Part shown: positions 1-64,000 of the stretch, one piece after another
Layout: each line of letters opens with the position of its first letter
Numbering within the stretch: position 1 is the first letter of the stretch
Origin: Archangium primigenium
Lineage (GTDB): Bacteria > Myxococcota > Myxococcia > Myxococcales > Myxococcaceae
Reading direction: 5' to 3'
DNA: 64,000 nt
Assembly (NCBI RefSeq): GCF_016904885.1
Contig: NZ_JADWYI010000001.1
Span: 1,116,001 to 1,180,000 of the forward strand
Notes under the pieces: model-generated
Databases searched by the model: none
The model's input: only the letters and a program-made list of their open reading frames with translations
What the model was told of the DNA's origin: nothing
Position numbers and translations under genes: made by a program

Positions 1-704
1 GCCCATGTATATAGCCGAGAAGGAGGGATTCTTACAGGCGCGAGGTATCGGATAGAATCAAGGTTTTGCGCTAGGCTTTCCTGGAGGTCGTAATTGTCCT
101 CCATGAATACCTTTAGTCCGTATTGGGAGATGTTTGTTTCAGTGGGGTTGATGCGAATCCCGTTGAAATGGACGGGAATTGCGGAAATGACTTGTGAGTA
201 GGGGGGCGCGGGAGGGGCAGGGCTGAATTGGATTTGGTACTGGTTGAGCCCCATGCGTTGTGCACCAAGTTCGAGAGGGCCATCCGGCGAACTCATGTGC
301 CGGTAATTGTAGGATTTCAGCTCCGCGCGTTCGTTCTCGGAGTCCACCGAGCCGATCGAGGCAGCGAAGGACATTGATTCTGCTCCATCGCGACCAATCA
401 ATCTGTCAAGCCACATGCTTCTTGTAGGGAAGAGTTCCAGGGAGAATTCGATGGTCCGGCTGGGCTCGTGACGGAACACCATCTCCGGCCAGACCCCCAG
501 GTCCACGAGACTGCGACTGTCCCCGAAGTTCAGCGCGCGCCTGCGATCGGTTGATTGGACCGTCTGCTTCAGCATGAGCAGGAACTGAAGCAGGCTCGTC
601 TTGCCGGAACTGTTCGTCCCGAAGAACACCGTCAACGGCGCGAGCCGGATGTCGCCGGTGTCCTGCCATGCCTTGAAGTTCTGGATGCGAAGTCGGGTCA
701 ACAT
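1..704 (-). CDS. AAA-family ATPase, N-terminal part (runs off left edge)
   Basis: The frame is open from an ATG at 702-704 to the left edge (234 codons seen). The protein begins MLTRLRIQNFKAWQD and has a Walker A motif GTNSSGKT at residues 29-36, the layout of SMC/RecF-like predicted ATPases (AAA_15/AAA_21, DUF3696-type) that sit in DNA-repair and defence loci. Walker B and signature motifs would lie outside the window. Base composition changes inside the gene: about 50 percent G+C in the first 180 bases of the window (the more C-terminal codons) against well over 60 percent near the start codon, and AT-rich codons such as TTA/ATA-type appear. That suggests horizontally acquired DNA entering from the left. 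The biological role cannot be assigned. Confidence 0.75.
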   Translation of the reverse strand, partial: MLTRLRIQNFKAWQDTGDIRLAPLTVFFGTNSSGKTSLLQFLLMLKQTVQSTDRRRALNFGDSRSLVDLGVWPEMVFRHEPSRTIEFSLELFPTRSMWLDRLIGRDGAESMSFAASIGSVDSENERAELKSYNYRHMSSPDGPLELGAQRMGLNQYQIQFSPAPPAPPYSQVISAIPVHFNGIRINPTETNISQYGLKVFMEDNYDLQESLAQNLDSIRYLAPVRIPPSRLYTW

Positions 705-727
705 GAGGCCGGGTTCTACCGCGTAAT

Positions 728-838
728 CCGTTCAGACCGAACGGCGCGCTCTTGCGAGGGCGTCCACCAGATGGGACTCCTCGCCGCTCGGTCCACTGCC
801 GGACGGCCCGCGCACCATGGGGTGACACCGGAGGTCAC
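728..838. promoter_or_regulatory. Inverted repeats in divergent intergenic region
   Basis: The 178-bp gap between the leftward ATPase gene and the rightward gene at 883 contains two dyads. One is CCGTTC-N5-GAACGG at 728-744, 24 bases upstream of the ATPase start. The other is GTGAC-N7-GTCAC at 822-838. Either could be an operator for one of the divergent genes. No convincing -35/-10 pair was found, so this rests on symmetry only. Confidence 0.3.
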
Positions 839-882
839 ATTTCCGTGCTGACTTCTCCCGTCATGTCTAGACTGGGACTCGC

Positions 883-2016
883 ATGGAGACCGAGGAACAG
901 GAGGGAGGGCGCGCCGAGGGACTGCCGCTGAGCTTCTACGCGCGGTGGGACGCCTCCACCGTGGACGAGAAGCTGGCCCTGGCGCGCGAGGCCGCGAGCC
1001 ATCCGGGCTTCGACGCGGAGGACGCCTTCGAGGTGGGCGGCCGTCTGGAGGAGGCGCTGGAGGAGGCGGGCCGCCACGCGGAGCTGGAGGCCGTGCTGGA
1101 CGAGTGGCGGCGGCGCGCGCCCCGGGTGCACGACGCCGAGCCCGCCGTGTACACGTGGCGGGTGGAGCTGGCCTTGCGGCGGCCGGGCGGGGACGTGAAG
1201 GGCGCGCTGGTGGCGCTGGCGCGGCGCACGGGCGACTGCGCGCTGGTGACCCGACTGGCCGAGTGGTGTCTCTACCGGGGCCGCGTGGAGGAGGCGTGGG
1301 CGGGCCTGCGCGAGGCGTGGCCCCGGGTGCGCGAGGACGAGTCCCTGCCCGAGTGGACGCGGGTGGACTACGTGACGCGCGCGGTGCTCACCGGCATGGA
1401 CGCGGCGCTGTTCCGGGAGCCCGCGCTGGGCGAGCCCGTGCTGGCCTCGCTGCTCGCGCCCTTCGAGCGGGCGGTGCCGCACTGGCTGGGCGAGGCCCTG
1501 GCGCTGCGCACCGGCCGCGAGGCGTGGCGACGGCGCTCGGGCCACGAGGTGCTGGCCCTGCCCGTGGAGCGCTTCATCGACGCGCAGCGCGCCCTGGTGA
1601 TGTCCTTCGAGCCGGAGTTGCGGCTGCGCCAGGGCTGGCCGTGGGGCCGCACGCAGCTGCTGTTCCCGGAGCTCTTCCACCTGCTGCCCGGCCCGTATGG
1701 CGAGGGCGGGAGGGATCCCCGGCCCGAGCATGTGCTGCTGCCCGTGCTGCGTGACCTGGAGCAATGGGTGTGGGGCCAGGCCGAGGAGCGGGCCCTGCAT
1801 CCGCACGTGCACGCCGCCCTGACGCTCTCGCTGCGCCCCTGGGGCGAGTACCTGTGTGGGCTCGGGCTGCTCGGGGCCGAGGCGTGGGCGGACTGGTGGG
1901 CGGCGGCCTGGGAGGTGCTCGCGGTCCTGCCCGAGCAGTTCGCCACGGCGGGGGATGGCCCGCTCGTGGATGAGGTGCACCGGTTCTTTCGAGGAGGCGC
2001 GCACGGTCATGGGTGA
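883..2016 (+). CDS. Hypothetical acidic protein, 377 aa
   Basis: Soluble, Glu/Ala/Trp-rich, mostly helical protein with no signal peptide, membrane segment or motif I recognise. It begins METEEQEGGRAEGLPLSFY. The helices look repeat-like, with recurring paired helices rich in E-A-W and R-A-L, so a helical-repeat scaffold is possible but unproven. Its last eight bases (ATGGGTGA) contain the start codon of the next gene, so the two are translationally coupled and probably act together. The partner is a HEAT-like protein with a SEC-C zinc motif. Confidence 0.75.
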   Translation: METEEQEGGRAEGLPLSFYARWDASTVDEKLALAREAASHPGFDAEDAFEVGGRLEEALEEAGRHAELEAVLDEWRRRAPRVHDAEPAVYTWRVELALRRPGGDVKGALVALARRTGDCALVTRLAEWCLYRGRVEEAWAGLREAWPRVREDESLPEWTRVDYVTRAVLTGMDAALFREPALGEPVLASLLAPFERAVPHWLGEALALRTGREAWRRRSGHEVLALPVERFIDAQRALVMSFEPELRLRQGWPWGRTQLLFPELFHLLPGPYGEGGRDPRPEHVLLPVLRDLEQWVWGQAEERALHPHVHAALTLSLRPWGEYLCGLGLLGAEAWADWWAAAWEVLAVLPEQFATAGDGPLVDEVHRFFRGGAHGHG

Positions 2017-2791
2017 CGTCACGGGTGAAGTGGAGGACGCGGAGGCGCGGTGGGGCCTGCGCATGTGTTCGGGGGCCGTGTCGCCCGAGGGCGCGTGGGT
2101 GGAGGTGCTCGCGCGCGGCGAGGCGGCCGCGGCGCCCCTGGAGCGCATCCTGGAGGAGGGGGACGAGGACGCCATCGCCACCTACCAGGCGGCGATCCTG
2201 CTCTCGCGCTTGAGTCTGCCCCGCTCCGTGGGCCCCATGGCGCGTCGGCTGATGCGCACGGAGATTGGCTCGCCCCTGCAGGAGGCCCTCGTGGAGAATT
2301 TGAGCTCCTGGGGCACGGCGGTGGCCCCCGCCGTCCTGGAGGTGCTCGACACGGCCCCGGACGCGGACGCGCGCCTGAGCCTGCTGCGGGTGCTGGCGGA
2401 GTGTGGCGCGCGGGACGAGCGCATCCTCGCCGCGCTGCTCGCGGACCTCGCCAGCAACGACGTCATCCCCGCGGTCATCAACCTGGTGCGCTACGGGGAC
2501 CCCGCGGCCCGCGCGCCCCTGTCGCGCATGCTGGACGACTACGTCTTGAATGACGCGGTGGAGGACCTGTTCGCCCAGCAGGAGGTGCGCGAATTGGCCT
2601 CGGGCCTGCTCTCGCTCGGGGGCACGCTGAGCGACGCCCAGAGCGAGAAGGTCGAGCAGGCGTGGCGGCTCGGCGAGCCCCTGCGGGCGCGGCTCCGGCG
2701 CATGACGGGCGAGCGGCCCGGCCGCAACACGCCCTGCTGGTGTGGCAGTGGGGTGAAGTACAAGAAGTGCCACCTGGGCTCGGAGCGCTGA
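2009..2791 (+). CDS. HEAT-like repeat protein with C-terminal SEC-C motif
   Basis: 260 aa from the ATG at 2009, which overlaps the stop of the preceding gene and has GAGGAGG about 12 bases upstream. A longer reading from 1856 has a different, Arg/Ser-rich composition and is unlikely to be used. Residues about 25-225 form successive helix pairs typical of HEAT/armadillo-like repeats (for example LLSRLSLPRSVGPMARRL and LLRVLAECGARDERILAALL). The C-terminus carries a SEC-C zinc-binding module: PGRNTPCWCGSGVKYKKCH, with the C-x-C-x8-C-H/C arrangement known from the SecA C-terminus and many small accessory proteins. The role is unknown; a protein-protein or RNA-binding adaptor is reasonable. Confidence 0.8.
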   Translation: MGDVTGEVEDAEARWGLRMCSGAVSPEGAWVEVLARGEAAAAPLERILEEGDEDAIATYQAAILLSRLSLPRSVGPMARRLMRTEIGSPLQEALVENLSSWGTAVAPAVLEVLDTAPDADARLSLLRVLAECGARDERILAALLADLASNDVIPAVINLVRYGDPAARAPLSRMLDDYVLNDAVEDLFAQQEVRELASGLLSLGGTLSDAQSEKVEQAWRLGEPLRARLRRMTGERPGRNTPCWCGSGVKYKKCHLGSER

Positions 2792-2832
2792 GCCATTGCC
2801 TCCCGGCGTCCGGACGGGGCAGGGTGGGGCGC

Positions 2833-3183
2833 ATGGGCGACGAGCAGGAGTGGAGCCTCACCGAGGGCGGACACACGTTGGGCCGGATGGGCGCGGAGGG
2901 CGGCACCGTCGTCCGGGACGAGTCCCATCCGTGCGGCGCGCGGCTCATCCTGGAGGAGGACCTCTCGCGCGCCTTCCACGCCCTCACCTGTGGGGTGACG
3001 GGGTGGCTCCTGCACCGCCGCTTCTTCTCCACCGAGGCCGAGGCCGAGGCCGCCTGGGCCGAGATGCGGCCCGCGCTGGTGGAACTGGCGCGCGAGCTCC
3101 CCGCGTCGGGTCCCCGGCCGGGCGCGCCCGCCACGCGCGAGGCGGGAGCCCGGCTGGGCGTCTTCCTCGCCCGCTTCCCGTGA
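2833..3183 (+). CDS. Small hypothetical protein, 116 aa
   Basis: Begins MGDEQEWSLTEGGHTLGRMG, 41 bases after the SEC-C gene on the same strand, so it may belong to the same transcript. The composition is ordinary for this genome. There is no signal peptide or membrane segment, and no domain I recognise. A short core (residues about 22-80) mixes strands and helices, with a W-L-L-H-R-R-F-F-S segment and an acidic AEAEAEAAWAE helix. An upstream in-frame extension to 2662 runs through the coding region of the preceding gene and was rejected. Confidence 0.6.
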   Translation: MGDEQEWSLTEGGHTLGRMGAEGGTVVRDESHPCGARLILEEDLSRAFHALTCGVTGWLLHRRFFSTEAEAEAAWAEMRPALVELARELPASGPRPGAPATREAGARLGVFLARFP

Positions 3184-3243
3184 AGCGGGTGTCAGACCGG
3201 AGAGGGACACTGCGTCCGGGTGCGCCGTTCCCCGGAGGCTCGC

Positions 3244-3438
3244 ATGTGCAATCCCATCCGCCCGATTCCTTCCGCTCCGGCCTTCCGGAGGGCGTCCGTG
3301 TGCGCCTCGGCCCCGGTGGCGGGCGCGCACGCCGGGGAGCCCCGGCCCCTGCCCCCCTTCGTCTCCTCCGCGCCGCCCCGCTCCGAGGGTGAGGCCCTGC
3401 TCCGGCGCATCTTCACCCGAGGTACGTGCGTGTCGTGA
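3244..3438 (+). CDS. Possible small protein, 64 aa
   Basis: Begins MCNPIRPIPSAPAFRRAS after a GGAGG ribosome-binding site centred near 3235 at normal spacing. It is Pro/Ala/Ser-rich with two N-terminal Cys residues and no recognised domain. The ribosome-binding site is the main support; codon use is not distinctive. It could equally be non-coding leader DNA ahead of the receiver gene. Confidence 0.3.
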   Translation: MCNPIRPIPSAPAFRRASVCASAPVAGAHAGEPRPLPPFVSSAPPRSEGEALLRRIFTRGTCVS

Positions 3439-3611
3439 AGTGGCCCGGGATGTAGCCGTCCCGAGGTAGGAGTTGTGTCGCCAACTGGTCAGGGCCCGCG
3501 CGGAGAGGGAGCATGGGGGGCGGCGTTCCAGGCGGGAGGGACCGGTTTCGTGGGACACTGGGCCTCTTGGTGGCGGCGCCCGAATCCCCGCTTCGCGGAA
3601 GAGGGCGTCCG

Positions 3612-4025
3612 ATGCAAGACAAGCAGGAGGGTGCGCGCGTGCGCGGCCGGGTAATGATCGTGGACGATGATGTGATGGTGAGTTCGGCGCTGCGCCGGAC
3701 GCTGGCGCGCGAGCACGACGTGGAGGTCATGACGAGCTCGCGCTCGGCGCTGGAGCTGTTGTCGGGACCCAAGGGCGCGGAGATCGACGTCGTGCTCTGC
3801 GACCTGATGATGCCGGACCTCACGGGCATGGACCTGCACAAGGAGCTGTCCAAGTCGGCGCCCACGGTGGCGCGCCGCATGGTGTTCGTCACGGGCGGGG
3901 CGTTCACGTCCGAGGCGCGGGCCTTCATGGATCAGGTGAAGAACGCGCGCGTGGACAAGCCCTTCGATTCGCAGCAACTGCGCGAGCAGGTGCGCGAGTG
4001 GGTCGTCAAGGCGCGCGCGGAGTAG
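3612..4025 (+). CDS. Stand-alone response-regulator receiver
   Basis: 137 aa from the ATG at 3612, with GGAAGAGGG upstream. The single CheY-like domain has the acidic pair D18-D20 (VMIVDDDV), phospho-acceptor Asp64 in VVLCDLMMPD, and the conserved Thr/Lys region FVTGG...VDKPFDSQQL. There is no output domain, so it must act through protein contact, as many single-domain receivers do in phosphorelays. The cognate kinase is not adjacent. A longer reading from 3513 lacks homology before the domain. Confidence 0.92.
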   Translation: MQDKQEGARVRGRVMIVDDDVMVSSALRRTLAREHDVEVMTSSRSALELLSGPKGAEIDVVLCDLMMPDLTGMDLHKELSKSAPTVARRMVFVTGGAFTSEARAFMDQVKNARVDKPFDSQQLREQVREWVVKARAE

Positions 4026-4028
4026 GCG

Positions 4029-5000
4029 TCACAGGTCCAGCACGAGCTGGCGCGAGCGGGCCCGCGACACACACACCAGCATGTCGCAGCGCGCCGCGCG
4101 CCGGGCCTCGGACAGGAAGGTGTCGCGGTGCTCGGGCTCGCCCTCGAGCACGCGGGTGAGGCAGGCGCCGCAACTGCCCGCCTCGCAGTCGCTCGGCACG
4201 CGCATGCCGTTCTCTCGCAGCACCTGGAGCACCGAGTTGCCCGGCGGCACCGGATAGGTGGCGCCCGAGCTGCGCACCACCACCTGGAACTCCTGCTCCG
4301 CCTCGGTCCCCACGGCCCCCACGCCGTCGGCGGAGAAGGCCTCGAAGTGCACCTTCTCGCGCGGCCACTCGTGATGTTGGGTGGCCTCGCGCACCGCGCG
4401 CATCAGTGGCGCGGGCCCGCAGCAGTAGACGCGGTGGCCGCCCGGGCGCCGGGTGAGCAGGGCCTTGAGGTCCAGGCGCCGCGCCGGGTCGCCCAGGTCG
4501 TGGTGCAGCGTGACGTGTCCGGCGAACGCGGGCGAGGTGAGCAGCTCGCGGAACGCCGTGCGCTCGGGCGAGCGGGTGCAGTAGTGCAGGTGCCAGGGCG
4601 CGCCCTGGCGCTGGAGCGCATGGGCCATGGACACCAGCGGCGTGATGCCGATGCCGCCCCCCACCAGCACGTAGCCGCGCGCGTACATCAGTGGGAAGGC
4701 GCAGCGCGGCGGGCCCACCGTGAGTTCGTCCCCCTCGTGCACCTGCTCGTGCATGGCCCGCGAGCCGCCCCGGCCGCCCGCGTCCTTCTGCACGGCGATC
4801 ACGTAGCGGTGCCGCTCCGCCGGATCGTTGCAGAGCGAGTACTGCCGCGTGAACCCCCCGGGCACCTGGACGTCCACATGCGCGCCCGCCTCGAAGGCGG
4901 GCAGGGCGGCGCCGTCCGGCGAGACGAGCTCATACGAGCGGATGCCTTCCGCCTCGGACGTGATGCGGTGGACGCGCAAGCGCAGGGTGTCTTGAGACAT
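4029..5000 (-). CDS. VanB/phthalate-dioxygenase-reductase type ferredoxin reductase
   Basis: 323 aa. It delivers electrons from NAD(P)H to an oxygenase or similar acceptor. Domain order: FNR-type flavin barrel (residues about 1-105, with RQYSLCNDP in the flavin-binding RxYS position), NAD-binding domain (YVLVGGGIGITPLVSM near 110-125 and the CCGPAPLM motif near 195), then a plant-type 2Fe-2S domain. The cluster ligands are in CEAGSCGAC, with the fourth Cys in LVCVS near the end. This is the phthalate-dioxygenase-reductase order with ferredoxin last. No oxygenase is adjacent; the Rieske oxygenase at 43169 is a possible but unproven partner. AAGGA precedes the start. Confidence 0.92.
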   Translation of the reverse strand: MSQDTLRLRVHRITSEAEGIRSYELVSPDGAALPAFEAGAHVDVQVPGGFTRQYSLCNDPAERHRYVIAVQKDAGGRGGSRAMHEQVHEGDELTVGPPRCAFPLMYARGYVLVGGGIGITPLVSMAHALQRQGAPWHLHYCTRSPERTAFRELLTSPAFAGHVTLHHDLGDPARRLDLKALLTRRPGGHRVYCCGPAPLMRAVREATQHHEWPREKVHFEAFSADGVGAVGTEAEQEFQVVVRSSGATYPVPPGNSVLQVLRENGMRVPSDCEAGSCGACLTRVLEGEPEHRDTFLSEARRAARCDMLVCVSRARSRQLVLDL

Positions 5001-5240
5001 GGATGTGGGATTCCTTCACGTGTGCAAGGCCTCGTCGCCCCTTTTCGGGCACGACGTCCAGCCGCGAGCAGGATGGGAAGTCCCACCCCCCCACCGCAAT
5101 CGAACGGCGGACACGGTCCGCGATGAATGGCCGACACGCCGGGCACGTCCCACCGCATGAGGCCTCTTCCCGGCTCGGGATGAGTGTAGGTGTGCCTCCG
5201 ACGTGCAGCACCCCACCCCGTGGAACGAGGAGTCACCGCC

Positions 5241-5999
5241 ATGTTGTCGTCCCGCCGCGCCGCCCTGCTCTCCGCGCTGTTGCTCGGCCTGCCGCTCACC
5301 GCCGGAGCCCAGCCGCGTCCGCCCCCCGCCGCCACGCCCGCGGCCACGACGCAGGAGCGCACCATCCGCGTCGAGGGCCGTGGCGAGGCCAAGGCGGCGC
5401 CGGACGAGGCCTTCATCGACTTGGCGGTGGAGACCCAGGCGCCCACGGCCCAGGCGGCCTCCGACGCCAACGCGAAGAAGATGGAGAAGGTGCTCGCCGC
5501 GCTCGTGCAGGCGGGCCTGGTGCGCAAGGACATCGAGACGAACAACTACGCGGTGTACCCGGACTACGCACCCAACCCGCGCGGGGACGCGGCGCCCAAG
5601 CAGGTGGGCTACCGGGTGAGCAACAACGTGCACGTGCACGTGCGCGACCTGAACCGCGTGGGCCCGTTCCTGGACGTGGCGCTCAAGGCGGGCGCCAACC
5701 GCGTGGACTCGGTGAGCTTCGGGTTGAGCAAGCCGGAGGTGGTGCGGGACGCCGCCCTGCGCGACGCGGTGGAGCGGGCGCGGCAGTCCGGCCAGGTGCT
5801 CGCGGCGGCGCTGGGCGTGAAGCTGGGCGCGGTGCTGGACGCCAGCACCATCTCCGAGCCCGTGCGTGTCTTCCCGCTCATGCGCAGCGCCATGCCCCAG
5901 AGCGCCGAGGACTCCGCCGCCTCCACGCCCATCCAGCCCAAGGAGCAGACGGTGGAGGCGACGGTGACCGTCATCTTCGCCATCGACGCGGGGAAGTAG
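5241..5999 (+). CDS. SIMPL-domain (DUF541) periplasmic protein
   Basis: 252 aa with a clear signal peptide (MLSSRRAALLSALLLGLPLTAGAQ, cut near residue 23) and a SIMPL/DUF541 domain over most of the rest. Typical features are the opening strand TIRVEGRGEAKAAPDEAFIDLAVET, the NAKKMEKVLAALVQAG helix, VYPDYAP, and the VDSVSFGLSKPE strand. Family members are periplasmic or outer-membrane proteins of poorly defined function (oxidative stress, interaction with signalling molecules). The start follows GAACGAGGAG. It is convergent with the DUF2267 gene. Confidence 0.88.
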   Translation: MLSSRRAALLSALLLGLPLTAGAQPRPPPAATPAATTQERTIRVEGRGEAKAAPDEAFIDLAVETQAPTAQAASDANAKKMEKVLAALVQAGLVRKDIETNNYAVYPDYAPNPRGDAAPKQVGYRVSNNVHVHVRDLNRVGPFLDVALKAGANRVDSVSFGLSKPEVVRDAALRDAVERARQSGQVLAAALGVKLGAVLDASTISEPVRVFPLMRSAMPQSAEDSAASTPIQPKEQTVEATVTVIFAIDAGK

Positions 6000-6002
6000 C
6001 GC

Positions 6003-6455
6003 CTACTGCGGCAGGTCCGCGCCCCGGCGCGCGGCGTCCCAGGTGCCGGCCACGTTGGGCGGCATCTCCCGGCCGATGCGCTCCGCCAGCCGCTCGGTGA
6101 TCTGCGAGTGGATGGCGGAGAAGACCACGTGCAGCACCAGCCGCACCTTCTCCGCATCCACCTGCAGGTGCTCGGCCACGTCCAGGTAGAAATCGTCCTT
6201 CTCGAAGCGGCGCGCGTTGGCGCTCCGCTCCTTCCAGCAGTGCTGGAACTGCTGACGCAACGCCTCGGGCAACTGCTCCTTCATCTCCTGCACGAGCCCG
6301 CCGGGAAGCCGCTCGCACAGCGCGCAGATGATCGCCTCCGCCGCGTCGGTCGGCGGGTATTCGGGGACATCGCGGTTGATGCGCGCGAAGAAGGACTCCG
6401 CGCTCGTGCCCACGCCCTCACCCGACCAGGACTCCGTCACCTGAGTATGTGTCAT
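6003..6455 (-). CDS. DUF2267 family protein
   Basis: 150 aa and soluble. It matches the DUF2267 layout: residues about 20-70 (FFARINRDVP...AAEAIICALCERLPGGLVQEMKEQLPEALR) followed by the second helix bundle (DFYLDVAEHLQVDAEKVRLVLHVVFSAIHSQITERL). The family is all-helical, about 120-150 aa, and of unknown biochemical function; members often sit with stress genes. This copy stands alone, convergent with the SIMPL gene (3 bases apart). Confidence 0.88.
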   Translation of the reverse strand: MTHTQVTESWSGEGVGTSAESFFARINRDVPEYPPTDAAEAIICALCERLPGGLVQEMKEQLPEALRQQFQHCWKERSANARRFEKDDFYLDVAEHLQVDAEKVRLVLHVVFSAIHSQITERLAERIGREMPPNVAGTWDAARRGADLPQ

Positions 6456-6520
6456 CGGTCTGTCCGCCTCCTGTCCTTGTCAGATTGGAGACGTGGACCC
6501 CGGACGGCAGCGGGCGGGCC

Positions 6521-7948
6521 CTATTTGGCCGGGAGGCCGCCTGGCCGCTGTCCGGGCGGCGGACCGGCGTACAGGTCGATGACCTCGGTCAGTGCCCGCT
6601 GGCACACCGAGCAGAAGGGCACCCGGTCCCGGGTGAACATCACGCAGTCGAGCTGGGGCCGGTAGTACCCGCGCGCCTCGTACATGGCGCCCTCGAACGC
6701 GCCCGTCTTGCCCGCGGCGGGGTCCTCCTTGAAGAAGCGCTCCTCCCAGTCGCGCTGGGCGGTGAAGAGCGCGTCCATGTCCGCCTCGGGCCGACGCTCG
6801 GCGCGGATGCGGCGGCGCTGGGTCTGCACCTCGCGCGCATGGGCCTCGTACTCGTCCTTCTTCCAGGGCGTGGGCAGGGCCGTGCCCGCCGCCACCAGGT
6901 CCTTCCACTTGAGGGCCGCGGGGTCGTTGAGCGCGGTGACGTTCTTCTCCCACGGCTCCACGCGCTCCTCGCTCGGGGCGTAGGCGGTCTCGGAGGTGTA
7001 GTACTCGTCGGCGAGCCCCGCGAAGTGGTGCCCGAACTCGTGCACGAAGACGTAGGGGGACCAGAGGCTGTCGGCGGCCACCGTGCTGTACAGCCCGAAG
7101 ATGCCGCCCCCGCCGTAGGTGTTGCCGTTGACGAGGATCTCCACGAACTCGTACGGGGCGAACGCGGCGATGTCCCGGAAGCGGCGGTTCTCGAAGGTGA
7201 GCACGTAGCGCTCGCTGCCGAAGGCGTCATAGGTGGCGCCCACGGGCGAGTCCCGGTGCACGCCCGTGGAGGGCCGGGAGATGCCGGACTGGCGCGCCGC
7301 CGGCATGAGCCCCCAGACGTTGAAGTCGCGCTTGCGCTCCTTGAAGGGCGCGTAGGTGAAGAGCATGTCCACGAGCCGCCGGGCGTCCTTCTCGAACTTC
7401 GCGCGCTCCTTCTCCGTGTACCCGTCCCCGAGGATGAGCAGGTCCACCTTGTCCGCCGGGGCGCCGCTCTCCAGCAGCTTCACGAGCGGGCCGGGCGAGG
7501 CCGGGGGCGTGGGGTCCACGAACATGTCCGCGGGGTCCACCGTGAAGCTCCACACCTCGCGAAAGGTGTTGTCCTTGGCGCGCTTCTTGAGCAGCACCTG
7601 CACGGGCTTCTCCGGCGCGGGAAAGCGCAGGGACTCGTGGAAGGTGCGGTTCATCTCGCGCGCCTCGGGCGTGCTCTCCCACTCGCCGTAGATGGACGCG
7701 AAGCCCCGGGAGAACAGGAGCCGGTTGCTCTGCCGGTCCCGCACCTCGAAGAGGTACTTGCCGAGGTTGGTCTCGTCGACGGCGCGCTGGGGGCTGCCCG
7801 GCCAGGGCAGGGGCTCCACCACCAGCCGGTCGGGGCTGAAGCGCTCCTCGGTGGCGTTGCCGGTGTGGAAGTAGTCGACGCGGAAGGTACGGGGGCCGGG
7901 CGGGCTCGGAGGGCTCGCGGCCAGCAGCAGGGCCAGCAGGAGGTTCAT
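6521..7948 (-). CDS. M64 (IgA-peptidase-like) metalloendopeptidase
   Basis: 475 aa exported zinc protease with a short signal peptide (MNLLLALLLAASPPSP). The peptidase M64 domain spans about residues 165-460. The signature is ILGDGYT early in the domain and the zinc site HEFGHHFAGLADEYY near residues 302-316 (HExxH with the third ligand Asp or Glu downstream in the glycine-linked turn). The C-terminal CVMFTRDRVPFCSVCQRAL is also typical of the family. It probably cuts proteins outside the cell, consistent with a predatory or saprophytic life, which is inference. It is monocistronic or loosely linked to the upstream PEGA gene 31 bases away. Confidence 0.92.
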   Translation of the reverse strand: MNLLLALLLAASPPSPPGPRTFRVDYFHTGNATEERFSPDRLVVEPLPWPGSPQRAVDETNLGKYLFEVRDRQSNRLLFSRGFASIYGEWESTPEAREMNRTFHESLRFPAPEKPVQVLLKKRAKDNTFREVWSFTVDPADMFVDPTPPASPGPLVKLLESGAPADKVDLLILGDGYTEKERAKFEKDARRLVDMLFTYAPFKERKRDFNVWGLMPAARQSGISRPSTGVHRDSPVGATYDAFGSERYVLTFENRRFRDIAAFAPYEFVEILVNGNTYGGGGIFGLYSTVAADSLWSPYVFVHEFGHHFAGLADEYYTSETAYAPSEERVEPWEKNVTALNDPAALKWKDLVAAGTALPTPWKKDEYEAHAREVQTQRRRIRAERRPEADMDALFTAQRDWEERFFKEDPAAGKTGAFEGAMYEARGYYRPQLDCVMFTRDRVPFCSVCQRALTEVIDLYAGPPPGQRPGGLPAK

Positions 7949-7979
7949 GGCCCGGCACGCTACCCGATGCCCCGCCCCC

Positions 7980-9461
7980 TCAGAACCGTCCGGACAGCGA
8001 GGCCCCCACGCCCTCCGGCCCCGCCAGGACGCCCACCGTCAGGGGCTCGGGCGTGGGCGCGGCCAGGGACAACACCGCCCCCGTGGCGAGCGCCACCCCC
8101 GAGCCGACGAGCAGCCCCGTGAGCCACTGGCCCTTGGTCTCCAACTGGCGCACGAGCGCCCGGCCCTCCACGTCCCCGGCCTCGACCCGGCCCTGGGCAT
8201 TGAGGTGGCCGCGCTGGAGTTGGCGCCAGTCCGCCTCGGCCGACAGCCGCACCACGCCCGCGCCCGCGAGCGCCGCCACGCCCGTGCCCAGCGCCACGTA
8301 GGACGCCACGCGCGCGCCGGACACGCCCGGGGCGGCCTTCACCTCCAGGGGCGAGGGCGGACGGGCCTCGGCCGTCTTCTCCCAGGGCGGCTGGAGATCC
8401 GGCCGGGCGACGACGAGGCTGGGCTGGGTCTTGCCCGTGGTGATGAAGTCCACGAGCGCGCCGAGCGCCTCCGCGGGTGCCTCCAGCCCCTGGGTCTTGA
8501 AGCCCCCCTCGCGCAGCTTCTGGCCCCCCTCCACGTTCATCACCGTGGCGGCGAGCCACTTGGGTCCACTGCTGGCGCCCTCCAGCCGCACCACGATGAC
8601 CTCCTCGGCGCCCAGCGTGCCGCCCAGGCGCACCGCGTGCGACAGGCCCCGCTCGCCCTCTCCGGCCGTGGCGATGCAGGGCAGGGGCTCGGCGGAGAAG
8701 GCGCCCTCGTGCGCCAGGTCCACCAGCAGGGGCAACTCCTCGCCCTGGGCCACGAGCTGGCGCGGGAAGCTGCGCGCCCCGTCCTTCTGGAGCGTGAGCG
8801 AGTAGGTGCCCGGCGGCACCTCCAGCACGAGCGGCGTGGGGCCCACGCTCCGCCCGTCCAGGAAGACCTCCGAGGCGGGCAGGGTGCTCTGCACCGACAG
8901 CCGTACCTTGGGCGCGCGCGCCAGCTCCTTGCGCAGCTTCTCGAAGGCCTGCCGCGTGGACGGCGTGTAGTAGTCGGGATCCAACGGGTGCAGGGGGTCC
9001 AGGCTCAGCACGTGGCGGAAGGCGTCGTCGCTCTCCTTCACCCGCCCGAGCGAGCGCAGCGTCATGCCCTGCAACAGCCAGGCATCCACCGCGAGCCGCC
9101 ACCGGGCCTCGCCCCCGGGCAGCCGCGCCACCTGACGCAGCACGTCGTCGAGCGTCAGCGCGCTCCGGGTGTACTGCGCCTCGTAGAACTGGCCCTGGGC
9201 GGCCTCGAACCGTCGCCGGATGTCCTCCAGGCTCCCCGTGGGCTGCGGCAGGAGCCGCGCGGTGACCTCCGCCGCCGTCAGCACCTCCTGGCCCGGCCGG
9301 GCGGCCAGCGCCTGCGCGAGGGCCTGGGTCTGACTGCTCAGGGTCGCGTCCTTGCAATCGCCACTGGCGAACACGGCGCGGCGCGGCGCGGCCAACGCCG
9401 TGCCCCCCAGGAGGAAGGCGAGGGCCCACACCATCGAAGACGACAGGGAAGAAAAGGTCAT
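7980..9461 (-). CDS. PEGA-domain envelope protein
   Basis: 493 aa from the ATG at 9459-9461 (MTFSSLSSSMVWALAFLLGG). That start gives a normal signal peptide ending in TALAAP; a longer in-frame reading to 9524 would bury it. A PEGA motif lies near residues 200-250 (VFLDGRSVGPTPLVLEVPPG). Two hydrophobic stretches near the C-terminus (ALGTGVAALAGAGVV and LTGLLVGSGVALATGAVL) suggest inner-membrane anchoring. The N-terminal half resembles the TPR-like/peptidoglycan-associated proteins common in myxobacteria. The function is unknown. Confidence 0.8.
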   Translation of the reverse strand: MTFSSLSSSMVWALAFLLGGTALAAPRRAVFASGDCKDATLSSQTQALAQALAARPGQEVLTAAEVTARLLPQPTGSLEDIRRRFEAAQGQFYEAQYTRSALTLDDVLRQVARLPGGEARWRLAVDAWLLQGMTLRSLGRVKESDDAFRHVLSLDPLHPLDPDYYTPSTRQAFEKLRKELARAPKVRLSVQSTLPASEVFLDGRSVGPTPLVLEVPPGTYSLTLQKDGARSFPRQLVAQGEELPLLVDLAHEGAFSAEPLPCIATAGEGERGLSHAVRLGGTLGAEEVIVVRLEGASSGPKWLAATVMNVEGGQKLREGGFKTQGLEAPAEALGALVDFITTGKTQPSLVVARPDLQPPWEKTAEARPPSPLEVKAAPGVSGARVASYVALGTGVAALAGAGVVRLSAEADWRQLQRGHLNAQGRVEAGDVEGRALVRQLETKGQWLTGLLVGSGVALATGAVLSLAAPTPEPLTVGVLAGPEGVGASLSGRF

Positions 9462-9750
9462 GGTGACGGGCCGGAATGCAGGGGGTGTTCCCACCGCCCA
9501 TAACACCCACCGGGCGGGACCCAAACGCCGTCATTCCAAGACCTTGGGCGGGTCCGGCGCACCCTACCCGCCACGGTGTCCCCCCGACGGGCGTCTCATT
9601 CCTGGACGGCGCCATCCCGTCTGCCCGGCGAGGAGGCCCTGGCCGTCGGGTCACGGGGGCGCGGCGCATCCCCATCTTCCTGGAGGAGGGGAGGGTGGGA
9701 CTCGGCCTCCATGACACAGCCATGACATGGAACGAGAAGAGTGGGACGTC

Positions 9751-10755
9751 ATGAACCTCGCCGTGATGGTCAACCTGCATGCGCGCCGTGGCTCCGAGCG
9801 GGTCGGGGCCCTGGTCCAGCGCCTGTTTCCCCGGGCGCGGCTGGCCCTCACCCACTCGCTGGAAGAGGCCCGGACGTGGATCGACCAGCAGTTGCGCCCC
9901 AACCCCCCCACGCTGCTCCTGGCGGGCGGCGGGGATGGCACCATCACGGGCCTCATCAACGCCATGCGCGAGCAGGGGCTGGCGCTGCCGGCCATCGGGG
10001 TGCTGCCGCTGGGCACGGGCAACGCGTGGGCGCGCGTCACCGGGGCGCCCAAGCCGTCGGTGGCGCTGCGCCGGCTCGCCGCGCTGGGCGGGGCCCCGCC
10101 GCCCCTGCGGCCCTTCTCGCTCGTGAGCCTGGACGGACGGCTGGCCCCGTTCGCGGGCACGGGCTGGGACTCCGAGGTGTTGCAGGACTTCAAGGACCAG
10201 CTGTCGAAGTTTCCCCCCGGCCCCCTGCGCCAGGCGAACGCGGGCCTGCGCGGCTACATGGGCGCCCTGTTCTCGCGCACCATTCCCCGGCACCTGTTCG
10301 GCGACTCGGACCTGCGGGTGAAGGTGTACAACCTGGGGGCGCCCGCGCTCACCGTGGACCTGCGTGGCAACGTGGTGCCCCTGCCCCGAGGCGAGACCGG
10401 CGCGCTGCTCTATGACGGCCCGGTGGGCATCGCCGGGGCGGCCACCACGCCCGAGTTCGGCTTCGGCTTCAAGGCCTTCCCCTTCGCCCAGGCCGCGCCC
10501 CACCGCCTGTCCGTGCGCGTGTACGGCGCGAGCGTGTCGGAAGCCACGCGCAACATGTTCAAGCTGTGGCGCGGCGAGCACCCCCTGCCCAACATGCACG
10601 ACTACTTCGTCGAGCGGCTGCGCATGGACTTCAACCGCGAGGTGCCCTTCCAGATGGGGGGCGACATCATGGGCATGCGCCGCTCGCTGGAGTTCTCCCT
10701 GGCCGAGGAGTCGGTGCGGCTGGTGGACTGGCGGAGGCTCGGCCGGGCGGAGTGA
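9751..10755 (+). CDS. Diacylglycerol/sphingosine kinase-like lipid kinase
   Basis: 334 aa. It contains the DAGK catalytic domain (residues about 1-130): [18 protein letters not shown] is the GGDGT nucleotide-binding loop, and [12 protein letters not shown] is the second conserved motif. The C-terminal beta-sandwich half is typical of YegS/DgkB-type kinases. It phosphorylates a lipid head group at the membrane surface; the substrate is unknown. ATG 9751 was chosen because the domain starts with [11 protein letters not shown], and GAAGAGTGGG precedes it. An alternative ATG at 9727 would add eight charged residues. Confidence 0.88.
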
Positions 10756-10775
10756 TTCGCCGCTGGCGCGAGGGG

Positions 10776-10790
10776 GTGTCCCCGGGACAC
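10776..10790. promoter_or_regulatory. GTGT-N7-ACAC dyad upstream of nrtR-like gene
   Basis: A 15-bp near-perfect palindrome, GTGTCCCCGGGACAC, 41 bases before the Nudix regulator start. It has the same GTGT-N7-ACAC geometry as the two extended sites at 11538 and 14289, but only one dyad. The likely role is autoregulation of the regulator gene, inferred from the match. Confidence 0.5.
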
Positions 10791-10831
10791 GATGGGCGGA
10801 CGCCCCCTCCCCCGAAAGGCGAAGCCCGCGC

Positions 10832-11521
10832 ATGAGCCATACCTACGAATACCCGCGTCCCGCGTTGACGGTGGACTGCGTGGTGTTCGGCCTGGACGAC
10901 GAAGCCCTCAAGGTGCTGCTCATCCGCCGGGGCGTGGAGCCCTTCCAGGGCCGCTGGGCGCTGCCGGGTGGTTTCGTGCGCATGGACGAGTCCCTGGAGG
11001 ACGCCGCGCGCCGCGAGCTCCACGAGGAGGCGGGTATCCGGCCGGGCCTGCTCGAGCAGCTCTACACCTTCGGCGCGCCGGAGCGCGATCCGCGCGGCCG
11101 GGTGGTGAGCGTGGCCTACTTCGCGCTGGTGAAGCTGTCGGACCACCGCGTCCACGCCGCCACCGACGCGCGCGAGGCCGATTGGTTCCCCGTGCAGAAG
11201 ACGCCCAAGCTGGCCTTCGACCACGCGGAGATCCTCGACACCGCGCTCGCGCGGCTCAAGGGCAAGGTGCGCTACCAGCCGGTGGGCTTCGAGCTGTTGC
11301 CGCCCAAGTTCACCCTCACCCAGCTGCAGCGCCTGTACGAGACCATCCTCGAGCGCGCGCTGGACAAGCGCAACTTCCGCAAGAAGCTGCTCGCCATGGA
11401 CCTCTTGGAGGAACTCGACGAGGTGGAGCAGGGCGTGTCCCACCGCGCCGCGCGCCTCTACCGCTTCGACCACAAGAAGTACAAGCAGCTGGAGAAGGCG
11501 GGCTTCAACTTCGAGTTGTGA
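10832..11521 (+). CDS. nrtR: NrtR-type Nudix/winged-helix transcriptional regulator
   Basis: 229 aa. Residues about 8-140 are a Nudix domain with a complete Nudix box at G47-I69 (G-x5-E-x7-RE-x2-EE-x-GI). The C-terminal part (about 150-229: [28 protein letters not shown]...LYRFDHKKY) is the winged-helix region of NrtR regulators. NrtR proteins bind ADP-ribose and repress NAD-metabolism genes. Many have a decayed Nudix box; here it looks intact, so hydrolase activity is possible. It sits directly upstream of a phosphatase-kinase operon and a nicotinamidase-vWA operon, whose promoters share a dyad with its own upstream region. I infer that it controls all three. Confidence 0.85.
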
Positions 11522-11529
11522 GCCCCGCG

Positions 11530-11574
11530 TTGACATGGTGTTGAAGTGACACTAAGTTGGTGTCCGTGGAACAC
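11530..11574 (+). promoter_or_regulatory. Promoter with four-half-site operator (PP2C-kinase operon)
   Basis: A -35 box TTGACA (11530-11535), a 17-base spacer and a -10 TAAGTT (11553-11558). Over it lies GTGT-N7-ACAC-N7-GTGT-N7-ACAC from 11538 to 11574: four half-sites alternating in orientation at an exact 11-bp period, so all face one side of the helix. The central dyad GACACTAAGTTGGTGTC covers the -10 box, as expected for a repressor that blocks polymerase. The first half-site lies 8 bases from the start of the -35 box, as at 14281. Confidence 0.75.
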
Positions 11575-11607
11575 GGATGCCCGGTGTCCTTCCGGGCGAG
11601 GAGCGCC

Positions 11608-12384
11608 ATGTCCTCGTTGCCCTTCGAGTCCGCCGCCGCCACCGTCCTGGGTCGGGAGCACGCCCGGGTGGGGCGCAACAGCCAGGATGCCTTCCATACC
11701 CGCGCGAGCGCGCATGGCCTCGTGGCCGTGGTGACGGACGGGTGTGGCAGCGGGGCCGCGAGCGAGGTGGGCGCGCGGCTGGGCGCGTGGCGCGCGGTGG
11801 ACACGGCGCTCACGCTGCTCGCCGAGGGCGTGGGCCCGGACGCGCCTGGCTTCCTCTCGCGCCTGGAGGCGGACCTGGTGGGCTTCCTCAAGGGGCTCGC
11901 GGGGCAGCTCGGTCCCGAGGCCGTGGGCGAGGCGCTGCTCTTCACCCTGGTGGGGGCCGTCTGCACGCCGTCGTGCGTCCTCGTGTTCGCCGCGGGAGAC
12001 GGGCTCTGGGCGCTCAACGGCGAGGTCCACCGGCTCGGGCCCTTTCCCGGCAATGCGCCGCCCTACCTCGGTTATGGCGTGCTGCGGCCGGGCCTCGTGG
12101 GCTTGAAGCCCCTGGCCCTGCGGCCCACGGAGGCGGTGGAGTCCCTGCTGCTCGGCACGGACGGGGCGGTGGACCTGCTGGACGAGCCCGGGGGACCCCT
12201 TTCCCGGTTCTGGCGCGAGGACCGGTACTTCGCCAATCCGGACGCGCTGCGGCGCCACCTGGCGCTGCTCAACCGCGAGACCGTGCGCGCGGATTTCCCG
12301 GGTCGGCGGCTCGTGCGTGAGACCGGACGGCTCGGGGATGACACCACGCTCGTCGTCCTGCGCCGTGTCCCGGGGCGGGCCTGA
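11608..12384 (+). CDS. PP2C-family protein phosphatase (YegK/TerY-P triad type)
   Basis: 258 aa. ATG 11608 (MSSLPFESAAATVLGRE) follows CGAGGAG. A longer reading from 11557 would start inside the -10 region and so cannot be translated from this promoter. PP2C metal-binding motifs: NSQDAF (D27), VVTDGCGSG (D44-G45), GTDGAVDL (D185) and GDDTTLVVL (D244-D245). It removes phosphate from Ser/Thr in the cytoplasm. The kinase starts four bases after its stop, so the two are one translational unit with opposing activities, as in the E. coli yegI/yegK and TerY-phosphatase-kinase sets. Confidence 0.88.
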   Translation: MSSLPFESAAATVLGREHARVGRNSQDAFHTRASAHGLVAVVTDGCGSGAASEVGARLGAWRAVDTALTLLAEGVGPDAPGFLSRLEADLVGFLKGLAGQLGPEAVGEALLFTLVGAVCTPSCVLVFAAGDGLWALNGEVHRLGPFPGNAPPYLGYGVLRPGLVGLKPLALRPTEAVESLLLGTDGAVDLLDEPGGPLSRFWREDRYFANPDALRRHLALLNRETVRADFPGRRLVRETGRLGDDTTLVVLRRVPGRA

Positions 12385-12388
12385 CCTC

Positions 12389-14236
12389 ATGGACGTCTAT
12401 CTCGAGGGCAAGCGGCTGCGGCTCAACCCCTCCAAGGCCCTGGGCAAGGGCGGCGAGGCGGATGTCTTCGATCTGGGCGATGGGCGTGTGCTCAAGCTCT
12501 TCAAGCCCCCCGAGCACCCGGACCATGGCGCGCTCGTGGCGGAGCAGGACGCCGCGCGGGCCCGGCTCGTCGAGCACCAGCGCAAGCTGCCCGCGTTCCC
12601 CAAGCACCTGCCGCCGCGCGTGGTGTCGCCCCAGGCGCTCGCGACGGACAAGGGAGGGGGCAAGGTGGTGGGCTATGCCATGCGCAAGCTCGACGCGGCC
12701 GAGCCCCTGCGCCGCTTCGGCGAGCCGTCCTTCCGCCGCGCGGGCGTGCCGTCCTCGCGGGTCGTCACGCTCTTCCAGGACCTGCACCGCACGCTCGGCG
12801 CGCTCCACGGGAGCGGCGTGGTGGTGGGGGACTTCAACGACTTGAACGTGCTCGTCATCGGGGACGAGGCCTGGCTCATCGACGCGGACAGCTTCCAGTT
12901 CGGGCCCTACCTGGCCTCCGTCTTCACCGAGCGTTTCCTGGATCCCCTGCGGCTGGGGAGCGCCGGGGCCCTGGTGCCCGCGCGGCCCGCGTCCATGGAC
13001 AGTGACTGGTATGCCTTCGGGGTGGCGCTGATGCAGAGCCTCGTGTGCGTGGGGCCCTATGGCGGCGTCCTGCCCAAGGTGACGCCCACCGAGCGCGTGC
13101 TGCGGCGGCTCACGGTGTTCCACCCGGACGTGCGCTACCCGAAGCCCGCCACGCCGCTCGGGGTCCTCCCGGATGACTTGTTGCACGGCCTGCACCGGGT
13201 CTTCGTGGAGGATGCCCGGGGGCCCTTTCCGTGGCCGCTGCTCGAGTCCCTGCGCTTCCACGTCTGCGCGTCGTGCGGCGTGGAGCACGCGCGGGCCACG
13301 TGTCCCACCTGCCGGCCGAGCGCGGTGCACACGCCCACGCCCGTCACCACCGTGCGCGGACAGGTGGTGGCCACGCGCCTGTTCTCCACCGAGGGCGTCG
13401 TGGTGCACGCGAGCGTCGAGGAGGGCGTGCTCCGGTGGCTCGTCCACGAGCGCGGGGCCTGGCGGCGCGAGGACGGCGCGGTCGTGCTCCAGGGGCCGCT
13501 CCAGGCCTCGCTGACGTGGGCGATCCACGGGGCGTCCACGCTGGTGGGGCAGGGGCCGGAGTTCACGGTGCTCGCGCCGGGACGGCGCCCCGAGCGGCTG
13601 GGGGTGGATGCGCCCGAGGGACGACCGGCCTTCGCGGCCAACGCGCGTCACCGCTACTGGGCCCACGCGGGCGTGCTGTGGCGGGACGGGACCTACGGGC
13701 CCGAGCGCCTGGGGGACGTGCTCGAGGGGCAGACGCGGCTCTTCGTGGGGCCGCGCTTCGGGCTGGGCTTCCACCGGGCGGGGGCGCTCAGGGACGCCTT
13801 CGTCTTCGACGCCGAGCGGCCGGGCCTCAAGGATGGGCTCAAGCTGCCATGGCCCTCGGGGCGGCTGGTGGACGCGGAGGCCGTCTTCGAGGGCGCGCTG
13901 TGCTGGCTGCTGCTCGCGGAGGAGACGGCGGGCAGGACGGTGCACCACTGCGTGGTGGTGGGCGCGGACGGAGGCGTGAAGGCGAGCGCCACGGCCCTGG
14001 CGGGAGACGGCTCGTGGCTGGGCACGCTCCGGGGCAAGTGCGCCGCGGGCGAGGCCCTGTTCGCCGCCACGGACACGGGGCTCGTCCGGGTGGCGCTCCA
14101 GCAGGGGCAGCTCGTGCCCGTGCGGGAGTTTCCCGACACCGAGCCCTTCGTCGACGCCGACACCCGGCTGTTGCTCACGACTCAGGGGCTCGTGGCCGTG
14201 GGCCGCCAGGCGGTCACGCTCTTGCGCATGTCCTGA
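12389..14236 (+). CDS. Atypical protein kinase with zinc ribbon (YegI-like)
   Basis: 615 aa. The kinase domain covers residues about 15-285: glycine loop GKGGEADVF (19-27), probable ATP-anchoring Lys36 (VLKLF), catalytic loop VVGDFNDLNVLV (D148, N153; no His before the Asp) and metal site LIDADSF (D165 or D167 in place of DFG). It is followed by a zinc ribbon C293-x2-C296-x8-C305-x2-C308, then about 300 residues of strand-rich sequence with repeated V-x-W/L-x-G turns, possibly a beta-propeller. This layout is that of the kinase member of TerY-P triads. Start ATG 12389 is 4 bases after the phosphatase stop. Its substrate is unknown; the vWA protein at 15444 is a candidate. Confidence 0.85.
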   Translation: MDVYLEGKRLRLNPSKALGKGGEADVFDLGDGRVLKLFKPPEHPDHGALVAEQDAARARLVEHQRKLPAFPKHLPPRVVSPQALATDKGGGKVVGYAMRKLDAAEPLRRFGEPSFRRAGVPSSRVVTLFQDLHRTLGALHGSGVVVGDFNDLNVLVIGDEAWLIDADSFQFGPYLASVFTERFLDPLRLGSAGALVPARPASMDSDWYAFGVALMQSLVCVGPYGGVLPKVTPTERVLRRLTVFHPDVRYPKPATPLGVLPDDLLHGLHRVFVEDARGPFPWPLLESLRFHVCASCGVEHARATCPTCRPSAVHTPTPVTTVRGQVVATRLFSTEGVVVHASVEEGVLRWLVHERGAWRREDGAVVLQGPLQASLTWAIHGASTLVGQGPEFTVLAPGRRPERLGVDAPEGRPAFAANARHRYWAHAGVLWRDGTYGPERLGDVLEGQTRLFVGPRFGLGFHRAGALRDAFVFDAERPGLKDGLKLPWPSGRLVDAEAVFEGALCWLLLAEETAGRTVHHCVVVGADGGVKASATALAGDGSWLGTLRGKCAAGEALFAATDTGLVRVALQQGQLVPVREFPDTEPFVDADTRLLLTTQGLVAVGRQAVTLLRMS

Positions 14237-14280
14237 GGTCTTCCCGGGCCGTGTCCTCCTCGGACAGGGCCTCGTCCGGT

Positions 14281-14325
14281 TTGACAATGTGTAACTTGGA
14301 CACTATGTTGGTGTTGTCGAAACAC
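14281..14325 (+). promoter_or_regulatory. Promoter with four-half-site operator (nicotinamidase-vWA operon)
   Basis: TTGACA (14281-14286), 17-base spacer, TATGTT (14304-14309). The operator GTGT-N7-ACAC-N7-GTGT-N7-ACAC at 14289-14325 has the same register relative to the -35 box as the copy at 11530. The N7 spacers differ between the copies except around the -10 box (TAAGTTG against TATGTTG). The half-sites are therefore conserved while two of the three spacers are not, which is what selection on a protein-binding site should leave. Confidence 0.75.
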
Positions 14326-14343
14326 GAAGCGGAGGTCGCCACG

Positions 14344-15414
14344 ATGAAGACCGTCACGAAGCTCCAGCCGTTGCCGCTGCCGTCGTTCTTCCAGCCCGCG
14401 AACGCGGCGTCGTTCGGGTACGGGCCCGATGCCGGGCGGCTGCACACCGAGGCGGGCGCCTGGCGGGGCGCGCACGGGCTCTCGGCCGCCGCGACGGACC
14501 GCTTCAACCTGCACCTGCTGCTCATCGACGTGCAGAAGGACTTCTGCTTCCCCGAGGGCTCTCTCTACGTGGGAGGCCGCAGCGGCCGGGGCGCCCTCGA
14601 GGACAACCGCCGCATCGCCGAGTTCATCTACAAGAACCTCGGCGCGCTCACGAACATCACCACCACGCTGGACACGCACTTCGCCTACCAGATCTTCTTC
14701 CCCTCGTTCTGGGTGGACCAGGACGACCAGCCCCTCACCGCCCACCGGGAAATCACCCGCGAGCAGCTCGAGCGCGGTCAGGTGCGCCCCAACCCCGCCA
14801 TGGCCAAGTGGCTGTGCGGCGGCAACTACCCCTGGCTGCTCAAGCAGGTGAAGTTCTACTGCGAGGAGCTGGAGCGCGCGGGCAAGTACACGCTCTACCT
14901 GTGGCCGCCGCACTGCCTGCTCGGCGGGGACGGCCACGCGCTCGCTGGCGTGGTGCAGGAGGCGCGGCTCTTCCACTCGTTCGTGCGCGGCGCCCAGTCC
15001 TGGGCCGAGGTGAAGGGCGGCAACCCCTTCACGGAGAACTACTCGGTGCTGCGGCCCGAGGTGCTCACGCGCCATGACGGCCAGCCGCTCGCCCAGCGCA
15101 ACACCCAGTTCCTCAAGACGCTGCTCACCTCGGACGCGGTGGTCATCGCGGGCCAGGCGGCGAGCCACTGCGTGAAGAGCTCCATCGACGACCTGCTCGG
15201 GGAGATCCTCGCCCAGGACGCCGCGCTCGCGCGCAAGGTCTACCTGCTCACCGACTGCATGTCCGCCGTCACCGTGCCCGACGGCAAGGGTGGCTTCCAC
15301 GCGGACTTCACCCCCCAGGCGGACGCCGCGCTCCAGCGCTTCGCCGACGCCGGCATGCACCTGGTGAAGTCCACCGACCCCCTCGCCGCCTGGCCCGACC
15401 TGCACCTCGCCTGA
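14344..15414 (+). CDS. Nicotinamidase-type isochorismatase-superfamily hydrolase
   Basis: 356 aa, start ATG 14344 after GGAGG (14331-14335). Cysteine-hydrolase fold with the full nicotinamidase signature: catalytic Asp62 (LLLIDVQKDF), metal ligands D110-x-H112 (LDTHF) and H190 in WPPHCLLGG, Lys224 (EVKGGNPF) and nucleophile Cys276 (ASHCVKSS). Nicotinamidases turn nicotinamide into nicotinate in NAD recycling. It is longer than PncA (about 200 aa): 55 extra N-terminal residues and an insertion around residues 120-180 (QLERGQVRPNPAMAKW...), so a related amide substrate is possible. It is co-transcribed with the vWA gene 29 bases downstream and probably repressed by the Nudix regulator. Confidence 0.85.
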   Translation: MKTVTKLQPLPLPSFFQPANAASFGYGPDAGRLHTEAGAWRGAHGLSAAATDRFNLHLLLIDVQKDFCFPEGSLYVGGRSGRGALEDNRRIAEFIYKNLGALTNITTTLDTHFAYQIFFPSFWVDQDDQPLTAHREITREQLERGQVRPNPAMAKWLCGGNYPWLLKQVKFYCEELERAGKYTLYLWPPHCLLGGDGHALAGVVQEARLFHSFVRGAQSWAEVKGGNPFTENYSVLRPEVLTRHDGQPLAQRNTQFLKTLLTSDAVVIAGQAASHCVKSSIDDLLGEILAQDAALARKVYLLTDCMSAVTVPDGKGGFHADFTPQADAALQRFADAGMHLVKSTDPLAAWPDLHLA

Positions 15415-15443
15415 CGTCCCGAAGCCCGAAAGGAATGCCCGCC

Positions 15444-16229
15444 ATGAGTTCTCCTCACATCACGCAGCTCCTCGAGGACGCCCACGCCGAAGGGGTCCTC
15501 AGTCCTTCCAGCCTCCAGGCCCTCACCGTGGTGGACCTGGGCGCGCAGATCCAGGCCGGACTCGGCGTGGGAGTGGACGACGTGCAGGCGAGCGAGGTGG
15601 TGCTCGTCACCGTCATGCCCGACGACTCGGGCTCCATCCGCCAGGCCGGGCACGCGCGCACCGTGTGCGAGGGCCACAACCTCGTGCTCGACGCGCTGCT
15701 CGCGAGCCAGCAGAAGGACGGCATCCTGTTCCACACCCGCTACCTCAACGGCACGGTGCTCAACCCCTTCCGGCCCCTGGTGGACGTGGTGCGCATGCAC
15801 GGCAAGAACTACGACCCGGACCAGGGCACGCCCCTCTATGACCAGGCCGTGGTGCTCTTGGGCACGGTTCTCGCCAAGGCGCAGGAATTCACCCGCAACG
15901 GCGTGGCCGCGCGCACCGTCACCCTGCTCATCACCGACGGCGCGGACTGCCACTCGCAGCGCGCCCGGGCCCGCGAGGTGGCCGCGCTGGTGAACGACCT
16001 GCGCCGCGCCGAGGGCCACATCGTCGCCGGCATGGGCATCGATGACGGCACCACGGACTTCCGCCGTGTCTTCCGGGAGATGGGCATCGAGGACAAATGG
16101 ATCCTCACTCCGGGTCAGAGTGCCCAGGAGATTCGCGCGGCCTTCCAGGTTTTCAGTCAATCAGCGGTTCGCGTGAGTCAGGGCGCCGCCACGTTCAACG
16201 CCTGCTCGCTTGGCGGCTTTGGGGCGTGA
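15444..16229 (+). CDS. TerY/YegL-like von Willebrand factor A protein
   Basis: 261 aa. ATG 15444 was chosen over ATG 15435 because AAGGA (15430-15434) is correctly spaced only for the former. The vWA domain fills residues about 50-230 with a full MIDAS site: D60-x-S62-x-S64 (DDSGS), T129 (GTPLYD) and D165 (ITDGAD). TerY/YegL proteins are cytoplasmic metal-dependent binding proteins found with a PP2C phosphatase and a kinase; both are present just upstream. This supplies the third member of the triad, split from the other two by the nicotinamidase gene and its promoter. Confidence 0.85.
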   Translation: MSSPHITQLLEDAHAEGVLSPSSLQALTVVDLGAQIQAGLGVGVDDVQASEVVLVTVMPDDSGSIRQAGHARTVCEGHNLVLDALLASQQKDGILFHTRYLNGTVLNPFRPLVDVVRMHGKNYDPDQGTPLYDQAVVLLGTVLAKAQEFTRNGVAARTVTLLITDGADCHSQRARAREVAALVNDLRRAEGHIVAGMGIDDGTTDFRRVFREMGIEDKWILTPGQSAQEIRAAFQVFSQSAVRVSQGAATFNACSLGGFGA

Positions 16230-16337
16230 CACAGCGAGCCCGGGTCTTTCTTCGCATTCAGTGACTCACCTGATGGCCGGGATGTCGGTAGCATGCGCGC
16301 CCTTCCCGGCCTGTCTGGCCACAGCACTGGAACCAGC

Positions 16338-18377
16338 ATGCATCTGAAGACCCGACACCTGACCCTCGCTGGCGCCCTCGCGGCGCTGGCCCTGACCGCC
16401 TCGTGTGGTGAGGACACGCCGTACACCCCGCCCACGCGCGATCCCGAGACGCCGCTGCCCCCGGTGAACGTGCCGCCCGTGGCCTTCACGCTCCAGGTGC
16501 TGCACGGCTCGGACATGGAGTCGGGCGTGCCCGCCACGGACACCGCGCCGCTCTTCTCCGCGGTCATCCGCGCGCTCGAGGAGCAGGACCCCACGCACAC
16601 CCTCAAGCTCGCCAGCGGCGACTTGTGGCTGCCCGGCGTGTTCTACAACGCGGGCGGTGATCCGGAGCTGGCCAAGGTCGCCAGCGTGGGCGTGGCCAGC
16701 CCGGGTCGGGCGGACATCGCCATGTTCAACGAGATCGGCTTCCACGCGGCCTCGTTCGGCAACCACGAGTTCGACAGCGGTCCGCGGGAGATCAGCAACA
16801 TCATCACCGCCTCGGGGGCCTGGTCCGGCACGAAGTTCCCCTACCTGAGCGCCAACCTGGACTTCAGCAACAGCGACCTCAAGGGGGCGGTCGTGGCGTC
16901 GGGGCAGACGCTCGACGCGGCCAACCCGGGCACGAGCCTGCACAACAAGGTGACCAAGAGCGTCATCTTCACCGTGGACGGCCAGAAGATTGGCGTGGTG
17001 GGCGCCACCACGCCCCAGCTGCCGCGCATCTCCTCGCCGGGCACGGTCGTCACCGCGCCGACCGACTCGGCGAACTACGACGAGCTGGCGAGCATCATCC
17101 AGGCCGAGGTGAACGCGCTGCGCACGGCGAACCCGGACCTGAACAAGGTCGTCCTCATGTCGCACATGCAGCAGTACACCATCGAGGTGGACGAGCTGCC
17201 CAAGCGCCTGGACGGCGTGGACGTCATCGTGGCGGGCGGCAACCACGCGGTGTGGACGGACTCCAACGACACGCTCTTCCCCGGTGACGTGCGCGAGGGC
17301 GAGTACCCGGTGTGGAAGACGTCCAAGACGAACGAGCCGGTGGCCGTGGTGAACGTGGCCTCCAACTGGCGCTACGTGGGCCGCTTCAACGCCCTGTTCG
17401 ACGACAAGGGCCTGCTCATCCGCGCGCGGCACGACGTGACCAAGAACGGCGCCTATGCCTCGACCGACGCGGTCGTCAAGCAGCTGGGCGCCGAGTCCAA
17501 GGTGAACGCCGGCGTGAAGACGGTCGCCGACGCGGTGAAGGCGGTGGTCAACTCCAAGGACGGCGCGCTGTTCGGCAAGACGACCGTGTACCTCAACGGC
17601 CTGCGCCCCTCGGTGCGCACCGAGGAGACCAACATGGGCAACCTCTTCGCCGACGCGTGCGTCTGGTACGGCAAGACGGTGGACGCCACCACGGTCATCT
17701 CCCTGGCCAACGGCGGCACCTTCCGTGACGCCATCGGCACGGTGGGCACGGGCGCCACGCCCACCTACGGCCCGCCCGCGGCCAACCCCTCGGCCAAGAA
17801 GGAGACGGGGGACATCAGCCAGCTGGACATCGAGAACAGCCTGCGCTTCAACAACCCGCTGGTGCTCGTCACGGTGACGGCCACGCAGCTCAAGGAAGTG
17901 CTGGAGAACGGCGTGTCCCGCGTGGCCCCGGGCGCGACCGAGGGCCGCTTCCCCCAGGTGGGCGGCCTGCGCTTCGAGTACGACGCGAGCAAGACCGGCC
18001 AGGTGACGGGCAACGACGGCAAGGTCACCACGGCGGGGCAGCGCGTGCGCAAGGTCGTGGTCACCAAGGCCGACGGCACCGAGGACGTGGTGGTGGACAA
18101 CGGCGCCGTGGTGGGCACCGCCAGCCGCACCTTCCGCATGGTGACGAGCACCTTCCTCGCCGGTGGCGGTGACGGCTACCCGTTCAACGCCTACACCGCC
18201 ACGCTCAACCGCGTGGAGCTGACCGACAGCAGCCCCGCGTCGTTCACGAGCAAGGGCCGCGAGCAGAACGTGTTCGCCAGCTACATGGCCGCGACCTACC
18301 CCAAGACGGGTCCGGGCTACGGCGTGGCGGACACCGCGCGCGCCGAGGACAAGCGCGTCGTCTACCTGGGCCCGTAA
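16338..18377 (+). CDS. 5'-nucleotidase/UshA-like metallophosphoesterase lipoprotein
   Basis: 679 aa from ATG 16338, which yields a lipoprotein signal (ALALTASCGE). Calcineurin-like phosphoesterase domain at residues about 55-330: VLHGSDMES replaces the usual ND-x-HG, with GDLWLPG, GNHEFDSG and VVAGGNHAVW as further metal-site motifs. The 5'-nucleotidase C-terminal domain is at about 390-640 (LANGGTFRDAIG, RFNNPLVLVTVTATQLKEVLENG). It probably hydrolyses nucleotides or phosphoesters at the cell surface. The D-x-E variant of the first motif occurs in a known subfamily of secreted nucleotidases. UshA-type enzymes can act on NAD, but no shared operator links it to the cluster upstream. Confidence 0.88.
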   Translation: MHLKTRHLTLAGALAALALTASCGEDTPYTPPTRDPETPLPPVNVPPVAFTLQVLHGSDMESGVPATDTAPLFSAVIRALEEQDPTHTLKLASGDLWLPGVFYNAGGDPELAKVASVGVASPGRADIAMFNEIGFHAASFGNHEFDSGPREISNIITASGAWSGTKFPYLSANLDFSNSDLKGAVVASGQTLDAANPGTSLHNKVTKSVIFTVDGQKIGVVGATTPQLPRISSPGTVVTAPTDSANYDELASIIQAEVNALRTANPDLNKVVLMSHMQQYTIEVDELPKRLDGVDVIVAGGNHAVWTDSNDTLFPGDVREGEYPVWKTSKTNEPVAVVNVASNWRYVGRFNALFDDKGLLIRARHDVTKNGAYASTDAVVKQLGAESKVNAGVKTVADAVKAVVNSKDGALFGKTTVYLNGLRPSVRTEETNMGNLFADACVWYGKTVDATTVISLANGGTFRDAIGTVGTGATPTYGPPAANPSAKKETGDISQLDIENSLRFNNPLVLVTVTATQLKEVLENGVSRVAPGATEGRFPQVGGLRFEYDASKTGQVTGNDGKVTTAGQRVRKVVVTKADGTEDVVVDNGAVVGTASRTFRMVTSTFLAGGGDGYPFNAYTATLNRVELTDSSPASFTSKGREQNVFASYMAATYPKTGPGYGVADTARAEDKRVVYLGP

Positions 18378-18448
18378 GGCCCGGTCGTGAGGGCCCGTGA
18401 CGGGAGGGCGAGCGCTCGTCGCGCCGCTCTCCCTCCGGGTCCCCCCAG

Positions 18449-18490
18449 GGCGGGGGCCAGGGCAACCAGCCCCCGCCGGGTGCATCTTTT
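18449..18490 (+). terminator. Probable intrinsic terminator
   Basis: A 9-bp G/C stem (GGCGGGGGC / GCCCCCGCC, 18449-18457 and 18469-18477) with an 11-base loop, then TTTT at 18487-18490. It follows the nucleotidase gene by about 70 bases. The T run is short and nine bases from the stem, so efficiency is uncertain. Confidence 0.45.
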
Positions 18491-18550
18491 CACGCGGAGC
18501 GGGACCCGGCCGCGGTCGAGGGACATCCTGCTTCCCACGGAGCCCTTGCC

Positions 18551-20023
18551 ATGAGCCTCAAATGGGTCATCACCGCGGCCGTCGCCCTGCTGGCCGCGCT
18601 CTCGCTGGCGGCGGCCTCGGCGCTCATCGTCCTGACCACGTACCTGCACCGCACCACGGTCAAGATGGGCGAGGCCGTCGAGGGCGTGCGAGCCGCCGAG
18701 GACTTCGAGGTCTCGCTGCTCACCTTCCACCGGCTCCAGGCCTCGCGCCGCCGGGGCGAGCCCGTGGTGGAGTCGCAGGTGCGTGCCGCGGAGAGCACCC
18801 TGCTCTTGCAACTGGAGAAGGCCCTGGGCGAGTCGCAGTCGGAGGAGGAGCAGGCGCTGCTGGCCTCCGTGCAGACGACCTTCAACGCGTACCTGGCGGC
18901 CCAGTCGCGGGCCCCGGACAACACGCCCCCGGGGATGACGAACCTGGAGCTCAACACCCGCCTGGAGGCCACGCTCACCCCGCTCAACCACCTCATCGCC
19001 CTCAACATCAACGAGGCCCGCGCGGACCAGGCCGAGGCGGACCGGTGGGACCAGATGGCCAACGAGGTGGGCGTGGGGGTGGCGTTCCTGCTGGTGCTGG
19101 GCGGGGGCGTGCTGCTCGTGTGGATGCGCCGCTCGGTGTTCCGCCCGCTGCTCGGGCTCAGCCGCGCCATCCACCGCTATGGCACCGGGGACCGCGCGCT
19201 GCGCGCCCCGCTGGAGGGCCCCACCGAGCTGTGCGAGATGGCGCGCACCTTCAACGAGATGGCCGACACGCTGGACCACCAGCGCGACGCCCAGCTCGCG
19301 TTCCTGGCCGGTGTGGCGCACGACCTGCGCAACCCCCTGTCCGCGCTGCGCATGTCCGCCGCGCTCGTCACCTCCGGGCGGGTGACCGAGGAGCGGATGC
19401 AGAAGACGATGGGCCTGGTGCGCCGGCAGGTGTCGCGGCTGGACCGCATGGTGGGCGACCTGTTGGACGCCACGCGCATCGAGGCGGGCCGCTTCGAGCT
19501 GAGCCTGGAGGATCGCGACGTGCGCGAGCTGGTGGCCTCCGTGGTGGAGCTGTACGAGTCCGGAGGCGGCTCGCGCGAGCTGCGCCTGGTGATGCCCGAG
19601 GAGCCCGTGCGCCTGCGCTGCGACGCCACGCGCGTGGAGCAGGTGCTGCACAACCTGGTGAGCAACGCGCTCAAGTACTCGCCCGAGAGCAGCGGGGTGG
19701 AGGTGCAGGTGCGCCACGAGGGCGACGAGGCGTGGCTGTGCGTGGTGGACCAGGGCATCGGCATCTCCCCCGAGGAGCTGACCGGGCTGTTCGCGCCCTT
19801 CCAGCGCACCGGCCGCGCGCGCGAGAAGGCGCCCGGGGTGGGCATTGGCCTGTCGGTGGCCCGGCGCATCGTGGAGGCGCACGGCGGCCGCATCGAGGTG
19901 GAGAGTCAGCCGGGACGGGGCTCCACGTTCCGCGTCCGCCTGCCGCTGTCCCGCGCGGAGCAGGACACCCCCGAGCCCGAGGCGAAGCCCGAGCCGCCGG
20001 ATCCCTCGGGTTCCGTGCACTGA
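18551..20023 (+). CDS. Membrane sensor histidine kinase (HAMP)
   Basis: 490 aa. Transmembrane segment 1 is near residues 5-32. An extracytoplasmic helical sensor (about 33-175, 4-helix-bundle type) precedes transmembrane segment 2 near 177-197 (VGVGVAFLLVLGGGVLLVWM). Then come HAMP (about 198-250), HisKA with the phospho-acceptor His in FLAGVAHDLRNPLSALRM, and HATPase_c (N-box LHNLVSNALKYS, G1 VVDQGIGIS, G2 GVGIGLSVARRI). It autophosphorylates in response to a periplasmic cue. No receiver gene is adjacent, so it is an orphan kinase. Confidence 0.92.
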   Translation: MSLKWVITAAVALLAALSLAAASALIVLTTYLHRTTVKMGEAVEGVRAAEDFEVSLLTFHRLQASRRRGEPVVESQVRAAESTLLLQLEKALGESQSEEEQALLASVQTTFNAYLAAQSRAPDNTPPGMTNLELNTRLEATLTPLNHLIALNINEARADQAEADRWDQMANEVGVGVAFLLVLGGGVLLVWMRRSVFRPLLGLSRAIHRYGTGDRALRAPLEGPTELCEMARTFNEMADTLDHQRDAQLAFLAGVAHDLRNPLSALRMSAALVTSGRVTEERMQKTMGLVRRQVSRLDRMVGDLLDATRIEAGRFELSLEDRDVRELVASVVELYESGGGSRELRLVMPEEPVRLRCDATRVEQVLHNLVSNALKYSPESSGVEVQVRHEGDEAWLCVVDQGIGISPEELTGLFAPFQRTGRAREKAPGVGIGLSVARRIVEAHGGRIEVESQPGRGSTFRVRLPLSRAEQDTPEPEAKPEPPDPSGSVH

Positions 20024-20110
20024 CGGGTATTTTCCCGCACCTCGGACTCGACGACGGCGACACCTTTGCGCGACTGTGTGGGCCCCCAACCTCACAGGAG
20101 TGTGAAGTCC

Positions 20111-20878
20111 ATGAAGACGTCCCTCAGCCGCTGGCTCCCGTCCGCCCTCGTCGCGCTGTCCCTGTCCGCCTGTGGTGGCGAGCCCGAGGAGCAGAACAAC
20201 ACCCCCATCGACTCCAACCCCCCGCGCTCGAGCGCCTGTGACGCGGACACGTACCGGCTGGCCAACGCCGACGCCCAGTCCCCCACCCAGGCCGAGGTGA
20301 GCACCAACCTGTTCGCCATCTCGGATGCCAACCCGAAGGTGGTCTGGAACGCCGAGCACACCGCGGTGCGCATGGTGGTGTGGACGACGTTCGGCGGCTA
20401 CACGCCGGGCGTCAACAAGCTCACGCGCGACCTGTTCCTCACGCCCGCGCCCCAGCTCCAGGAGGCGTGCAAGGCCTGGAGCCAGACGGGCAACGAGCGC
20501 GTGGCGCGCATCAACCAGTACCTCGGCCTGCCCCCCGCCTCGGAGGGCGACTATGCCAACCGCAAGCTCGTGGAGATTTGGGTGAAGCCCGCGGCCCTGT
20601 TCCGGCCCTGCCCGGACGCGCAGATCGACGACGCCACGTGTGGGCTGACCTTTCCCGCGGACGTGACGAGCGCCCACCGCAACTGGCTCTCCAACTACTG
20701 GGGCGGCAGCTACAACCCCTGGGCGAGCCAGCAGTACCCCTTCACGGGCCTGGGCTACACCTATGACTGGTGCAGCGGCGAGACGACCCACGTGGGCGCC
20801 AGCGAGTACGTCGTGCTCACGGGCAACGAGGTCGAGGTGATCGGCTACACCACGGCCGACGCCTACTGCGCGAAGTAG
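20111..20878 (+). CDS. Hypothetical lipoprotein, 255 aa
   Basis: Begins MKTSLSRWLPSALVALSLSACGGEPEEQ: a clear lipoprotein signal with Cys21 as acylation site. AGGAG lies 10 bases before ATG 20111. The mature part has six Cys besides the lipid Cys (ACDADTY, EACKAW, RPCPDAQIDDATCGL, YDWCSG, DAYCAK), suggesting disulfides, and many aromatic residues (WLSNYWGGSYNPWASQQYPF). No family I recognise. Probably an exposed outer-membrane lipoprotein. Confidence 0.75.
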   Translation: MKTSLSRWLPSALVALSLSACGGEPEEQNNTPIDSNPPRSSACDADTYRLANADAQSPTQAEVSTNLFAISDANPKVVWNAEHTAVRMVVWTTFGGYTPGVNKLTRDLFLTPAPQLQEACKAWSQTGNERVARINQYLGLPPASEGDYANRKLVEIWVKPAALFRPCPDAQIDDATCGLTFPADVTSAHRNWLSNYWGGSYNPWASQQYPFTGLGYTYDWCSGETTHVGASEYVVLTGNEVEVIGYTTADAYCAK

Positions 20879-20889
20879 CCCCCCCCCCC
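20879..20889. repeat. Homopolymer run of 11 C
   Basis: Eleven consecutive C directly after the stop codon of the lipoprotein gene. It lies outside coding sequence. Such runs are slippage-prone and also a common place for assembly error. Confidence 0.9.
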
Positions 20890-20925
20890 GCGCGGCCGGA
20901 GGGCGGGTGCGGTAGAACCCACGCC

Positions 20926-22068
20926 ATGCCCGCTTCCCTCCGCCGTGTCCTCCACGCCGCCCTGCTGGCGGTGCTGGTGCAGCCCCTGGGCTGCGCCACC
21001 AGTCTCGTCTCACAGAAGGAAGAGGAGCGGCGCTTGCGCGCATCCGACGACGACAGCACCCGGCCCGCCCCGCGCTGGGGCCTCGTCATCCACGGGGGCG
21101 CGGGCGTCATCTCGCGCGAGTCCCTCACGCCCGAGCGCGAGGCCGCCGTGCGCGCCGCGCTCACCGAGTCCCTCCAGGCGGGCCATGCGGTGCTCGCCCG
21201 GGGCGGCTCGAGCGTGGAGGCCGTCACCGCCGCCATCCGCGTGCTGGAGGACTCGCCCTACTTCAACGCCGGCAAGGGCGCCGTCTTCACCCACGAGGGG
21301 AAGAACGAACTGGACGCGGCCATCATGGACGGGCGCACCCGCGAGGCGGGCGCGGTGGCGGGTGTGCGCCACGTGAAGAACCCCATCCGTCTGGCGCGCG
21401 CGGTGATGGAGAAGTCCGCCCACGTGATGCTGTCCGGCGAGGGCGCCGAGGCCTTCGCGCGCGAGCAGGGCGTGGAGCTCGTGGCGGCGGACTACTTCCG
21501 CACCGAGGAGCGCTGGCAGTCCCTGCAGCGCGCGCTGGAGGCGGAGAAGAAGGGCACGGCCGCGCCGGAGGAGTCGGGCCAGCCGCAAGCGCCCACCCAG
21601 CCCACGCCCGGACAGCCCCAGACGCGCGGCCCCTCGGCCCTGGAGGACCACAAGTTCGGCACCGTGGGCGCGGTGGCGCTGGACCAGGCGGGCCATCTCG
21701 CCGCGGGCACCTCCACGGGTGGCATGACGAACAAGCGGTTTGGCCGCATTGGCGACTCGCCCATCATCGGCGCGGGCACCTACGCGGATCCCCGCTGCGC
21801 CGTCTCGGCCACCGGCCATGGCGAGTACTTCATCCGCTACACCGTGGCGCGCGACATCTGCGCCCGCGTGGAGCTGCTGGACCTGCCGGTGCTGGAGTCC
21901 GCCAACCAGGTCGTCCTGGAGGTGCTGGTGCAGGCGGGCGGGGAGGGCGGCGTCATCGCCATGGACGCCCAGGGCAATGTGGCCATGCCCTTCAACTCCT
22001 CGGGCATGTACCGCGGGTACATGGGCCCCGAGGGCACCCCCTCGGTGGCCATCTTCAAGGCGCCCTGA
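20926..22068 (+). CDS. Isoaspartyl peptidase / type III L-asparaginase (lipoprotein)
   Basis: 380 aa from ATG 20926. Ntn-hydrolase of the asparaginase-2 family: VIHGGAGVI opens the domain, NAGKGAVFT and DAAIMDG are conserved. The autoproteolytic nucleophile is the Thr of HKFGTVGAVALD, followed by STGGMTNKRFGRIGDSPIIGAG. The precursor should cut before that Thr into alpha and beta subunits. A Pro/Gln-rich linker (residues about 215-240) precedes the cut site and is longer than in E. coli IaaA. The N-terminus VQPLGCATS looks like a lipoprotein signal, placing the enzyme in the envelope. It removes isoaspartyl residues from peptides or hydrolyses asparagine. Confidence 0.88.
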   Translation: MPASLRRVLHAALLAVLVQPLGCATSLVSQKEEERRLRASDDDSTRPAPRWGLVIHGGAGVISRESLTPEREAAVRAALTESLQAGHAVLARGGSSVEAVTAAIRVLEDSPYFNAGKGAVFTHEGKNELDAAIMDGRTREAGAVAGVRHVKNPIRLARAVMEKSAHVMLSGEGAEAFAREQGVELVAADYFRTEERWQSLQRALEAEKKGTAAPEESGQPQAPTQPTPGQPQTRGPSALEDHKFGTVGAVALDQAGHLAAGTSTGGMTNKRFGRIGDSPIIGAGTYADPRCAVSATGHGEYFIRYTVARDICARVELLDLPVLESANQVVLEVLVQAGGEGGVIAMDAQGNVAMPFNSSGMYRGYMGPEGTPSVAIFKAP

Positions 22069-22072
22069 GTTC

Positions 22073-22519
22073 TCAGGCCGGCGCGCCCACGCCGCCGGGA
22101 AGCACCGAGGCGAGCCAGCTCTCCATCTGGGCGCGCGGCAGCACGCCGCTGCGCCGGGCGACTTCCTGGCCCCCCGAGAAGACGATGAAGGTGGGGATGC
22201 CCTGGATGCCGAGCTGGCGGGCCGTGGGGGCGTCCTGATCCGTGTTGAGCTTGAGCACGAGGAGCTGGCCCGCGTGGGTCCGCCCCAGGGAATCGAGCAG
22301 GGGCGCGGCGGCGCGGCACGGAGCGCACCAGGGCGCCCACAGGTCGAGCAGCACGGGCACCGGCGAGCCGTTCACGGCCTGCCACAGGGCCTCGCCCTTC
22401 ACCTCCTGGGGCTCGCCCGTCAGGTCGAGCGCGTGCTGGCAGCGGCCACAGGTGGGCCGGCCCTCGGGCGCGGGGTGGGGCACACGGTTGAACGCACCAC
22501 ACGACAAGCAGCGGAACAT
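22073..22519 (-). CDS. Thioredoxin 2-type protein with N-terminal zinc finger
   Basis: 148 aa from ATG 22517-22519. The N-terminal zinc finger C4-x2-C7...C24-x2-C27 is diagnostic of TrxC (thioredoxin 2). The thioredoxin fold follows with active site W64-C65-A-P-C68 (Ala replaces the usual Gly) and cis-Pro in GIPTFIVF. It reduces disulfides in the cytoplasm and is often induced by oxidative stress. A longer in-frame reading to 23200 runs into the neighbouring phosphatase gene and lacks sense. Its stop lies 4 bases from the stop of the convergent isoaspartyl peptidase gene. Confidence 0.92.
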   Translation of the reverse strand: MFRCLSCGAFNRVPHPAPEGRPTCGRCQHALDLTGEPQEVKGEALWQAVNGSPVPVLLDLWAPWCAPCRAAAPLLDSLGRTHAGQLLVLKLNTDQDAPTARQLGIQGIPTFIVFSGGQEVARRSGVLPRAQMESWLASVLPGGVGAPA

Positions 22520-22602
22520 GGACGCCTCCCGGAGTCTCGTTCCGCAAAGGTAGGAACGCGGCGGACGGCGGGAACGGGCGTGCCCGGTGAGCGCCCGCCT
22601 GG

Positions 22603-23271
22603 CTAGTCGTCCATGCTCATGTAGGCGCGCCTGGCCTCGACCGAGTAGAGCCGGTCGTCCGGCAGGACATAGGCGGTGAGCCGCCGCCCGTAGACGCAGC
22701 CCGAGTCCAGGCCGATGGCGAACGGGTAGCGCTGCACGCCGCGCAGGGCGTCGTGGCCGAAGATGACGAGCTCCGGGCCCTTCCACAGGCTCGCCCACGG
22801 GTAGCCCGCCTCCAGCTTCTTGGAGGGCTCGCCCTCGGGCGTGATGCTGCGCAGGTTGAGCAACAGCGCCGGCTCCTGCTGCTCCACCGGCACACCCGGC
22901 ACGAAGCCCCCGTGCACCACGCGGACGTTGAGCTCGGGAAAGTGCAGGTGCAGCGGCAGGGATTCCAGAAAAGCCCAGTCCTTGGCCGTGAGCGTCTCCA
23001 GCACCTGCTTGTGCTCGGGTTTGAGCTTCTTGCCCTTGGGCATCAACCCCTGGTGCCAGCGCAGCACGTGCTCGTCGTGGTTGCCCCGCACCGCGAGCAT
23101 GCCCCGCTCGCGCGCGCGGCGCAGCACGCCCGCCGAGTCCGGCCCCTTGGCCACGAGATCGCCCACCAGCACCACGCGCTCTCCGGGACGGTACGCACAC
23201 ACCTCGAGCAGCGCGTCGAGCTCGTCGGCGCAGCCATGCACGTCACCGATGAAGAGGGTCCGGGGGCTCAC
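22603..23271 (-). CDS. PPP-type metallophosphoesterase (Ser/Thr phosphatase or Ap4A hydrolase-like)
   Basis: 222 aa. All PPP-family metal motifs are present: GDVHG near residues 9-13 (FIGDVHGCADEL), GDLVAKGPDS near 37-46, GNHDEHVL near 64-71, VVHGGFVPG and the late VIFGHDALRG. Prokaryotic members are either protein phosphatases or diadenosine tetraphosphate hydrolases; sequence alone does not decide. It is a single gene, 83 bases upstream of trxC on the same strand. Confidence 0.88.
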   Translation of the reverse strand: MSPRTLFIGDVHGCADELDALLEVCAYRPGERVVLVGDLVAKGPDSAGVLRRARERGMLAVRGNHDEHVLRWHQGLMPKGKKLKPEHKQVLETLTAKDWAFLESLPLHLHFPELNVRVVHGGFVPGVPVEQQEPALLLNLRSITPEGEPSKKLEAGYPWASLWKGPELVIFGHDALRGVQRYPFAIGLDSGCVYGRRLTAYVLPDDRLYSVEARRAYMSMDD

Positions 23272-23317
23272 CGGTGCTTTGCTACACCGCGCGGGCGTCC
23301 TGGGCTAGATCCCACCC

Positions 23318-26032
23318 ATGCCCCGACTCCGCTGGTGTCCGCCGCTCGCCTTGCTGGCCGCCTTGTTGGCGTGTGCCTCCCGTCAGTCCCCTCCTTCCGA
23401 GTCCCCGCCGCCCTCCGCCGCCGAGGCGAAGGCGCCCGTGTCCCCCACGCTGCGCCTGCCCACCCACGTGCGGCCCACGGGCTACACGGCCGAGCTCACC
23501 CTCGACCCGGCCCAGCCGACCTTCCAGGGCGTGCTCGACATCGACCTGGACGTGAAGCAGGGCACGGACGTGGTGTGGCTGCACGGCCATGATCTCACGG
23601 TGAAGGAGGCCACGCTGAGCGTGGGCGGGGCCTCGGTGCCGGTGCGCCAGACGAAGGGCGAGGGGGACTTCCTCGGCTTCGTGCCCGAGCGGGCGCTCGG
23701 GCCCGGCGCCGCGCGGCTGCGGCTCGTGTACGAGGGCAACCTCTCCACGCGCGAGACGATGGGCGCCTTTCGCAGCCAGGAGGCCGGCGCCTGGTATGCC
23801 TTCACCCAGTTCGAGGCGCTCGGGGCGCGGCGCGTCTTCCCGTGCTTCGACGAGCCGGGCTTCAAGGTGCCCTGGCAGCTCACCTTCCACACGCCGAAGG
23901 GCTACACCGCCGTCACCAACACGCCGCAGGTGGCCGAGGAGCCCGGCCCCTCGGGCACCACCACGTGGCGCTTCGCGCGCACCCAGCCCCTGCCCAGCTA
24001 CCTCATCGCCTTCGGCGTGGGCACGTTCGACTTCGTGGAGGCCAAGCCCTCGGGGCAGAAGGCCGTGCGCACGCGCATCATCACCCCCAAGGGCCGCGGC
24101 GCCCAGGCGGCCTATGCCGCCCAGGTGACGCCGGAGATCCTCGCCCACCTGGAGCGCTACTTCGGCATCCCGTACCCGTACGAGAAGCTGGACGTGCTCT
24201 CGGTGTCGCTGCTCGGCGGCGCCATGGAGCACCCGGGCCTGGTGACCTTCAACTCGGAGTCCCTGCTCTCGCCGTCCGCCGAGGACTCGGTGGAGTTCCG
24301 GCGCGGCTTCTACCACACGCAGGTGCACGAGCTGGCGCACCAGTGGTTCGGCGACCTGGTCACCATGGCGTGGTGGGATGACCTGTGGCTCAACGAGTCC
24401 TTCGCCTCCTGGGCCACGGTGCGCATCGTGTCCGAGGCCCAGCCCTCCTGGGACGAGCCCGTGGGGCGCGTGCGGGGCCGCTCCTTCGCGCTCGGCACGG
24501 ACTCCCTGGTGTCCGCGCGCCGCGTCCGCCAGCCCATCCAGAGCGAGAACGACGTCTTCAACGCCTTTGACGGCATCACCTACGGCAAGGGCTCGGCGGT
24601 GTTGTTCATGACGGAGGCGTGGCTGGGCCCGGACGTCTTCCAGCGCGGCGTGCGGCGCTACCTCGCCGCCCATGCCCACGGCAACGCCACCGCCGAGGAC
24701 TTCCTCTCGGCGCTGTCCGCCGAGGCGGGCCAGGACGTGTCCGGCGTGCTCTCCTCCTTCCTGGAGCAGGGCGGCGCGCCGCTCGTCACCGCGCGGCTGG
24801 ACTGCGCGGGCAAGACGCCCCAGGTGGCGCTCTCCCAGAGCCGCTTCCTGCCCCTGGGCTCCCAGGGCGACAGCGCGCGGCGCTGGAAGGTGCCCCTGTG
24901 CGTGCGCTACCCCACCCCGGGGCAGCCCGAGCGCGCCTGCACGGTGCTCGAGGCCGAGCAGGCCGTGCTGCCCCTGCCCAAGGCCCAGGGCTGTCCCGCG
25001 TGGATCATGCCCAACGCGGACGGGGCCGGGTACTTCCGCACCGCCCTGGACGCGCGGATGCTCGGGCGCCTGTTGTCCACCGACGCCCGCGCCCTCTCGC
25101 GCACCGAGCGCGTGGCCCTGCTCGGCGACGTGCGGGCCCTGGTGAACAACGGCGCCATGCCGGCGGCGGACGCGCTGGGCCTGATCCCGGGACTGGCCGG
25201 GGAGAAGGATCGGCAGGTGTTCGAGGCGTCGCGCGAGCTGCTGGGGCTGCTCAACCCCGGCATGCTCTCCGAGAAGAGCCGCGAGGACCGCGCGCGCTTC
25301 CTGCGCGAGACCTACGGCGCGCGCGCCCGGGCGCTCGGCGTGGCGCCCCGCGCGGGCGAGGACGAGGACACGCGGCTCTTGCGGCTGCAACTCTTGCGGC
25401 TCGCGGGCGAGGAGGGCGGAGAGCCCACGCTCGTGGCCGAGGCCCGGAAGCTGACCGAGCAATGGCTGGCGGGCCAGACGCCCACGCGGGACGAGAACCT
25501 GCTGGAGACGCTCTTGGACGTGGCCAGCGCGAACGGTGACGCGGCGCTGCACACGCGCCTCGTCCAGGCCATGCGCGCCGAGCCGGACCGCAAGCGACGC
25601 GAGCAGTACCTCGGCGCGCTGCGTGCCTTCTCGGAGCCCGCGCTGGTGAAGGAGAACCTCCAGCTCCTCTTGGACCCCGCGTTGGACATGCGCGAGGTGG
25701 GCTGGCTGCTGTACTTCGCGGGCATGGAGCCGGGCGCCCGGGACCTGACGTTCGACTTCGTGAAGCAGCACTACGACGCGCTCGTGCGGCGTCTGCCCGA
25801 GGATCGCGTGGACATGCTCGCCGCGGCCCTCTCCTCCTTCTGCGACCCCGTCCACCGCCAGGAGTTCGCCGCCTTCTTCGAGCAGCGCATGGCGCACGCG
25901 CCCGGCGGCCCGCGCACCTACGCCCGGGGCCTGGAGCAGATGGACCTGTGCATCGCCTTCAAGGCGGCCCAGGGCCCCGGCATCGAGGCCTTCCTCGCCA
26001 CGCGCCGTCCCGCCAAAGCCACGCATCGCTGA
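23318..26032 (+). CDS. M1-family aminopeptidase lipoprotein
   Basis: 904 aa with lipoprotein signal (LALLAALLACASRQS). Gluzincin aminopeptidase: exopeptidase motif GGAMEHPGLVTF (GAMEN variant), zinc site H337-ELA-H341 (HELAHQWFGDL) and E360 (NESFASW). The C-terminal 400 residues form the ERAP1-like helical domain (LRARALGVAPRAGEDEDTRLLRLQLL and following). It trims N-terminal residues from peptides in the periplasm or at the surface, fitting a protein-degrading lifestyle. A strong intrinsic terminator follows. Confidence 0.93.
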   Translation: MPRLRWCPPLALLAALLACASRQSPPSESPPPSAAEAKAPVSPTLRLPTHVRPTGYTAELTLDPAQPTFQGVLDIDLDVKQGTDVVWLHGHDLTVKEATLSVGGASVPVRQTKGEGDFLGFVPERALGPGAARLRLVYEGNLSTRETMGAFRSQEAGAWYAFTQFEALGARRVFPCFDEPGFKVPWQLTFHTPKGYTAVTNTPQVAEEPGPSGTTTWRFARTQPLPSYLIAFGVGTFDFVEAKPSGQKAVRTRIITPKGRGAQAAYAAQVTPEILAHLERYFGIPYPYEKLDVLSVSLLGGAMEHPGLVTFNSESLLSPSAEDSVEFRRGFYHTQVHELAHQWFGDLVTMAWWDDLWLNESFASWATVRIVSEAQPSWDEPVGRVRGRSFALGTDSLVSARRVRQPIQSENDVFNAFDGITYGKGSAVLFMTEAWLGPDVFQRGVRRYLAAHAHGNATAEDFLSALSAEAGQDVSGVLSSFLEQGGAPLVTARLDCAGKTPQVALSQSRFLPLGSQGDSARRWKVPLCVRYPTPGQPERACTVLEAEQAVLPLPKAQGCPAWIMPNADGAGYFRTALDARMLGRLLSTDARALSRTERVALLGDVRALVNNGAMPAADALGLIPGLAGEKDRQVFEASRELLGLLNPGMLSEKSREDRARFLRETYGARARALGVAPRAGEDEDTRLLRLQLLRLAGEEGGEPTLVAEARKLTEQWLAGQTPTRDENLLETLLDVASANGDAALHTRLVQAMRAEPDRKRREQYLGALRAFSEPALVKENLQLLLDPALDMREVGWLLYFAGMEPGARDLTFDFVKQHYDALVRRLPEDRVDMLAAALSSFCDPVHRQEFAAFFEQRMAHAPGGPRTYARGLEQMDLCIAFKAAQGPGIEAFLATRRPAKATHR

Positions 26033-26042
26033 GCCTCCCCGC

Positions 26043-26073
26043 GGGACCCCTCCCCTCGGGGTGGGGTCCCTTT
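26043..26073 (+). terminator. Intrinsic terminator after the M1 aminopeptidase gene
   Basis: Perfect 8-bp stem GGGACCCC / GGGGTCCC (26043-26050, 26063-26070) with a 12-base loop, followed at once by TTT. It lies 11 bases after the stop codon. Confidence 0.65.
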
Positions 26074-26188
26074 CCAGTTCAAAACAGTGACTCCCTTGAA
26101 AACCTGGATAACTTGACCTGTATGGGAAGTCTTCTTTAGGTTGGGAGGTGGTTGGAGCGAGGGACGACGTCCCCTCCGGGAGGTGGCG

Positions 26189-26407
26189 ATGGCGCACGTG
26201 AAAGAGCAGCGGCCGTGGAGCCTCGAGGTGGTGGGGGCGTCGTCGGAGGAGGAGGCGCGCGAGGAGCGCGCGCGGGCGGCGCGTCCGCCCGTGACGCGCA
26301 CGCCGCCGCGGGTGTGGCCCCAGGTGTCGCAGGCGGACGTGGGTCGGGTGGTGCGCCGGCTGCGGCGCGACCAGGCTCAGGACGCGACGCGCTCGGGCTG
26401 CGCGTGA
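26189..26407 (+). CDS. Small basic protein, 72 aa
   Basis: ATG 26189 preceded by GGGAGG at 26178-26183. Begins MAHVKEQRPWSLEVVGASSEEEARE. It has a central Arg/Pro stretch (RPPVTRTPPRVWPQ) and a basic amphipathic C-terminal helix (VGRVVRRLRRDQAQD), so nucleic-acid or protein binding is plausible. It sits in a relatively AT-rich gap after the terminator, suggesting its own promoter, though no clear -35/-10 pair was found. Its last 31 bases overlap the end of the convergent kinase gene. Confidence 0.55.
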   Translation: MAHVKEQRPWSLEVVGASSEEEAREERARAARPPVTRTPPRVWPQVSQADVGRVVRRLRRDQAQDATRSGCA

Positions 26408-28680
26408 GCGAAGCCCTCCATCGGCTGCTCGATGGCGGGCAGGAGGACGCGGAAGACGCTGCCCTGGTTGGGGTGGCTCTCCACGGAGATGCGCCCGCCC
26501 TGGGCGGTGACGATGCCGTGGCAGATGGACAGGCCCAGCCCCGTGCCCACGCCCACCGGCTTGGTGGTGAAGAAGGGGTCGAACAGGCGGGTGAGGTTCT
26601 CCGGGGGAATGCCCACGCCCGTGTCTTGAATCTCCACCAGCACCTGGCCCGCGCTCATCGTCGTGGTGACGCGGATTTCGTTCTGGGTGGCGTTGCCGTG
26701 GGGAATGGCCTGGGCGGCGTTGACGAGCAGGTTGAGGAAGAGCTGTCCGAGCCGTGAGTCATTGGCGTAGACGGGCGGCACGGTGCCGTAGTTCTTCACC
26801 AGCCGCGCCCGGTGGCGGATCTCGCTCCGGGCCATGTTCGCGCACGAGTCCAGCACGGTGTGGATGTCCACGGAGCTGCGCTTGTCGTCGCCCCCGCGCG
26901 AGAACGTCTTCAGGTCGCGCACGATGTCGCGCACCCGGTTGCCGCCGTCGATGGCCTCGCGCAGCGCCTGTTGGATTTCCCGGCCCTGCTCCCCGGACAT
27001 CACCTCCACGCTCGGGCAGAGGGCGCGCACCTCGGTGTCCACGAAGTGCAGGTTGCTGAGCATGTAGGCCAGCGGGTTGTTGATTTCATGGGCCACGCCC
27101 GCGGCGAGCGTGCCCAGGGACACCATGCGCTCGGTGGCGAGCATGCGCTCCTGCACCGAGCGGCGCTCGGTGATGTCGCGGGTGATGGAGGCGATGGTGG
27201 GCAGGCCCTCGAACACGAGCGACACCGTCATCACCTCGCCCACGGCCTGACGGCCCTCCAGGTGGCGGAAGCGGGCCTCGCGCGGCACACCCGCGTGGCT
27301 CGTCACCGTGAGGGCGCCCTCCTCGCCGGGCAGGACGAGCTCGGACACGGGCAGTCCGCGCAGCGACTCGGGGCTCGCGTGGCCCAGGAGCGTGGCGGCG
27401 GCGCGGTTGGCGAACAGGAGCGTGCCGGCGCGGTGCAGGAAGATGGCGTCCGGCGAGTGGTCGATGAGGGTGCGGAAGCCCTCCTCCATGCGCCGGCGGG
27501 TGGACTCGGCGCGCTTGCGCTCGCCGATGTCCACGAACGTCACCACGCTGCCCACGCGCTCGCCCCCGCGGCTCACCGGGTGGCTCCAGTACTCCACGGG
27601 CACGTCGCCGCCCTGGCTCCGGCGGATGAGCTCGTCGTCGCCGTGCATGGCGTCCTCCTCGCGGAAGGCCGCGCACACGCGGCAGTCCCCGGCGTCCTCG
27701 GGGCTGTCCGGGTGGATGATGGCGTGCAGCGAGCGGCCCAGGAGCGCCTCGGCGTGCTCGTGGCCGGACAGCCGCAGCGCGGCGCGGTTGCAGAAGGTGC
27801 AGTGGCCCTCCAGGTCCAGTCCGAAGATGGCCTCGGCGGTGGAGTCCAGGAGCGAGCGGATGCGCTCCTGGCTCTCCTGGAGCTGCTGGTTGCTGCGGTC
27901 CATCTGCTCGGCCATGTCGTCGAAGGCGCGGCCGAGCAGGCCCACCTCGTCCACGCCCCTCAGGCCCGCGCGCGCGTGCAACTCGCCCTGGGCGAGCCGG
28001 TGCGCGGTGGACACCAGGCGTTGGATGCGCCGGCCGAGCACCACGTGCACCACCAGCCCCATGAGCGCCGCGAGCGAGCCCATCACCACGCACGAGCGCG
28101 CCGCCCAGCGCTCGGCGGCCACGCGCCGCGCGAGCTTGTTGCTCGTCAGGTCCTGCTGCAGCACCAGCAGGCCCACCTTGTCCCCGCGCTGGCCCGAGTG
28201 CAGGGTGACGGGGTAGTAGCCCACCACCTGCTGGCCGTCCTCGCTGACCTGCACGCTGCCCGCCATGCGCTGCCGCGCGTGCTGCATGCGCTGCAGGTGA
28301 TGGGGCCGGGTGAGCTCCGTCCAGGCCTCGCGCACCGGGTGGCCGATCTGCGCGAGCCGGATGGAGGCCATCACCGCGTGCTCGTCGTCGATGAGCAGGC
28401 CCTGCTGCAGCGCGGAGTTGGAGCCCAGGGCGGCCACCTCCTCGTGCACCGCGGCCAGCTCGCCGATGCGCAGGAGCCGCTCGAGCGTGCCCTGCAGGTA
28501 CGTCATCTGCAGTGTCATCTCCGCCACGGCCTGCTGCTCGGTCTGGTGGTCTCCCTGGGCCACGTCGCTCTTGAGCGTGAAGAGGCCGAAGCTGGTGGCG
28601 GCGATGACGAGCAGGATGGGGATGAGCCAGCGAACCGAGAGGAAGCGGTGCCAGAAGGCCATGGGGGCGTGGCGGTTCAT
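26377..28680 (-). CDS. Multi-PAS membrane sensor histidine kinase
   Basis: 767 aa from ATG 28678-28680. Two transmembrane segments (near residues 15-34 and 190-212) flank a periplasmic sensor. Then come HAMP, two PAS domains (RIRSLLDSTAEAIFGLD near 275; GFRTLIDHSPDAIFLH near 405), HisKA (His in LAAGVAHEINNPLAYML) and HATPase_c (FLNLLVNAAQAI, DTGVGIPPEN, GTGLGLSICHGIV). The first PAS contains three Cys in a short stretch (CTFCNRA, DCRVCAAF), possibly metal or redox sensing. The start codon overlaps the stop of the solute-binding lipoprotein gene (ATGA), so the two proteins probably form one sensor. Confidence 0.9.
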   Translation of the reverse strand: MNRHAPMAFWHRFLSVRWLIPILLVIAATSFGLFTLKSDVAQGDHQTEQQAVAEMTLQMTYLQGTLERLLRIGELAAVHEEVAALGSNSALQQGLLIDDEHAVMASIRLAQIGHPVREAWTELTRPHHLQRMQHARQRMAGSVQVSEDGQQVVGYYPVTLHSGQRGDKVGLLVLQQDLTSNKLARRVAAERWAARSCVVMGSLAALMGLVVHVVLGRRIQRLVSTAHRLAQGELHARAGLRGVDEVGLLGRAFDDMAEQMDRSNQQLQESQERIRSLLDSTAEAIFGLDLEGHCTFCNRAALRLSGHEHAEALLGRSLHAIIHPDSPEDAGDCRVCAAFREEDAMHGDDELIRRSQGGDVPVEYWSHPVSRGGERVGSVVTFVDIGERKRAESTRRRMEEGFRTLIDHSPDAIFLHRAGTLLFANRAAATLLGHASPESLRGLPVSELVLPGEEGALTVTSHAGVPREARFRHLEGRQAVGEVMTVSLVFEGLPTIASITRDITERRSVQERMLATERMVSLGTLAAGVAHEINNPLAYMLSNLHFVDTEVRALCPSVEVMSGEQGREIQQALREAIDGGNRVRDIVRDLKTFSRGGDDKRSSVDIHTVLDSCANMARSEIRHRARLVKNYGTVPPVYANDSRLGQLFLNLLVNAAQAIPHGNATQNEIRVTTTMSAGQVLVEIQDTGVGIPPENLTRLFDPFFTTKPVGVGTGLGLSICHGIVTAQGGRISVESHPNQGSVFRVLLPAIEQPMEGFAHAQPERVAS

Positions 28681-29633
28681 GGCAGCACCCGGGCGAGCGG
28701 CTCGGCGTTGAGCAGGCCCACGGAGTCGGGGGGCTCGGTGAGCAACTGGTTGCGCACCATGGTGGTGCCCAACTGGCGGATCATCTCCTGCAGCCGGGGC
28801 TTGTGCCCCATGAGGTGCAGGCGCTGCTCGTGCACCCCGGCCAGCTGGATGCCGTCGAGCGTGCGCTGGAAGCGCTCCGCGTCGAGCCCCAGGCGCGGCA
28901 CCAGGTGCTGGCTGGCGCTGTCGGGCTCGCGTTGGTAGTGGGCGAGGGCGGCGAACCAGCCCCGCAGGAGCGTGTCCACCTGCCGGGGCCAGGTCTCCAG
29001 CGCCTCCTGCCGCACCACGAGCACGTCCACGAACTCGCCGGGCAGCTGCGAGCTGTCGAAGAGCTGGCGCATGGCCCCGCCCGCGAGCAGCCGCGTGCAG
29101 TGGGGACCCGAGGTGAGGACCGCGTCCACCCGGCCCCGCTTGAGCGCGGTCTCCTGGGCGGCCTCGGAGAGGATCTGCTCGCGCAGGTCCCCCGGCTCCA
29201 GGCCGCCGCGCTCGGCCAGCCGCGCGAGCAGGTAGTTGCTCGAGGCCACGCCCGCGTGGGCCACGCGCTTGCCCTTGAGCCCGGAGATGGACTCCACCTC
29301 GGCGCGCGCGATGAGGCAGTCGGCGCTGTTGGAGGAGTCGAGCATGAGCACCACCTGGGGGCGCTGGCCCATGTTCTCGAAGCGCAGCGCCTCGAGCAGC
29401 GGCACCGTCGCCGCGTCGATGACGCCATTGCGAAAGGCGCGCGCGAGCTGGTGCGTGGAGGTGAACTCCACCAGGTGGATGCTCTGCGGGGGGTAGAGCT
29501 CGAGCTGCCGCGCCAGGTAGAGCGGCTCGCTGCCCGCCCACGGGTAGGTGCCCACCTTCAAGGGCCGGTCCGGCACGCGTGTACACGCGGAGAGCAGCAA
29601 CAGCACGGCGGCCGTCCATCCAACGCTTCGCAT
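28677..29633 (-). CDS. NMT1/SsuA-like solute-binding lipoprotein
   Basis: 318 aa. ATG 29631-29633 gives a lipoprotein signal (AAVLLLLSACTRVPD); a longer reading from 29693 does not. The fold is that of ABC-transporter substrate-binding proteins of the NMT1/ThiY/SsuA type: LKVGTYPWAGSEPLYLARQLEL, then LARAFRNGVIDAATVPLLEAL, and the hinge LKGKRVAHAGVASSNYLLARL. There are no permease or ATPase genes nearby. Instead it overlaps a sensor kinase gene by four bases, so it more likely presents a ligand to the kinase than to a transporter. Confidence 0.85.
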   Translation of the reverse strand: MRSVGWTAAVLLLLSACTRVPDRPLKVGTYPWAGSEPLYLARQLELYPPQSIHLVEFTSTHQLARAFRNGVIDAATVPLLEALRFENMGQRPQVVLMLDSSNSADCLIARAEVESISGLKGKRVAHAGVASSNYLLARLAERGGLEPGDLREQILSEAAQETALKRGRVDAVLTSGPHCTRLLAGGAMRQLFDSSQLPGEFVDVLVVRQEALETWPRQVDTLLRGWFAALAHYQREPDSASQHLVPRLGLDAERFQRTLDGIQLAGVHEQRLHLMGHKPRLQEMIRQLGTTMVRNQLLTEPPDSVGLLNAEPLARVLP

Positions 29634-29688
29634 GTCCTCAACCCCCCCGGGCGCGTCACTCCTCCCGAGGAGGTTTGACGCACCTGAC

Positions 29689-29717
29689 ATCATAGGGAGC
29701 GCTCAAATACTGGAAAA
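29689..29717 (-). promoter_or_regulatory. Possible promoter of solute-binding/kinase operon
   Basis: On the minus strand: TTTTCC (29712-29717), 17-base spacer, TATGAT (29689-29694), 56 bases before the start codon. The -10 box is good and the -35 weak. The surrounding 29694-29843 gap is richer in A+T than average. Confidence 0.35.
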
Positions 29718-29843
29718 GCAGTGTTCCCCGGCGCGCGCCGCGCAAGGATGTGAATCCGACACAATTTCCCAAGCGTAGAGGCGCGCTGGCCAACAGCCCG
29801 CGCAGGCGCGCTGTAGTTTTGCCGTGCGGCTGTGGGGGAGCGG

Positions 29844-30593
29844 CTACTTCTTCTTGTTGAGGAAGGCGCTGAAGGCCTCGCGGGCCTCGGTGGAGGACAG
29901 CCGCTGGATGAAGAGCTGGCCCTCGCGCGAGAGCGCGTCGTCGACCTGGGCGCGCAGGGGCTCGCGCAAGAGCTGCTTGGTGAGGCGCAGGGACTCCTGG
30001 GGCTTGGCGGCGAGCGCGGCGGCGCGGCCCTTCACCCAGGCGTCGAGCTCGGCCGAGGGGACGACCTTGTTGATGAGGCCGGCGCGCAGGGCGGTGGCCG
30101 CGTCGAAGGGCTCGCCGAACATGAGCAGCTCCGCGGCGAGCGCGGTGCCGGCGATGCGCGGCAGCAGGACACTGGAGGCGCCCTCGGGGCTCAGGCCCAG
30201 GTTGATGAAGGGCATGCTGAAGGCGGCGCGCTCGCTGGCGGCCACGTAGTCGCAGTGCAGGAGCAGCGTGGTGCCGATGCCCACCGCCACGCCGTCCACG
30301 CCGGCCACCACCGGGCGGGTGTGGTGCGCGAGCGCCTTGAGGAAGCGGAAGACGGGGCTCGACTCGCCCGTGGGCGGGTGCTCCAGGAAGTCCTTGAGGT
30401 CGTTGCCCGCGGTGAAGGCGCCGCCCGCGCCCGCGAGCACCACCACGCGCACGTCGGCGTTGGCGTCGGCGTCGAGCAGGGCCTGGGTCGCCGCTTCGTA
30501 CATCTCGCCCGTGAAGGCGTTCTTCTTCTGCGGCCGGTTGAAGGTGAGGGTGAGGACTCCGGCTTCCAGGTGGGTCAGCAGCGTGTCGGACAT
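29844..30593 (-). CDS. Enoyl-CoA hydratase/isomerase family protein
   Basis: 249 aa from ATG 30591-30593. Crotonase fold: NRPQKKNAFTGEM, oxyanion-hole segment AGAGGAFTAGNDLKDF, VAGVDGVAVGIGTTLLLHCD, and FINLGLSPEGASSVLLPRIAG, where the second catalytic Glu position (SPEG) is kept while the first (usually Glu in GGAFCAGxDL...E) is not obvious. It acts on a CoA thioester in fatty-acid or secondary metabolism. The C-terminal KKK could be a weak peroxisomal-like tail with no meaning here. Monocistronic; divergent from the lipoprotein gene at 30652. Confidence 0.9.
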   Translation of the reverse strand: MSDTLLTHLEAGVLTLTFNRPQKKNAFTGEMYEAATQALLDADANADVRVVVLAGAGGAFTAGNDLKDFLEHPPTGESSPVFRFLKALAHHTRPVVAGVDGVAVGIGTTLLLHCDYVAASERAAFSMPFINLGLSPEGASSVLLPRIAGTALAAELLMFGEPFDAATALRAGLINKVVPSAELDAWVKGRAAALAAKPQESLRLTKQLLREPLRAQVDDALSREGQLFIQRLSSTEAREAFSAFLNKKK

Positions 30594-30651
30594 GGCGGGG
30601 ACTCTAACGCGCCGCGCCCCGTATGCTGCCCTCATCCCTCCGGAGGCCCCC

Positions 30652-31731
30652 ATGAAGCGTCTGCTCCTCGGTCTCGTGCTCCTGTGCGCCGCGTGTGGCA
30701 CCGCGTCCCGCCGTGTCCCCCTGGTCCACCCGGAGGTGCGCCCCGGGTCCCCGACCGCGCCCCCCGCGTCCAGCCCCCTCTACGTCTTCCAGGGCGTGGA
30801 CCTCTTCGGCGTGCGCACGCTGCCCCGCGAGGAGCTGCTCGCGCTGTTCTCCCTGCCCGCGCCGGGCACCGCGCTCGACCCCAGCCAGCCCGCGTTCATC
30901 GAGCCGCTCATCGCGAGCAAGCAGCGCCTGCTCGCGGCCCATCCCTGGCGGCTGTGCACGGTGTCCATGACCCAGCTGGACACGCACGAGATGTTCGTCA
31001 CCGCGGACGTGGTCGAGGCGGGGGACGCCTGGCGCATGCCCTTCCTCCCCGCGCCCGAGGGCGACGTGCCGGATCCGGAGGGCCTGCTCGCGGCCTGGAA
31101 GGACTACCAGACGCGGGTCTGGGCGCTCCAGCGCGAGGGGGCGCTGCCCCAGTTCGGCACGGGCGCGTGCCGGGCCCAGGTGTGCCACGCGGGCTTCGCG
31201 CACCCGGACCTGGCCCCGCGGGAGCCGCGCTTCGTGGAGGGCGTGCCCCGTCAGGCCGAGGCCCTGGTGCGCGTGCTGCGCGAGGACCGGGACGCGGGCA
31301 AGCGCTCCACCGCCCTCTTCCTGCTGCCCTACGTCACCTCACCCGAGTGGCTCCTCCAGGCGGTGCTGCCCTCGGTGAAGGACGCGGACTCCGGGGTGCG
31401 CAACGAGGCGCTGCGCATCCTGGGCGCGATCCAGAAGGGCCAGTCGCGCGCCCTCATCCCTCTGGAGCCCGTGCTGGAGGCGCTCTGGTATCCGGTGACG
31501 AGCGACCGCAACAAGGCGGGCTGGGCGCTCGTGGCGCTCGTTCAGGCGGAGGGGCCCGCGCGGCGCGAGCTCATCCTCGAGCGCTCGGGCGAGGCGCTCT
31601 TGCAGATGTTCCAGATGAAGAACGCCGTGGACCACGAGCCCGCGCACGACGTGCTGGCCCTGCTCGCGGGCCAGGACCTGGGCGAGGACGTGGCGGCGTG
31701 GCGCGCGTGGCTCAGCGCCGCTCGGAAGTGA
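30652..31731 (+). CDS. Hypothetical lipoprotein with HEAT-like C-terminal half
   Basis: 359 aa, ATG 30652 after GGAGG. Lipoprotein signal MKRLLLGLVLLCAACGTAS. The N-terminal half (residues about 40-200) is unrecognised, with single Cys residues at LCTVSM, GACRAQVCHAG. The C-terminal half repeats helix pairs (AEALVRVLREDRDAGKRSTALFLL, LQAVLPSVKDADSGVRNEALRIL) that look like HEAT or PBS-lyase-type repeats. It ends tail-to-tail with prs, overlapping by 20 bases. Confidence 0.75.
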   Translation: MKRLLLGLVLLCAACGTASRRVPLVHPEVRPGSPTAPPASSPLYVFQGVDLFGVRTLPREELLALFSLPAPGTALDPSQPAFIEPLIASKQRLLAAHPWRLCTVSMTQLDTHEMFVTADVVEAGDAWRMPFLPAPEGDVPDPEGLLAAWKDYQTRVWALQREGALPQFGTGACRAQVCHAGFAHPDLAPREPRFVEGVPRQAEALVRVLREDRDAGKRSTALFLLPYVTSPEWLLQAVLPSVKDADSGVRNEALRILGAIQKGQSRALIPLEPVLEALWYPVTSDRNKAGWALVALVQAEGPARRELILERSGEALLQMFQMKNAVDHEPAHDVLALLAGQDLGEDVAAWRAWLSAARK

Positions 31732-32626
31732 CGCGGCAGATGGCGTCGGCGAGCAGGGGGGCCAGGCTCACCACCTGATGCTGGAAGGGCAGGGCGCGCG
31801 TGAGCGGCACGCTGTCCGTGGAGATGAGGCGGCGGATGGGCACCTGGTGCAGCCGCTCCACGGCGGGGCCCACCAGGAGCGCGTGGGTCGTCACCACGGT
31901 GATGTCCGGGGCGCAGCCCGCCTTGAGCACCGTCTCCGCCGTGGCGGCGATGGTGCCCGCGGTGGAGATCATGTCGTCCACGATGATGGGGCGCAGGCCC
32001 TCCACCTCGCCGACGAGGCCCCGCACGCTCACCTCCGAGCCGCTGGTGCGGCTCTTGTGCACGATGGCCAGCGGCAGCCCGAGCTGACGCGCGTAGCGCT
32101 CGGCGAGCTTCACCGCGCCCAGGTCCGGCGACACCACCACCGCGCCCGGGCCCGCGTGGGGCCGCGCCGCCTCGGCCAGGAGGTGCGAGGGGTCCAGGTG
32201 CTCCAGCGGCATGCCGAAGCAGCCCTCCAGGGAGGGCGTGTGCAGGTGCACCGCCACCATGCGCTCGAAGCGGCCGCGCTCGAGGAGCTCCACCACCAGC
32301 TTGCCGCCCAGGGCCGCGCCGGGGTGCGGGCGCCGGTCCTGCCGCGCGTAGCCGAAGTAGGGCACCACCGCCATGAGCCGCGCCGCGCCCGCGCGCCAGC
32401 ACGCGTCCGCCATCAACAAGAGCTCCAGCAGGTTCTCCCCCACCGGCGGCACCGTGGGCTGCACGAGGCACACGTTGCGGCCTCGCACGTCCTCCTGGAT
32501 CTCCACGTATTGCTCGCCATCGGGAAAGCGCTCCAGGTGCACCCGGCCCAGGGGCCGTCCGAGCGCGCGGGCGAGGGCTTCACCCAGGGGAAGGTTGGCA
32601 CCGCCACTGAGGATGGTGAGTTCCAT
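31712..32626 (-). CDS. prs: Ribose-phosphate pyrophosphokinase (divergent)
   Basis: 304 aa. It makes PRPP from ribose-5-phosphate and ATP for nucleotide, His, Trp and NAD synthesis. Motifs: FPDGEQYVEIQEDVRG (ATP site), VVPYFGYARQDRR, and the PRPP loop IIVDDMISTAGTI. Two family motifs differ from class I enzymes: VHLHTPSLEGCF stands where DLHAxQIQGFF is usual, and VVSPDLGAVKLAERYA where DxGGxxRA is usual. It may be a second, specialised paralogue. It is divergent from orn with 51 bases between. Confidence 0.85.
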   Translation of the reverse strand: MELTILSGGANLPLGEALARALGRPLGRVHLERFPDGEQYVEIQEDVRGRNVCLVQPTVPPVGENLLELLLMADACWRAGAARLMAVVPYFGYARQDRRPHPGAALGGKLVVELLERGRFERMVAVHLHTPSLEGCFGMPLEHLDPSHLLAEAARPHAGPGAVVVSPDLGAVKLAERYARQLGLPLAIVHKSRTSGSEVSVRGLVGEVEGLRPIIVDDMISTAGTIAATAETVLKAGCAPDITVVTTHALLVGPAVERLHQVPIRRLISTDSVPLTRALPFQHQVVSLAPLLADAICRVTSERR

Positions 32627-32677
32627 GGCCGCACATCATCTCTCAATCCGCCGGGCTCGGGGTAGAGTGCCCGGCAC

Positions 32678-33244
32678 ATGCCTTCCTCTTCCGTTCCCCC
32701 GTGCTTCGTCTGGCTCGATCTGGAAATGACCGGACTGGACCCCGACGACTGCGCCATCATCGAGATTGGTGTCATCATCACCGGCCCGGATCTGGTGCCC
32801 AAGGCGGAGATCGAGCGCGTCATCTGGCAGCCGGACGAGGCGCTCGCGCGCATGGAGCCCATCGTGCGCGAGATGCACACGCGCAACGGCCTGGCCAAGC
32901 GCGTGCGCGAGTCCCAGATGTCCCTGAGGGTGGCCGAGCGGGAGGTCACCGCGCTCGTGTCGCAGTACTGCGACGTGGGCGAGGGCATCCTCTGCGGCAA
33001 CTCCATCCACACCGACCGGCGCTTCCTGGTGAAGTACATGCCGATGCTCGAGCGCTACCTGCACTACCGGCAGGTGGACGTGTCGAGCCTCAAGGTGCTG
33101 GCCAACGCCTGGTATCCGGACAAGGTGGCGCAGCGCAAGATGGCCTCGGGCCACACGGCGCTGTCCGACCTGCGCGCGAGCATCGCCGAGCTCTCGCACT
33201 ACCGCACCCATCTCTTCGTTCCCCCGCCGACCGGCGGGGCCTGA
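32678..33244 (+). CDS. orn: Oligoribonuclease
   Basis: 188 aa, normal family length. DEDDh exonuclease that degrades 2-5 nt RNA (and pGpG from cyclic-di-GMP). Catalytic residues: D14 and E16 (VWLDLEMTGLD), Asp in NSIHTDRRFL, and His/Asp in SGHTALSDLR. The strongly conserved MTGLD, NSIHTDRRFL and KMASGHTALSDLRASI segments leave little doubt. It is convergent with the receiver gene at 33249. Confidence 0.96.
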   Translation: MPSSSVPPCFVWLDLEMTGLDPDDCAIIEIGVIITGPDLVPKAEIERVIWQPDEALARMEPIVREMHTRNGLAKRVRESQMSLRVAEREVTALVSQYCDVGEGILCGNSIHTDRRFLVKYMPMLERYLHYRQVDVSSLKVLANAWYPDKVAQRKMASGHTALSDLRASIAELSHYRTHLFVPPPTGGA

Positions 33245-33248
33245 GGCC

Positions 33249-33608
33249 TCAGGCGGGCGTCTTGCCGAGCTCGGCCGTCACGGTGTCGAGCAGGTCGTCC
33301 AGCTCGAAGGGCTTGGCCAGGAAGCGGCTGCCGTGCAGCTCCGACTTGCTCACGCGTCCCGCGCTCATCACCACCACGGGGATGGTGCGCAGGGACGGGT
33401 CGTCCTTGAGCCGGCGCAGCATCTCGTGGCCGTCCATCAACGGCATCATCAGGTCCAGCAGGATGAGGTCCGGCCGGGCCTGGGCCACGTGCTTGAGTCC
33501 CTCCACGCCGTTGGCGGCGGTGGTCACGTCGTAGCCTTCCACGGAGAGGATGTCCGTGAGGGCCTCGAGGATGGCCACCTCGTCGTCCACGATGAGCAGC
33601 TTGCTCAT
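33249..33608 (-). CDS. Stand-alone response-regulator receiver
   Basis: 119 aa CheY-like domain: D8-D9, phospho-acceptor Asp52 in LILLDLMMPLMDG, Ser/Thr position in VVVMSAG and Lys in FLAKPFEL. Its ATG overlaps the stop of the upstream KaiC-like gene (ATGA, 33605-33608), so both are made together. The pairing suggests that the receiver modulates, or is modulated by, the KaiC-like ATPase. Confidence 0.93.
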   Translation of the reverse strand: MSKLLIVDDEVAILEALTDILSVEGYDVTTAANGVEGLKHVAQARPDLILLDLMMPLMDGHEMLRRLKDDPSLRTIPVVVMSAGRVSKSELHGSRFLAKPFELDDLLDTVTAELGKTPA

Positions 33609-35026
33609 GGGCGCTCTCCTTGCCGGGTCATGGCGATGCCCGCCGAGGAGATGGTGAATTCTCGCTGGGAGGAGTCGTAGTCGCTCTCACGCATCTTGAG
33701 GATGGACAGCAAGCGGTGCACCGGAGGGCGCTGTTCCACATAGCGGAGCAGCACGAGGTTGTCGATGAGTGCTTCCAGCCCCTCGGGAGGCCCCGGGGAG
33801 GTCCGCTCGAAGAGCAGGGGCGTGCGTTGGGTGAGGATCGTGGTGACGCCGTGCCCGCGCAACACCGAGAGCAGCGCCGTGATGAAGGCGAAGGCGCGCG
33901 CGGGCGGCATCGGCGCCAGGATGGGGCTGAGCCCATCCAGGAAGAGGCGGCGGGTGCGCTGGCGCTCCACGATCGCGAGCAGTTCGTGGGCGCGGGCATC
34001 GGCGAGCACCTCCACCGACGAGCGCGTCTCCACGGCGAGCAGCCCCTGCGCGAGCGCGGGCTCGGGCAGCAGGTCCACGCCGCGCGCCTTGGCGAGCAGC
34101 CGCGCGCGCGTCTCCATGAAGCCGTAGTAGAGGCTGGGCTCGCCCTGGCGCACGCCCTCGGCGAGGAAGTGCAGCCCGAGCATCGTCTTGCCCGAGCCGG
34201 GCACGCCGCACAGCAGGGTGGTGGAGTGCGGGGGCAGCCCGCCATCGAGCATGGTGTCCAGCGGACCCAGCCCGAAGCCCAACCGCGCGGGCGGCGCCTC
34301 GGGCTCCTCGGGCGGCTCGGGGTAGAGCGCCTCCACGCGCGGATACACCACGAGCCCCCGCGGGGTGATCTCGAAGCCGTGGCGGCCGGTGAGCTGGGCG
34401 TCGCCCCGGAGCTTGGTGACCTCCACCTCGCGCACCGCCTGGAGGCCCTCGCGGTGCATCTCCAGCACCACCACGCCATCCACCATGGCGAACTGGGGAT
34501 CGGCCGCGTTGGAGGTGCGGTTGGTCAGTACCAGCGTGGTGCAGCCGGCCAGCGCGTTGTGCACCCCCAGGGCGTGGAGGAACTCGCGGAAGACGAGCAC
34601 CGAGGCGGCCACCTCCTGGGCGGCGAGCAGCCCGTCCACCACCAGCACCGAGGCCTGGTGCTCGCGCACCGCGCGGTAGAGCAGGCGCGAGAGGCCCTCC
34701 AGGCCCTCGGCCTTGAGCGTGGCGTAGCCGCTCACGTAGTGCAGCGACTGGCCGATCACCTCGCGCTGGAAGAACGTCATGCCGCGCAGGTGCGACATCA
34801 TCCGGCCGTGGGACTCGGACAGCATGGTGACGAACACGGCGCGTCCACCGCCCGCCACGTGCGAGAAGCACAGCTGGTTGCCCAGCACCGTCTTGCCCGT
34901 GCCCGGCGCGCCCGTCACCATGTACGTGCCGCCGTGCAGCCAGCCGCCATGCAGCAGCGTGTCCAGCCCGGCGCAGCCCGTGGCGACCCGGCGGGGGGCC
35001 TCTTCACTGGTGTCGATCTGGCTCAC
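33605..35026 (-). CDS. KaiC-like double-RecA ATPase
   Basis: 473 aa with two RecA/KaiC domains: the first has Walker A GAPGTGKT (39-46) and Walker B SVLVVDGL, the second GVPGSGKT (about 274-281) and RRLFLDGLSPI. The domain opening RVATGCAGLDTLLHGGWLHGG is typical of KaiC. There are no KaiA/KaiB genes nearby and the clock phosphosites of cyanobacterial KaiC are not evident, so this is one of the non-clock KaiC-like signalling ATPases. It is coupled to a receiver by a 4-base overlap. Confidence 0.92.
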   Translation of the reverse strand: MSQIDTSEEAPRRVATGCAGLDTLLHGGWLHGGTYMVTGAPGTGKTVLGNQLCFSHVAGGGRAVFVTMLSESHGRMMSHLRGMTFFQREVIGQSLHYVSGYATLKAEGLEGLSRLLYRAVREHQASVLVVDGLLAAQEVAASVLVFREFLHALGVHNALAGCTTLVLTNRTSNAADPQFAMVDGVVVLEMHREGLQAVREVEVTKLRGDAQLTGRHGFEITPRGLVVYPRVEALYPEPPEEPEAPPARLGFGLGPLDTMLDGGLPPHSTTLLCGVPGSGKTMLGLHFLAEGVRQGEPSLYYGFMETRARLLAKARGVDLLPEPALAQGLLAVETRSSVEVLADARAHELLAIVERQRTRRLFLDGLSPILAPMPPARAFAFITALLSVLRGHGVTTILTQRTPLLFERTSPGPPEGLEALIDNLVLLRYVEQRPPVHRLLSILKMRESDYDSSQREFTISSAGIAMTRQGERP

Positions 35027-35221
35027 GTCACCTCACCCGACTCCTCTCGCGCGCGCACACTAACGGGTCGCGCCATACCCAGGGACCCTTTCCGTTGGGA
35101 GTGTCGAAAGGTGCCCGAACAGTCCAGGGAGTGTAGGGTCCCCGACAGTCTCGAGGGCGGGGAAGTTGTCGTCCCCCGGTGCCGGGACTTCATGCCGTCA
35201 TCACCGAGGAGGACAGACACC

Positions 35222-35440
35222 GTGGGGATCGTGCGCATCCTGGGCTTCATGCTCGTCGTCGCCAGCACCGTGTTCCTGGTGAGCGCCTGGCGCGCCACCG
35301 ACTCGTTCCTGGAGCAGGCCACGCAGAAGGTGACCGGGCGCTACTCGGACCGGACCCAGCGCGACCTGGCCATCGGAGGCGCTGGGGTGGTGGGCGGCGT
35401 GCTGCTCATCGCCGTGGGCGGCGGGCGGCGGCGCCGCTAA
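35222..35440 (+). CDS. Small DUF3185-like membrane protein
   Basis: 72 aa. Start GTG 35222 is preferred because GAGGAGGA (35207-35213) is properly spaced for it; the upstream ATG 35192 lies before that site. Two transmembrane helices: VRILGFMLVVASTVFLVSAW and IGGAGVVGGVLLIAVGGG, ending in RRRR. The DUF3185 family is of this size and layout, function unknown. The stop overlaps the end of the convergent subtilase gene by 4 bases. Confidence 0.7.
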   Translation: MGIVRILGFMLVVASTVFLVSAWRATDSFLEQATQKVTGRYSDRTQRDLAIGGAGVVGGVLLIAVGGGRRRR

Positions 35441-36999
35441 CGCGCGAGCAGGCGGGGCAGGGCCCGGCGCAGGTCCGGCTGGGGCCCGATGTGCCGGGTG
35501 CCCGTCTGGGGCGTGCCCGTGGCGCGCAAGAGCTCGCGCATCACGCGCGGGCGCACGGGACCCTGGCCCGAGGCCAGGGCGGCGCCCTGCAGCGAGGCCA
35601 CCGCGCCGGCCACGATGGGGGCGGCGCTGGAGGTGCCGCTGAACGTGGCGGTGTAGGCGCGGTTCTCGTTCGCGCCGGCCAGGTCGCCATAGCCGAGCGT
35701 CACCACCTTCTCGCCCCAGCTGTGCACGTCCACGCGGCTGCCGTGGTTGGTCCAGCAGGTGGGGGCGTGGTTGGTGGAGGCGCTCGCGCCCACCAGGATG
35801 GCGCCCGAGTCGCGCTGTGAGCGGTCGAAGGCGCCGCGGTAGACGGGGTCATCCAGATCCACCCCGCCGTTGCCGGCCGCCTCCACCACGTGCACCCCGT
35901 GCGCGGTGGCCTGGGCGATGGCGTCGAAGTTGGCGCGCCAGTACTCCAGGGGCACGGAGTTGCACTGGCTCTGGTTGCACGCGCACGTCTTCACCGCGCG
36001 CGGGCCGGGGGCCTGCAACTCCACGAGCACCACGCCGCCGCGGCCCACCGCGCGCGCCGCCTGGTGGATGGCGCTCGCCATGCTCTGGGTGGCGATGCCC
36101 TGGCTGCCCACCCACGCCTCGTGGGCGATGCCGGTGACGCCGTAGCCGTTGGCCTGGCTGGCCACCACGCCGAGCACCGCCGTGCCGTGGTCACGCCACT
36201 CGGTGTCCGCGAAGGTCGTGCCCCCCTGGTGGAAGAAGGTGGGCAGGTCCTCGTGGCGGGTGTTCCACGCGCCCTCCACGTCCACGAGCTTCACGCCCGC
36301 GCCCCGGCCGCCGGGCACCGTCCAGGCGTAGCGCGCGTCGATGCCCGCGGGCGCCCCGTCCAGGTAGCCCTGGCGCGTGTCATGGCGCGCGCTGGCGGGC
36401 ACGCGGCTGTCCTCGCCCGCCACGCTCGCCGCCCACATGACGGGCTCGGCGTAGGCGATCTCCACGCTGTCCATGGCGTTGAGCCGGTCCACCAGCTCCT
36501 GCACCTCGGCGGCCGTCATGCCCGGCTCCACCGGCACCTCGTAGTAGAGGTCCAGGTCCGCCATCTCCTTGCCGCTGCGCTCCTCGGCCTGCTGCTTGCG
36601 CTGGGCCAGGTCCGTCTCTTCCTGACGGAAGAGCCGCCCCGGAGTGCCCCAGCGCCGCGAGCGCTTCATCTCCCGCTGGGCGTCGCCCAGGTCGCGGTCC
36701 AGCCGCTGATCGTTCAGCCCGTGGCGCGCCATGCGGCCGCGCTCGTCCTGGCTGCGCTCGCCGCTCATGGCGCGGATGAGGCCCTGGCGCAGCCGCACGC
36801 GCGTGCCCTCCTGGAACTTCACCACCACGCGCTCCACGGGCGTCTCCGCGTCGAGCTCGGGGCTCGTGGGCTTCACCGTGGACAGCCGGGGTTCCAGGAC
36901 CTTGACGCCACTGGCCCCCAGGGCGGGCGCCGCGAGCAGACACGCGCCCAACACCATCGCGCGCGCCATGAGGGAGTCAAGACAGGTGGCCTTCATCAT
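35437..36999 (-). CDS. S8 (subtilisin-family) serine protease
   Basis: 520 aa exported protease: signal peptide (MVLGACLLAAPALGA), a charged propeptide-like region (residues about 35-200, KFQEGTRVRLRQGL...LYYEVPVEPGMTAAEVQELVDRLNAM, resembling an I9 inhibitor segment), then the peptidase domain. Catalytic triad: Asp240 (VKLVDVEGAW), His271 (RDHGTAVLG) and Ser457 (SGTSSAAP); oxyanion Asn in VEAAGNGGVD. Probably secreted and self-processed. It was started at the first of two adjacent Met codons. Confidence 0.92.
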   Translation of the reverse strand: MMKATCLDSLMARAMVLGACLLAAPALGASGVKVLEPRLSTVKPTSPELDAETPVERVVVKFQEGTRVRLRQGLIRAMSGERSQDERGRMARHGLNDQRLDRDLGDAQREMKRSRRWGTPGRLFRQEETDLAQRKQQAEERSGKEMADLDLYYEVPVEPGMTAAEVQELVDRLNAMDSVEIAYAEPVMWAASVAGEDSRVPASARHDTRQGYLDGAPAGIDARYAWTVPGGRGAGVKLVDVEGAWNTRHEDLPTFFHQGGTTFADTEWRDHGTAVLGVVASQANGYGVTGIAHEAWVGSQGIATQSMASAIHQAARAVGRGGVVLVELQAPGPRAVKTCACNQSQCNSVPLEYWRANFDAIAQATAHGVHVVEAAGNGGVDLDDPVYRGAFDRSQRDSGAILVGASASTNHAPTCWTNHGSRVDVHSWGEKVVTLGYGDLAGANENRAYTATFSGTSSAAPIVAGAVASLQGAALASGQGPVRPRVMRELLRATGTPQTGTRHIGPQPDLRRALPRLLAR

Positions 37000-37153
37000 C
37001 CATCCTTGCGAAACGTTGCGGGGACGAGGGCCGGGGACCTCCCCGGCTCCTCGGATTACTGGAGCGGAAAGGCACGCCTTGTTATCAGAAATTTGACGCT
37101 AAGGAAACATGACGGCCTGATCGGGTTTTCCAGGACTGAACGTCGGCACGCGC

Positions 37154-37789
37154 TCAGCCCCCGACTCCCCACCCCACCGCGAGCAGGCCGGCGAGGCTCG
37201 CGTAGAGCGGGACATTGCAGGCGAACGTGATGCGGTTGATGCGCTGGAAGCGCGCCTGCTCCTCGTCGGCGAACCAGATGCCGTCCTCGCCGGTGGTGCG
37301 GCCCTCCACGGCATGGAAGAAGAGCGCCGCGTAGAGGATCTCGATGACGAGCGTCACCGTGACGAGCCCGAGCAGGCACAGGGCCCACAGGTCCAGGGAC
37401 GTGGGCGGGGCGTCGCGGCGCAGGGCGTAGCCGCCGAGGCCGCCCAGCACGAGCGCGAGGCTGAGCGCGTCATGGGTGATGCCGTAGGGCGGGCGCCAGT
37501 TGCGCGTGACGTAGAGCATGTAGAGCTCCGCCCCGCCGCGCGCCCACATGAAGGCCGCGAAGCCGCCGAGCACCCAGCGCAGGTGGGGGTGCAGGCCGGC
37601 CTCGCTCGCCACGAGCGGGCAGAGCAGGAACCAGACGAACACGGCGTAGAGCAGCCATGCGAGCTTGGGCGGGGAGATGCGGCCCCCCTGGGCCTTGTTC
37701 ACGTTCTGTCGGCGCCAGAAGAGCAGCCCCACGAGCGAGCACAGGCCAACGAGACACACGAGCAGGACGCGGGAGAGCGGAGAGAGCAT
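37154..37789 (-). CDS. Integral membrane protein, about 211 aa
   Basis: Six or so hydrophobic helices (VLLVCLVGLCSLVGLLFW; LLYAVFVWFLLCPLVAS; ALSLALVLGGLGGYAL; LWALCLLGLVTVTLVIEILYAALFF; VPLYASLAGLLAVGWGVG). No domain recognised. An alternative Met at 37801 would add four residues. It is divergent from the RnfD-like fusion operon with only 111 bases between, so a shared control region and a related role are possible. A much longer open reading to 41380 on this strand is antisense to real genes. Confidence 0.75.
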   Translation of the reverse strand: MLSPLSRVLLVCLVGLCSLVGLLFWRRQNVNKAQGGRISPPKLAWLLYAVFVWFLLCPLVASEAGLHPHLRWVLGGFAAFMWARGGAELYMLYVTRNWRPPYGITHDALSLALVLGGLGGYALRRDAPPTSLDLWALCLLGLVTVTLVIEILYAALFFHAVEGRTTGEDGIWFADEEQARFQRINRITFACNVPLYASLAGLLAVGWGVGG

Positions 37790-37900
37790 GCGTGGCCCCA
37801 TGGTGAGCAGGCTCGCGAGGTTGGATGCAAGCCCCCGGGCGCCCTGGACAGGGAAGCGGGGCCACGGCAGGCTCGCCGCGCGCCTCGGAGACACCCCGAC

Positions 37901-40729
<2,829 letters not shown>

Positions 40730-40747
40730 AGGAAGAAAGTCCACGTC

Positions 40748-41521
40748 ATGCTCTCCGCCTTGAAGGGGGCCACGGTGGCCCGGGACGCGCTCACCGAGCG
40801 GCAGCGCGCCCAGATGTTGTCCCTGATGCAGGTGTGCTACGCGGGCGTGAGCGCCGAGCGCTTCGCCCGGGACCTGGACGACAAGCAGTACGTCATCCTG
40901 TTGTCCGCGAGCCGCACGGGCGAGCTGGTGGGCTTCAGCACCCTGCGCGTCGTGGAGGAGCGCATGGGGGGCCGGGCGGTGGAGATCGTCTTCTCCGGCG
41001 ACACCGTCATCCACCCGGACTACTGGGGCCAGAAGGAGCTGCAGGTGCGCTTCACGCGCTTCCTCCTCCAGCGGAAGCTGCGCCAGCCGCTCAGGCCGCT
41101 GTTCTGGCTGCTGCTCAGCGGGGGCTACAAGACGTACCTCCTGGCGGTGAACCACTTCCCCCGCACGGTGCCGCGCCATGACTGGGAGCCCCCGGCCGAG
41201 CGGCGGGACTTCCTGAACGCGCTGACGGGGCGGTGGTTCGGCGAGCAGTTCGACGCGGACAAGGGCACGGTGCGCTTCGCGGACACGCACTACCGGGTGC
41301 GCGAGGGCGTGTCCCCCATCGATCGGGAGGCGGCGCAGCACCCGCACATCGCCTACTTCGCGCGAAAGAACCCCGGGCACGTGGAGGGCGAGGAGCTGGT
41401 GGTCCTCGCGGAGCTGCGCGCGCGGGACGTGGCGTGGGCCCTCACGGGCTTCCTGGTGAAGCAGGCACGGCTGTGGACACGCCGAGGCCTCAAGTGGATG
41501 GGCGTGGGGGCGCGGGCATGA
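40748..41521 (+). CDS. Putative GNAT-like acyltransferase, 257 aa
   Basis: Begins MLSALKGATVARDALTERQ; AGGAAGAAAG precedes the start. Residues about 15-150 suggest an N-acyltransferase fold (YVILLSASRTGELVGFSTLRVVEERM resembles the central strands of GNAT enzymes), but the acetyl-CoA loop is not clear. It lies 18 bases after the RnfD-like fusion and overlaps the GH3 gene by four bases (ATGA), so it is certainly part of this operon. Confidence 0.7.
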   Translation: MLSALKGATVARDALTERQRAQMLSLMQVCYAGVSAERFARDLDDKQYVILLSASRTGELVGFSTLRVVEERMGGRAVEIVFSGDTVIHPDYWGQKELQVRFTRFLLQRKLRQPLRPLFWLLLSGGYKTYLLAVNHFPRTVPRHDWEPPAERRDFLNALTGRWFGEQFDADKGTVRFADTHYRVREGVSPIDREAAQHPHIAYFARKNPGHVEGEELVVLAELRARDVAWALTGFLVKQARLWTRRGLKWMGVGARA

Positions 41522-43155
41522 TCGTCTCGGGGTTGATGGCGGCGCAGGCCTGGTCGGCCCTGCGCTTCCATCGGGCGCTCGCGCGGCCCGAGCGCGCCCA
41601 GGCCGGGTGTCTCGCGCGGGTGCTCGACGCCGTCTCCGGCAGCGCCCAGGCGGCCCGGGTGCCGGGCTTCTCCCGCGTGCGCACCGCGCGCGAGTTCCAG
41701 GACGCCTTCCCCCTGACCACGCCGGACTCGGTGCTCGCGGACATCGAGGCCCTCAAGGGCGGCGCGTCGCGCGTGCTCACCCGCGAGCCCGTGGTGCGCT
41801 TCGAGCCCTCGGGGGGCTCCTCGGGCGCGTCCAAGTTCATCCCCATGACCCGGGGCCTCTCGCGCGAGTTCCACGAGGGGCTCGCGCCCATGCTCTTCGA
41901 CATGTTCGCCACGCGGCCCGGGGTGCGCGCGGGCCCGAGCTACTGGTCCATCTCCCCCATCGGGCGCAAGCAGGGGCGCACCGCCGGCGGCACGCCCGTG
42001 GGCAGCGTGGAGGACTCGGCCTATTTCCCCCGGCCCCTCCAGCCACTGCTCGCGCGCGTCTTCGCCGTGCCCGGCGCCGTGGCCCATCTGCCGGACGTGG
42101 AGTCGTGCCGGTACGTGACGCTGTGGTTCCTCGTGGCGCGCGGGGACCTGGCGCTCTTGAGCGTGTGGAACCCGAGCTTCCTCACCCTGCTCATGGACGC
42201 GCTGGAGCGGCACGGCGAGCGCCTCGCGGAGGATCTGGCGCGGGGCTTCTGCCGGCCACCGGGCGCCGAGCGTGAAGAGGTGCGCGCGGCGCTGGCCCGG
42301 ATGCGCTTCTCGCCGCATCCGGAGCGGGCCCGGGTGCTGCGCGAGGCGCTGCGCGCGGACGTGCGAGGCCCCGTGCTCTGGCCCCGGCTCGCGCTCCTGA
42401 GCATGTGGACGGAGGCCCAGGCGGAGCGGGCCGTGGCGCCCGCGTGCCGTCACTTCCCCGGCGTGGAGGTGCAGGGCAAGGGGCTGCTCGCCACCGAGGG
42501 CATCGTCACGCTGCCGCTCGTCTCGGCGCCCGCGCCGGTGCTCGCCGTGCGCAGCCACTTCTTCGAGTTCCTCGACCCCGCGCACCCCGAGGCCCGCCCC
42601 CGGCTCGCCCACGAGTTGGAGCAAGGGCGGGAGTACGCCGTGGTGCTGTCCACGTCCGGGGGGCTCGTGCGCTACCAGTTGGGCGATCGGGTCCGGGTGG
42701 AGGGCTTCCACCAGGCCACGCCCTGCCTGCGCTTCCTCGGGCGGGCGGATGCGGTGTGCGATCTGGTGGGCGAGAAGCTGTCGTCCTCCCGCGTGTCCCA
42801 CGTGCTCGCCACCACGCTGCCGGCGCTGCTCGGCCAGCGGCCCGCCTTCGCCATGATGGCGCCCGAGTGGGAGCCGCCCGCCGCGCCCCCCGAGTACCGG
42901 CTCTTCCTCGACACCGACGCGCCCCCCGCGCGGCTGGAGGAGGCCGCCCACGCGCTGGAGCGTGTCCTGTGCGAGGGCTTCCACTACCGCTACGCCCGGG
43001 AACTCGGGCAGCTCGGCCCCTTGCGCGTGCTGCGCGTCTCCGGGGGCGCGCGCCGCTACGAGGCCCGCTGCATCGCGCTCGGCCAGCGGGCCGGCGACAT
43101 CAAACCCGCGGACCTCCACCGGCAGCCCGGCTGGACGAACTGGTTCGCTCTGTGA
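41518..43155 (+). CDS. GH3-family adenylating (acyl-acid amido synthetase-like) enzyme
   Basis: 545 aa. GH3 auxin-responsive-promoter family: ATP-binding segment FEPSGGSSGASKFIPMT near residues 98-114, YWSISPIG, LLATEGIVTLPL, and the adenylate-site STSGGLVRYQLGDRVRV, then FLGRADAVCDLVGEKLS. Plant members join amino acids to jasmonate or auxin through an acyl-adenylate; bacterial members are largely uncharacterised and often sit in biosynthetic clusters. With the neighbouring Rieske oxygenase and putative acyltransferase it suggests a small-molecule pathway. Confidence 0.9.
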   Translation: MIVSGLMAAQAWSALRFHRALARPERAQAGCLARVLDAVSGSAQAARVPGFSRVRTAREFQDAFPLTTPDSVLADIEALKGGASRVLTREPVVRFEPSGGSSGASKFIPMTRGLSREFHEGLAPMLFDMFATRPGVRAGPSYWSISPIGRKQGRTAGGTPVGSVEDSAYFPRPLQPLLARVFAVPGAVAHLPDVESCRYVTLWFLVARGDLALLSVWNPSFLTLLMDALERHGERLAEDLARGFCRPPGAEREEVRAALARMRFSPHPERARVLREALRADVRGPVLWPRLALLSMWTEAQAERAVAPACRHFPGVEVQGKGLLATEGIVTLPLVSAPAPVLAVRSHFFEFLDPAHPEARPRLAHELEQGREYAVVLSTSGGLVRYQLGDRVRVEGFHQATPCLRFLGRADAVCDLVGEKLSSSRVSHVLATTLPALLGQRPAFAMMAPEWEPPAAPPEYRLFLDTDAPPARLEEAAHALERVLCEGFHYRYARELGQLGPLRVLRVSGGARRYEARCIALGQRAGDIKPADLHRQPGWTNWFAL

Positions 43156-43168
43156 GGACGTGCCTGTC

Positions 43169-44356
43169 ATGAGGAATCCCGCCGACGTGCCGGCGCTCGC
43201 CCCGGCGCCCGTGCCCACCGTGGATCTGGAGGCCGAGGCGGACCTCGCCCGCTGTGGCGCGCTCAAGGACCACTGGTACGTGGCGTGCCTGTCCTCGGAG
43301 CTCACCCGGCGCGCGCCCCTGGCGCGGACGTTCTTCGGCACGAACGTGGTGCTCTTCCGGGACGAGCGCGGCCAGCCCGTGGCCCTGCGCGACCGGTGCC
43401 TGCACCGCAACGCGCGCCTGTCCGCCGGGGCCGTGTTCGACGGCCGCCTGGGCTGCCCGTACCACGGCTGGGTGTATGACGGCTCGGGCGCGGTGGTGGA
43501 GGTGCCCAGCCTGGGCCCGTCCCAGTGCGGCGAGTCGCTCGACGCCCGGGGCCATGCGCGCGCGGGGCTCCAGGTGCGGCCGTGCGACCTGGGCCGGCTC
43601 CAGCGCTTCGACACCCTGGAGCAGGACGGCCTGGTCTTCGTCTTCCCGGGCGGCGACTCCCAGCGTGCCCGCCGGCCCGCCTTCCGGGTGCCGTTCTGGG
43701 GCCAGCCCGAGTGGAGCGTCTACTTCATGGTGACGCGCTTTCCCAACGGGGTGACCAACCTGGTGGAGAACTTCATGGACGTGCCGCACACGGTCTTCGT
43801 CCATGCCGGGTGGTTTCGCGACACGGCGCGCAAGCGCGTGCCCGCCACGGTGAAGCGCTCGGAGGGCCGTGTGCTCGTCACCTACAAGCAGGCGCAGGAC
43901 ACGGTGTCGGGCCTGGGCCGCCTCTTCAACCCGAGCGGCATGCCCATGGTGCACACGGACCACTTCATCTCGCCCAACGTCACGCGCGTGGACTACCTCT
44001 GGGGCGAGCGCAGCGGCTTCGTCATCAACTCGCAGATCACGCCCATCGGGCCGATGGACAGCCTCGTCTACACGGCCATCAGCTACCGGCTGCCGTATGA
44101 TCTGCCGCGCTCGCTCGTGGGCCACGCGCTCCAGCCGCTGGTGCGCTGGTACACCACGCAGGTCATCACCCAGGACGTGGACATCATGCGGGTGCAGCGC
44201 GAGGGCCTGCTCAACGGTCCGGGCGGGGGCGTGTTCTCGGGAACCGAGGCGGACCTCCTGCACTCGGACATCGAGGCGTACCGCCGCTGGCTCCGGGAGG
44301 GGGGGCAGGGAGCGGGCCCCCCGGACGCGGAGCGGGACATCGCCTTCTGGATCTAG
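43169..44356 (+). CDS. Rieske non-heme iron oxygenase, alpha subunit
   Basis: 395 aa from ATG 43169, 13 bases after the GH3 gene. Rieske 2Fe-2S site C77-x-H79...C96-x2-H99 (RCLHRNARL, GCPYHGW). Mononuclear iron site D204-x2-H207-x4-H212 (FMDVPHTVFVH) with the third carboxylate further on. Resembles the PaO/VanA-like oxygenases that hydroxylate or demethylate cyclic substrates. It needs a reductase: none is in the operon, but a ferredoxin reductase is at 4029-5000. Last gene of the operon, overlapping the convergent AbfB gene by 4 bases. Confidence 0.93.
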   Translation: MRNPADVPALAPAPVPTVDLEAEADLARCGALKDHWYVACLSSELTRRAPLARTFFGTNVVLFRDERGQPVALRDRCLHRNARLSAGAVFDGRLGCPYHGWVYDGSGAVVEVPSLGPSQCGESLDARGHARAGLQVRPCDLGRLQRFDTLEQDGLVFVFPGGDSQRARRPAFRVPFWGQPEWSVYFMVTRFPNGVTNLVENFMDVPHTVFVHAGWFRDTARKRVPATVKRSEGRVLVTYKQAQDTVSGLGRLFNPSGMPMVHTDHFISPNVTRVDYLWGERSGFVINSQITPIGPMDSLVYTAISYRLPYDLPRSLVGHALQPLVRWYTTQVITQDVDIMRVQREGLLNGPGGGVFSGTEADLLHSDIEAYRRWLREGGQGAGPPDAERDIAFWI

Positions 44357-44967
44357 AAGGGGGCGTCCATGAGGAACGTGGCGTCGTCCTCGTAGATGAG
44401 GCCCGCGCCGCCTTCCACGAAGAGGTCGCCATCGTCCTGGCGCAGGAAGGAGCCGGGGTAGGCGCAGGACTCGAAGCTCAGCTCGTAGGCGTCCGCCAGG
44501 CCGGGCCGGGGGCAGAACGTCGCGTCCTCGGCGAACGTGAGGCCGGGCGCCGCGGCGTCCAGGAAGACCTCGCCGCCGTCGTCGTTGAGGTAGTGGCCCG
44601 GGTAGTTGGCGGACTCGAACGAGATGCAGCGGTTGTCGGCCAGGCCCGGGACAATGCGGAACGTGGCGTTGTCACCGTCGAGCGCGGAGTACACGGGGGC
44701 GACGATGCCGCGGCCCTGGTAGTGGCGGATGTACTCGTTGGGGTAGGAGAAGGAGGCGAAGGAGTAGTAGCCGCCGCGCTCCGCCGTCAGCCCGACGAGG
44801 CCCGAGTTGCCCACGCCCTGGAGCGAGGGGCAGCCCGCGTAGACCGGCGTGTCGACCAGGTTGTTCCGCGGGGTGTGTCCCCCCTCGATGATGCAGCCCG
44901 GGAGGGCGGCGACGGAAGCGAACAGGGACACCGTGCGGAGGATGCGCGAGGAGAAGAGGGAGGCCAT
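44353..44967 (-). CDS. AbfB-domain secreted lipoprotein
   Basis: 204 aa with lipoprotein signal (VSLFASVAALPGCIIEGG). The mature part is a beta-trefoil of the arabinofuranosidase-B (AbfB/CBM42) type in three repeats: FASFSYPNEYIRHYQG, FESANYPGHYLNDDGG and FESCAYPGSFLRQDDG, each followed by an ATF strand (NATFRIVPGL, DATFCPRPGL, DATFLMDAPF). It probably binds arabinose-containing or other glycans. No catalytic domain is attached. Two Cys pairs may form disulfides. Confidence 0.88.
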   Translation of the reverse strand: MASLFSSRILRTVSLFASVAALPGCIIEGGHTPRNNLVDTPVYAGCPSLQGVGNSGLVGLTAERGGYYSFASFSYPNEYIRHYQGRGIVAPVYSALDGDNATFRIVPGLADNRCISFESANYPGHYLNDDGGEVFLDAAAPGLTFAEDATFCPRPGLADAYELSFESCAYPGSFLRQDDGDLFVEGGAGLIYEDDATFLMDAPF

Positions 44968-45225
44968 GGGGCGGGTTCCTTCGTGCTGCGTAGTTGTTCC
45001 TCAAGACGAGGGCTTCCCGGAATTATTCAAGGTCGTGCGAGCGGAGGCCAGCCGGGCTGGCAATGTGCCTGGGCGACTCTGGCGTCTTGCCAGGATGGAC
45101 GCTCGGCTGGCGCCGCGCCCCGAGGACGGCGAGGCCGGGCATGGGCCTTGCTCCCGGGGGCCGTACCCCGATGGACGCCCAGGGAGCGGTCCCTGGTTCC
45201 GCTCCCGGTGAGGAGTCTCGTGGCG

Positions 45226-45516
45226 ATGAAGGCGTGGGTCGCGGTCATGGTGCTCGGAGTGGGTCCGCTGGTGGGATGTGGGCCTTCCAAGGAAGTCATC
45301 CGGGCGCGGGCGGAGGTCCGGGAGGCCCGCACGGAGACGGAAGAGGCGCGCGGGGAGCTCAAGGCCCTGCGCACGGAGAACGCCACGCTCAAGGGCCGCG
45401 TCAAGGACCTGCGGGCGGAGGTGGAGTCGGCCCTGCAGGAGCGTGACGAGGCGCGGCGCGAGGCCGCCGAGAAGGCCGCGCCCGCCGCGCCCGCCAAGAA
45501 GCCCGGCCGCAAGTAG
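45226..45516 (+). CDS. Small coiled-coil lipoprotein, 96 aa
   Basis: Lipoprotein signal MKAWVAVMVLGVGPLVGCGPS, then a long charged heptad-like helix (about residues 24-78, VIRARAEVREARTETEEA...) and a Pro/Ala/Lys tail (AAPAAPAKKPGRK). Lpp-like in size and design: an outer-membrane lipoprotein that may reach into the periplasm and touch peptidoglycan through its basic tail. AGGAG lies 10 bases before ATG 45226; a GTG two codons earlier is possible. Confidence 0.75.
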   Translation: MKAWVAVMVLGVGPLVGCGPSKEVIRARAEVREARTETEEARGELKALRTENATLKGRVKDLRAEVESALQERDEARREAAEKAAPAAPAKKPGRK

Positions 45517-45543
45517 GGGGCCTGGCGCGTCGGGGGAGGGGGT

Positions 45544-46875
45544 TTGGGTTACAAGCGGCGGGTGCCTCCGCCTCCCTCTCCCTCCGATGCCCCCACCGGT
45601 GTCCGCCAGCGCCTGCTGTCCATCTTCGGCGGCTCGGTGGGCAACCTCATCGAGTGGTTCGACTTCTACATCTACTCGGCCTTCTCGCCGTACTTCGCGC
45701 GCTCGTTCTTCCCCAACGACAACCCCCTGGTCGAGCAGCTCAACACGGCGGGGGTCTTCGCGCTCGGCTTCCTCATCCGCCCCATCGGCGGCTGGCTCAT
45801 GGGCATGTACGCGGACGTGCGCGGGCGCCGCGCCGCGCTGACGCTGTCCGTGTCGCTCATGTGCCTGGGCTCGCTCGTCATCGCGCTGTGTCCCACCTAT
45901 GCCCAGGTGGGCCTGCTGGCGCCCGCGGTGCTCATCCTCGCGCGGCTGCTGCAGGGCCTGTCGCTCGGCGGGGAGTATGGCACCAGCGCCACCTATCTCA
46001 CCGAGGTGGCCACCTCGCGCCACCGGGGCTTCTACAGCTCCTTCCAGTACGTCACGCTCATCATGGGGCAGTTGCTCGCCACGCTGACCTTGCTGGTGCT
46101 GCAGCGGCTGGTGCTCACCGAGGCGCAGCTGGTGGCCTGGGGCTGGCGCCTGCCCTTCCTCCTGGGCGCGGGCCTGGCGGTGTTCGGCTTCTACATGCGG
46201 CGCAACATGGTGGAGACGGAGGCCTTCCGGCGCGAGGCGGCCCGGGGCCCGGTGCCCAACCCCATGCGCGAGCTCCTGCGCCACCCGCGGGAGATCGCCC
46301 TGGTGGTGGGCCTCACCATGGGCGGCACGCTCGCCTTCTACACGTACACCGTCTACATGCCGAAGTTCCTGGTGGGCACCGTGGGGCTCTCGCGCGGCGA
46401 GGCCACGCTCATCTCCGCGGGCTCCCTGTTCCTCTACATGCTCCTGCAGCCGGTGCTGGGCTTCGTCTCGGACAAGGTGGGCCGCCGGCCGGTGCTCCTG
46501 GGCTTTGGCGTCCTGGGCACGCTCTTCACCGTGCCCCTGCTCACGGCGCTCATGCACACGCGCGATGCCTTCACCGCCTTCCTGCTGGTGATGGCGGCGC
46601 TCGTCATCGTCTCCGGCTACACCTCCATCAACGCGGTGGTGAAGGCGGAGCTGTTCCCCGCGAACGTGCGCGCGCTGGGCGTGGGCCTGCCCTACGCCCT
46701 CACCGTGTCCGTGTTCGGCGGCACGGCCGAGTACGTGGGCACCCGGCTCAAGGTGGCCGGGCACGAGACGTGGTTCTTCTGGTACGTGACCGGCTGCATC
46801 TTCTGCTCACTGCTCGTGTACGCCTTCATGCGCGACACCTCCCGGCAGCACCGCTTCGCGCCCGAGGACGCCTGA
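45544..46875 (+). CDS. MHS-family MFS transporter (KgtP-like)
   Basis: 443 aa, twelve predicted membrane helices. Metabolite:H+ symporter signature: GNLIEWFDFYIYSAFSPYF in helix 1, GGWLMGMYADVRGRRAAL between helices 2 and 3, QGLSLGGEYGTSATYL in helix 4. Closest by eye to the alpha-ketoglutarate permease type, so a di- or tricarboxylate is a likely substrate. Start TTG 45544 follows a GGGGAGGGG tract; GTG 45562 is an alternative and would leave only the Pro-rich lead. Confidence 0.88.
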   Translation: MGYKRRVPPPPSPSDAPTGVRQRLLSIFGGSVGNLIEWFDFYIYSAFSPYFARSFFPNDNPLVEQLNTAGVFALGFLIRPIGGWLMGMYADVRGRRAALTLSVSLMCLGSLVIALCPTYAQVGLLAPAVLILARLLQGLSLGGEYGTSATYLTEVATSRHRGFYSSFQYVTLIMGQLLATLTLLVLQRLVLTEAQLVAWGWRLPFLLGAGLAVFGFYMRRNMVETEAFRREAARGPVPNPMRELLRHPREIALVVGLTMGGTLAFYTYTVYMPKFLVGTVGLSRGEATLISAGSLFLYMLLQPVLGFVSDKVGRRPVLLGFGVLGTLFTVPLLTALMHTRDAFTAFLLVMAALVIVSGYTSINAVVKAELFPANVRALGVGLPYALTVSVFGGTAEYVGTRLKVAGHETWFFWYVTGCIFCSLLVYAFMRDTSRQHRFAPEDA

Positions 46876-46881
46876 CGGGCG

Positions 46882-48993
46882 CTACTCGATCATCTCGCGG
46901 ATCTTCGCGGACAGCACGTCGATGGCGAAGGGCTTGGTGAGCATCTCCATGCCCTCGTCGAGGAACTCGCCGCGCACGGCGGCGCGCTCGGCATAGCCGG
47001 TGATGAAGAGCACCTTGAGGCCGGGCAGCTTCTGGCGGGCGATCTCCGCCAACTGGCGCCCGTTGAGGCCCGGCAGGCCCACGTCCGTGATGAGCAGATC
47101 GATGCGCTCCATGTCCGCGAGCAACGGCAGGGCCGCGCGTCCGTCCTCCGCCTGCCGCACGCCGTAGCCCAGGTCCGTCAGCACGTCGTGGACGAGCATG
47201 CGCACCGCCGGATCGTCCTCCACCAGCAGGACATGCTCCCCGGGCTGTGCCTTCTTCACCTCGAGGGTCTGCTTCTGCTCGTCAACCACCTGCCCCCGGT
47301 GCCGCGGCAGGTACAGCTTGAGGGTCGTCCCCCGCCCGAGCTCCGAGTAGATGCGGACGTGGCCGCCGGACTGCCGGGCGAAGCCGTAGATCATCGACAG
47401 GCCGAGCCCCGTGCCCGCGCCGATGGGCTTGGTGGTGAAGAAGGGCTCGAAGGCCTTGGCGATCACGTCCTCGCTCATGCCCGTGCCCGTGTCCGACACG
47501 GAGATGACGACGAAGTCGCCCGCCCGGAGGCCGTCGACGTGCTGCACGTAGGCCTCGTCCAGGCGCGTGTTCGTCGTCTCGATGGTGAGGCGTCCCCCGC
47601 CGGGCATCGCGTCCCGCGCGTTGATGGCGAGGTTGAGCAGCGCGCTCTCCAGCTGGTTGTGGTCGGTCATGGCGGGCCAGGCGTCCGCGTGCCGCACCAC
47701 CTCCAGCCCGATGCTCTCCCCGAGCGTGCGCCGGAGCATGTCCTCCATGCTCGCGACGAGCGCGTTGACGTCGACCGGCCTCACGTCGAGCGACTGCCGC
47801 CGCGAGAACGCGAGCAGGCGCTGGGTGAGCCCGGCGGCGCGCTGCGCCGAGCTCCTCGCGGCCTCGATGTAGCGCGGGACCCGGTCCATGCGCCCCTGGG
47901 CCAGATGGTGCTGGAGCAGCTCGAGCGGGCCAAGCACGCCGGTGAGCATGTTGTTGAAGTCGTGCGCGATGCCGCCGGTGAGCTGCCCCACCGCCTCCAT
48001 CTTCTGGGCCTGGCGCAGCGCCTCCTCGGCCTTCTCCCGCTCGCGCAGGGCCTGGGCGATCCGCTGCTCGAGCGTGTTGTTGGCCTGCGCGAGCGCCTGC
48101 TGGGCGCGCACGCGCTCGGTGACGTCGTAGCCGCCCACGAAGATGCCCACGACCTCGCCGCTGTCGGCGCGCAGCGGCTGGTAGAGCAGATCGATGTAGC
48201 GCGGCTCGCGCTCGCCCGCGAGCTGGATGGGGAGGGCCTGACCGGAGAAGGGCTTGCCCGAGGTGTAGACCCCGTCCAGCAGCTCGTAGAACCCCTGGCC
48301 CTCCAGCTCTGGAAACACCTGTCGCACCGTCCGGCCGAGGAACTGGCGCGGGCCGGAGATGGTGATGTAGGCGTCGTTCACGTACTCGTAGACGTGGGTG
48401 GGGCCGGCCAGCAGGCCCACGAACCCGGGCATCTGCTGGAGGCTCAGCCGCTGCCGCTCCATCTCCCGCACGAGGCGCCGATCCGCGAGCACGCGCGCGG
48501 TGGTCTCGTTGGTGAAGATGAACAGCCCGGCGACGTCCCCGTTCGCGTCGAGGACGCGCGAGTAGGAGAACGTGAACCAGGTGTCCGCGGCGCCCCGGTC
48601 GGTGGCGAGCTTCCACGGCAAGTCATTGAAGCGCTGGCTCTGGCCGGCGAACGCATCGTCGATGATGGGTCTGGCCTGGGCCCACGCGTCCGCCCACACC
48701 TCGTGGAAGGGCGAGCCCATGGCCCACGAGAGCCGAGGCCCGAGCAGCGGGAAGTAGGTCTCGTTGAAGAAGAAGGTCAGCGCCTCGCGTCCCCACGCGA
48801 GAATCATCGACTCGGGGGAGTTGAGCACGGTGCTCAGGGTGGACTTCAAGCTCTCCGGCCAGTCCTGCGGCGGGCCGAGGGGATGGTTCGTCCAGTCGCG
48901 CGCCAGGATGAGGCGGGTGGCCTCACCCCCGCCGGCGAGGAAGCGCAGCCGAGGCGGGAGCGAAGCGGGGTCACGGAAGCAGTCGGAGATCAT
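46882..48993 (-). CDS. Hybrid sensor histidine kinase with C-terminal receiver
   Basis: 703 aa and soluble. N-terminal PAS-like sensor ([30 protein letters not shown], the form seen in many cytoplasmic hybrid kinases), a second PAS ([19 protein letters not shown]), a coiled coil, HisKA (His in [16 protein letters not shown]), HATPase_c ([35 protein letters not shown]) and a receiver with phospho-acceptor Asp in [14 protein letters not shown] phosphate relay from His to its own Asp is expected. No transmembrane segment. It is convergent with the transporter gene. Confidence 0.92.
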
Positions 48994-49187
48994 GCGTGCT
49001 GGAGCCGGCGGTCCTCGGAAAGCGGGGTGAAACCACGGCGTGGATGAACGCCGCGGTGCCGCTCATACGAGGTGCGCCTCGTGACCGCCAGCGGGGAGTC
49101 TCTCCACCCCCCCCGCCCGCGCTCCCTCCAGCGACGGTTGCCGGCCGCGATGTTGGAAAGCGGCCATCCCTCCGGAGGGGAGGGGAA

Positions 49188-50153
49188 TCAGAACTGGTTC
49201 TGGCGCGCCTGCTCGAAGGGCACCCGGTGCTTCATGTACATGGTGTCGAGCATGTGGTTGCTGATGAGGTTGGCGTTGCCGTCGGTGAAGCGGTGCACCA
49301 CGGCGCCCCGGCCCGCGTCCTTGAGGAAGGCCAGGGGGTCCACGCTGCCGCCCAGGCCCGTGAGCGTGGGCACCGCGTCCGCGTCGTTGATGTAGTGCAC
49401 GTACTGGGGGCCGTTCGGGTAGCGCGTGGACGCCGCGCCGAACGTCTCCACGCTCAGCTTGCTCATGAGCTGCTCGGCCTGGCCCTGGGACATGCCGTCC
49501 TCCAGCCGCAGCCGCTGCTGCACGTCATTGAGCGCGCGCGCGGTGATGAGGCCGCCCTGGCTGTAGCCCATCAGGTGCACTTCCCGGCCCGCCTTGAGCT
49601 CGCTGTAGACGGTGTCCGCCAGCGAATCCACGGCCGGGTTCTTGCCCTTGTCCAGCTTGTCCGTCACGCACTGGGCCAGGTCCGCCACCAGCCCCTGCGT
49701 GGCGTTGTGCACGCCCACCACCTTGGCGCCCGAGCGGTCCGCGATGGACTGCATCTCGCGCAGCTGGCCCTCGGCCGGCGTCATGATGCCGTTGGTGTAG
49801 AGGATGGTCTTGTTCGGGTTCGGGTTGTTCTTGGGCGTCACGCCGGGGATCTGCCCGAGCGGCGTGCCCGCCGGGTACTGCTGCCCCCGCGCGCCCAGCA
49901 GCGCGCCATCCGCCATGCGGTCCGGCTTGGCGTCCCCGCCGAAGATGCGCCCCAGCTCGCGCATCGTCGTGGCCTCGAAGACGTCCTTGCCCATCTCGAG
50001 GTTCTTCGGGATGTCCTTGATGCCGTCGAGGATCGCCTTGCCCAGGTCGAGCGGGTTGAGCAGCGACTTCTGCGCCGCGACGCCCGGGGCCGACGCGCTG
50101 GTCGCGGGGGGGCTCTTGGGCTGCGCGCTCCGGTTGGGATTGATGACGGTCAT
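49188..50153 (-). CDS. Lipase-like alpha/beta hydrolase, 321 aa
   Basis: Begins MTVINPNRSAQPKSPPATSA, a Pro/Ser/Ala-rich lead with no classical signal peptide. A hydrolase domain follows: nucleophile elbow GYSQGGLIT, probable acid in INDADAVPTLTG and His in ISNHMLDTMY, a plausible Ser-Asp-His triad. KTILYTNGIMT opens the fold. The layout resembles lipase/PGAP1-like proteins or exported effectors. An AT-rich stretch just upstream (minus-strand ATATAGACAAATTAAG near 50190-50206) could hold its -10 region. The role is unknown. Confidence 0.75.
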   Translation of the reverse strand: MTVINPNRSAQPKSPPATSASAPGVAAQKSLLNPLDLGKAILDGIKDIPKNLEMGKDVFEATTMRELGRIFGGDAKPDRMADGALLGARGQQYPAGTPLGQIPGVTPKNNPNPNKTILYTNGIMTPAEGQLREMQSIADRSGAKVVGVHNATQGLVADLAQCVTDKLDKGKNPAVDSLADTVYSELKAGREVHLMGYSQGGLITARALNDVQQRLRLEDGMSQGQAEQLMSKLSVETFGAASTRYPNGPQYVHYINDADAVPTLTGLGGSVDPLAFLKDAGRGAVVHRFTDGNANLISNHMLDTMYMKHRVPFEQARQNQF

Positions 50154-50210
50154 GGGCGTCTCGGTCGGGCGAAAAGGGGGATGAAATGCTTAATTTGTCT
50201 ATATTGTCGT

Positions 50211-50245
50211 ACATGCCGGGGCGGAGTTGCTACAGGTCGGCATGT
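50211..50245. promoter_or_regulatory. Inverted repeat in divergent promoter region
   Basis: Perfect 8-bp arms ACATGCCG (50211-50218) and CGGCATGT (50238-50245), centres 27 bases apart, between the leftward hydrolase gene and the rightward GAF-kinase gene. It could be an operator with two half-sites. No partner copy was noticed elsewhere in the window. Confidence 0.35.
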
Positions 50246-50379
50246 CGCGGTGCGTCAGGGGCGTGCGCGGGGCGTCGGGGCGGGCGCCTGTCGCCGTGGG
50301 AACGTTGACAGTGTTTCTTTCTACACGCAACGCACTGGGTGTACTGCCACCCGGGGAGGGTCGAACCCATATCGCCGGC

Positions 50380-52011
<1,632 letters not shown>

Positions 52012-52036
52012 GGGGCCCGGACGGCGGACGGGGGCG

Positions 52037-53665
52037 TCAGCCCTGGTAGGACTCGTCCTGCTCGATGCGGCTGAGCACCCAGTCGAAGTCCCCCGAGGCC
52101 ACCCGGGCCTCGCAGTGCGTGCAGTTGCCCGCCATGTTGAGCGCGAGTGGCGCGCCGCACGAGGGACAGTTCTTGTCCGAGCCGGGCTGGCCCTTGGCGC
52201 CCCGCCCCCGGATGAGCGTCCAGTACTCGCTGTACGCGCGCTCGCGCGACTTGCTGCCGCTCACGAGCGAGCCATCCGCGTCGCGCACCGTGAAGTCCAG
52301 GCTCGTGGCGTACACGCGCACGGTGACGGCGTGGAAGTACTTGTCGCTCACCACGCGCGCCATCTGCACGTCCGTGATGCGGGCATTCTGGGTGATGTTG
52401 CGCAGGCCCTGCCGCGCGTAGGTGTCCATCCAGTACAGCTGCATCTGGAAGAGGCTGTCGCTCACGTACGGGCGCACCCGCTCCCACTGGCGGTTGCTCC
52501 AGGCCACCTGCATCTCCTGGAAGATGGTCTCCAGCCGGTGCGAGAACGTCTCCCAGCTCAGGTCGGGATCCTCCTCCTGGGCCTTGCTCCAGTGCATGTC
52601 CAGGTTGGACTGCACGAGCGTGGGCAGGTTCGTGCCCTGCTCGGGCGTCTCGCCGCCGAGCTGCGGGCCGCGCCGCTCGCGCTCCTGAGGGGAAATCTCG
52701 CTCACCACCCAGTCGAACTGCCCCGTGTTCACCTGCTGCTCGCAGTACGAGCAGACGCCGCCACGCATGCCGTCCAGGGGCGCGCCGCAGTGCGGACACT
52801 TGAAGACGCGCGCCTGATCCGGCGGGCGCGACTGCACCGCGGTGGCGCGCGACAGCCGCCACTCCTCGGCCACGTAGTAGGCGCGCTCCTGGCCCGAGGC
52901 CTCCACCTCCGTGTAGTTGGCCTCGAAGCGCACCGTGACACTCACGTGGGTGCTGGTGGGCCGCACCTGGGTGGCCTCGAGGTACTGCATGGCGCCCACC
53001 ACCACCGAGTGCACCTGCCGGGGCGTGTCGCCCAGGGCCGCCAGGGTCTCGCGCGCCTCCGGGGAGAGGTAGGCGCTGAGCGTCTGCAACCGGTTGCCCC
53101 CGCGCGCCTCATGGGCCTGGGCATACAGGGCGTAGAGGAAGTCCTCGAAGGGAATGAGCGAGAAGTCCGGATCGAAGGGCCGGGGCCGGCCATTGGGGCC
53201 CGGGGGGCCCACCCGGCGCAGCGAGGTGAGCCGATCGCGCGCCGAGGCGGTGGTGGAGGGCCGGGGTCCGGACGTGCGCCCGGGCGGCAGGACGGTGCTC
53301 CACGCCTGCTCCTCGTTCTGCTCCTGCACCGAGCTGAACACCCGCTGGAGGATCAGCAGCAGGATGATGACGCTGAAGATGGCGCAGAGCATGCCGCCGC
53401 CGCCGCAGCTTGAGCTGTTCGAATAGCTCGTGCCCGAGGAGCGGTACGACGAGGACGAGGACGAGCCGCTCCAGGACGAGGACGACGAGCCTCGGGAGGA
53501 CGACGAGCCCCGGGAGGACGAGGACGAGGAGCCGCGCGAGGACGAGGAGCCGCGGTAGGTGCTGCCGCCGCCCGGACGTGCCTCGCTGTCGATCGCGGGC
53601 AGCAGGAGCAGGGACAGACAGGCGGCGAGGACCCCGAGGGACAAAAGGCGCTTCGTGCGGTTCAT
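52037..53665 (-). CDS. Tandem Tim44-like/zinc-ribbon envelope protein
   Basis: 542 aa. Signal peptide or anchor (GVLAACLSLLLLPAID), then a Ser/Gly/Arg low-complexity stretch (residues about 34-86), a transmembrane helix (MLCAIFSVIILLLILQRV), and two copies of one unit: a Tim44-like domain followed by a zinc ribbon. The ribbons are CPHCGAPL...CSYC and CPSCGAPL...CTHC, each followed by [QD]FDWV[VL]S[ER]I. Tim44-like domains bind hydrophobic ligands or membranes. Its ATG overlaps the stop of the TPM gene (ATGA). Last gene of a three-gene operon. Confidence 0.85.
   Translation of the reverse strand: MNRTKRLLSLGVLAACLSLLLLPAIDSEARPGGGSTYRGSSSSRGSSSSSSRGSSSSRGSSSSSWSGSSSSSSYRSSGTSYSNSSSCGGGGMLCAIFSVIILLLILQRVFSSVQEQNEEQAWSTVLPPGRTSGPRPSTTASARDRLTSLRRVGPPGPNGRPRPFDPDFSLIPFEDFLYALYAQAHEARGGNRLQTLSAYLSPEARETLAALGDTPRQVHSVVVGAMQYLEATQVRPTSTHVSVTVRFEANYTEVEASGQERAYYVAEEWRLSRATAVQSRPPDQARVFKCPHCGAPLDGMRGGVCSYCEQQVNTGQFDWVVSEISPQERERRGPQLGGETPEQGTNLPTLVQSNLDMHWSKAQEEDPDLSWETFSHRLETIFQEMQVAWSNRQWERVRPYVSDSLFQMQLYWMDTYARQGLRNITQNARITDVQMARVVSDKYFHAVTVRVYATSLDFTVRDADGSLVSGSKSRERAYSEYWTLIRGRGAKGQPGSDKNCPSCGAPLALNMAGNCTHCEARVASGDFDWVLSRIEQDESYQG
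53447..53555. repeat. Low-complexity GAGGACGAG-type tract
   Basis: Purine-rich on the plus strand, built from GACGAG/GAGGAC units. It encodes the Ser/Arg/Gly-rich stretch of the minus-strand Tim44-like gene. Repeat-length variation between strains would be expected. Confidence 0.7.
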
Positions 53666-54294
53666 GAGACGTGCAGGGGGGCGTCGGGGAGTTCGTTGAC
53701 GTCGTCGGGGGAGCGGGGCAGCACGCGCTCCAGGGGCGGCGTGAGGGCGAGCAGGGCCTGGAAGAAGGGCGCCGGATCCTTGGAGCCGGCCACGGCGGAG
53801 GCCACGCCGGCGAGCGCCCGGGTCCACTCCTCACCGAGCGCCGCGGGGTCCACGCCGAGGTCCGTGACGACCTCCACCCGGCGCTCATAGAGGGAGACGA
53901 AGACGAGGATGCCGGTGCGGCCGGTGGTGCGCGTGATGCCCTGGTCCACGAAGGCGGCGCGCGCCGTGGTGCGCACGGCCTCGTCCAGCAGGGCGCTCGC
54001 GGTCAGCCGACGGCGCACGCCGGGCACGAGCTGGAGCACGAGCACGCCCGCCACGAAGGCCAGCGCCACGCCCACGGGGAAGGTCTCCAGGGGGAACTCC
54101 TGCGGCAGGTAGAGCATGGCCACGAGCGCCGCGAGCGACACGCCAAAGCCCACCAGGTAGTCGGTGTGGCGGTAGTGGCCCGAGCGGGCATTCACGGCGA
54201 TGACGACCTCGGCGGCGGTGCGGGACTCGATGGCCTGGACCGTCGTGGCGGCCTGGGCCCGGGCGGCGTCGGTGAAGTAGGGGGATGCCCCCAT
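53662..54294 (-). CDS. TPM-domain (DUF477) membrane protein
   Basis: 210 aa from ATG 54292-54294. TPM fold in two parts around a membrane hairpin: the N-terminal part starts MGASPYFTDAARAQAATTVQ; two hydrophobic helices (VGFGVSLAALVAMLYL, FPVGVALAFVAGVLVLQLV); then the TPM core TGRTGILVFVSLYERRVEVVTDLGV. TPM proteins have been linked to photosystem repair and to acid-phosphatase activity, but bacterial roles are open. 28 bases downstream of the TPR lipoprotein gene and overlapping the Tim44-like gene: a conserved-looking envelope operon. Confidence 0.85.
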   Translation of the reverse strand: MGASPYFTDAARAQAATTVQAIESRTAAEVVIAVNARSGHYRHTDYLVGFGVSLAALVAMLYLPQEFPLETFPVGVALAFVAGVLVLQLVPGVRRRLTASALLDEAVRTTARAAFVDQGITRTTGRTGILVFVSLYERRVEVVTDLGVDPAALGEEWTRALAGVASAVAGSKDPAPFFQALLALTPPLERVLPRSPDDVNELPDAPLHVS

Positions 54295-54322
54295 TCGGCT
54301 CTCCTGGCTGGGAGCGCGCAGT

Positions 54323-55525
54323 CTAGCGCTTCGAGCTCGAGGAGGGGGGCAGCTCACCGCGCAGGATGGCGAGCACCCGCGCCCGGGTGTCGTCATAGGA
54401 GGGCTCGCCCTCGAAGAGCCCATACGTTTCGTGCGAGTCGTCCGCGCCATAGGCGTCCAGGTGGAACAGGCGCGGCGCGGACGGGTTCTTCTCGCGGGCG
54501 AAGTCGTTGGTGAAGGCATACGAGCCGAGCGAGATGACCCGCTCGGGCCGCTCGCCGCTGGCGCCGAACACCTGGAACTCGTAGCGCCGCGCCCAGTCGC
54601 CCTTGAGCTCCAGGTTCTCCACCACCGCGATGAGCCACGGTCCCTCGTGCCACTGCTCGCGGATGTAGAAGTCCTGATCCATCCCGCCCTCGCGGTGCAG
54701 CGCGAGCAGGGCCTCGCGCTCGGCGTCGCGCCGGGCCGTGTTCCCGAGCGCCTGGTGCACCTGGACGAGCCGCTCGCGGATCCGCCAGTCCCGGGGGGCG
54801 AGCGCCGCCGCGCGCTGGAAGTGCTCGAGCGCGGCCTCGTTCCGGCGCGCGTCCTGGAGGTGCCGCCCGGCATGGGTATGGGCGAGCACGAAGTCCGGGG
54901 CGACGCGGCTCGCCTTCTCGAAGGCGAGCAGGGCCGCGTCGGCCCGGCCCTCGTCCTCGGCGAGCAGGCCGGACAGGAAGAGCGCCTGGGCGTTGTCGGG
55001 CTCCAGGGCGAGGGCGCGCTCGAGCGCGGCACGGGCCTCGGCGGGCTGTTGGCGTTGCAGGTGGAGCGTGCCGAGCAGTCGCCAGGAGCGACCGCGCTGG
55101 GGGTCCAGTTCGGTGGCACGTTGGGCCTCGGCGAGGGCGGTGGCGAGCTTCTCTGGATCGCGTCCGCCGAGGAAGAAGGCGCGCAGGAAGTGGGCCTCGG
55201 CGGAGTCCGGGGCGAGCGCCTCGACCCGCTGGGCCTCGGCCCGGGCCTGGTCGTCGCGCTTGAGCGCCAGGGCGGTGCGCGCGAGCAGGGCATGGAGCGC
55301 GGCGTCCCGGGGGTGGTGCTCGAGCCGCGCCTCCAACTCCCGGGCGAGGGCCTCCAACTCCGGGGTGCCCCGAGGCCCGACGAGGAAGGGCTGGGCCTTC
55401 TCCAGACGCTCCTCGTAGGTGTCGCGCTCGACGGAGGTCAGCGGATGCGCGCCCTGGCGCGAGGTGCAGCCGGCGCCCAACAGGAGCAGGGCGAGCAGGG
55501 CCACCGGGACGGAGGGTCGGGACAT
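54323..55525 (-). CDS. TPR-repeat lipoprotein
   Basis: 400 aa; lipoprotein signal LLALLLLGAGCTSRQ. At least five TPR units fill residues about 65-265 (for example LHALLARTALALKRDDQARAEA, LFLSGLLAEDEGRADAALLAF, LAHTHAGRHLQDARRNEAALEHF). The last 130 residues form a separate, strand-rich domain (MDQDFYIREQWHEGPWLIAVVENLEL, FHLDAYGADDSHETYGLF) that I do not recognise. First gene of the TPR-TPM-Tim44 operon. It probably acts as an outer-membrane scaffold. Confidence 0.85.
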   Translation of the reverse strand: MSRPSVPVALLALLLLGAGCTSRQGAHPLTSVERDTYEERLEKAQPFLVGPRGTPELEALARELEARLEHHPRDAALHALLARTALALKRDDQARAEAQRVEALAPDSAEAHFLRAFFLGGRDPEKLATALAEAQRATELDPQRGRSWRLLGTLHLQRQQPAEARAALERALALEPDNAQALFLSGLLAEDEGRADAALLAFEKASRVAPDFVLAHTHAGRHLQDARRNEAALEHFQRAAALAPRDWRIRERLVQVHQALGNTARRDAEREALLALHREGGMDQDFYIREQWHEGPWLIAVVENLELKGDWARRYEFQVFGASGERPERVISLGSYAFTNDFAREKNPSAPRLFHLDAYGADDSHETYGLFEGEPSYDDTRARVLAILRGELPPSSSSKR

Positions 55526-55538
55526 CCCGGGAGCATAC

Positions 55539-56645
55539 TCACGCCAGGGCCATTTCGAAGCCCGTGCGTCCCTCGGGGAAGTGGTCTCGGGGCCGGCTGG
55601 CGGGCGTCACCGCGTACAGGTGGAAATCCAGACGTCGTTGGAAGAAGCCCTTCAACGCGGGCTGGAGCGGATCTCCCTCGTCGAGATACAGCGTGAAGAA
55701 GTGATAGCCCTGGCCCTGATGGTCCGCGTACACCTGCTCCACGAGCGCGCGCAGGATGTCTGGGTTTTCGTCCTGGATGCTGGTGTTGCACAGGTAGAAG
55801 TAGTTGAAGGCATTGCCCGGCGCGGGCAGTCGGGGCGCGCGCAGCACCGTGGCCATCGCGTCGTAACCCCACTTCACCCAGCGCATCGAGCCCCGGTAGG
55901 CCAGCACCTGATAGCGTTTGACCGCCTGGGGATCCCAGACCGAGGTGCAGCCCACGAGCGCGCCGTCCGGGTCGAACGCCAGATAGCAGCCGTCCACGCG
56001 CAGCCCGGGCCAGTCCGCCAGGCGGTGTTCCAGCTCGCCCAGGTCGTAGCGGTAGCCAAAGGCCCGTGCGCGGTGGTCCGCGTCCAGCCGCGCGGCCATG
56101 GTGGGAATGTCCTCGGGCGTGGCCCGGCGGACCCGGTAGCGGCCCGGGCGGGGCGTGCGCCGACGCGTGAAATGCACGGACACCGACCCGAAGCGGCGCA
56201 GCAAGGTGTAGCGCGGCTGGGACACCCGGCCCGGCTTGCGCTTCACCAGGGCATTGAGGGCGGTCGCGTTGCTCGCCATCACCGCCGTGAGGAAGGCCTC
56301 CACGCCCAGCCGCTCGGCGGTCTCCTCCAGCACGGGTCCGTAGAAGCGCGACAGTCCCCGACTGCGGCGGGCCGAGAAGCGCGTGCGCAGGTCCCCGAGA
56401 TAGCCCACCCGGCAGGCCCGGCCCTCGAGCCAGCCGTCCCGCACGAGGATCGTCCCCAGGCCGTCCAGTTGCCCCTCCACCTCGTGCACCCAGGGCTCCG
56501 CGAGGCCCCGCTGCATGTCATAGAGGCGGAAGAAGTCCGGCTCGCGCCGCGTGGCCAGCACCAGCTCGCCTTGCATGGGCACGGCGCCGAACAGGTCCAA
56601 CAACTGGGGGGCATCCTCTCGCGTGGCGCGGCGCAACGAGCTCAT
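55539..56645 (-). CDS. Double GNAT-family acetyltransferase
   Basis: 368 aa. N-terminal GNAT half (MSSLRRATREDAPQLLDLFG...RVGYLGDLRTRFSARRSRGLSRFYGPVLEE; the RxxRxxG/L pantetheine loop region is recognisable) and a second half (YRVRRATPEDIPTMAARLDADH). This resembles proteins with two GNAT folds of which one is often inactive. It transfers an acyl group from CoA to an unknown acceptor. Single gene, 13 bases upstream of the TPR operon start and on the same strand, so read-through is possible. Confidence 0.8.
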   Translation of the reverse strand: MSSLRRATREDAPQLLDLFGAVPMQGELVLATRREPDFFRLYDMQRGLAEPWVHEVEGQLDGLGTILVRDGWLEGRACRVGYLGDLRTRFSARRSRGLSRFYGPVLEETAERLGVEAFLTAVMASNATALNALVKRKPGRVSQPRYTLLRRFGSVSVHFTRRRTPRPGRYRVRRATPEDIPTMAARLDADHRARAFGYRYDLGELEHRLADWPGLRVDGCYLAFDPDGALVGCTSVWDPQAVKRYQVLAYRGSMRWVKWGYDAMATVLRAPRLPAPGNAFNYFYLCNTSIQDENPDILRALVEQVYADHQGQGYHFFTLYLDEGDPLQPALKGFFQRRLDFHLYAVTPASRPRDHFPEGRTGFEMALA

Positions 56646-56810
56646 GGGTCCTCAATCCTAGACCTTGTGGCGGAAGGGGGGCCACGCCGACGGTCGATCT
56701 TGTCTTGCATGCTCGGGGAGGGCCGTGTTGGGACCGCGCCTGGAGCTTGCCGCCCTCACGCCCACGTCCATGCCCTGAAAATCAGGCACTGACGGTGCGA
56801 TTGCAATGGG

Positions 56811-57656
56811 CTACCCACCGTCTTCCACGGGCGGGGCTTCTGCTTCCTCGGATTCTTCGAGCGCGAGCTTCTTCTTGTGTTCTTCCCACGCGCTCAATGC
56901 GGACGCCACGGGGTGGAGTGTGTGGAGCTTCAGCCTCTTGTGGTGCACCGCCAGGTAGTGTTCCCCGGCGATGACCACGAAGCACTCGGGATGGGCGGGG
57001 TGGCGCTTCAGCCATTCCTCCGCTTCCGTTCGAGAGGAGAATGAGGGGGCTCCCGGCGGGATTCCCTTCGCGGTGAGCGCCGCGATGGCCGCTTCCATGA
57101 CGTACTCGCGCTCCAGGCCGCGGGTGTCGTCCTCGCGCATGTACCCGCATTGGTAATAGTCATCCCCAATGAGGATGTGGGCTGGGCTCGGTGGTTCCGC
57201 GGTGTCCTTCAACCAGCGCTCCGCATCCTCGCGGCGGGTGAACCGCGCCACGGCGATGGGCGCATATTGATGATGATGGATGAAGAAGTCCTCGACCTCC
57301 TCGATTTGGCCCGTGTCAGCGATGAAGTCGAGCAGTGCGATGAGGACGCGGACGTGTTGCTTCTGCTGGGGCTCGGATACTTCGTCGAGGACCGCGAGGA
57401 GCATCTCGGTCGCGGGTCGCGAGAATGCACCCGTGCTCGCGTTCAAGACCGGACTCGTCCTGGAGGGACCTCCAGGCGCCAGCCCCGCGAGATAGTCCTC
57501 GAAGCGGTAGAGCTGCCCGGTCACGTGAATGAAGTTCCTGCTTTCGCCCACATACCGCCAGAGTCGCTTTTCGTCTTCAGGGCCTCGAGCCCGCGCGGCC
57601 TGCCAGCGCGAACCGGCGAACCTCGCGGCGGACGCAAGTGTTTCGAGGATGGTCAC
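56811..57656 (-). CDS. Soluble partner protein of a paralogous module (copy 1), 281 aa
   Basis: No known domain recognised. It contains an internal repeat: FTRREDAERWLKD (near residue 140) and FSSRTEAEEWLKR (near 207), each followed by a I-x-G-x-x-Y/H-Y strand. The segment before the first repeat (VRVLIALLDFIADTGQIEEVEDFF) plus the repeat aligns by eye with the protein at 60112 (VAAVALIYVREKQNLDDYREFF...FATRAEADTWLAR), so they are paralogues. Its ATG overlaps the stop of the lipoprotein gene upstream (ATGA), so the two are coupled. The acidic tail is Glu/Pro-rich. G+C is lower than in neighbours. Confidence 0.75.
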   Translation of the reverse strand: MTILETLASAARFAGSRWQAARARGPEDEKRLWRYVGESRNFIHVTGQLYRFEDYLAGLAPGGPSRTSPVLNASTGAFSRPATEMLLAVLDEVSEPQQKQHVRVLIALLDFIADTGQIEEVEDFFIHHHQYAPIAVARFTRREDAERWLKDTAEPPSPAHILIGDDYYQCGYMREDDTRGLEREYVMEAAIAALTAKGIPPGAPSFSSRTEAEEWLKRHPAHPECFVVIAGEHYLAVHHKRLKLHTLHPVASALSAWEEHKKKLALEESEEAEAPPVEDGG

Positions 57657-58345
57657 CCGCCGACCTCCGTGAGTTGAAATTCATGGGGAGTCCCCGGGGT
57701 GTTCTCGGCGAAGACCACGAGTGGCGCCAGTGCCAGTGCCCCTCCTCCCGAGCCAACGACCACGACCGTGAAGGCAACACCGGCGATGACAACGACGGTC
57801 CCCACGAGGAGCTCCGTACGGTGTTCCTTGAGCCAGTGGATGGCGGGCGCTATCGCCTGGAAGCTGGGCGAATACTCTTCATTCCACTGGCCGCGCCTCC
57901 TCGTGCAGTCCACCTTGGCGTCCAAGCAGTTGCTCGGGCACCACGCGTATCTGGCCACGCGCCAGGGTCGTGCCTTGGTGTCAGTGTTTTTGCGCCAATC
58001 CACCAGGAAAGGTCTGCTGCTCGTGAGGCAATCCTGCTCACACTGGAGGCGCCGACCCTCGCAGTACTCCTCCAACGCCGAGTCCGAGGTGGAGACGCGC
58101 ACGATATCGCGGTGGGCCATGGCTCGGCTCATCGCGGGCTGGAGCGTCGCCATGTCGAAGGCCTCGAGGGGGAGCCACTCGTGGGTCACCTGCCCGTCCG
58201 CTCGTGGCTTGATGATGAGCGCGCATCTGGCCAGGTCCTCGGGACCAGGAGGCCCGGCGTCCGTGTGGCGCGTGGTGCCGCAGGAAATGAGGATGAGGGC
58301 GAGGCCTACGGCCATGGCCCTCCGCGCGAAAGCGACCGGTCCCAT
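57653..58345 (-). CDS. Cys-rich lipoprotein of the paralogous module (copy 1), 230 aa
   Basis: Lipoprotein signal (VGLALILISCGTTRH). The mature part has a Cys cluster (YCEGRRLQCEQDC, WCPSNCLDAKVDC) and near the end a hydrophobic helix (ELLVGTVVVIAGVAFTVVVV) preceded by IHWLKEHRT. The same pattern (CMTLCREQFAEC, then LKWIDGHRDELAIGTVVLVAGAAF) occurs in the interrupted gene at 58768-60104, so they are paralogues. Lipid anchor plus a C-terminal membrane helix is unusual. Function unknown; a receptor, toxin or immunity part of an envelope system is a guess. Confidence 0.75.
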   Translation of the reverse strand: MGPVAFARRAMAVGLALILISCGTTRHTDAGPPGPEDLARCALIIKPRADGQVTHEWLPLEAFDMATLQPAMSRAMAHRDIVRVSTSDSALEEYCEGRRLQCEQDCLTSSRPFLVDWRKNTDTKARPWRVARYAWCPSNCLDAKVDCTRRRGQWNEEYSPSFQAIAPAIHWLKEHRTELLVGTVVVIAGVAFTVVVVGSGGGALALAPLVVFAENTPGTPHEFQLTEVGG

Positions 58346-58767
58346 GTGGGTTCCACTCTACGATGGAACCCGTCTTTGTGATCCACCTCGACGACGCGTT
58401 GCGCCTGCTCGGGCCGCAGCAGCGCTCGCTCATGCTTGCTGTGGCCGGGCTGTCCGCCGGGACTTCTGCCCGTGGGCTGCTGGCACTGACGCGGACCACC
58501 AGGCGTGTCGGAGAAAGGCGGCCTCGAGGAGTTGGGACTGGCGGCGCGAAGAACGCTGAGCGGATCAGGAGCGCTGGAGAATGCTTCATGGTCGTCCAGC
58601 TTTCAGGGCGTTTGACCCTGGCGAGCGCGCCTTTGGAAGATGATCCGTGAGTCTCCATCCCGGCTGGTGATTGAGCGGATCATGCCCACGGCCGAGGGGG
58701 TGATTCAGGCCGACCGGGTCGTCGATGTATCCTTCAGGAAATGGAAGTCGGGCTCAAGGGAGGGCCG
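58346..58767. other. 422-bp gap between the divergent modules; probable decayed coding DNA
   Basis: No intact gene is convincing here. In three plus-strand frames there are protein-like pieces that follow one another: EKGGLEELGLAARRTLSG (58505-58615), FDPGERAFGR (about 58611-58640) and LVIERIMPTAEGVIQ (58640-58771). This would fit a gene broken by small frameshifts. The last piece (43 aa from ATG 58640) ends in an ATGA overlap with the start of the lipoprotein gene at 58768, the usual mark of an operon. A 95-aa reading at 58363-58650 is possible but unremarkable. The divergent promoters of both modules should also lie here. Confidence 0.35.
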
Positions 58768-59006
58768 ATGAGAATGGTTGCCCTGGCAACGTCGATTGCC
58801 ATGGTGTGCGTTGGATGCGTGCATCCGCGGCGTCTGGAGACCAGCGTCCATGTCGTTTCCAAGGACGCGCGAGGATTGGGAGCCTCGCTCGCGACTGGGG
58901 GATCGGGTGGCCATGATTGCCAACAAGAGCACGTGGAGTGCATGCAGCACTGTTGGAATAAACGCTACCCGTGGCCACACAGCGAAGAGCAAAGCGGGTG
59001 GTATTA

Positions 59007-59022
59007 GAGAGCCTAACTTAAC
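59007..59022. repeat. IS left terminal inverted repeat
   Basis: 16 bp, GAGAGCCTAACTTAAC. Pairs with the right end with one mismatch. Preceded by the TTA target duplication. Confidence 0.9.
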
Positions 59023-59057
59023 TTGCGGAGTAGCCCGGGCGTAACCACCTTGGAGGT

Positions 59058-59851
59058 ATGACCCGAGAACTGCTGCCGGACGCCCTGTGGGTCCGAGTGA
59101 AGGACCTGCTGCCCGTCCATCCTCCGCAACCCAAGGGCGGACGGCCCTGGAAGGAGGACCGGCTCGCGCTGCGCGGCATCATCTTCGTCCTCAAGGTCAA
59201 CATCCCCTGGGAGTCGCTGCCCGCCGAGGTGTTCGGCGTGTGCGGCATGACGTGCTGGCGACGCCTACGCGACTGGGCCGAAGCGGGAGTGTGGGAACGC
59301 CTCCAGCGACTGCTGGAGGCGGAGTTGGGAGGCCAGGAGCTGATTGACTGGAAACGAGCCGCCATCGACTCCACGTCGGTGCCGGCAAAAAGGGGGGTCT
59401 ACTCACCGGCCCCAACCCGACGGACCGAGGGCGTCCGGGCAGCAAGCACCACCTGGTGACCGACGGAGCGGGCCTGCCGCTGGCCGAGTCGCTCACTCCA
59501 GCCAACACGCATGACAGTCGCGAGGCGCTGCCGCTCGTGGACGAGATTCCTCGCGTGAAGTCGCCGCGGGGCGCGTCGCGCAGGCGGCCCGGTAAATTGC
59601 ACGCGGACAAGGGTTACGATTATCCGCGTGTGCGCCAGGGTCTTCGTCAGCGGCACATCCAACCGAGAATTGCTCGCCGGGGCGTGGAGTCCTCCACTCG
59701 CCTGGGTCGCCACCGGTGGGTGGTGGAACGGACCTTCGCCTGGTTGAAGTTCTTCCGCCGCCTCGTCATCCGCTACGAAGTGCGCGACGACATCCACTTC
59801 GCCTTCCTCCAGCTCGCCTGTTGCCTCATCCTCGTCCGGCGGTTGAGTTAG
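59058..59851 (+). CDS. IS5-family transposase in two frames (probable -1 frameshift)
   Basis: Frame 1 (59058-59459) encodes the helix-turn-helix part (MTRELLPDALWVRVKDLL...) and the first catalytic Asp (AAIDSTSV). Frame 2 (ends 59851; own ATG at 59456) encodes the second Asp (HADKGYDY) and the Glu (VVERTFAW). The two join if the ribosome slips back one base on AAAAAGGGGGG (59387-59397): reading then continues KKGG...TGPNPTDRGRPGSKHHL, the expected sequence of this family between the two Asp residues. The slip gives a full DDE transposase of about 264 residues. Two-frame organisation is normal for IS427-group elements. Confidence 0.9.
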
Positions 59852-59857
59852 GCTCTC
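59842..59857. repeat. IS right terminal inverted repeat
   Basis: 16 bp, GTTGAGTTAGGCTCTC, complementary to the left end with one mismatch. It includes the transposase stop codon. Followed by TTA (59858-59860). Confidence 0.9.
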
Positions 59858-60111
59858 TTATGAGCGGTGCATGACGCTCTGCCGGGAGCAGTTCGCGGAA
59901 TGCGAAGAGGCTCAGGAACGAGCCTTGAGGGATAAGGAGAAAAAGCTGGATTTCTCCGACATGGAGCGTGCGCTCAAATGGATTGATGGTCACCGTGACG
60001 AGTTGGCGATTGGGACCGTGGTTCTGGTCGCGGGAGCTGCTTTCGTGTTGACAGTAAGCCCTGTAGGGTGGCTGGTCCTGGTTCCTGTTGCTGCTGCCTC
60101 TTGAGCTGATC

Positions 60112-60522
60112 ATGTCGGTCAAATACAATCCAAGATTCGATGTCGACTCGGTTCTGCAGACGCTGGGCGTCTTGAATGAGAAGTGCCCGGAGGGCTCTCC
60201 AGAAGACGAGGCCATCCGTGTGGCCGCCGTGGCGCTGATCTATGTCCGGGAGAAGCAGAACCTGGACGACTATCGCGAGTTCTTCAGGGCCTTCTATACT
60301 CCTGCCGCCGAACACGTCGTCGTTTCTCATGTGTTCGCGACACGAGCGGAGGCGGATACGTGGCTCGCCCGTGCCACGCCCCGGGATGGCGAACTGGTCA
60401 GGATCTCAGGACAAGGTTTTCAAGTCATTCCTCGGAGAGGAGCGCAGGGTTTTCGATTCCTTCGGACCCCCTTGCCCGACGAACTGGCGAGGAAGAGCGC
60501 TGACGAGCCAGAACAGACATAG
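60112..60522 (+). CDS. Soluble partner protein of the paralogous module (copy 2), 136 aa
   Basis: ATG 60112 (MSVKYNPRFDVDSVLQTLGV), 7 bases after the stop of the interrupted lipoprotein gene. It has one copy of the F-x-x-R-x-E-A-x-x-W-L motif (FATRAEADTWLAR), whereas the copy-1 partner at 56811 has two. The N-terminal 60 residues are helical and align with the copy-1 protein. Normally it would depend on the promoter of the lipoprotein gene, so the IS insertion may be polar on it unless the IS supplies transcription. Function unknown. Confidence 0.7.
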   Translation: MSVKYNPRFDVDSVLQTLGVLNEKCPEGSPEDEAIRVAAVALIYVREKQNLDDYREFFRAFYTPAAEHVVVSHVFATRAEADTWLARATPRDGELVRISGQGFQVIPRRGAQGFRFLRTPLPDELARKSADEPEQT

Positions 60523-60579
60523 CCGATCAGCGGCCATTGCTCCGCCGTGTGGCTGGGCGCGCGTCCCCGTGCACCCTCG

Positions 60580-61323
60580 TCAGAAGGCGTAGCCCACGGA
60601 GAAGGACAGCACGGGCAGTCGCATGGCGCGCTCGAAGGTCCGGTCCAGCACGGCCTCGGCCTCGCGCGAGAACGTGGCGACCTCTTCCCCCTCGGCGGGC
60701 GTGAAGCGCGGCTCCACCTTGCTGCTGGCATCCAGCGCCACCGCTCCGCCGAGCCCCGTGCGCGCCGTCCATCCACCTCCGAGCCGCCAGCGCCAGCCGA
60801 CCTCCACGTCCAACAGGTGCAGCACCGTGCGGAGGTGGTAGTCCCGCCCGTCCGCGCCTCCGTCCGAGGGCGCCTCCAGCCCCGTCAGGCTCGCCAGGAG
60901 CGACTCCGGGCGCGTGTTGCCTCCCAGGGTCACCCGGCCATAGCCCGCTTCCACGTACAGGCCCGCGCGCGCCACCGGCCGCCAGCTCACGTGCGTGCGC
61001 CAGACGACCGAGCCCTGCAGGGTGTCCTCGATGAGGTCCGCCGCGTTCCGGTCATACGCGCCCACCAGCACCGCGGCGCTGTTGATGGCCCGCACGTACG
61101 CCAGGGGCTGGTAGCCCAGCGAGGTCGACAGGCCCAATCGGTGCCACGGAGACTCGATGCCCAGGCGTCCGCCCACCGAGAGGGGCAGGTCCGTGTTCGC
61201 CTCCACCGTGGCGCGCCAGCGGGGGGTCTCCTCAGGGATCGGCTGACCCTGGCCCCACGCGGCCGAGCCACCCAGGAGCCCCAGGAGCGCACCGCCCACG
61301 GCCGTCCTCATCGCCCTGTTCAC
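60580..61323 (-). CDS. Outer-membrane beta-barrel-like protein, 247 aa
   Basis: Signal peptide (GGALLGLLGGSAAWGQGQ), then alternating strands with aromatic girdles (WRATVEANTDLPLSVGGRLGI, LGLSTSLGYQPLAYV, VVWRTHVSWRPVARAGLYVEAGYG, LLDVEVGWRWRLGGGW) and a final strand ending in Phe (LSFSVGYAF), the signal for outer-membrane insertion by the Bam complex. About 8-10 strands. No specific family recognised. Single gene. Confidence 0.75.
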   Translation of the reverse strand: MNRAMRTAVGGALLGLLGGSAAWGQGQPIPEETPRWRATVEANTDLPLSVGGRLGIESPWHRLGLSTSLGYQPLAYVRAINSAAVLVGAYDRNAADLIEDTLQGSVVWRTHVSWRPVARAGLYVEAGYGRVTLGGNTRPESLLASLTGLEAPSDGGADGRDYHLRTVLHLLDVEVGWRWRLGGGWTARTGLGGAVALDASSKVEPRFTPAEGEEVATFSREAEAVLDRTFERAMRLPVLSFSVGYAF

Positions 61324-61475
61324 GCCCGCCCCCCTTGGAACCCCTCGCGGGCCCCGTCATGAGACCTCGCGGCTAGGGTGGCCACCCCCGGCCGCACCCG
61401 CCATCCCCACCAGGCGGGCGAACGTCCTGGAAGCGGGCGGGCGGCCGGGCGCCAGGCTCCGGGACCGGCCTCCGG

Positions 61476-63044
61476 TCAGGAGTGCTCTTTCTCCGAGGGG
61501 GCCTCCAGGCCCTCCCGGTGCGAGGACTCCCGGTGGACGGCGCCCTCCTCGGGCGGCGCACGGCGTGGCATCCACACGGTGAAGAGCGTGCCCGCCTCCG
61601 CGTCCGACTGCACGGAGATGGTGCCACCATGGGCGGTCACGATCTCCTGCGCGATGTAGAGCCCCAGGCCCAGGCCGGAGAGGGGATCGCTCGGCTTGTC
61701 CGGCCGGCCCGCGCGCCGGAACGGATCGAACAGCAGGGGGACGAACTCGGCGGGGATGGGCTGGCCCTGGTTGCGCACGCGCATCACCACCGCGTCCTTC
61801 TCGCCCTCCAGCACCACCTGCACCGGCGTGCCCGCGGCGCCGTGCTTGAGCGCGTTGGTCACCAGGTTCTGGATGACCTGGGTGAGGCGGTCGCGGTCCC
61901 ACTCGCCCTGGCCGTCGCCCACCGTGCGCAGGATGAGCGGGTTCTGGGTGGAGGTGAGCTGCAGCTCCTCGGTGACCTCGGCGGCCAGGGCGAAGAAGTC
62001 TCCCGGTCGGCGGTCCACCGGAATGCCGCCGCCCAGGCGGCCCCGGGTGAAGTCGAGCAGGTCGCCGATCATGCGTGTCATGCGCTCGGCGCCCTGGTTG
62101 ATGCGGGCGGTGGACGCCTTCACCTTGGGGTCCGGCACCTGGCGCGCCAGCAGCTGGGACTGCAGGAGGATGGCCTGCAGGGGGCTGCGCAGATCGTGGC
62201 TCACGATGCCGAGCAGCCGCTCGCGGAAGTCCACGGCGCGCTGCTGCTCCTCCATGTGCTGGCGGCGCTCGGTGGCGTCGCGCAGCACCACCACGTGGCC
62301 GCGCAGCGCGCCGCCTTCCTTGTGCAGGGCGCTCACGGTGATGTCCGCCCAGAAGCGGCGGCCGTCGCGGCGCAGGCGCCAGCCCTCGCCCGAGTACACG
62401 CCGCGCCGCTCGGCCTGGTCCATCTCCTGGGAGAAGGACGCGCCGCGCAGCTCCTCGGGCATCAGCAGCGCGCCGTAGGGCCGGCCCAGCACCTCGTGCT
62501 CGCTGTAGCCGGTGATGGCCTCGGCGCTCGCGCTCCAGGTGATGATGCGGCGCTGGGCGTCGAGCAGGAAGATGGCGTGGCCGTAGACGCCCTCGATGAC
62601 CAGGTGCAGCGTCTCGTTGGACTCCTTGAGGGCCTGGCGCTGGCGGGTGCGCTCCAGGGCGAAGCGCATGGAGCGCGGCAGGAGGGCGTAGGACTCGCTC
62701 GTCTTGGGCAGGTACTCCTCGAGCCCCTCCTGCACGGCCTGGAGCGCCTGCCACTCCTCGGCCGTGCCGGTGAGCATGAGCACGGGGATGCCCGGCCAGA
62801 CGCGCTGCACGTCGTGCAGGAGATCCAGCCCCGTGGTCCACGGCAGCATGAAGTCCACGAGCACGGCGTCGAAGCGCGGCTGCTCGAGCGCGCGCTGCCA
62901 CTGCTCCTCCTCGCCCACCTCCAGGATGTGGATGCCGGGGAAGGCACGCCGCAGCACGCGCGCCGCCATCATGCGGTCCGCGGGGCTGTCATCGACGACG
63001 AGCACGCGCAGCGGCCCGAGCGTCTCTGACGGGTCGCCTCTCAT
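61476..63044 (-). CDS. Receiver-PAS-histidine kinase
   Basis: 522 aa from ATG 63042-63044, which overlaps the stop of the upstream kinase (ATGA). N-terminal receiver (LRVLVVDDSPADRMMA; phospho-acceptor Asp in AVLVDFMLPWTTG), then PAS (LVIEGVYGHAIFLLDAQRRIITW), HisKA (His in LGIVSHDLRSPLQAIL) and HATPase_c (IQNLVTNALKHG, GLGLGLYIAQEIV). Soluble. The receiver-first layout means its kinase activity may be set by phosphate from another kinase, most simply the one encoded just upstream. Confidence 0.92.
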   Translation of the reverse strand: MRGDPSETLGPLRVLVVDDSPADRMMAARVLRRAFPGIHILEVGEEEQWQRALEQPRFDAVLVDFMLPWTTGLDLLHDVQRVWPGIPVLMLTGTAEEWQALQAVQEGLEEYLPKTSESYALLPRSMRFALERTRQRQALKESNETLHLVIEGVYGHAIFLLDAQRRIITWSASAEAITGYSEHEVLGRPYGALLMPEELRGASFSQEMDQAERRGVYSGEGWRLRRDGRRFWADITVSALHKEGGALRGHVVVLRDATERRQHMEEQQRAVDFRERLLGIVSHDLRSPLQAILLQSQLLARQVPDPKVKASTARINQGAERMTRMIGDLLDFTRGRLGGGIPVDRRPGDFFALAAEVTEELQLTSTQNPLILRTVGDGQGEWDRDRLTQVIQNLVTNALKHGAAGTPVQVVLEGEKDAVVMRVRNQGQPIPAEFVPLLFDPFRRAGRPDKPSDPLSGLGLGLYIAQEIVTAHGGTISVQSDAEAGTLFTVWMPRRAPPEEGAVHRESSHREGLEAPSEKEHS

Positions 63045-64000
63045 GCGCCCGCGCCTCCTCCGGCCACGCCGGTCATCGGCGGAGGGGTGCGGGGCAGCTC
63101 GACGGTGAAGCGCGAGCCCTGGCCGGGCGTGCTGTCCACGAGGATGCGCCCGCCCAGGGCCTCCACCACCTGGCGGGTGATGAACAGGCCCAGGCCCAGG
63201 CCGCCGTAGTGCCGCTCGGACACGCCGCGCTCGAAGCGGCCGAAGAGCCGCGCGCGCACGGAGTCGTCCATGCCGATGCCCTCGTCGCGCACGCTCAGGC
63301 GCACCCAGTCCCCGAGATCCTCCAGCCGCAGGCTCACCGTGTGGCCGGCGCCGAACTTGAGGGCGTTGGACACCAGGTTGGTGATGATCTGCTCGAGCCG
63401 GAGCACGTCCCACTCGCCGAGCACGCGGGGGGGCAGGTCCAGCTCCAGCGCGCACCCGGCGCGCGCCGCCTGGGCCTCGAAGCCGGTGACCACGTCGCGC
63501 ACGATGGCCGCCAGGTTGACGTCCTGCTCGCGGCGCAGGGACAGCCGGCCGCTGGTGATGCGCGTGGCGTCCAGCAGGCTGTCCATGAGGCTCGTCATGC
63601 GCTTGACCTGGGCGTCGGCCGAGTCCAGGTGGCTCATCAGCCGCTCGAGCGGCAGGGGCTGTTTCTTGAGCTCCTGGCGCATGAGCTGCAGGCGCAGGGA
63701 CAGGGGCGTCATGGGGGTGCGCAGCTCGTGGCTCGCCACGGAGAGGAACTCGTCGCGCAGGCGCACCGCCTCGCGCAGCTCCACCACCAGGCGCTCGCGC
63801 TCGCTCTCGGCGCGCAGGCGCCGCGTCTCGGCGCGCTCGCGCTTGGCCTCCAGCACCTCGCGCGCCCGCTCGCGCATGGCCGCCTGCTGGTGGCGCAGGT
63901 CCTCGCGCTCGCGGTGCAGCTCCACGAAGACGGCCACCTTGGCGCGCAGGACGCGGGGGTCCACGGGCTTGCGCAGCCAGTCGGCGCCCCCGGTCTCGTA
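63041..64000 (-). CDS. Receiver-histidine kinase, C-terminal part (runs off right edge)
   Basis: The frame is open to the right edge. The first visible residues (YETGGADWLRKPVDPRVLRAKV) are the end of a receiver domain with its conserved Lys-Pro. A coiled coil (RHQQAAMRERAREVLEAK...) leads to HisKA (His in FLSVASHELRTPMTPL) and HATPase_c (ITNLVSNALKFG, DEGIGMDDSV, GGLGLGLFITRQVV). It overlaps the next kinase gene by four bases. The start codon and the phospho-acceptor Asp lie outside the window. Confidence 0.9.
   Translation of the reverse strand, partial: YETGGADWLRKPVDPRVLRAKVAVFVELHREREDLRHQQAAMRERAREVLEAKRERAETRRLRAESERERLVVELREAVRLRDEFLSVASHELRTPMTPLSLRLQLMRQELKKQPLPLERLMSHLDSADAQVKRMTSLMDSLLDATRITSGRLSLRREQDVNLAAIVRDVVTGFEAQAARAGCALELDLPPRVLGEWDVLRLEQIITNLVSNALKFGAGHTVSLRLEDLGDWVRLSVRDEGIGMDDSVRARLFGRFERGVSERHYGGLGLGLFITRQVVEALGGRILVDSTPGQGSRFTVELPRTPPPMTGVAGGGAGA

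Follow-up and report, generated by a model that had tools for sequence, protein, structure and literature searches.

How do two neighbouring promoters of Archangium primigenium come to share the same 37-bp repeat over their -10 boxes, and which protein reads it? The repeat, GTGT-N7-ACAC-N7-GTGT-N7-ACAC, can be viewed as two boxes of the NrtR/AraR type with centres 22 bp apart, and it occurs twice in the 64,000-nucleotide stretch analysed here (the window). We argue that these elements are very probably double operators of the adjacently encoded NrtR, which would bind them as two dimers, both on one DNA face, and hold five genes under a repression that a ligand releases.

Both copies lie on the forward strand and match the pattern exactly. 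Operator 1 (11538-11574) follows the TTGACA -35 box of the PP2C promoter (11530-11535), and its middle spacer contains the -10 box TAAGTT (11553-11558). Operator 2 (14289-14325) is arranged in the same way, with TTGACA at 14281-14286 and TATGTT within its middle spacer at 14304-14309, upstream of a gene for a nicotinamidase-like hydrolase. The positions and geometry given by the initial annotation, with 17 bases between the promoter boxes and an operator whose first base lies 8 bases downstream of the first T in the -35 box, are thus correct for both copies. The same annotation held that the half-sites are identical, which they are, and that two of the three spacers differ; in fact all three do, the middle spacers, TAAGTTG and TATGTTG, being one base apart. 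The window contains no further double box even when up to three mismatches are allowed. Shuffled versions of the window gave a mean of 0.10 matches at that tolerance, and none of 100 shuffles reached two.

The genes downstream of the two operators are all read from the forward strand. The first under operator 1 encodes a PP2C-type protein phosphatase (11608-12384; Pfam PP2C_2, 9e-14). It is followed by a protein (12389-14236) with a protein-kinase fold, a predicted C-x2-C...C-x2-C zinc ribbon and a beta-rich C-terminal region; the alignment has the kinase motifs and then four invariant cysteines, and the AF2 model (pLDDT 90) finds kinases as its structural matches. Operator 2 precedes a divergent hydrolase of 356 amino acids (14344-15414) related to nicotinamidases and isochorismatases. 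Its AF2 model (pLDDT 87) has nicotinamidases as top Foldseek matches (2.8e-10), and Asp62, Lys224, Cys276 and the DxH.../H residues are invariant in 24 relatives. Pfam Isochorismatase is matched weakly in all 24; because the sequence is very divergent, the model scores 19 bits, below its cut-off of 27. The modelled product has an isochorismatase-like fold with the Asp-Lys-Cys triad of the PncA family, which makes it a putative nicotinamide hydrolase. The last gene encodes a von Willebrand A (vWA)-type protein (15435-16229), recognised by the invariant MIDAS-like residues DDSGS...T...D in the alignment, and matched only weakly by Pfam VWA. Profile searches of the PDB with the kinase and vWA alignments returned no match. 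Among the PADLOC models the operon matches no known defence system, and the sole match was a weak one to a Nudix model, PDC-S07.

If the repeat is an operator, it should be uncommon elsewhere in the genome, and a genome-wide pattern scan bears out this expectation of the initial annotation. The 9.49-Mb genome has three exact double boxes, while base composition predicts about 7e-4; at three copies in 9.5 Mb the extended pattern is rare. The third copy is on the minus strand at genome positions 5103308-5103344, upstream of an SPFH/band-7 gene. Relaxing the pattern to three half-sites, or to one box followed by the conserved TA (GTGT-N7-ACACTA), recovered the same three loci genome-wide and nothing extra. 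Reversed-pattern controls gave no match in the double-box and three-half-site scans and one match per strand in the single-box scan. One near-site with two mismatches, at genome position 1860301, was taken as a chance occurrence; its middle spacer is GC-rich and has no -10-like sequence.

The pattern is also conserved in the relatives of this genome, which include species of Archangium, Corallococcus, Myxococcus, Pyxidicoccus and Hyalangium. One to three exact double boxes are present in 64 of 96 genomes of the family, against no control matches. Among 123 distinct copies whose surroundings were inspected, 122 lie directly upstream of one of four gene families: PP2C (51), SPFH (51), the nicotinamidase-like gene (18, so that operator 2 is kept upstream of its orthologues) and nrtR itself (2). 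The remaining copy is upstream of an unrelated 430-aa protein. Conservation before orthologous genes, which the initial annotation left to be checked, therefore holds for 122 of 123 copies, and the occurrence of the double box is far above chance. The TTG of the -35 box stands in an identical register at all 122 sites, and the -10 region shows preferences for TA and T. No base of any of the four half-sites changes across 66 non-redundant sites, while most spacer bases vary, as expected if selection acts on protein contacts, with a consensus of roughly (A/T)T(C/G)GTGT-N6-GACACTA-(A/T)-N4-GTGTC-N6-ACACGAA. The SPFH gene is unlinked to the operon in the site-bearing genomes examined. In two distant relatives an SPFH gene adjoins or lies near nrtR, which independently indicates a link between the two. 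The idea that the repeat arose by chance, or is a feature of the RNA such as a transcript hairpin, can be set aside with near certainty: the element is indeed an inverted-repeat array, but it begins before the point at which the promoter boxes place the transcription start, its register with the -35 box is fixed, and chance does not account for the repeat.

How far does the arrangement extend beyond the family? With the nicotinamidase-like protein as query, 79 loci were found in named genomes. Sorangium, Polyangium, Minicystis, Enhygromyxa and Kofleriaceae share the gene order PP2C, kinase, nicotinamidase-like, vWA, and in each of these a double box with a gap of 7 or 8 between its two boxes is kept before the operon. 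Assemblies assigned to Planctomycetota and Acidobacteria, which are metagenome bins and so of provisional taxonomy, carry the module in rearranged or incomplete form; double boxes with gaps of 8 (Planctomycetota) and 10 (Acidobacteria) precede the nicotinamidase-like gene there. In the wider set of loci, the operon, nrtR or the nicotinamidase-like gene has a double box in front of it, with gaps of 7 in 35 cases, 8 in 18, and 6, 10 and 27 once each. Of 34 distinct sites tested outside the main set of the home family, 31 likewise have the -35 box 8 bases upstream. Autoregulation is indicated in Polyangium, Minicystis and Byssovorax, where nrtR itself has the operator in front of it.

The obvious candidate for the binding protein is encoded next door. 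The nrtR gene (10832-11521, forward strand) ends 16 bp upstream of operator 1 and encodes a predicted repressor with a Nudix domain (Pfam NUDIX, 1e-23, 84.1 bits, cut-off 21.1) and an NrtR winged helix (NrtR_WHD, 2e-29, 101.9 bits, cut-off 27). Its best PDB matches are BtAraR (1.4e-56) and SoNrtR (5e-34). The crystal operator of BtAraR is GTGT-TACTTTT-ACAC, and contacts from K179, R180, N181 and K184 of its recognition helix (D178-K179-R180-N181-F-R183-K184) are reported to "define GTGT" (PMC4666351). The NrtR discussed here has the recognition helix of BtAraR, DKRNFRK, so that the DNA-contacting residues K179, R180, N181, R183 and K184 of AraR are all identical in the alignment. Moreover, DKRNFRKK is present in 57 of 59 NrtRs, and the two with an altered helix (DIRNFRKR and NKDSFRRR) both come from genomes without the site. 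Site and regulator also occur together: among the 96 genomes, 63 have both the site and an NrtR (E<1e-20), 30 have neither, 2 have the NrtR only, namely the form with an altered helix, and 1 has the site only (Fisher 2e-21, phylogeny ignored).

Could the operator nevertheless belong to another regulator, with NrtR a mere neighbour? The pairing of NrtR with its site rests on sequence, and one genome carries the site with no NrtR found, but this genome is a fragmented draft of 1010 contigs. Considering that co-occurrence, adjacency, the autoregulatory sites before nrtR and the identity of the helix with that of BtAraR all favour NrtR, a different regulator is very improbable. Judged by these sequence features, the operator-binding protein is almost certainly the NrtR-family repressor at 10832-11521.

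If NrtR binds the repeat, the next question is how many dimers do so and whether they cooperate. The spacing of the two boxes is nearly constant. When gaps from 0 to 30 were allowed in 16 site-bearing genomes, 35 of 37 double boxes had a gap of 7; one of the two exceptions has a gap of 8 and lies upstream of an SPFH gene, and the other, with a gap of 25, looks like a chance occurrence. Both boxes seem to be needed, since the genome contains no lone GTGT-N7-ACACTA box. Two dimers on one face, as the initial annotation suggested, would fit this arrangement because Myxococcota, with a few other phyla, retain boxes 22-23 bp apart (a gap of 7 or 8). The two-dimer reading is best supported by an analogy: the natural araM operator of BtAraR is also tandem, with 9 bases between its boxes, and gives two shifted bands in EMSA, which its authors read as one and two bound dimers (PMC4666351). 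While those bands show that two dimers can bind, cooperation between the dimers at the myxobacterial operators is something that we infer.

The same repressor might instead act other than as a cooperative pair of dimers. The two dimers could bind independently, with the second box merely raising occupancy; a single dimer could bridge the inner ACAC-N7-GTGT pair; or NrtR could bind as a preformed tetramer. There is dyad symmetry over the whole 37-bp element, the inner half-sites have conserved flanks (GACACTA), and the geometry is not unique, as one clade has a gap of 7 and another a gap of 8, and BtAraR has 9. Within a clade, however, the gap is nearly fixed, and in the crystal operator GTGT lies to the left of ACAC, an order found in the outer pairs but reversed in the inner one. 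The inner pair is disfavoured as the main dimer site by this opposite orientation, and we consider these alternatives together to be rather unlikely.

What ligand would release the repressor? ADP-ribose is the anti-repressor of the NrtR repressors of NAD biosynthesis (PMC6800001). The arginine that contacts ADP-ribose in SoNrtR (Arg98, replaced by Gly89 in AraR) is kept here, as RDPR, in 59 of 59 NrtRs. The presence of this equivalent of SoNrtR Arg98, together with a nicotinamidase-like enzyme in the regulon, favours a breakdown product of NAD as the probable ligand. On the other hand, the ligand could differ from ADP-ribose, since the NCBIfam equivalog for ADP-ribose-responsive NrtR (NF050029) is not reached (184 bits against a curated cut-off of 400), which by this model makes the protein a member of the family but no equivalog. 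Like the AraR branch, this repressor might respond to a sugar or some other nucleotide derivative. The nearest solved protein is the arabinose-responsive BtAraR, and its ligand contacts Arg34, Arg86 and His131 have conserved counterparts here in R32, R84 and H130; these residues, except Arg34, are however also spatially conserved in the ADP-ribose-binding SoNrtR, the discriminating residue is arginine throughout, and the regulon lacks sugar genes but includes a nicotinamidase-like enzyme. An effector of this kind is rather unlikely, and ADP-ribose or a relative is the preferred candidate. In the A. primigenium genome the operator was not found upstream of any NAD-biosynthesis gene. The Nudix box (GX5EX7REUXEEXG) is intact in 58 of 59 NrtRs, while it is impaired in the studied NrtRs and in AraR (PMC4666351, PMC12735969). 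Given this intact signature, NrtR may still hydrolyse a ligand, perhaps its own inducer.

Several parts of this system have precedents: NrtR-family regulators, this half-site and operators in tandem are already known. Among the closest is the BtAraR/araM system of Bacteroides (PMC4666351), in which tandem GTGT-N7-ACAC boxes lie upstream of the regulated operon and the helix contacts are identical. That system has a gap of 9, arabinose as ligand, sugar genes as targets and an impaired Nudix box, in contrast to the gap of 7 or 8, the ADP-ribose-contact arginine, the intact Nudix box and the targets without sugar genes described here. SoNrtR and MsNrtR, repressors of NAD biosynthesis (PMC6800001), likewise join a Nudix domain to a winged helix, and the MsNrtR operator is an inverted repeat with a 7-base spacer, GTTTTCGA-N7-TCGAAAAC. 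The present system differs from theirs in its half-site sequence, its double operator, its intact Nudix box and its targets, a kinase/phosphatase/vWA module instead of NAD-biosynthesis genes.

The controlled proteins also resemble known sets. A vWA protein, a PP2C phosphatase and a kinase-zinc ribbon protein constitute the TerY-P triad (PMC11090510), and by sequence and model the operon may well encode a TerY-P-like module, with the phosphatase and the kinase-zinc ribbon protein both recognised. The GAP1-N2 systems (PMC7159879) share the theme of a kinase-zinc ribbon-beta domain protein with PP2C and vWA. Unlike either, the operon here comes with a nicotinamidase-like enzyme of its own, is paired with an NrtR repressor and with an SPFH gene elsewhere in the genome, and has no GTPase, restriction or Ter genes alongside in the part of the window that was read. 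A third parallel is found in ADP-ribose conflict systems under Nudix transcription factors (PMC9503650), in which an NrtR-like sensor stands over an operon that can include a vWA chaperone. Those systems are variable, whereas this one is conserved across genera, and its operon has a nicotinamidase-like enzyme in place of an ADP-ribosylglycohydrolase. The literature searched for NrtR in connection with Myxococcus, SPFH, nicotinamidase or TerY contains no description of this regulon, the founding NrtR papers being outside the comparison. As far as the literature searched shows, the regulon, its targets, the near-fixed geometry of the double box over the -10 box and the intact Nudix box seem to be undescribed.

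The most likely mechanism is that one NrtR dimer sits on each GTGT-N7-ACAC box, with the two dimers 22 bp apart, about two helical turns, and on the same face. The pair would cover the DNA from the edge of the -35 box across the -10 box to the transcription start, and we propose that RNA polymerase is thereby excluded. A ligand of the Nudix domain, the likeliest being ADP-ribose or a related product of NAD breakdown, would free the repressor from DNA. Its release would switch on jointly all four proteins of the operon (PP2C phosphatase, kinase-zinc ribbon protein, nicotinamidase-like hydrolase and vWA protein) and the distant SPFH/band-7 protein. A bolder version is that of a self-resetting response to NAD damage or phage, in which NrtR hydrolyses its own inducer, ADP-ribose set free when NAD is broken down, and the two-dimer switch controls a module for phosphorylation signalling and nicotinamide hydrolysis together with an SPFH partner in the membrane. 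Such a version is speculative and quite probably wrong as a whole; if true, it would mean that such a response is conserved from myxobacteria to planctomycetes and acidobacteria.

The double operators with gaps of 6, 7, 8, 9 and 10 provide a natural series for measuring the cooperation of NrtR-family dimers, and the regulators themselves are a set of NrtRs that appear to retain the Nudix catalytic box. The same locus and operator are present in a genome of Myxococcus xanthus, a tractable laboratory organism, so the physiology is directly testable there. For the biology of these bacteria, the regulon would link a regulator of the NAD-sensing type to a protein-phosphorylation system of the stress or defence type, and the TerY-P-like module would gain NrtR as its candidate regulator, an NAD breakdown product as a candidate class of signal, and fixed co-regulated partners.

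The operon encoding the PP2C phosphatase, kinase, nicotinamidase-like hydrolase and vWA protein is also present in BNCN01000005.1 (locus L157), which is publicly listed as Comamonas sp. KCTC 72670. That label looks wrong because the operon there is at Myxococcus-level identity. Directly 3' of the vWA gene in the window lies a gene for a 5'-nucleotidase-family protein (16332-18377, + strand) with a weak match to the NAD nucleotidase nadN; no operator is found 5' of this gene, and its adjacency to the operon is not conserved in relatives.

NrtR paralogues occur as well. In the distant relative L061 (G087:C110), whose genome has no quad site, a near-perfect inverted repeat, TTATGCGCCATGCATATAA-CC-TTATATGCATGGCGCATAA, lies about 30-70 bases 5' of the nrtR gene at 1043, whose product has a different recognition helix, NKDSFRRR; this repeat is probably the paralogue's own operator. 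The home genome carries a second, weaker NrtR winged-helix match (G000:C1:2884436-2884624, E 6e-13) within a 639-aa open frame, and in most genera without the quad site the sole NrtR is a similarly weak paralogue.

A single exact quad site at G037:C1:9885815-9885851, in L051, does not precede a regulon gene. There TTGACATC is present at the right register, and the downstream protein (4560-5852, - strand; 430 aa) bears an N-terminal CxCGSGRPxxxC motif and has no Pfam match; the site is either an extension of the regulon or a chance occurrence. Another exact site, in a different family of the same order (L228, G122:C13:406515-406551), has neither a recognised regulon gene nor a nearby TTG at the usual register.

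Within the regulon, the -35 boxes of SPFH promoters (L005, L013, L094 and others) are mostly TTGCAA, TTGCGA or TTGATN, as opposed to TTGACA, and in such promoters the operator keeps the same register as elsewhere. The SPFH promoter may be a weaker promoter governed by the same switch.
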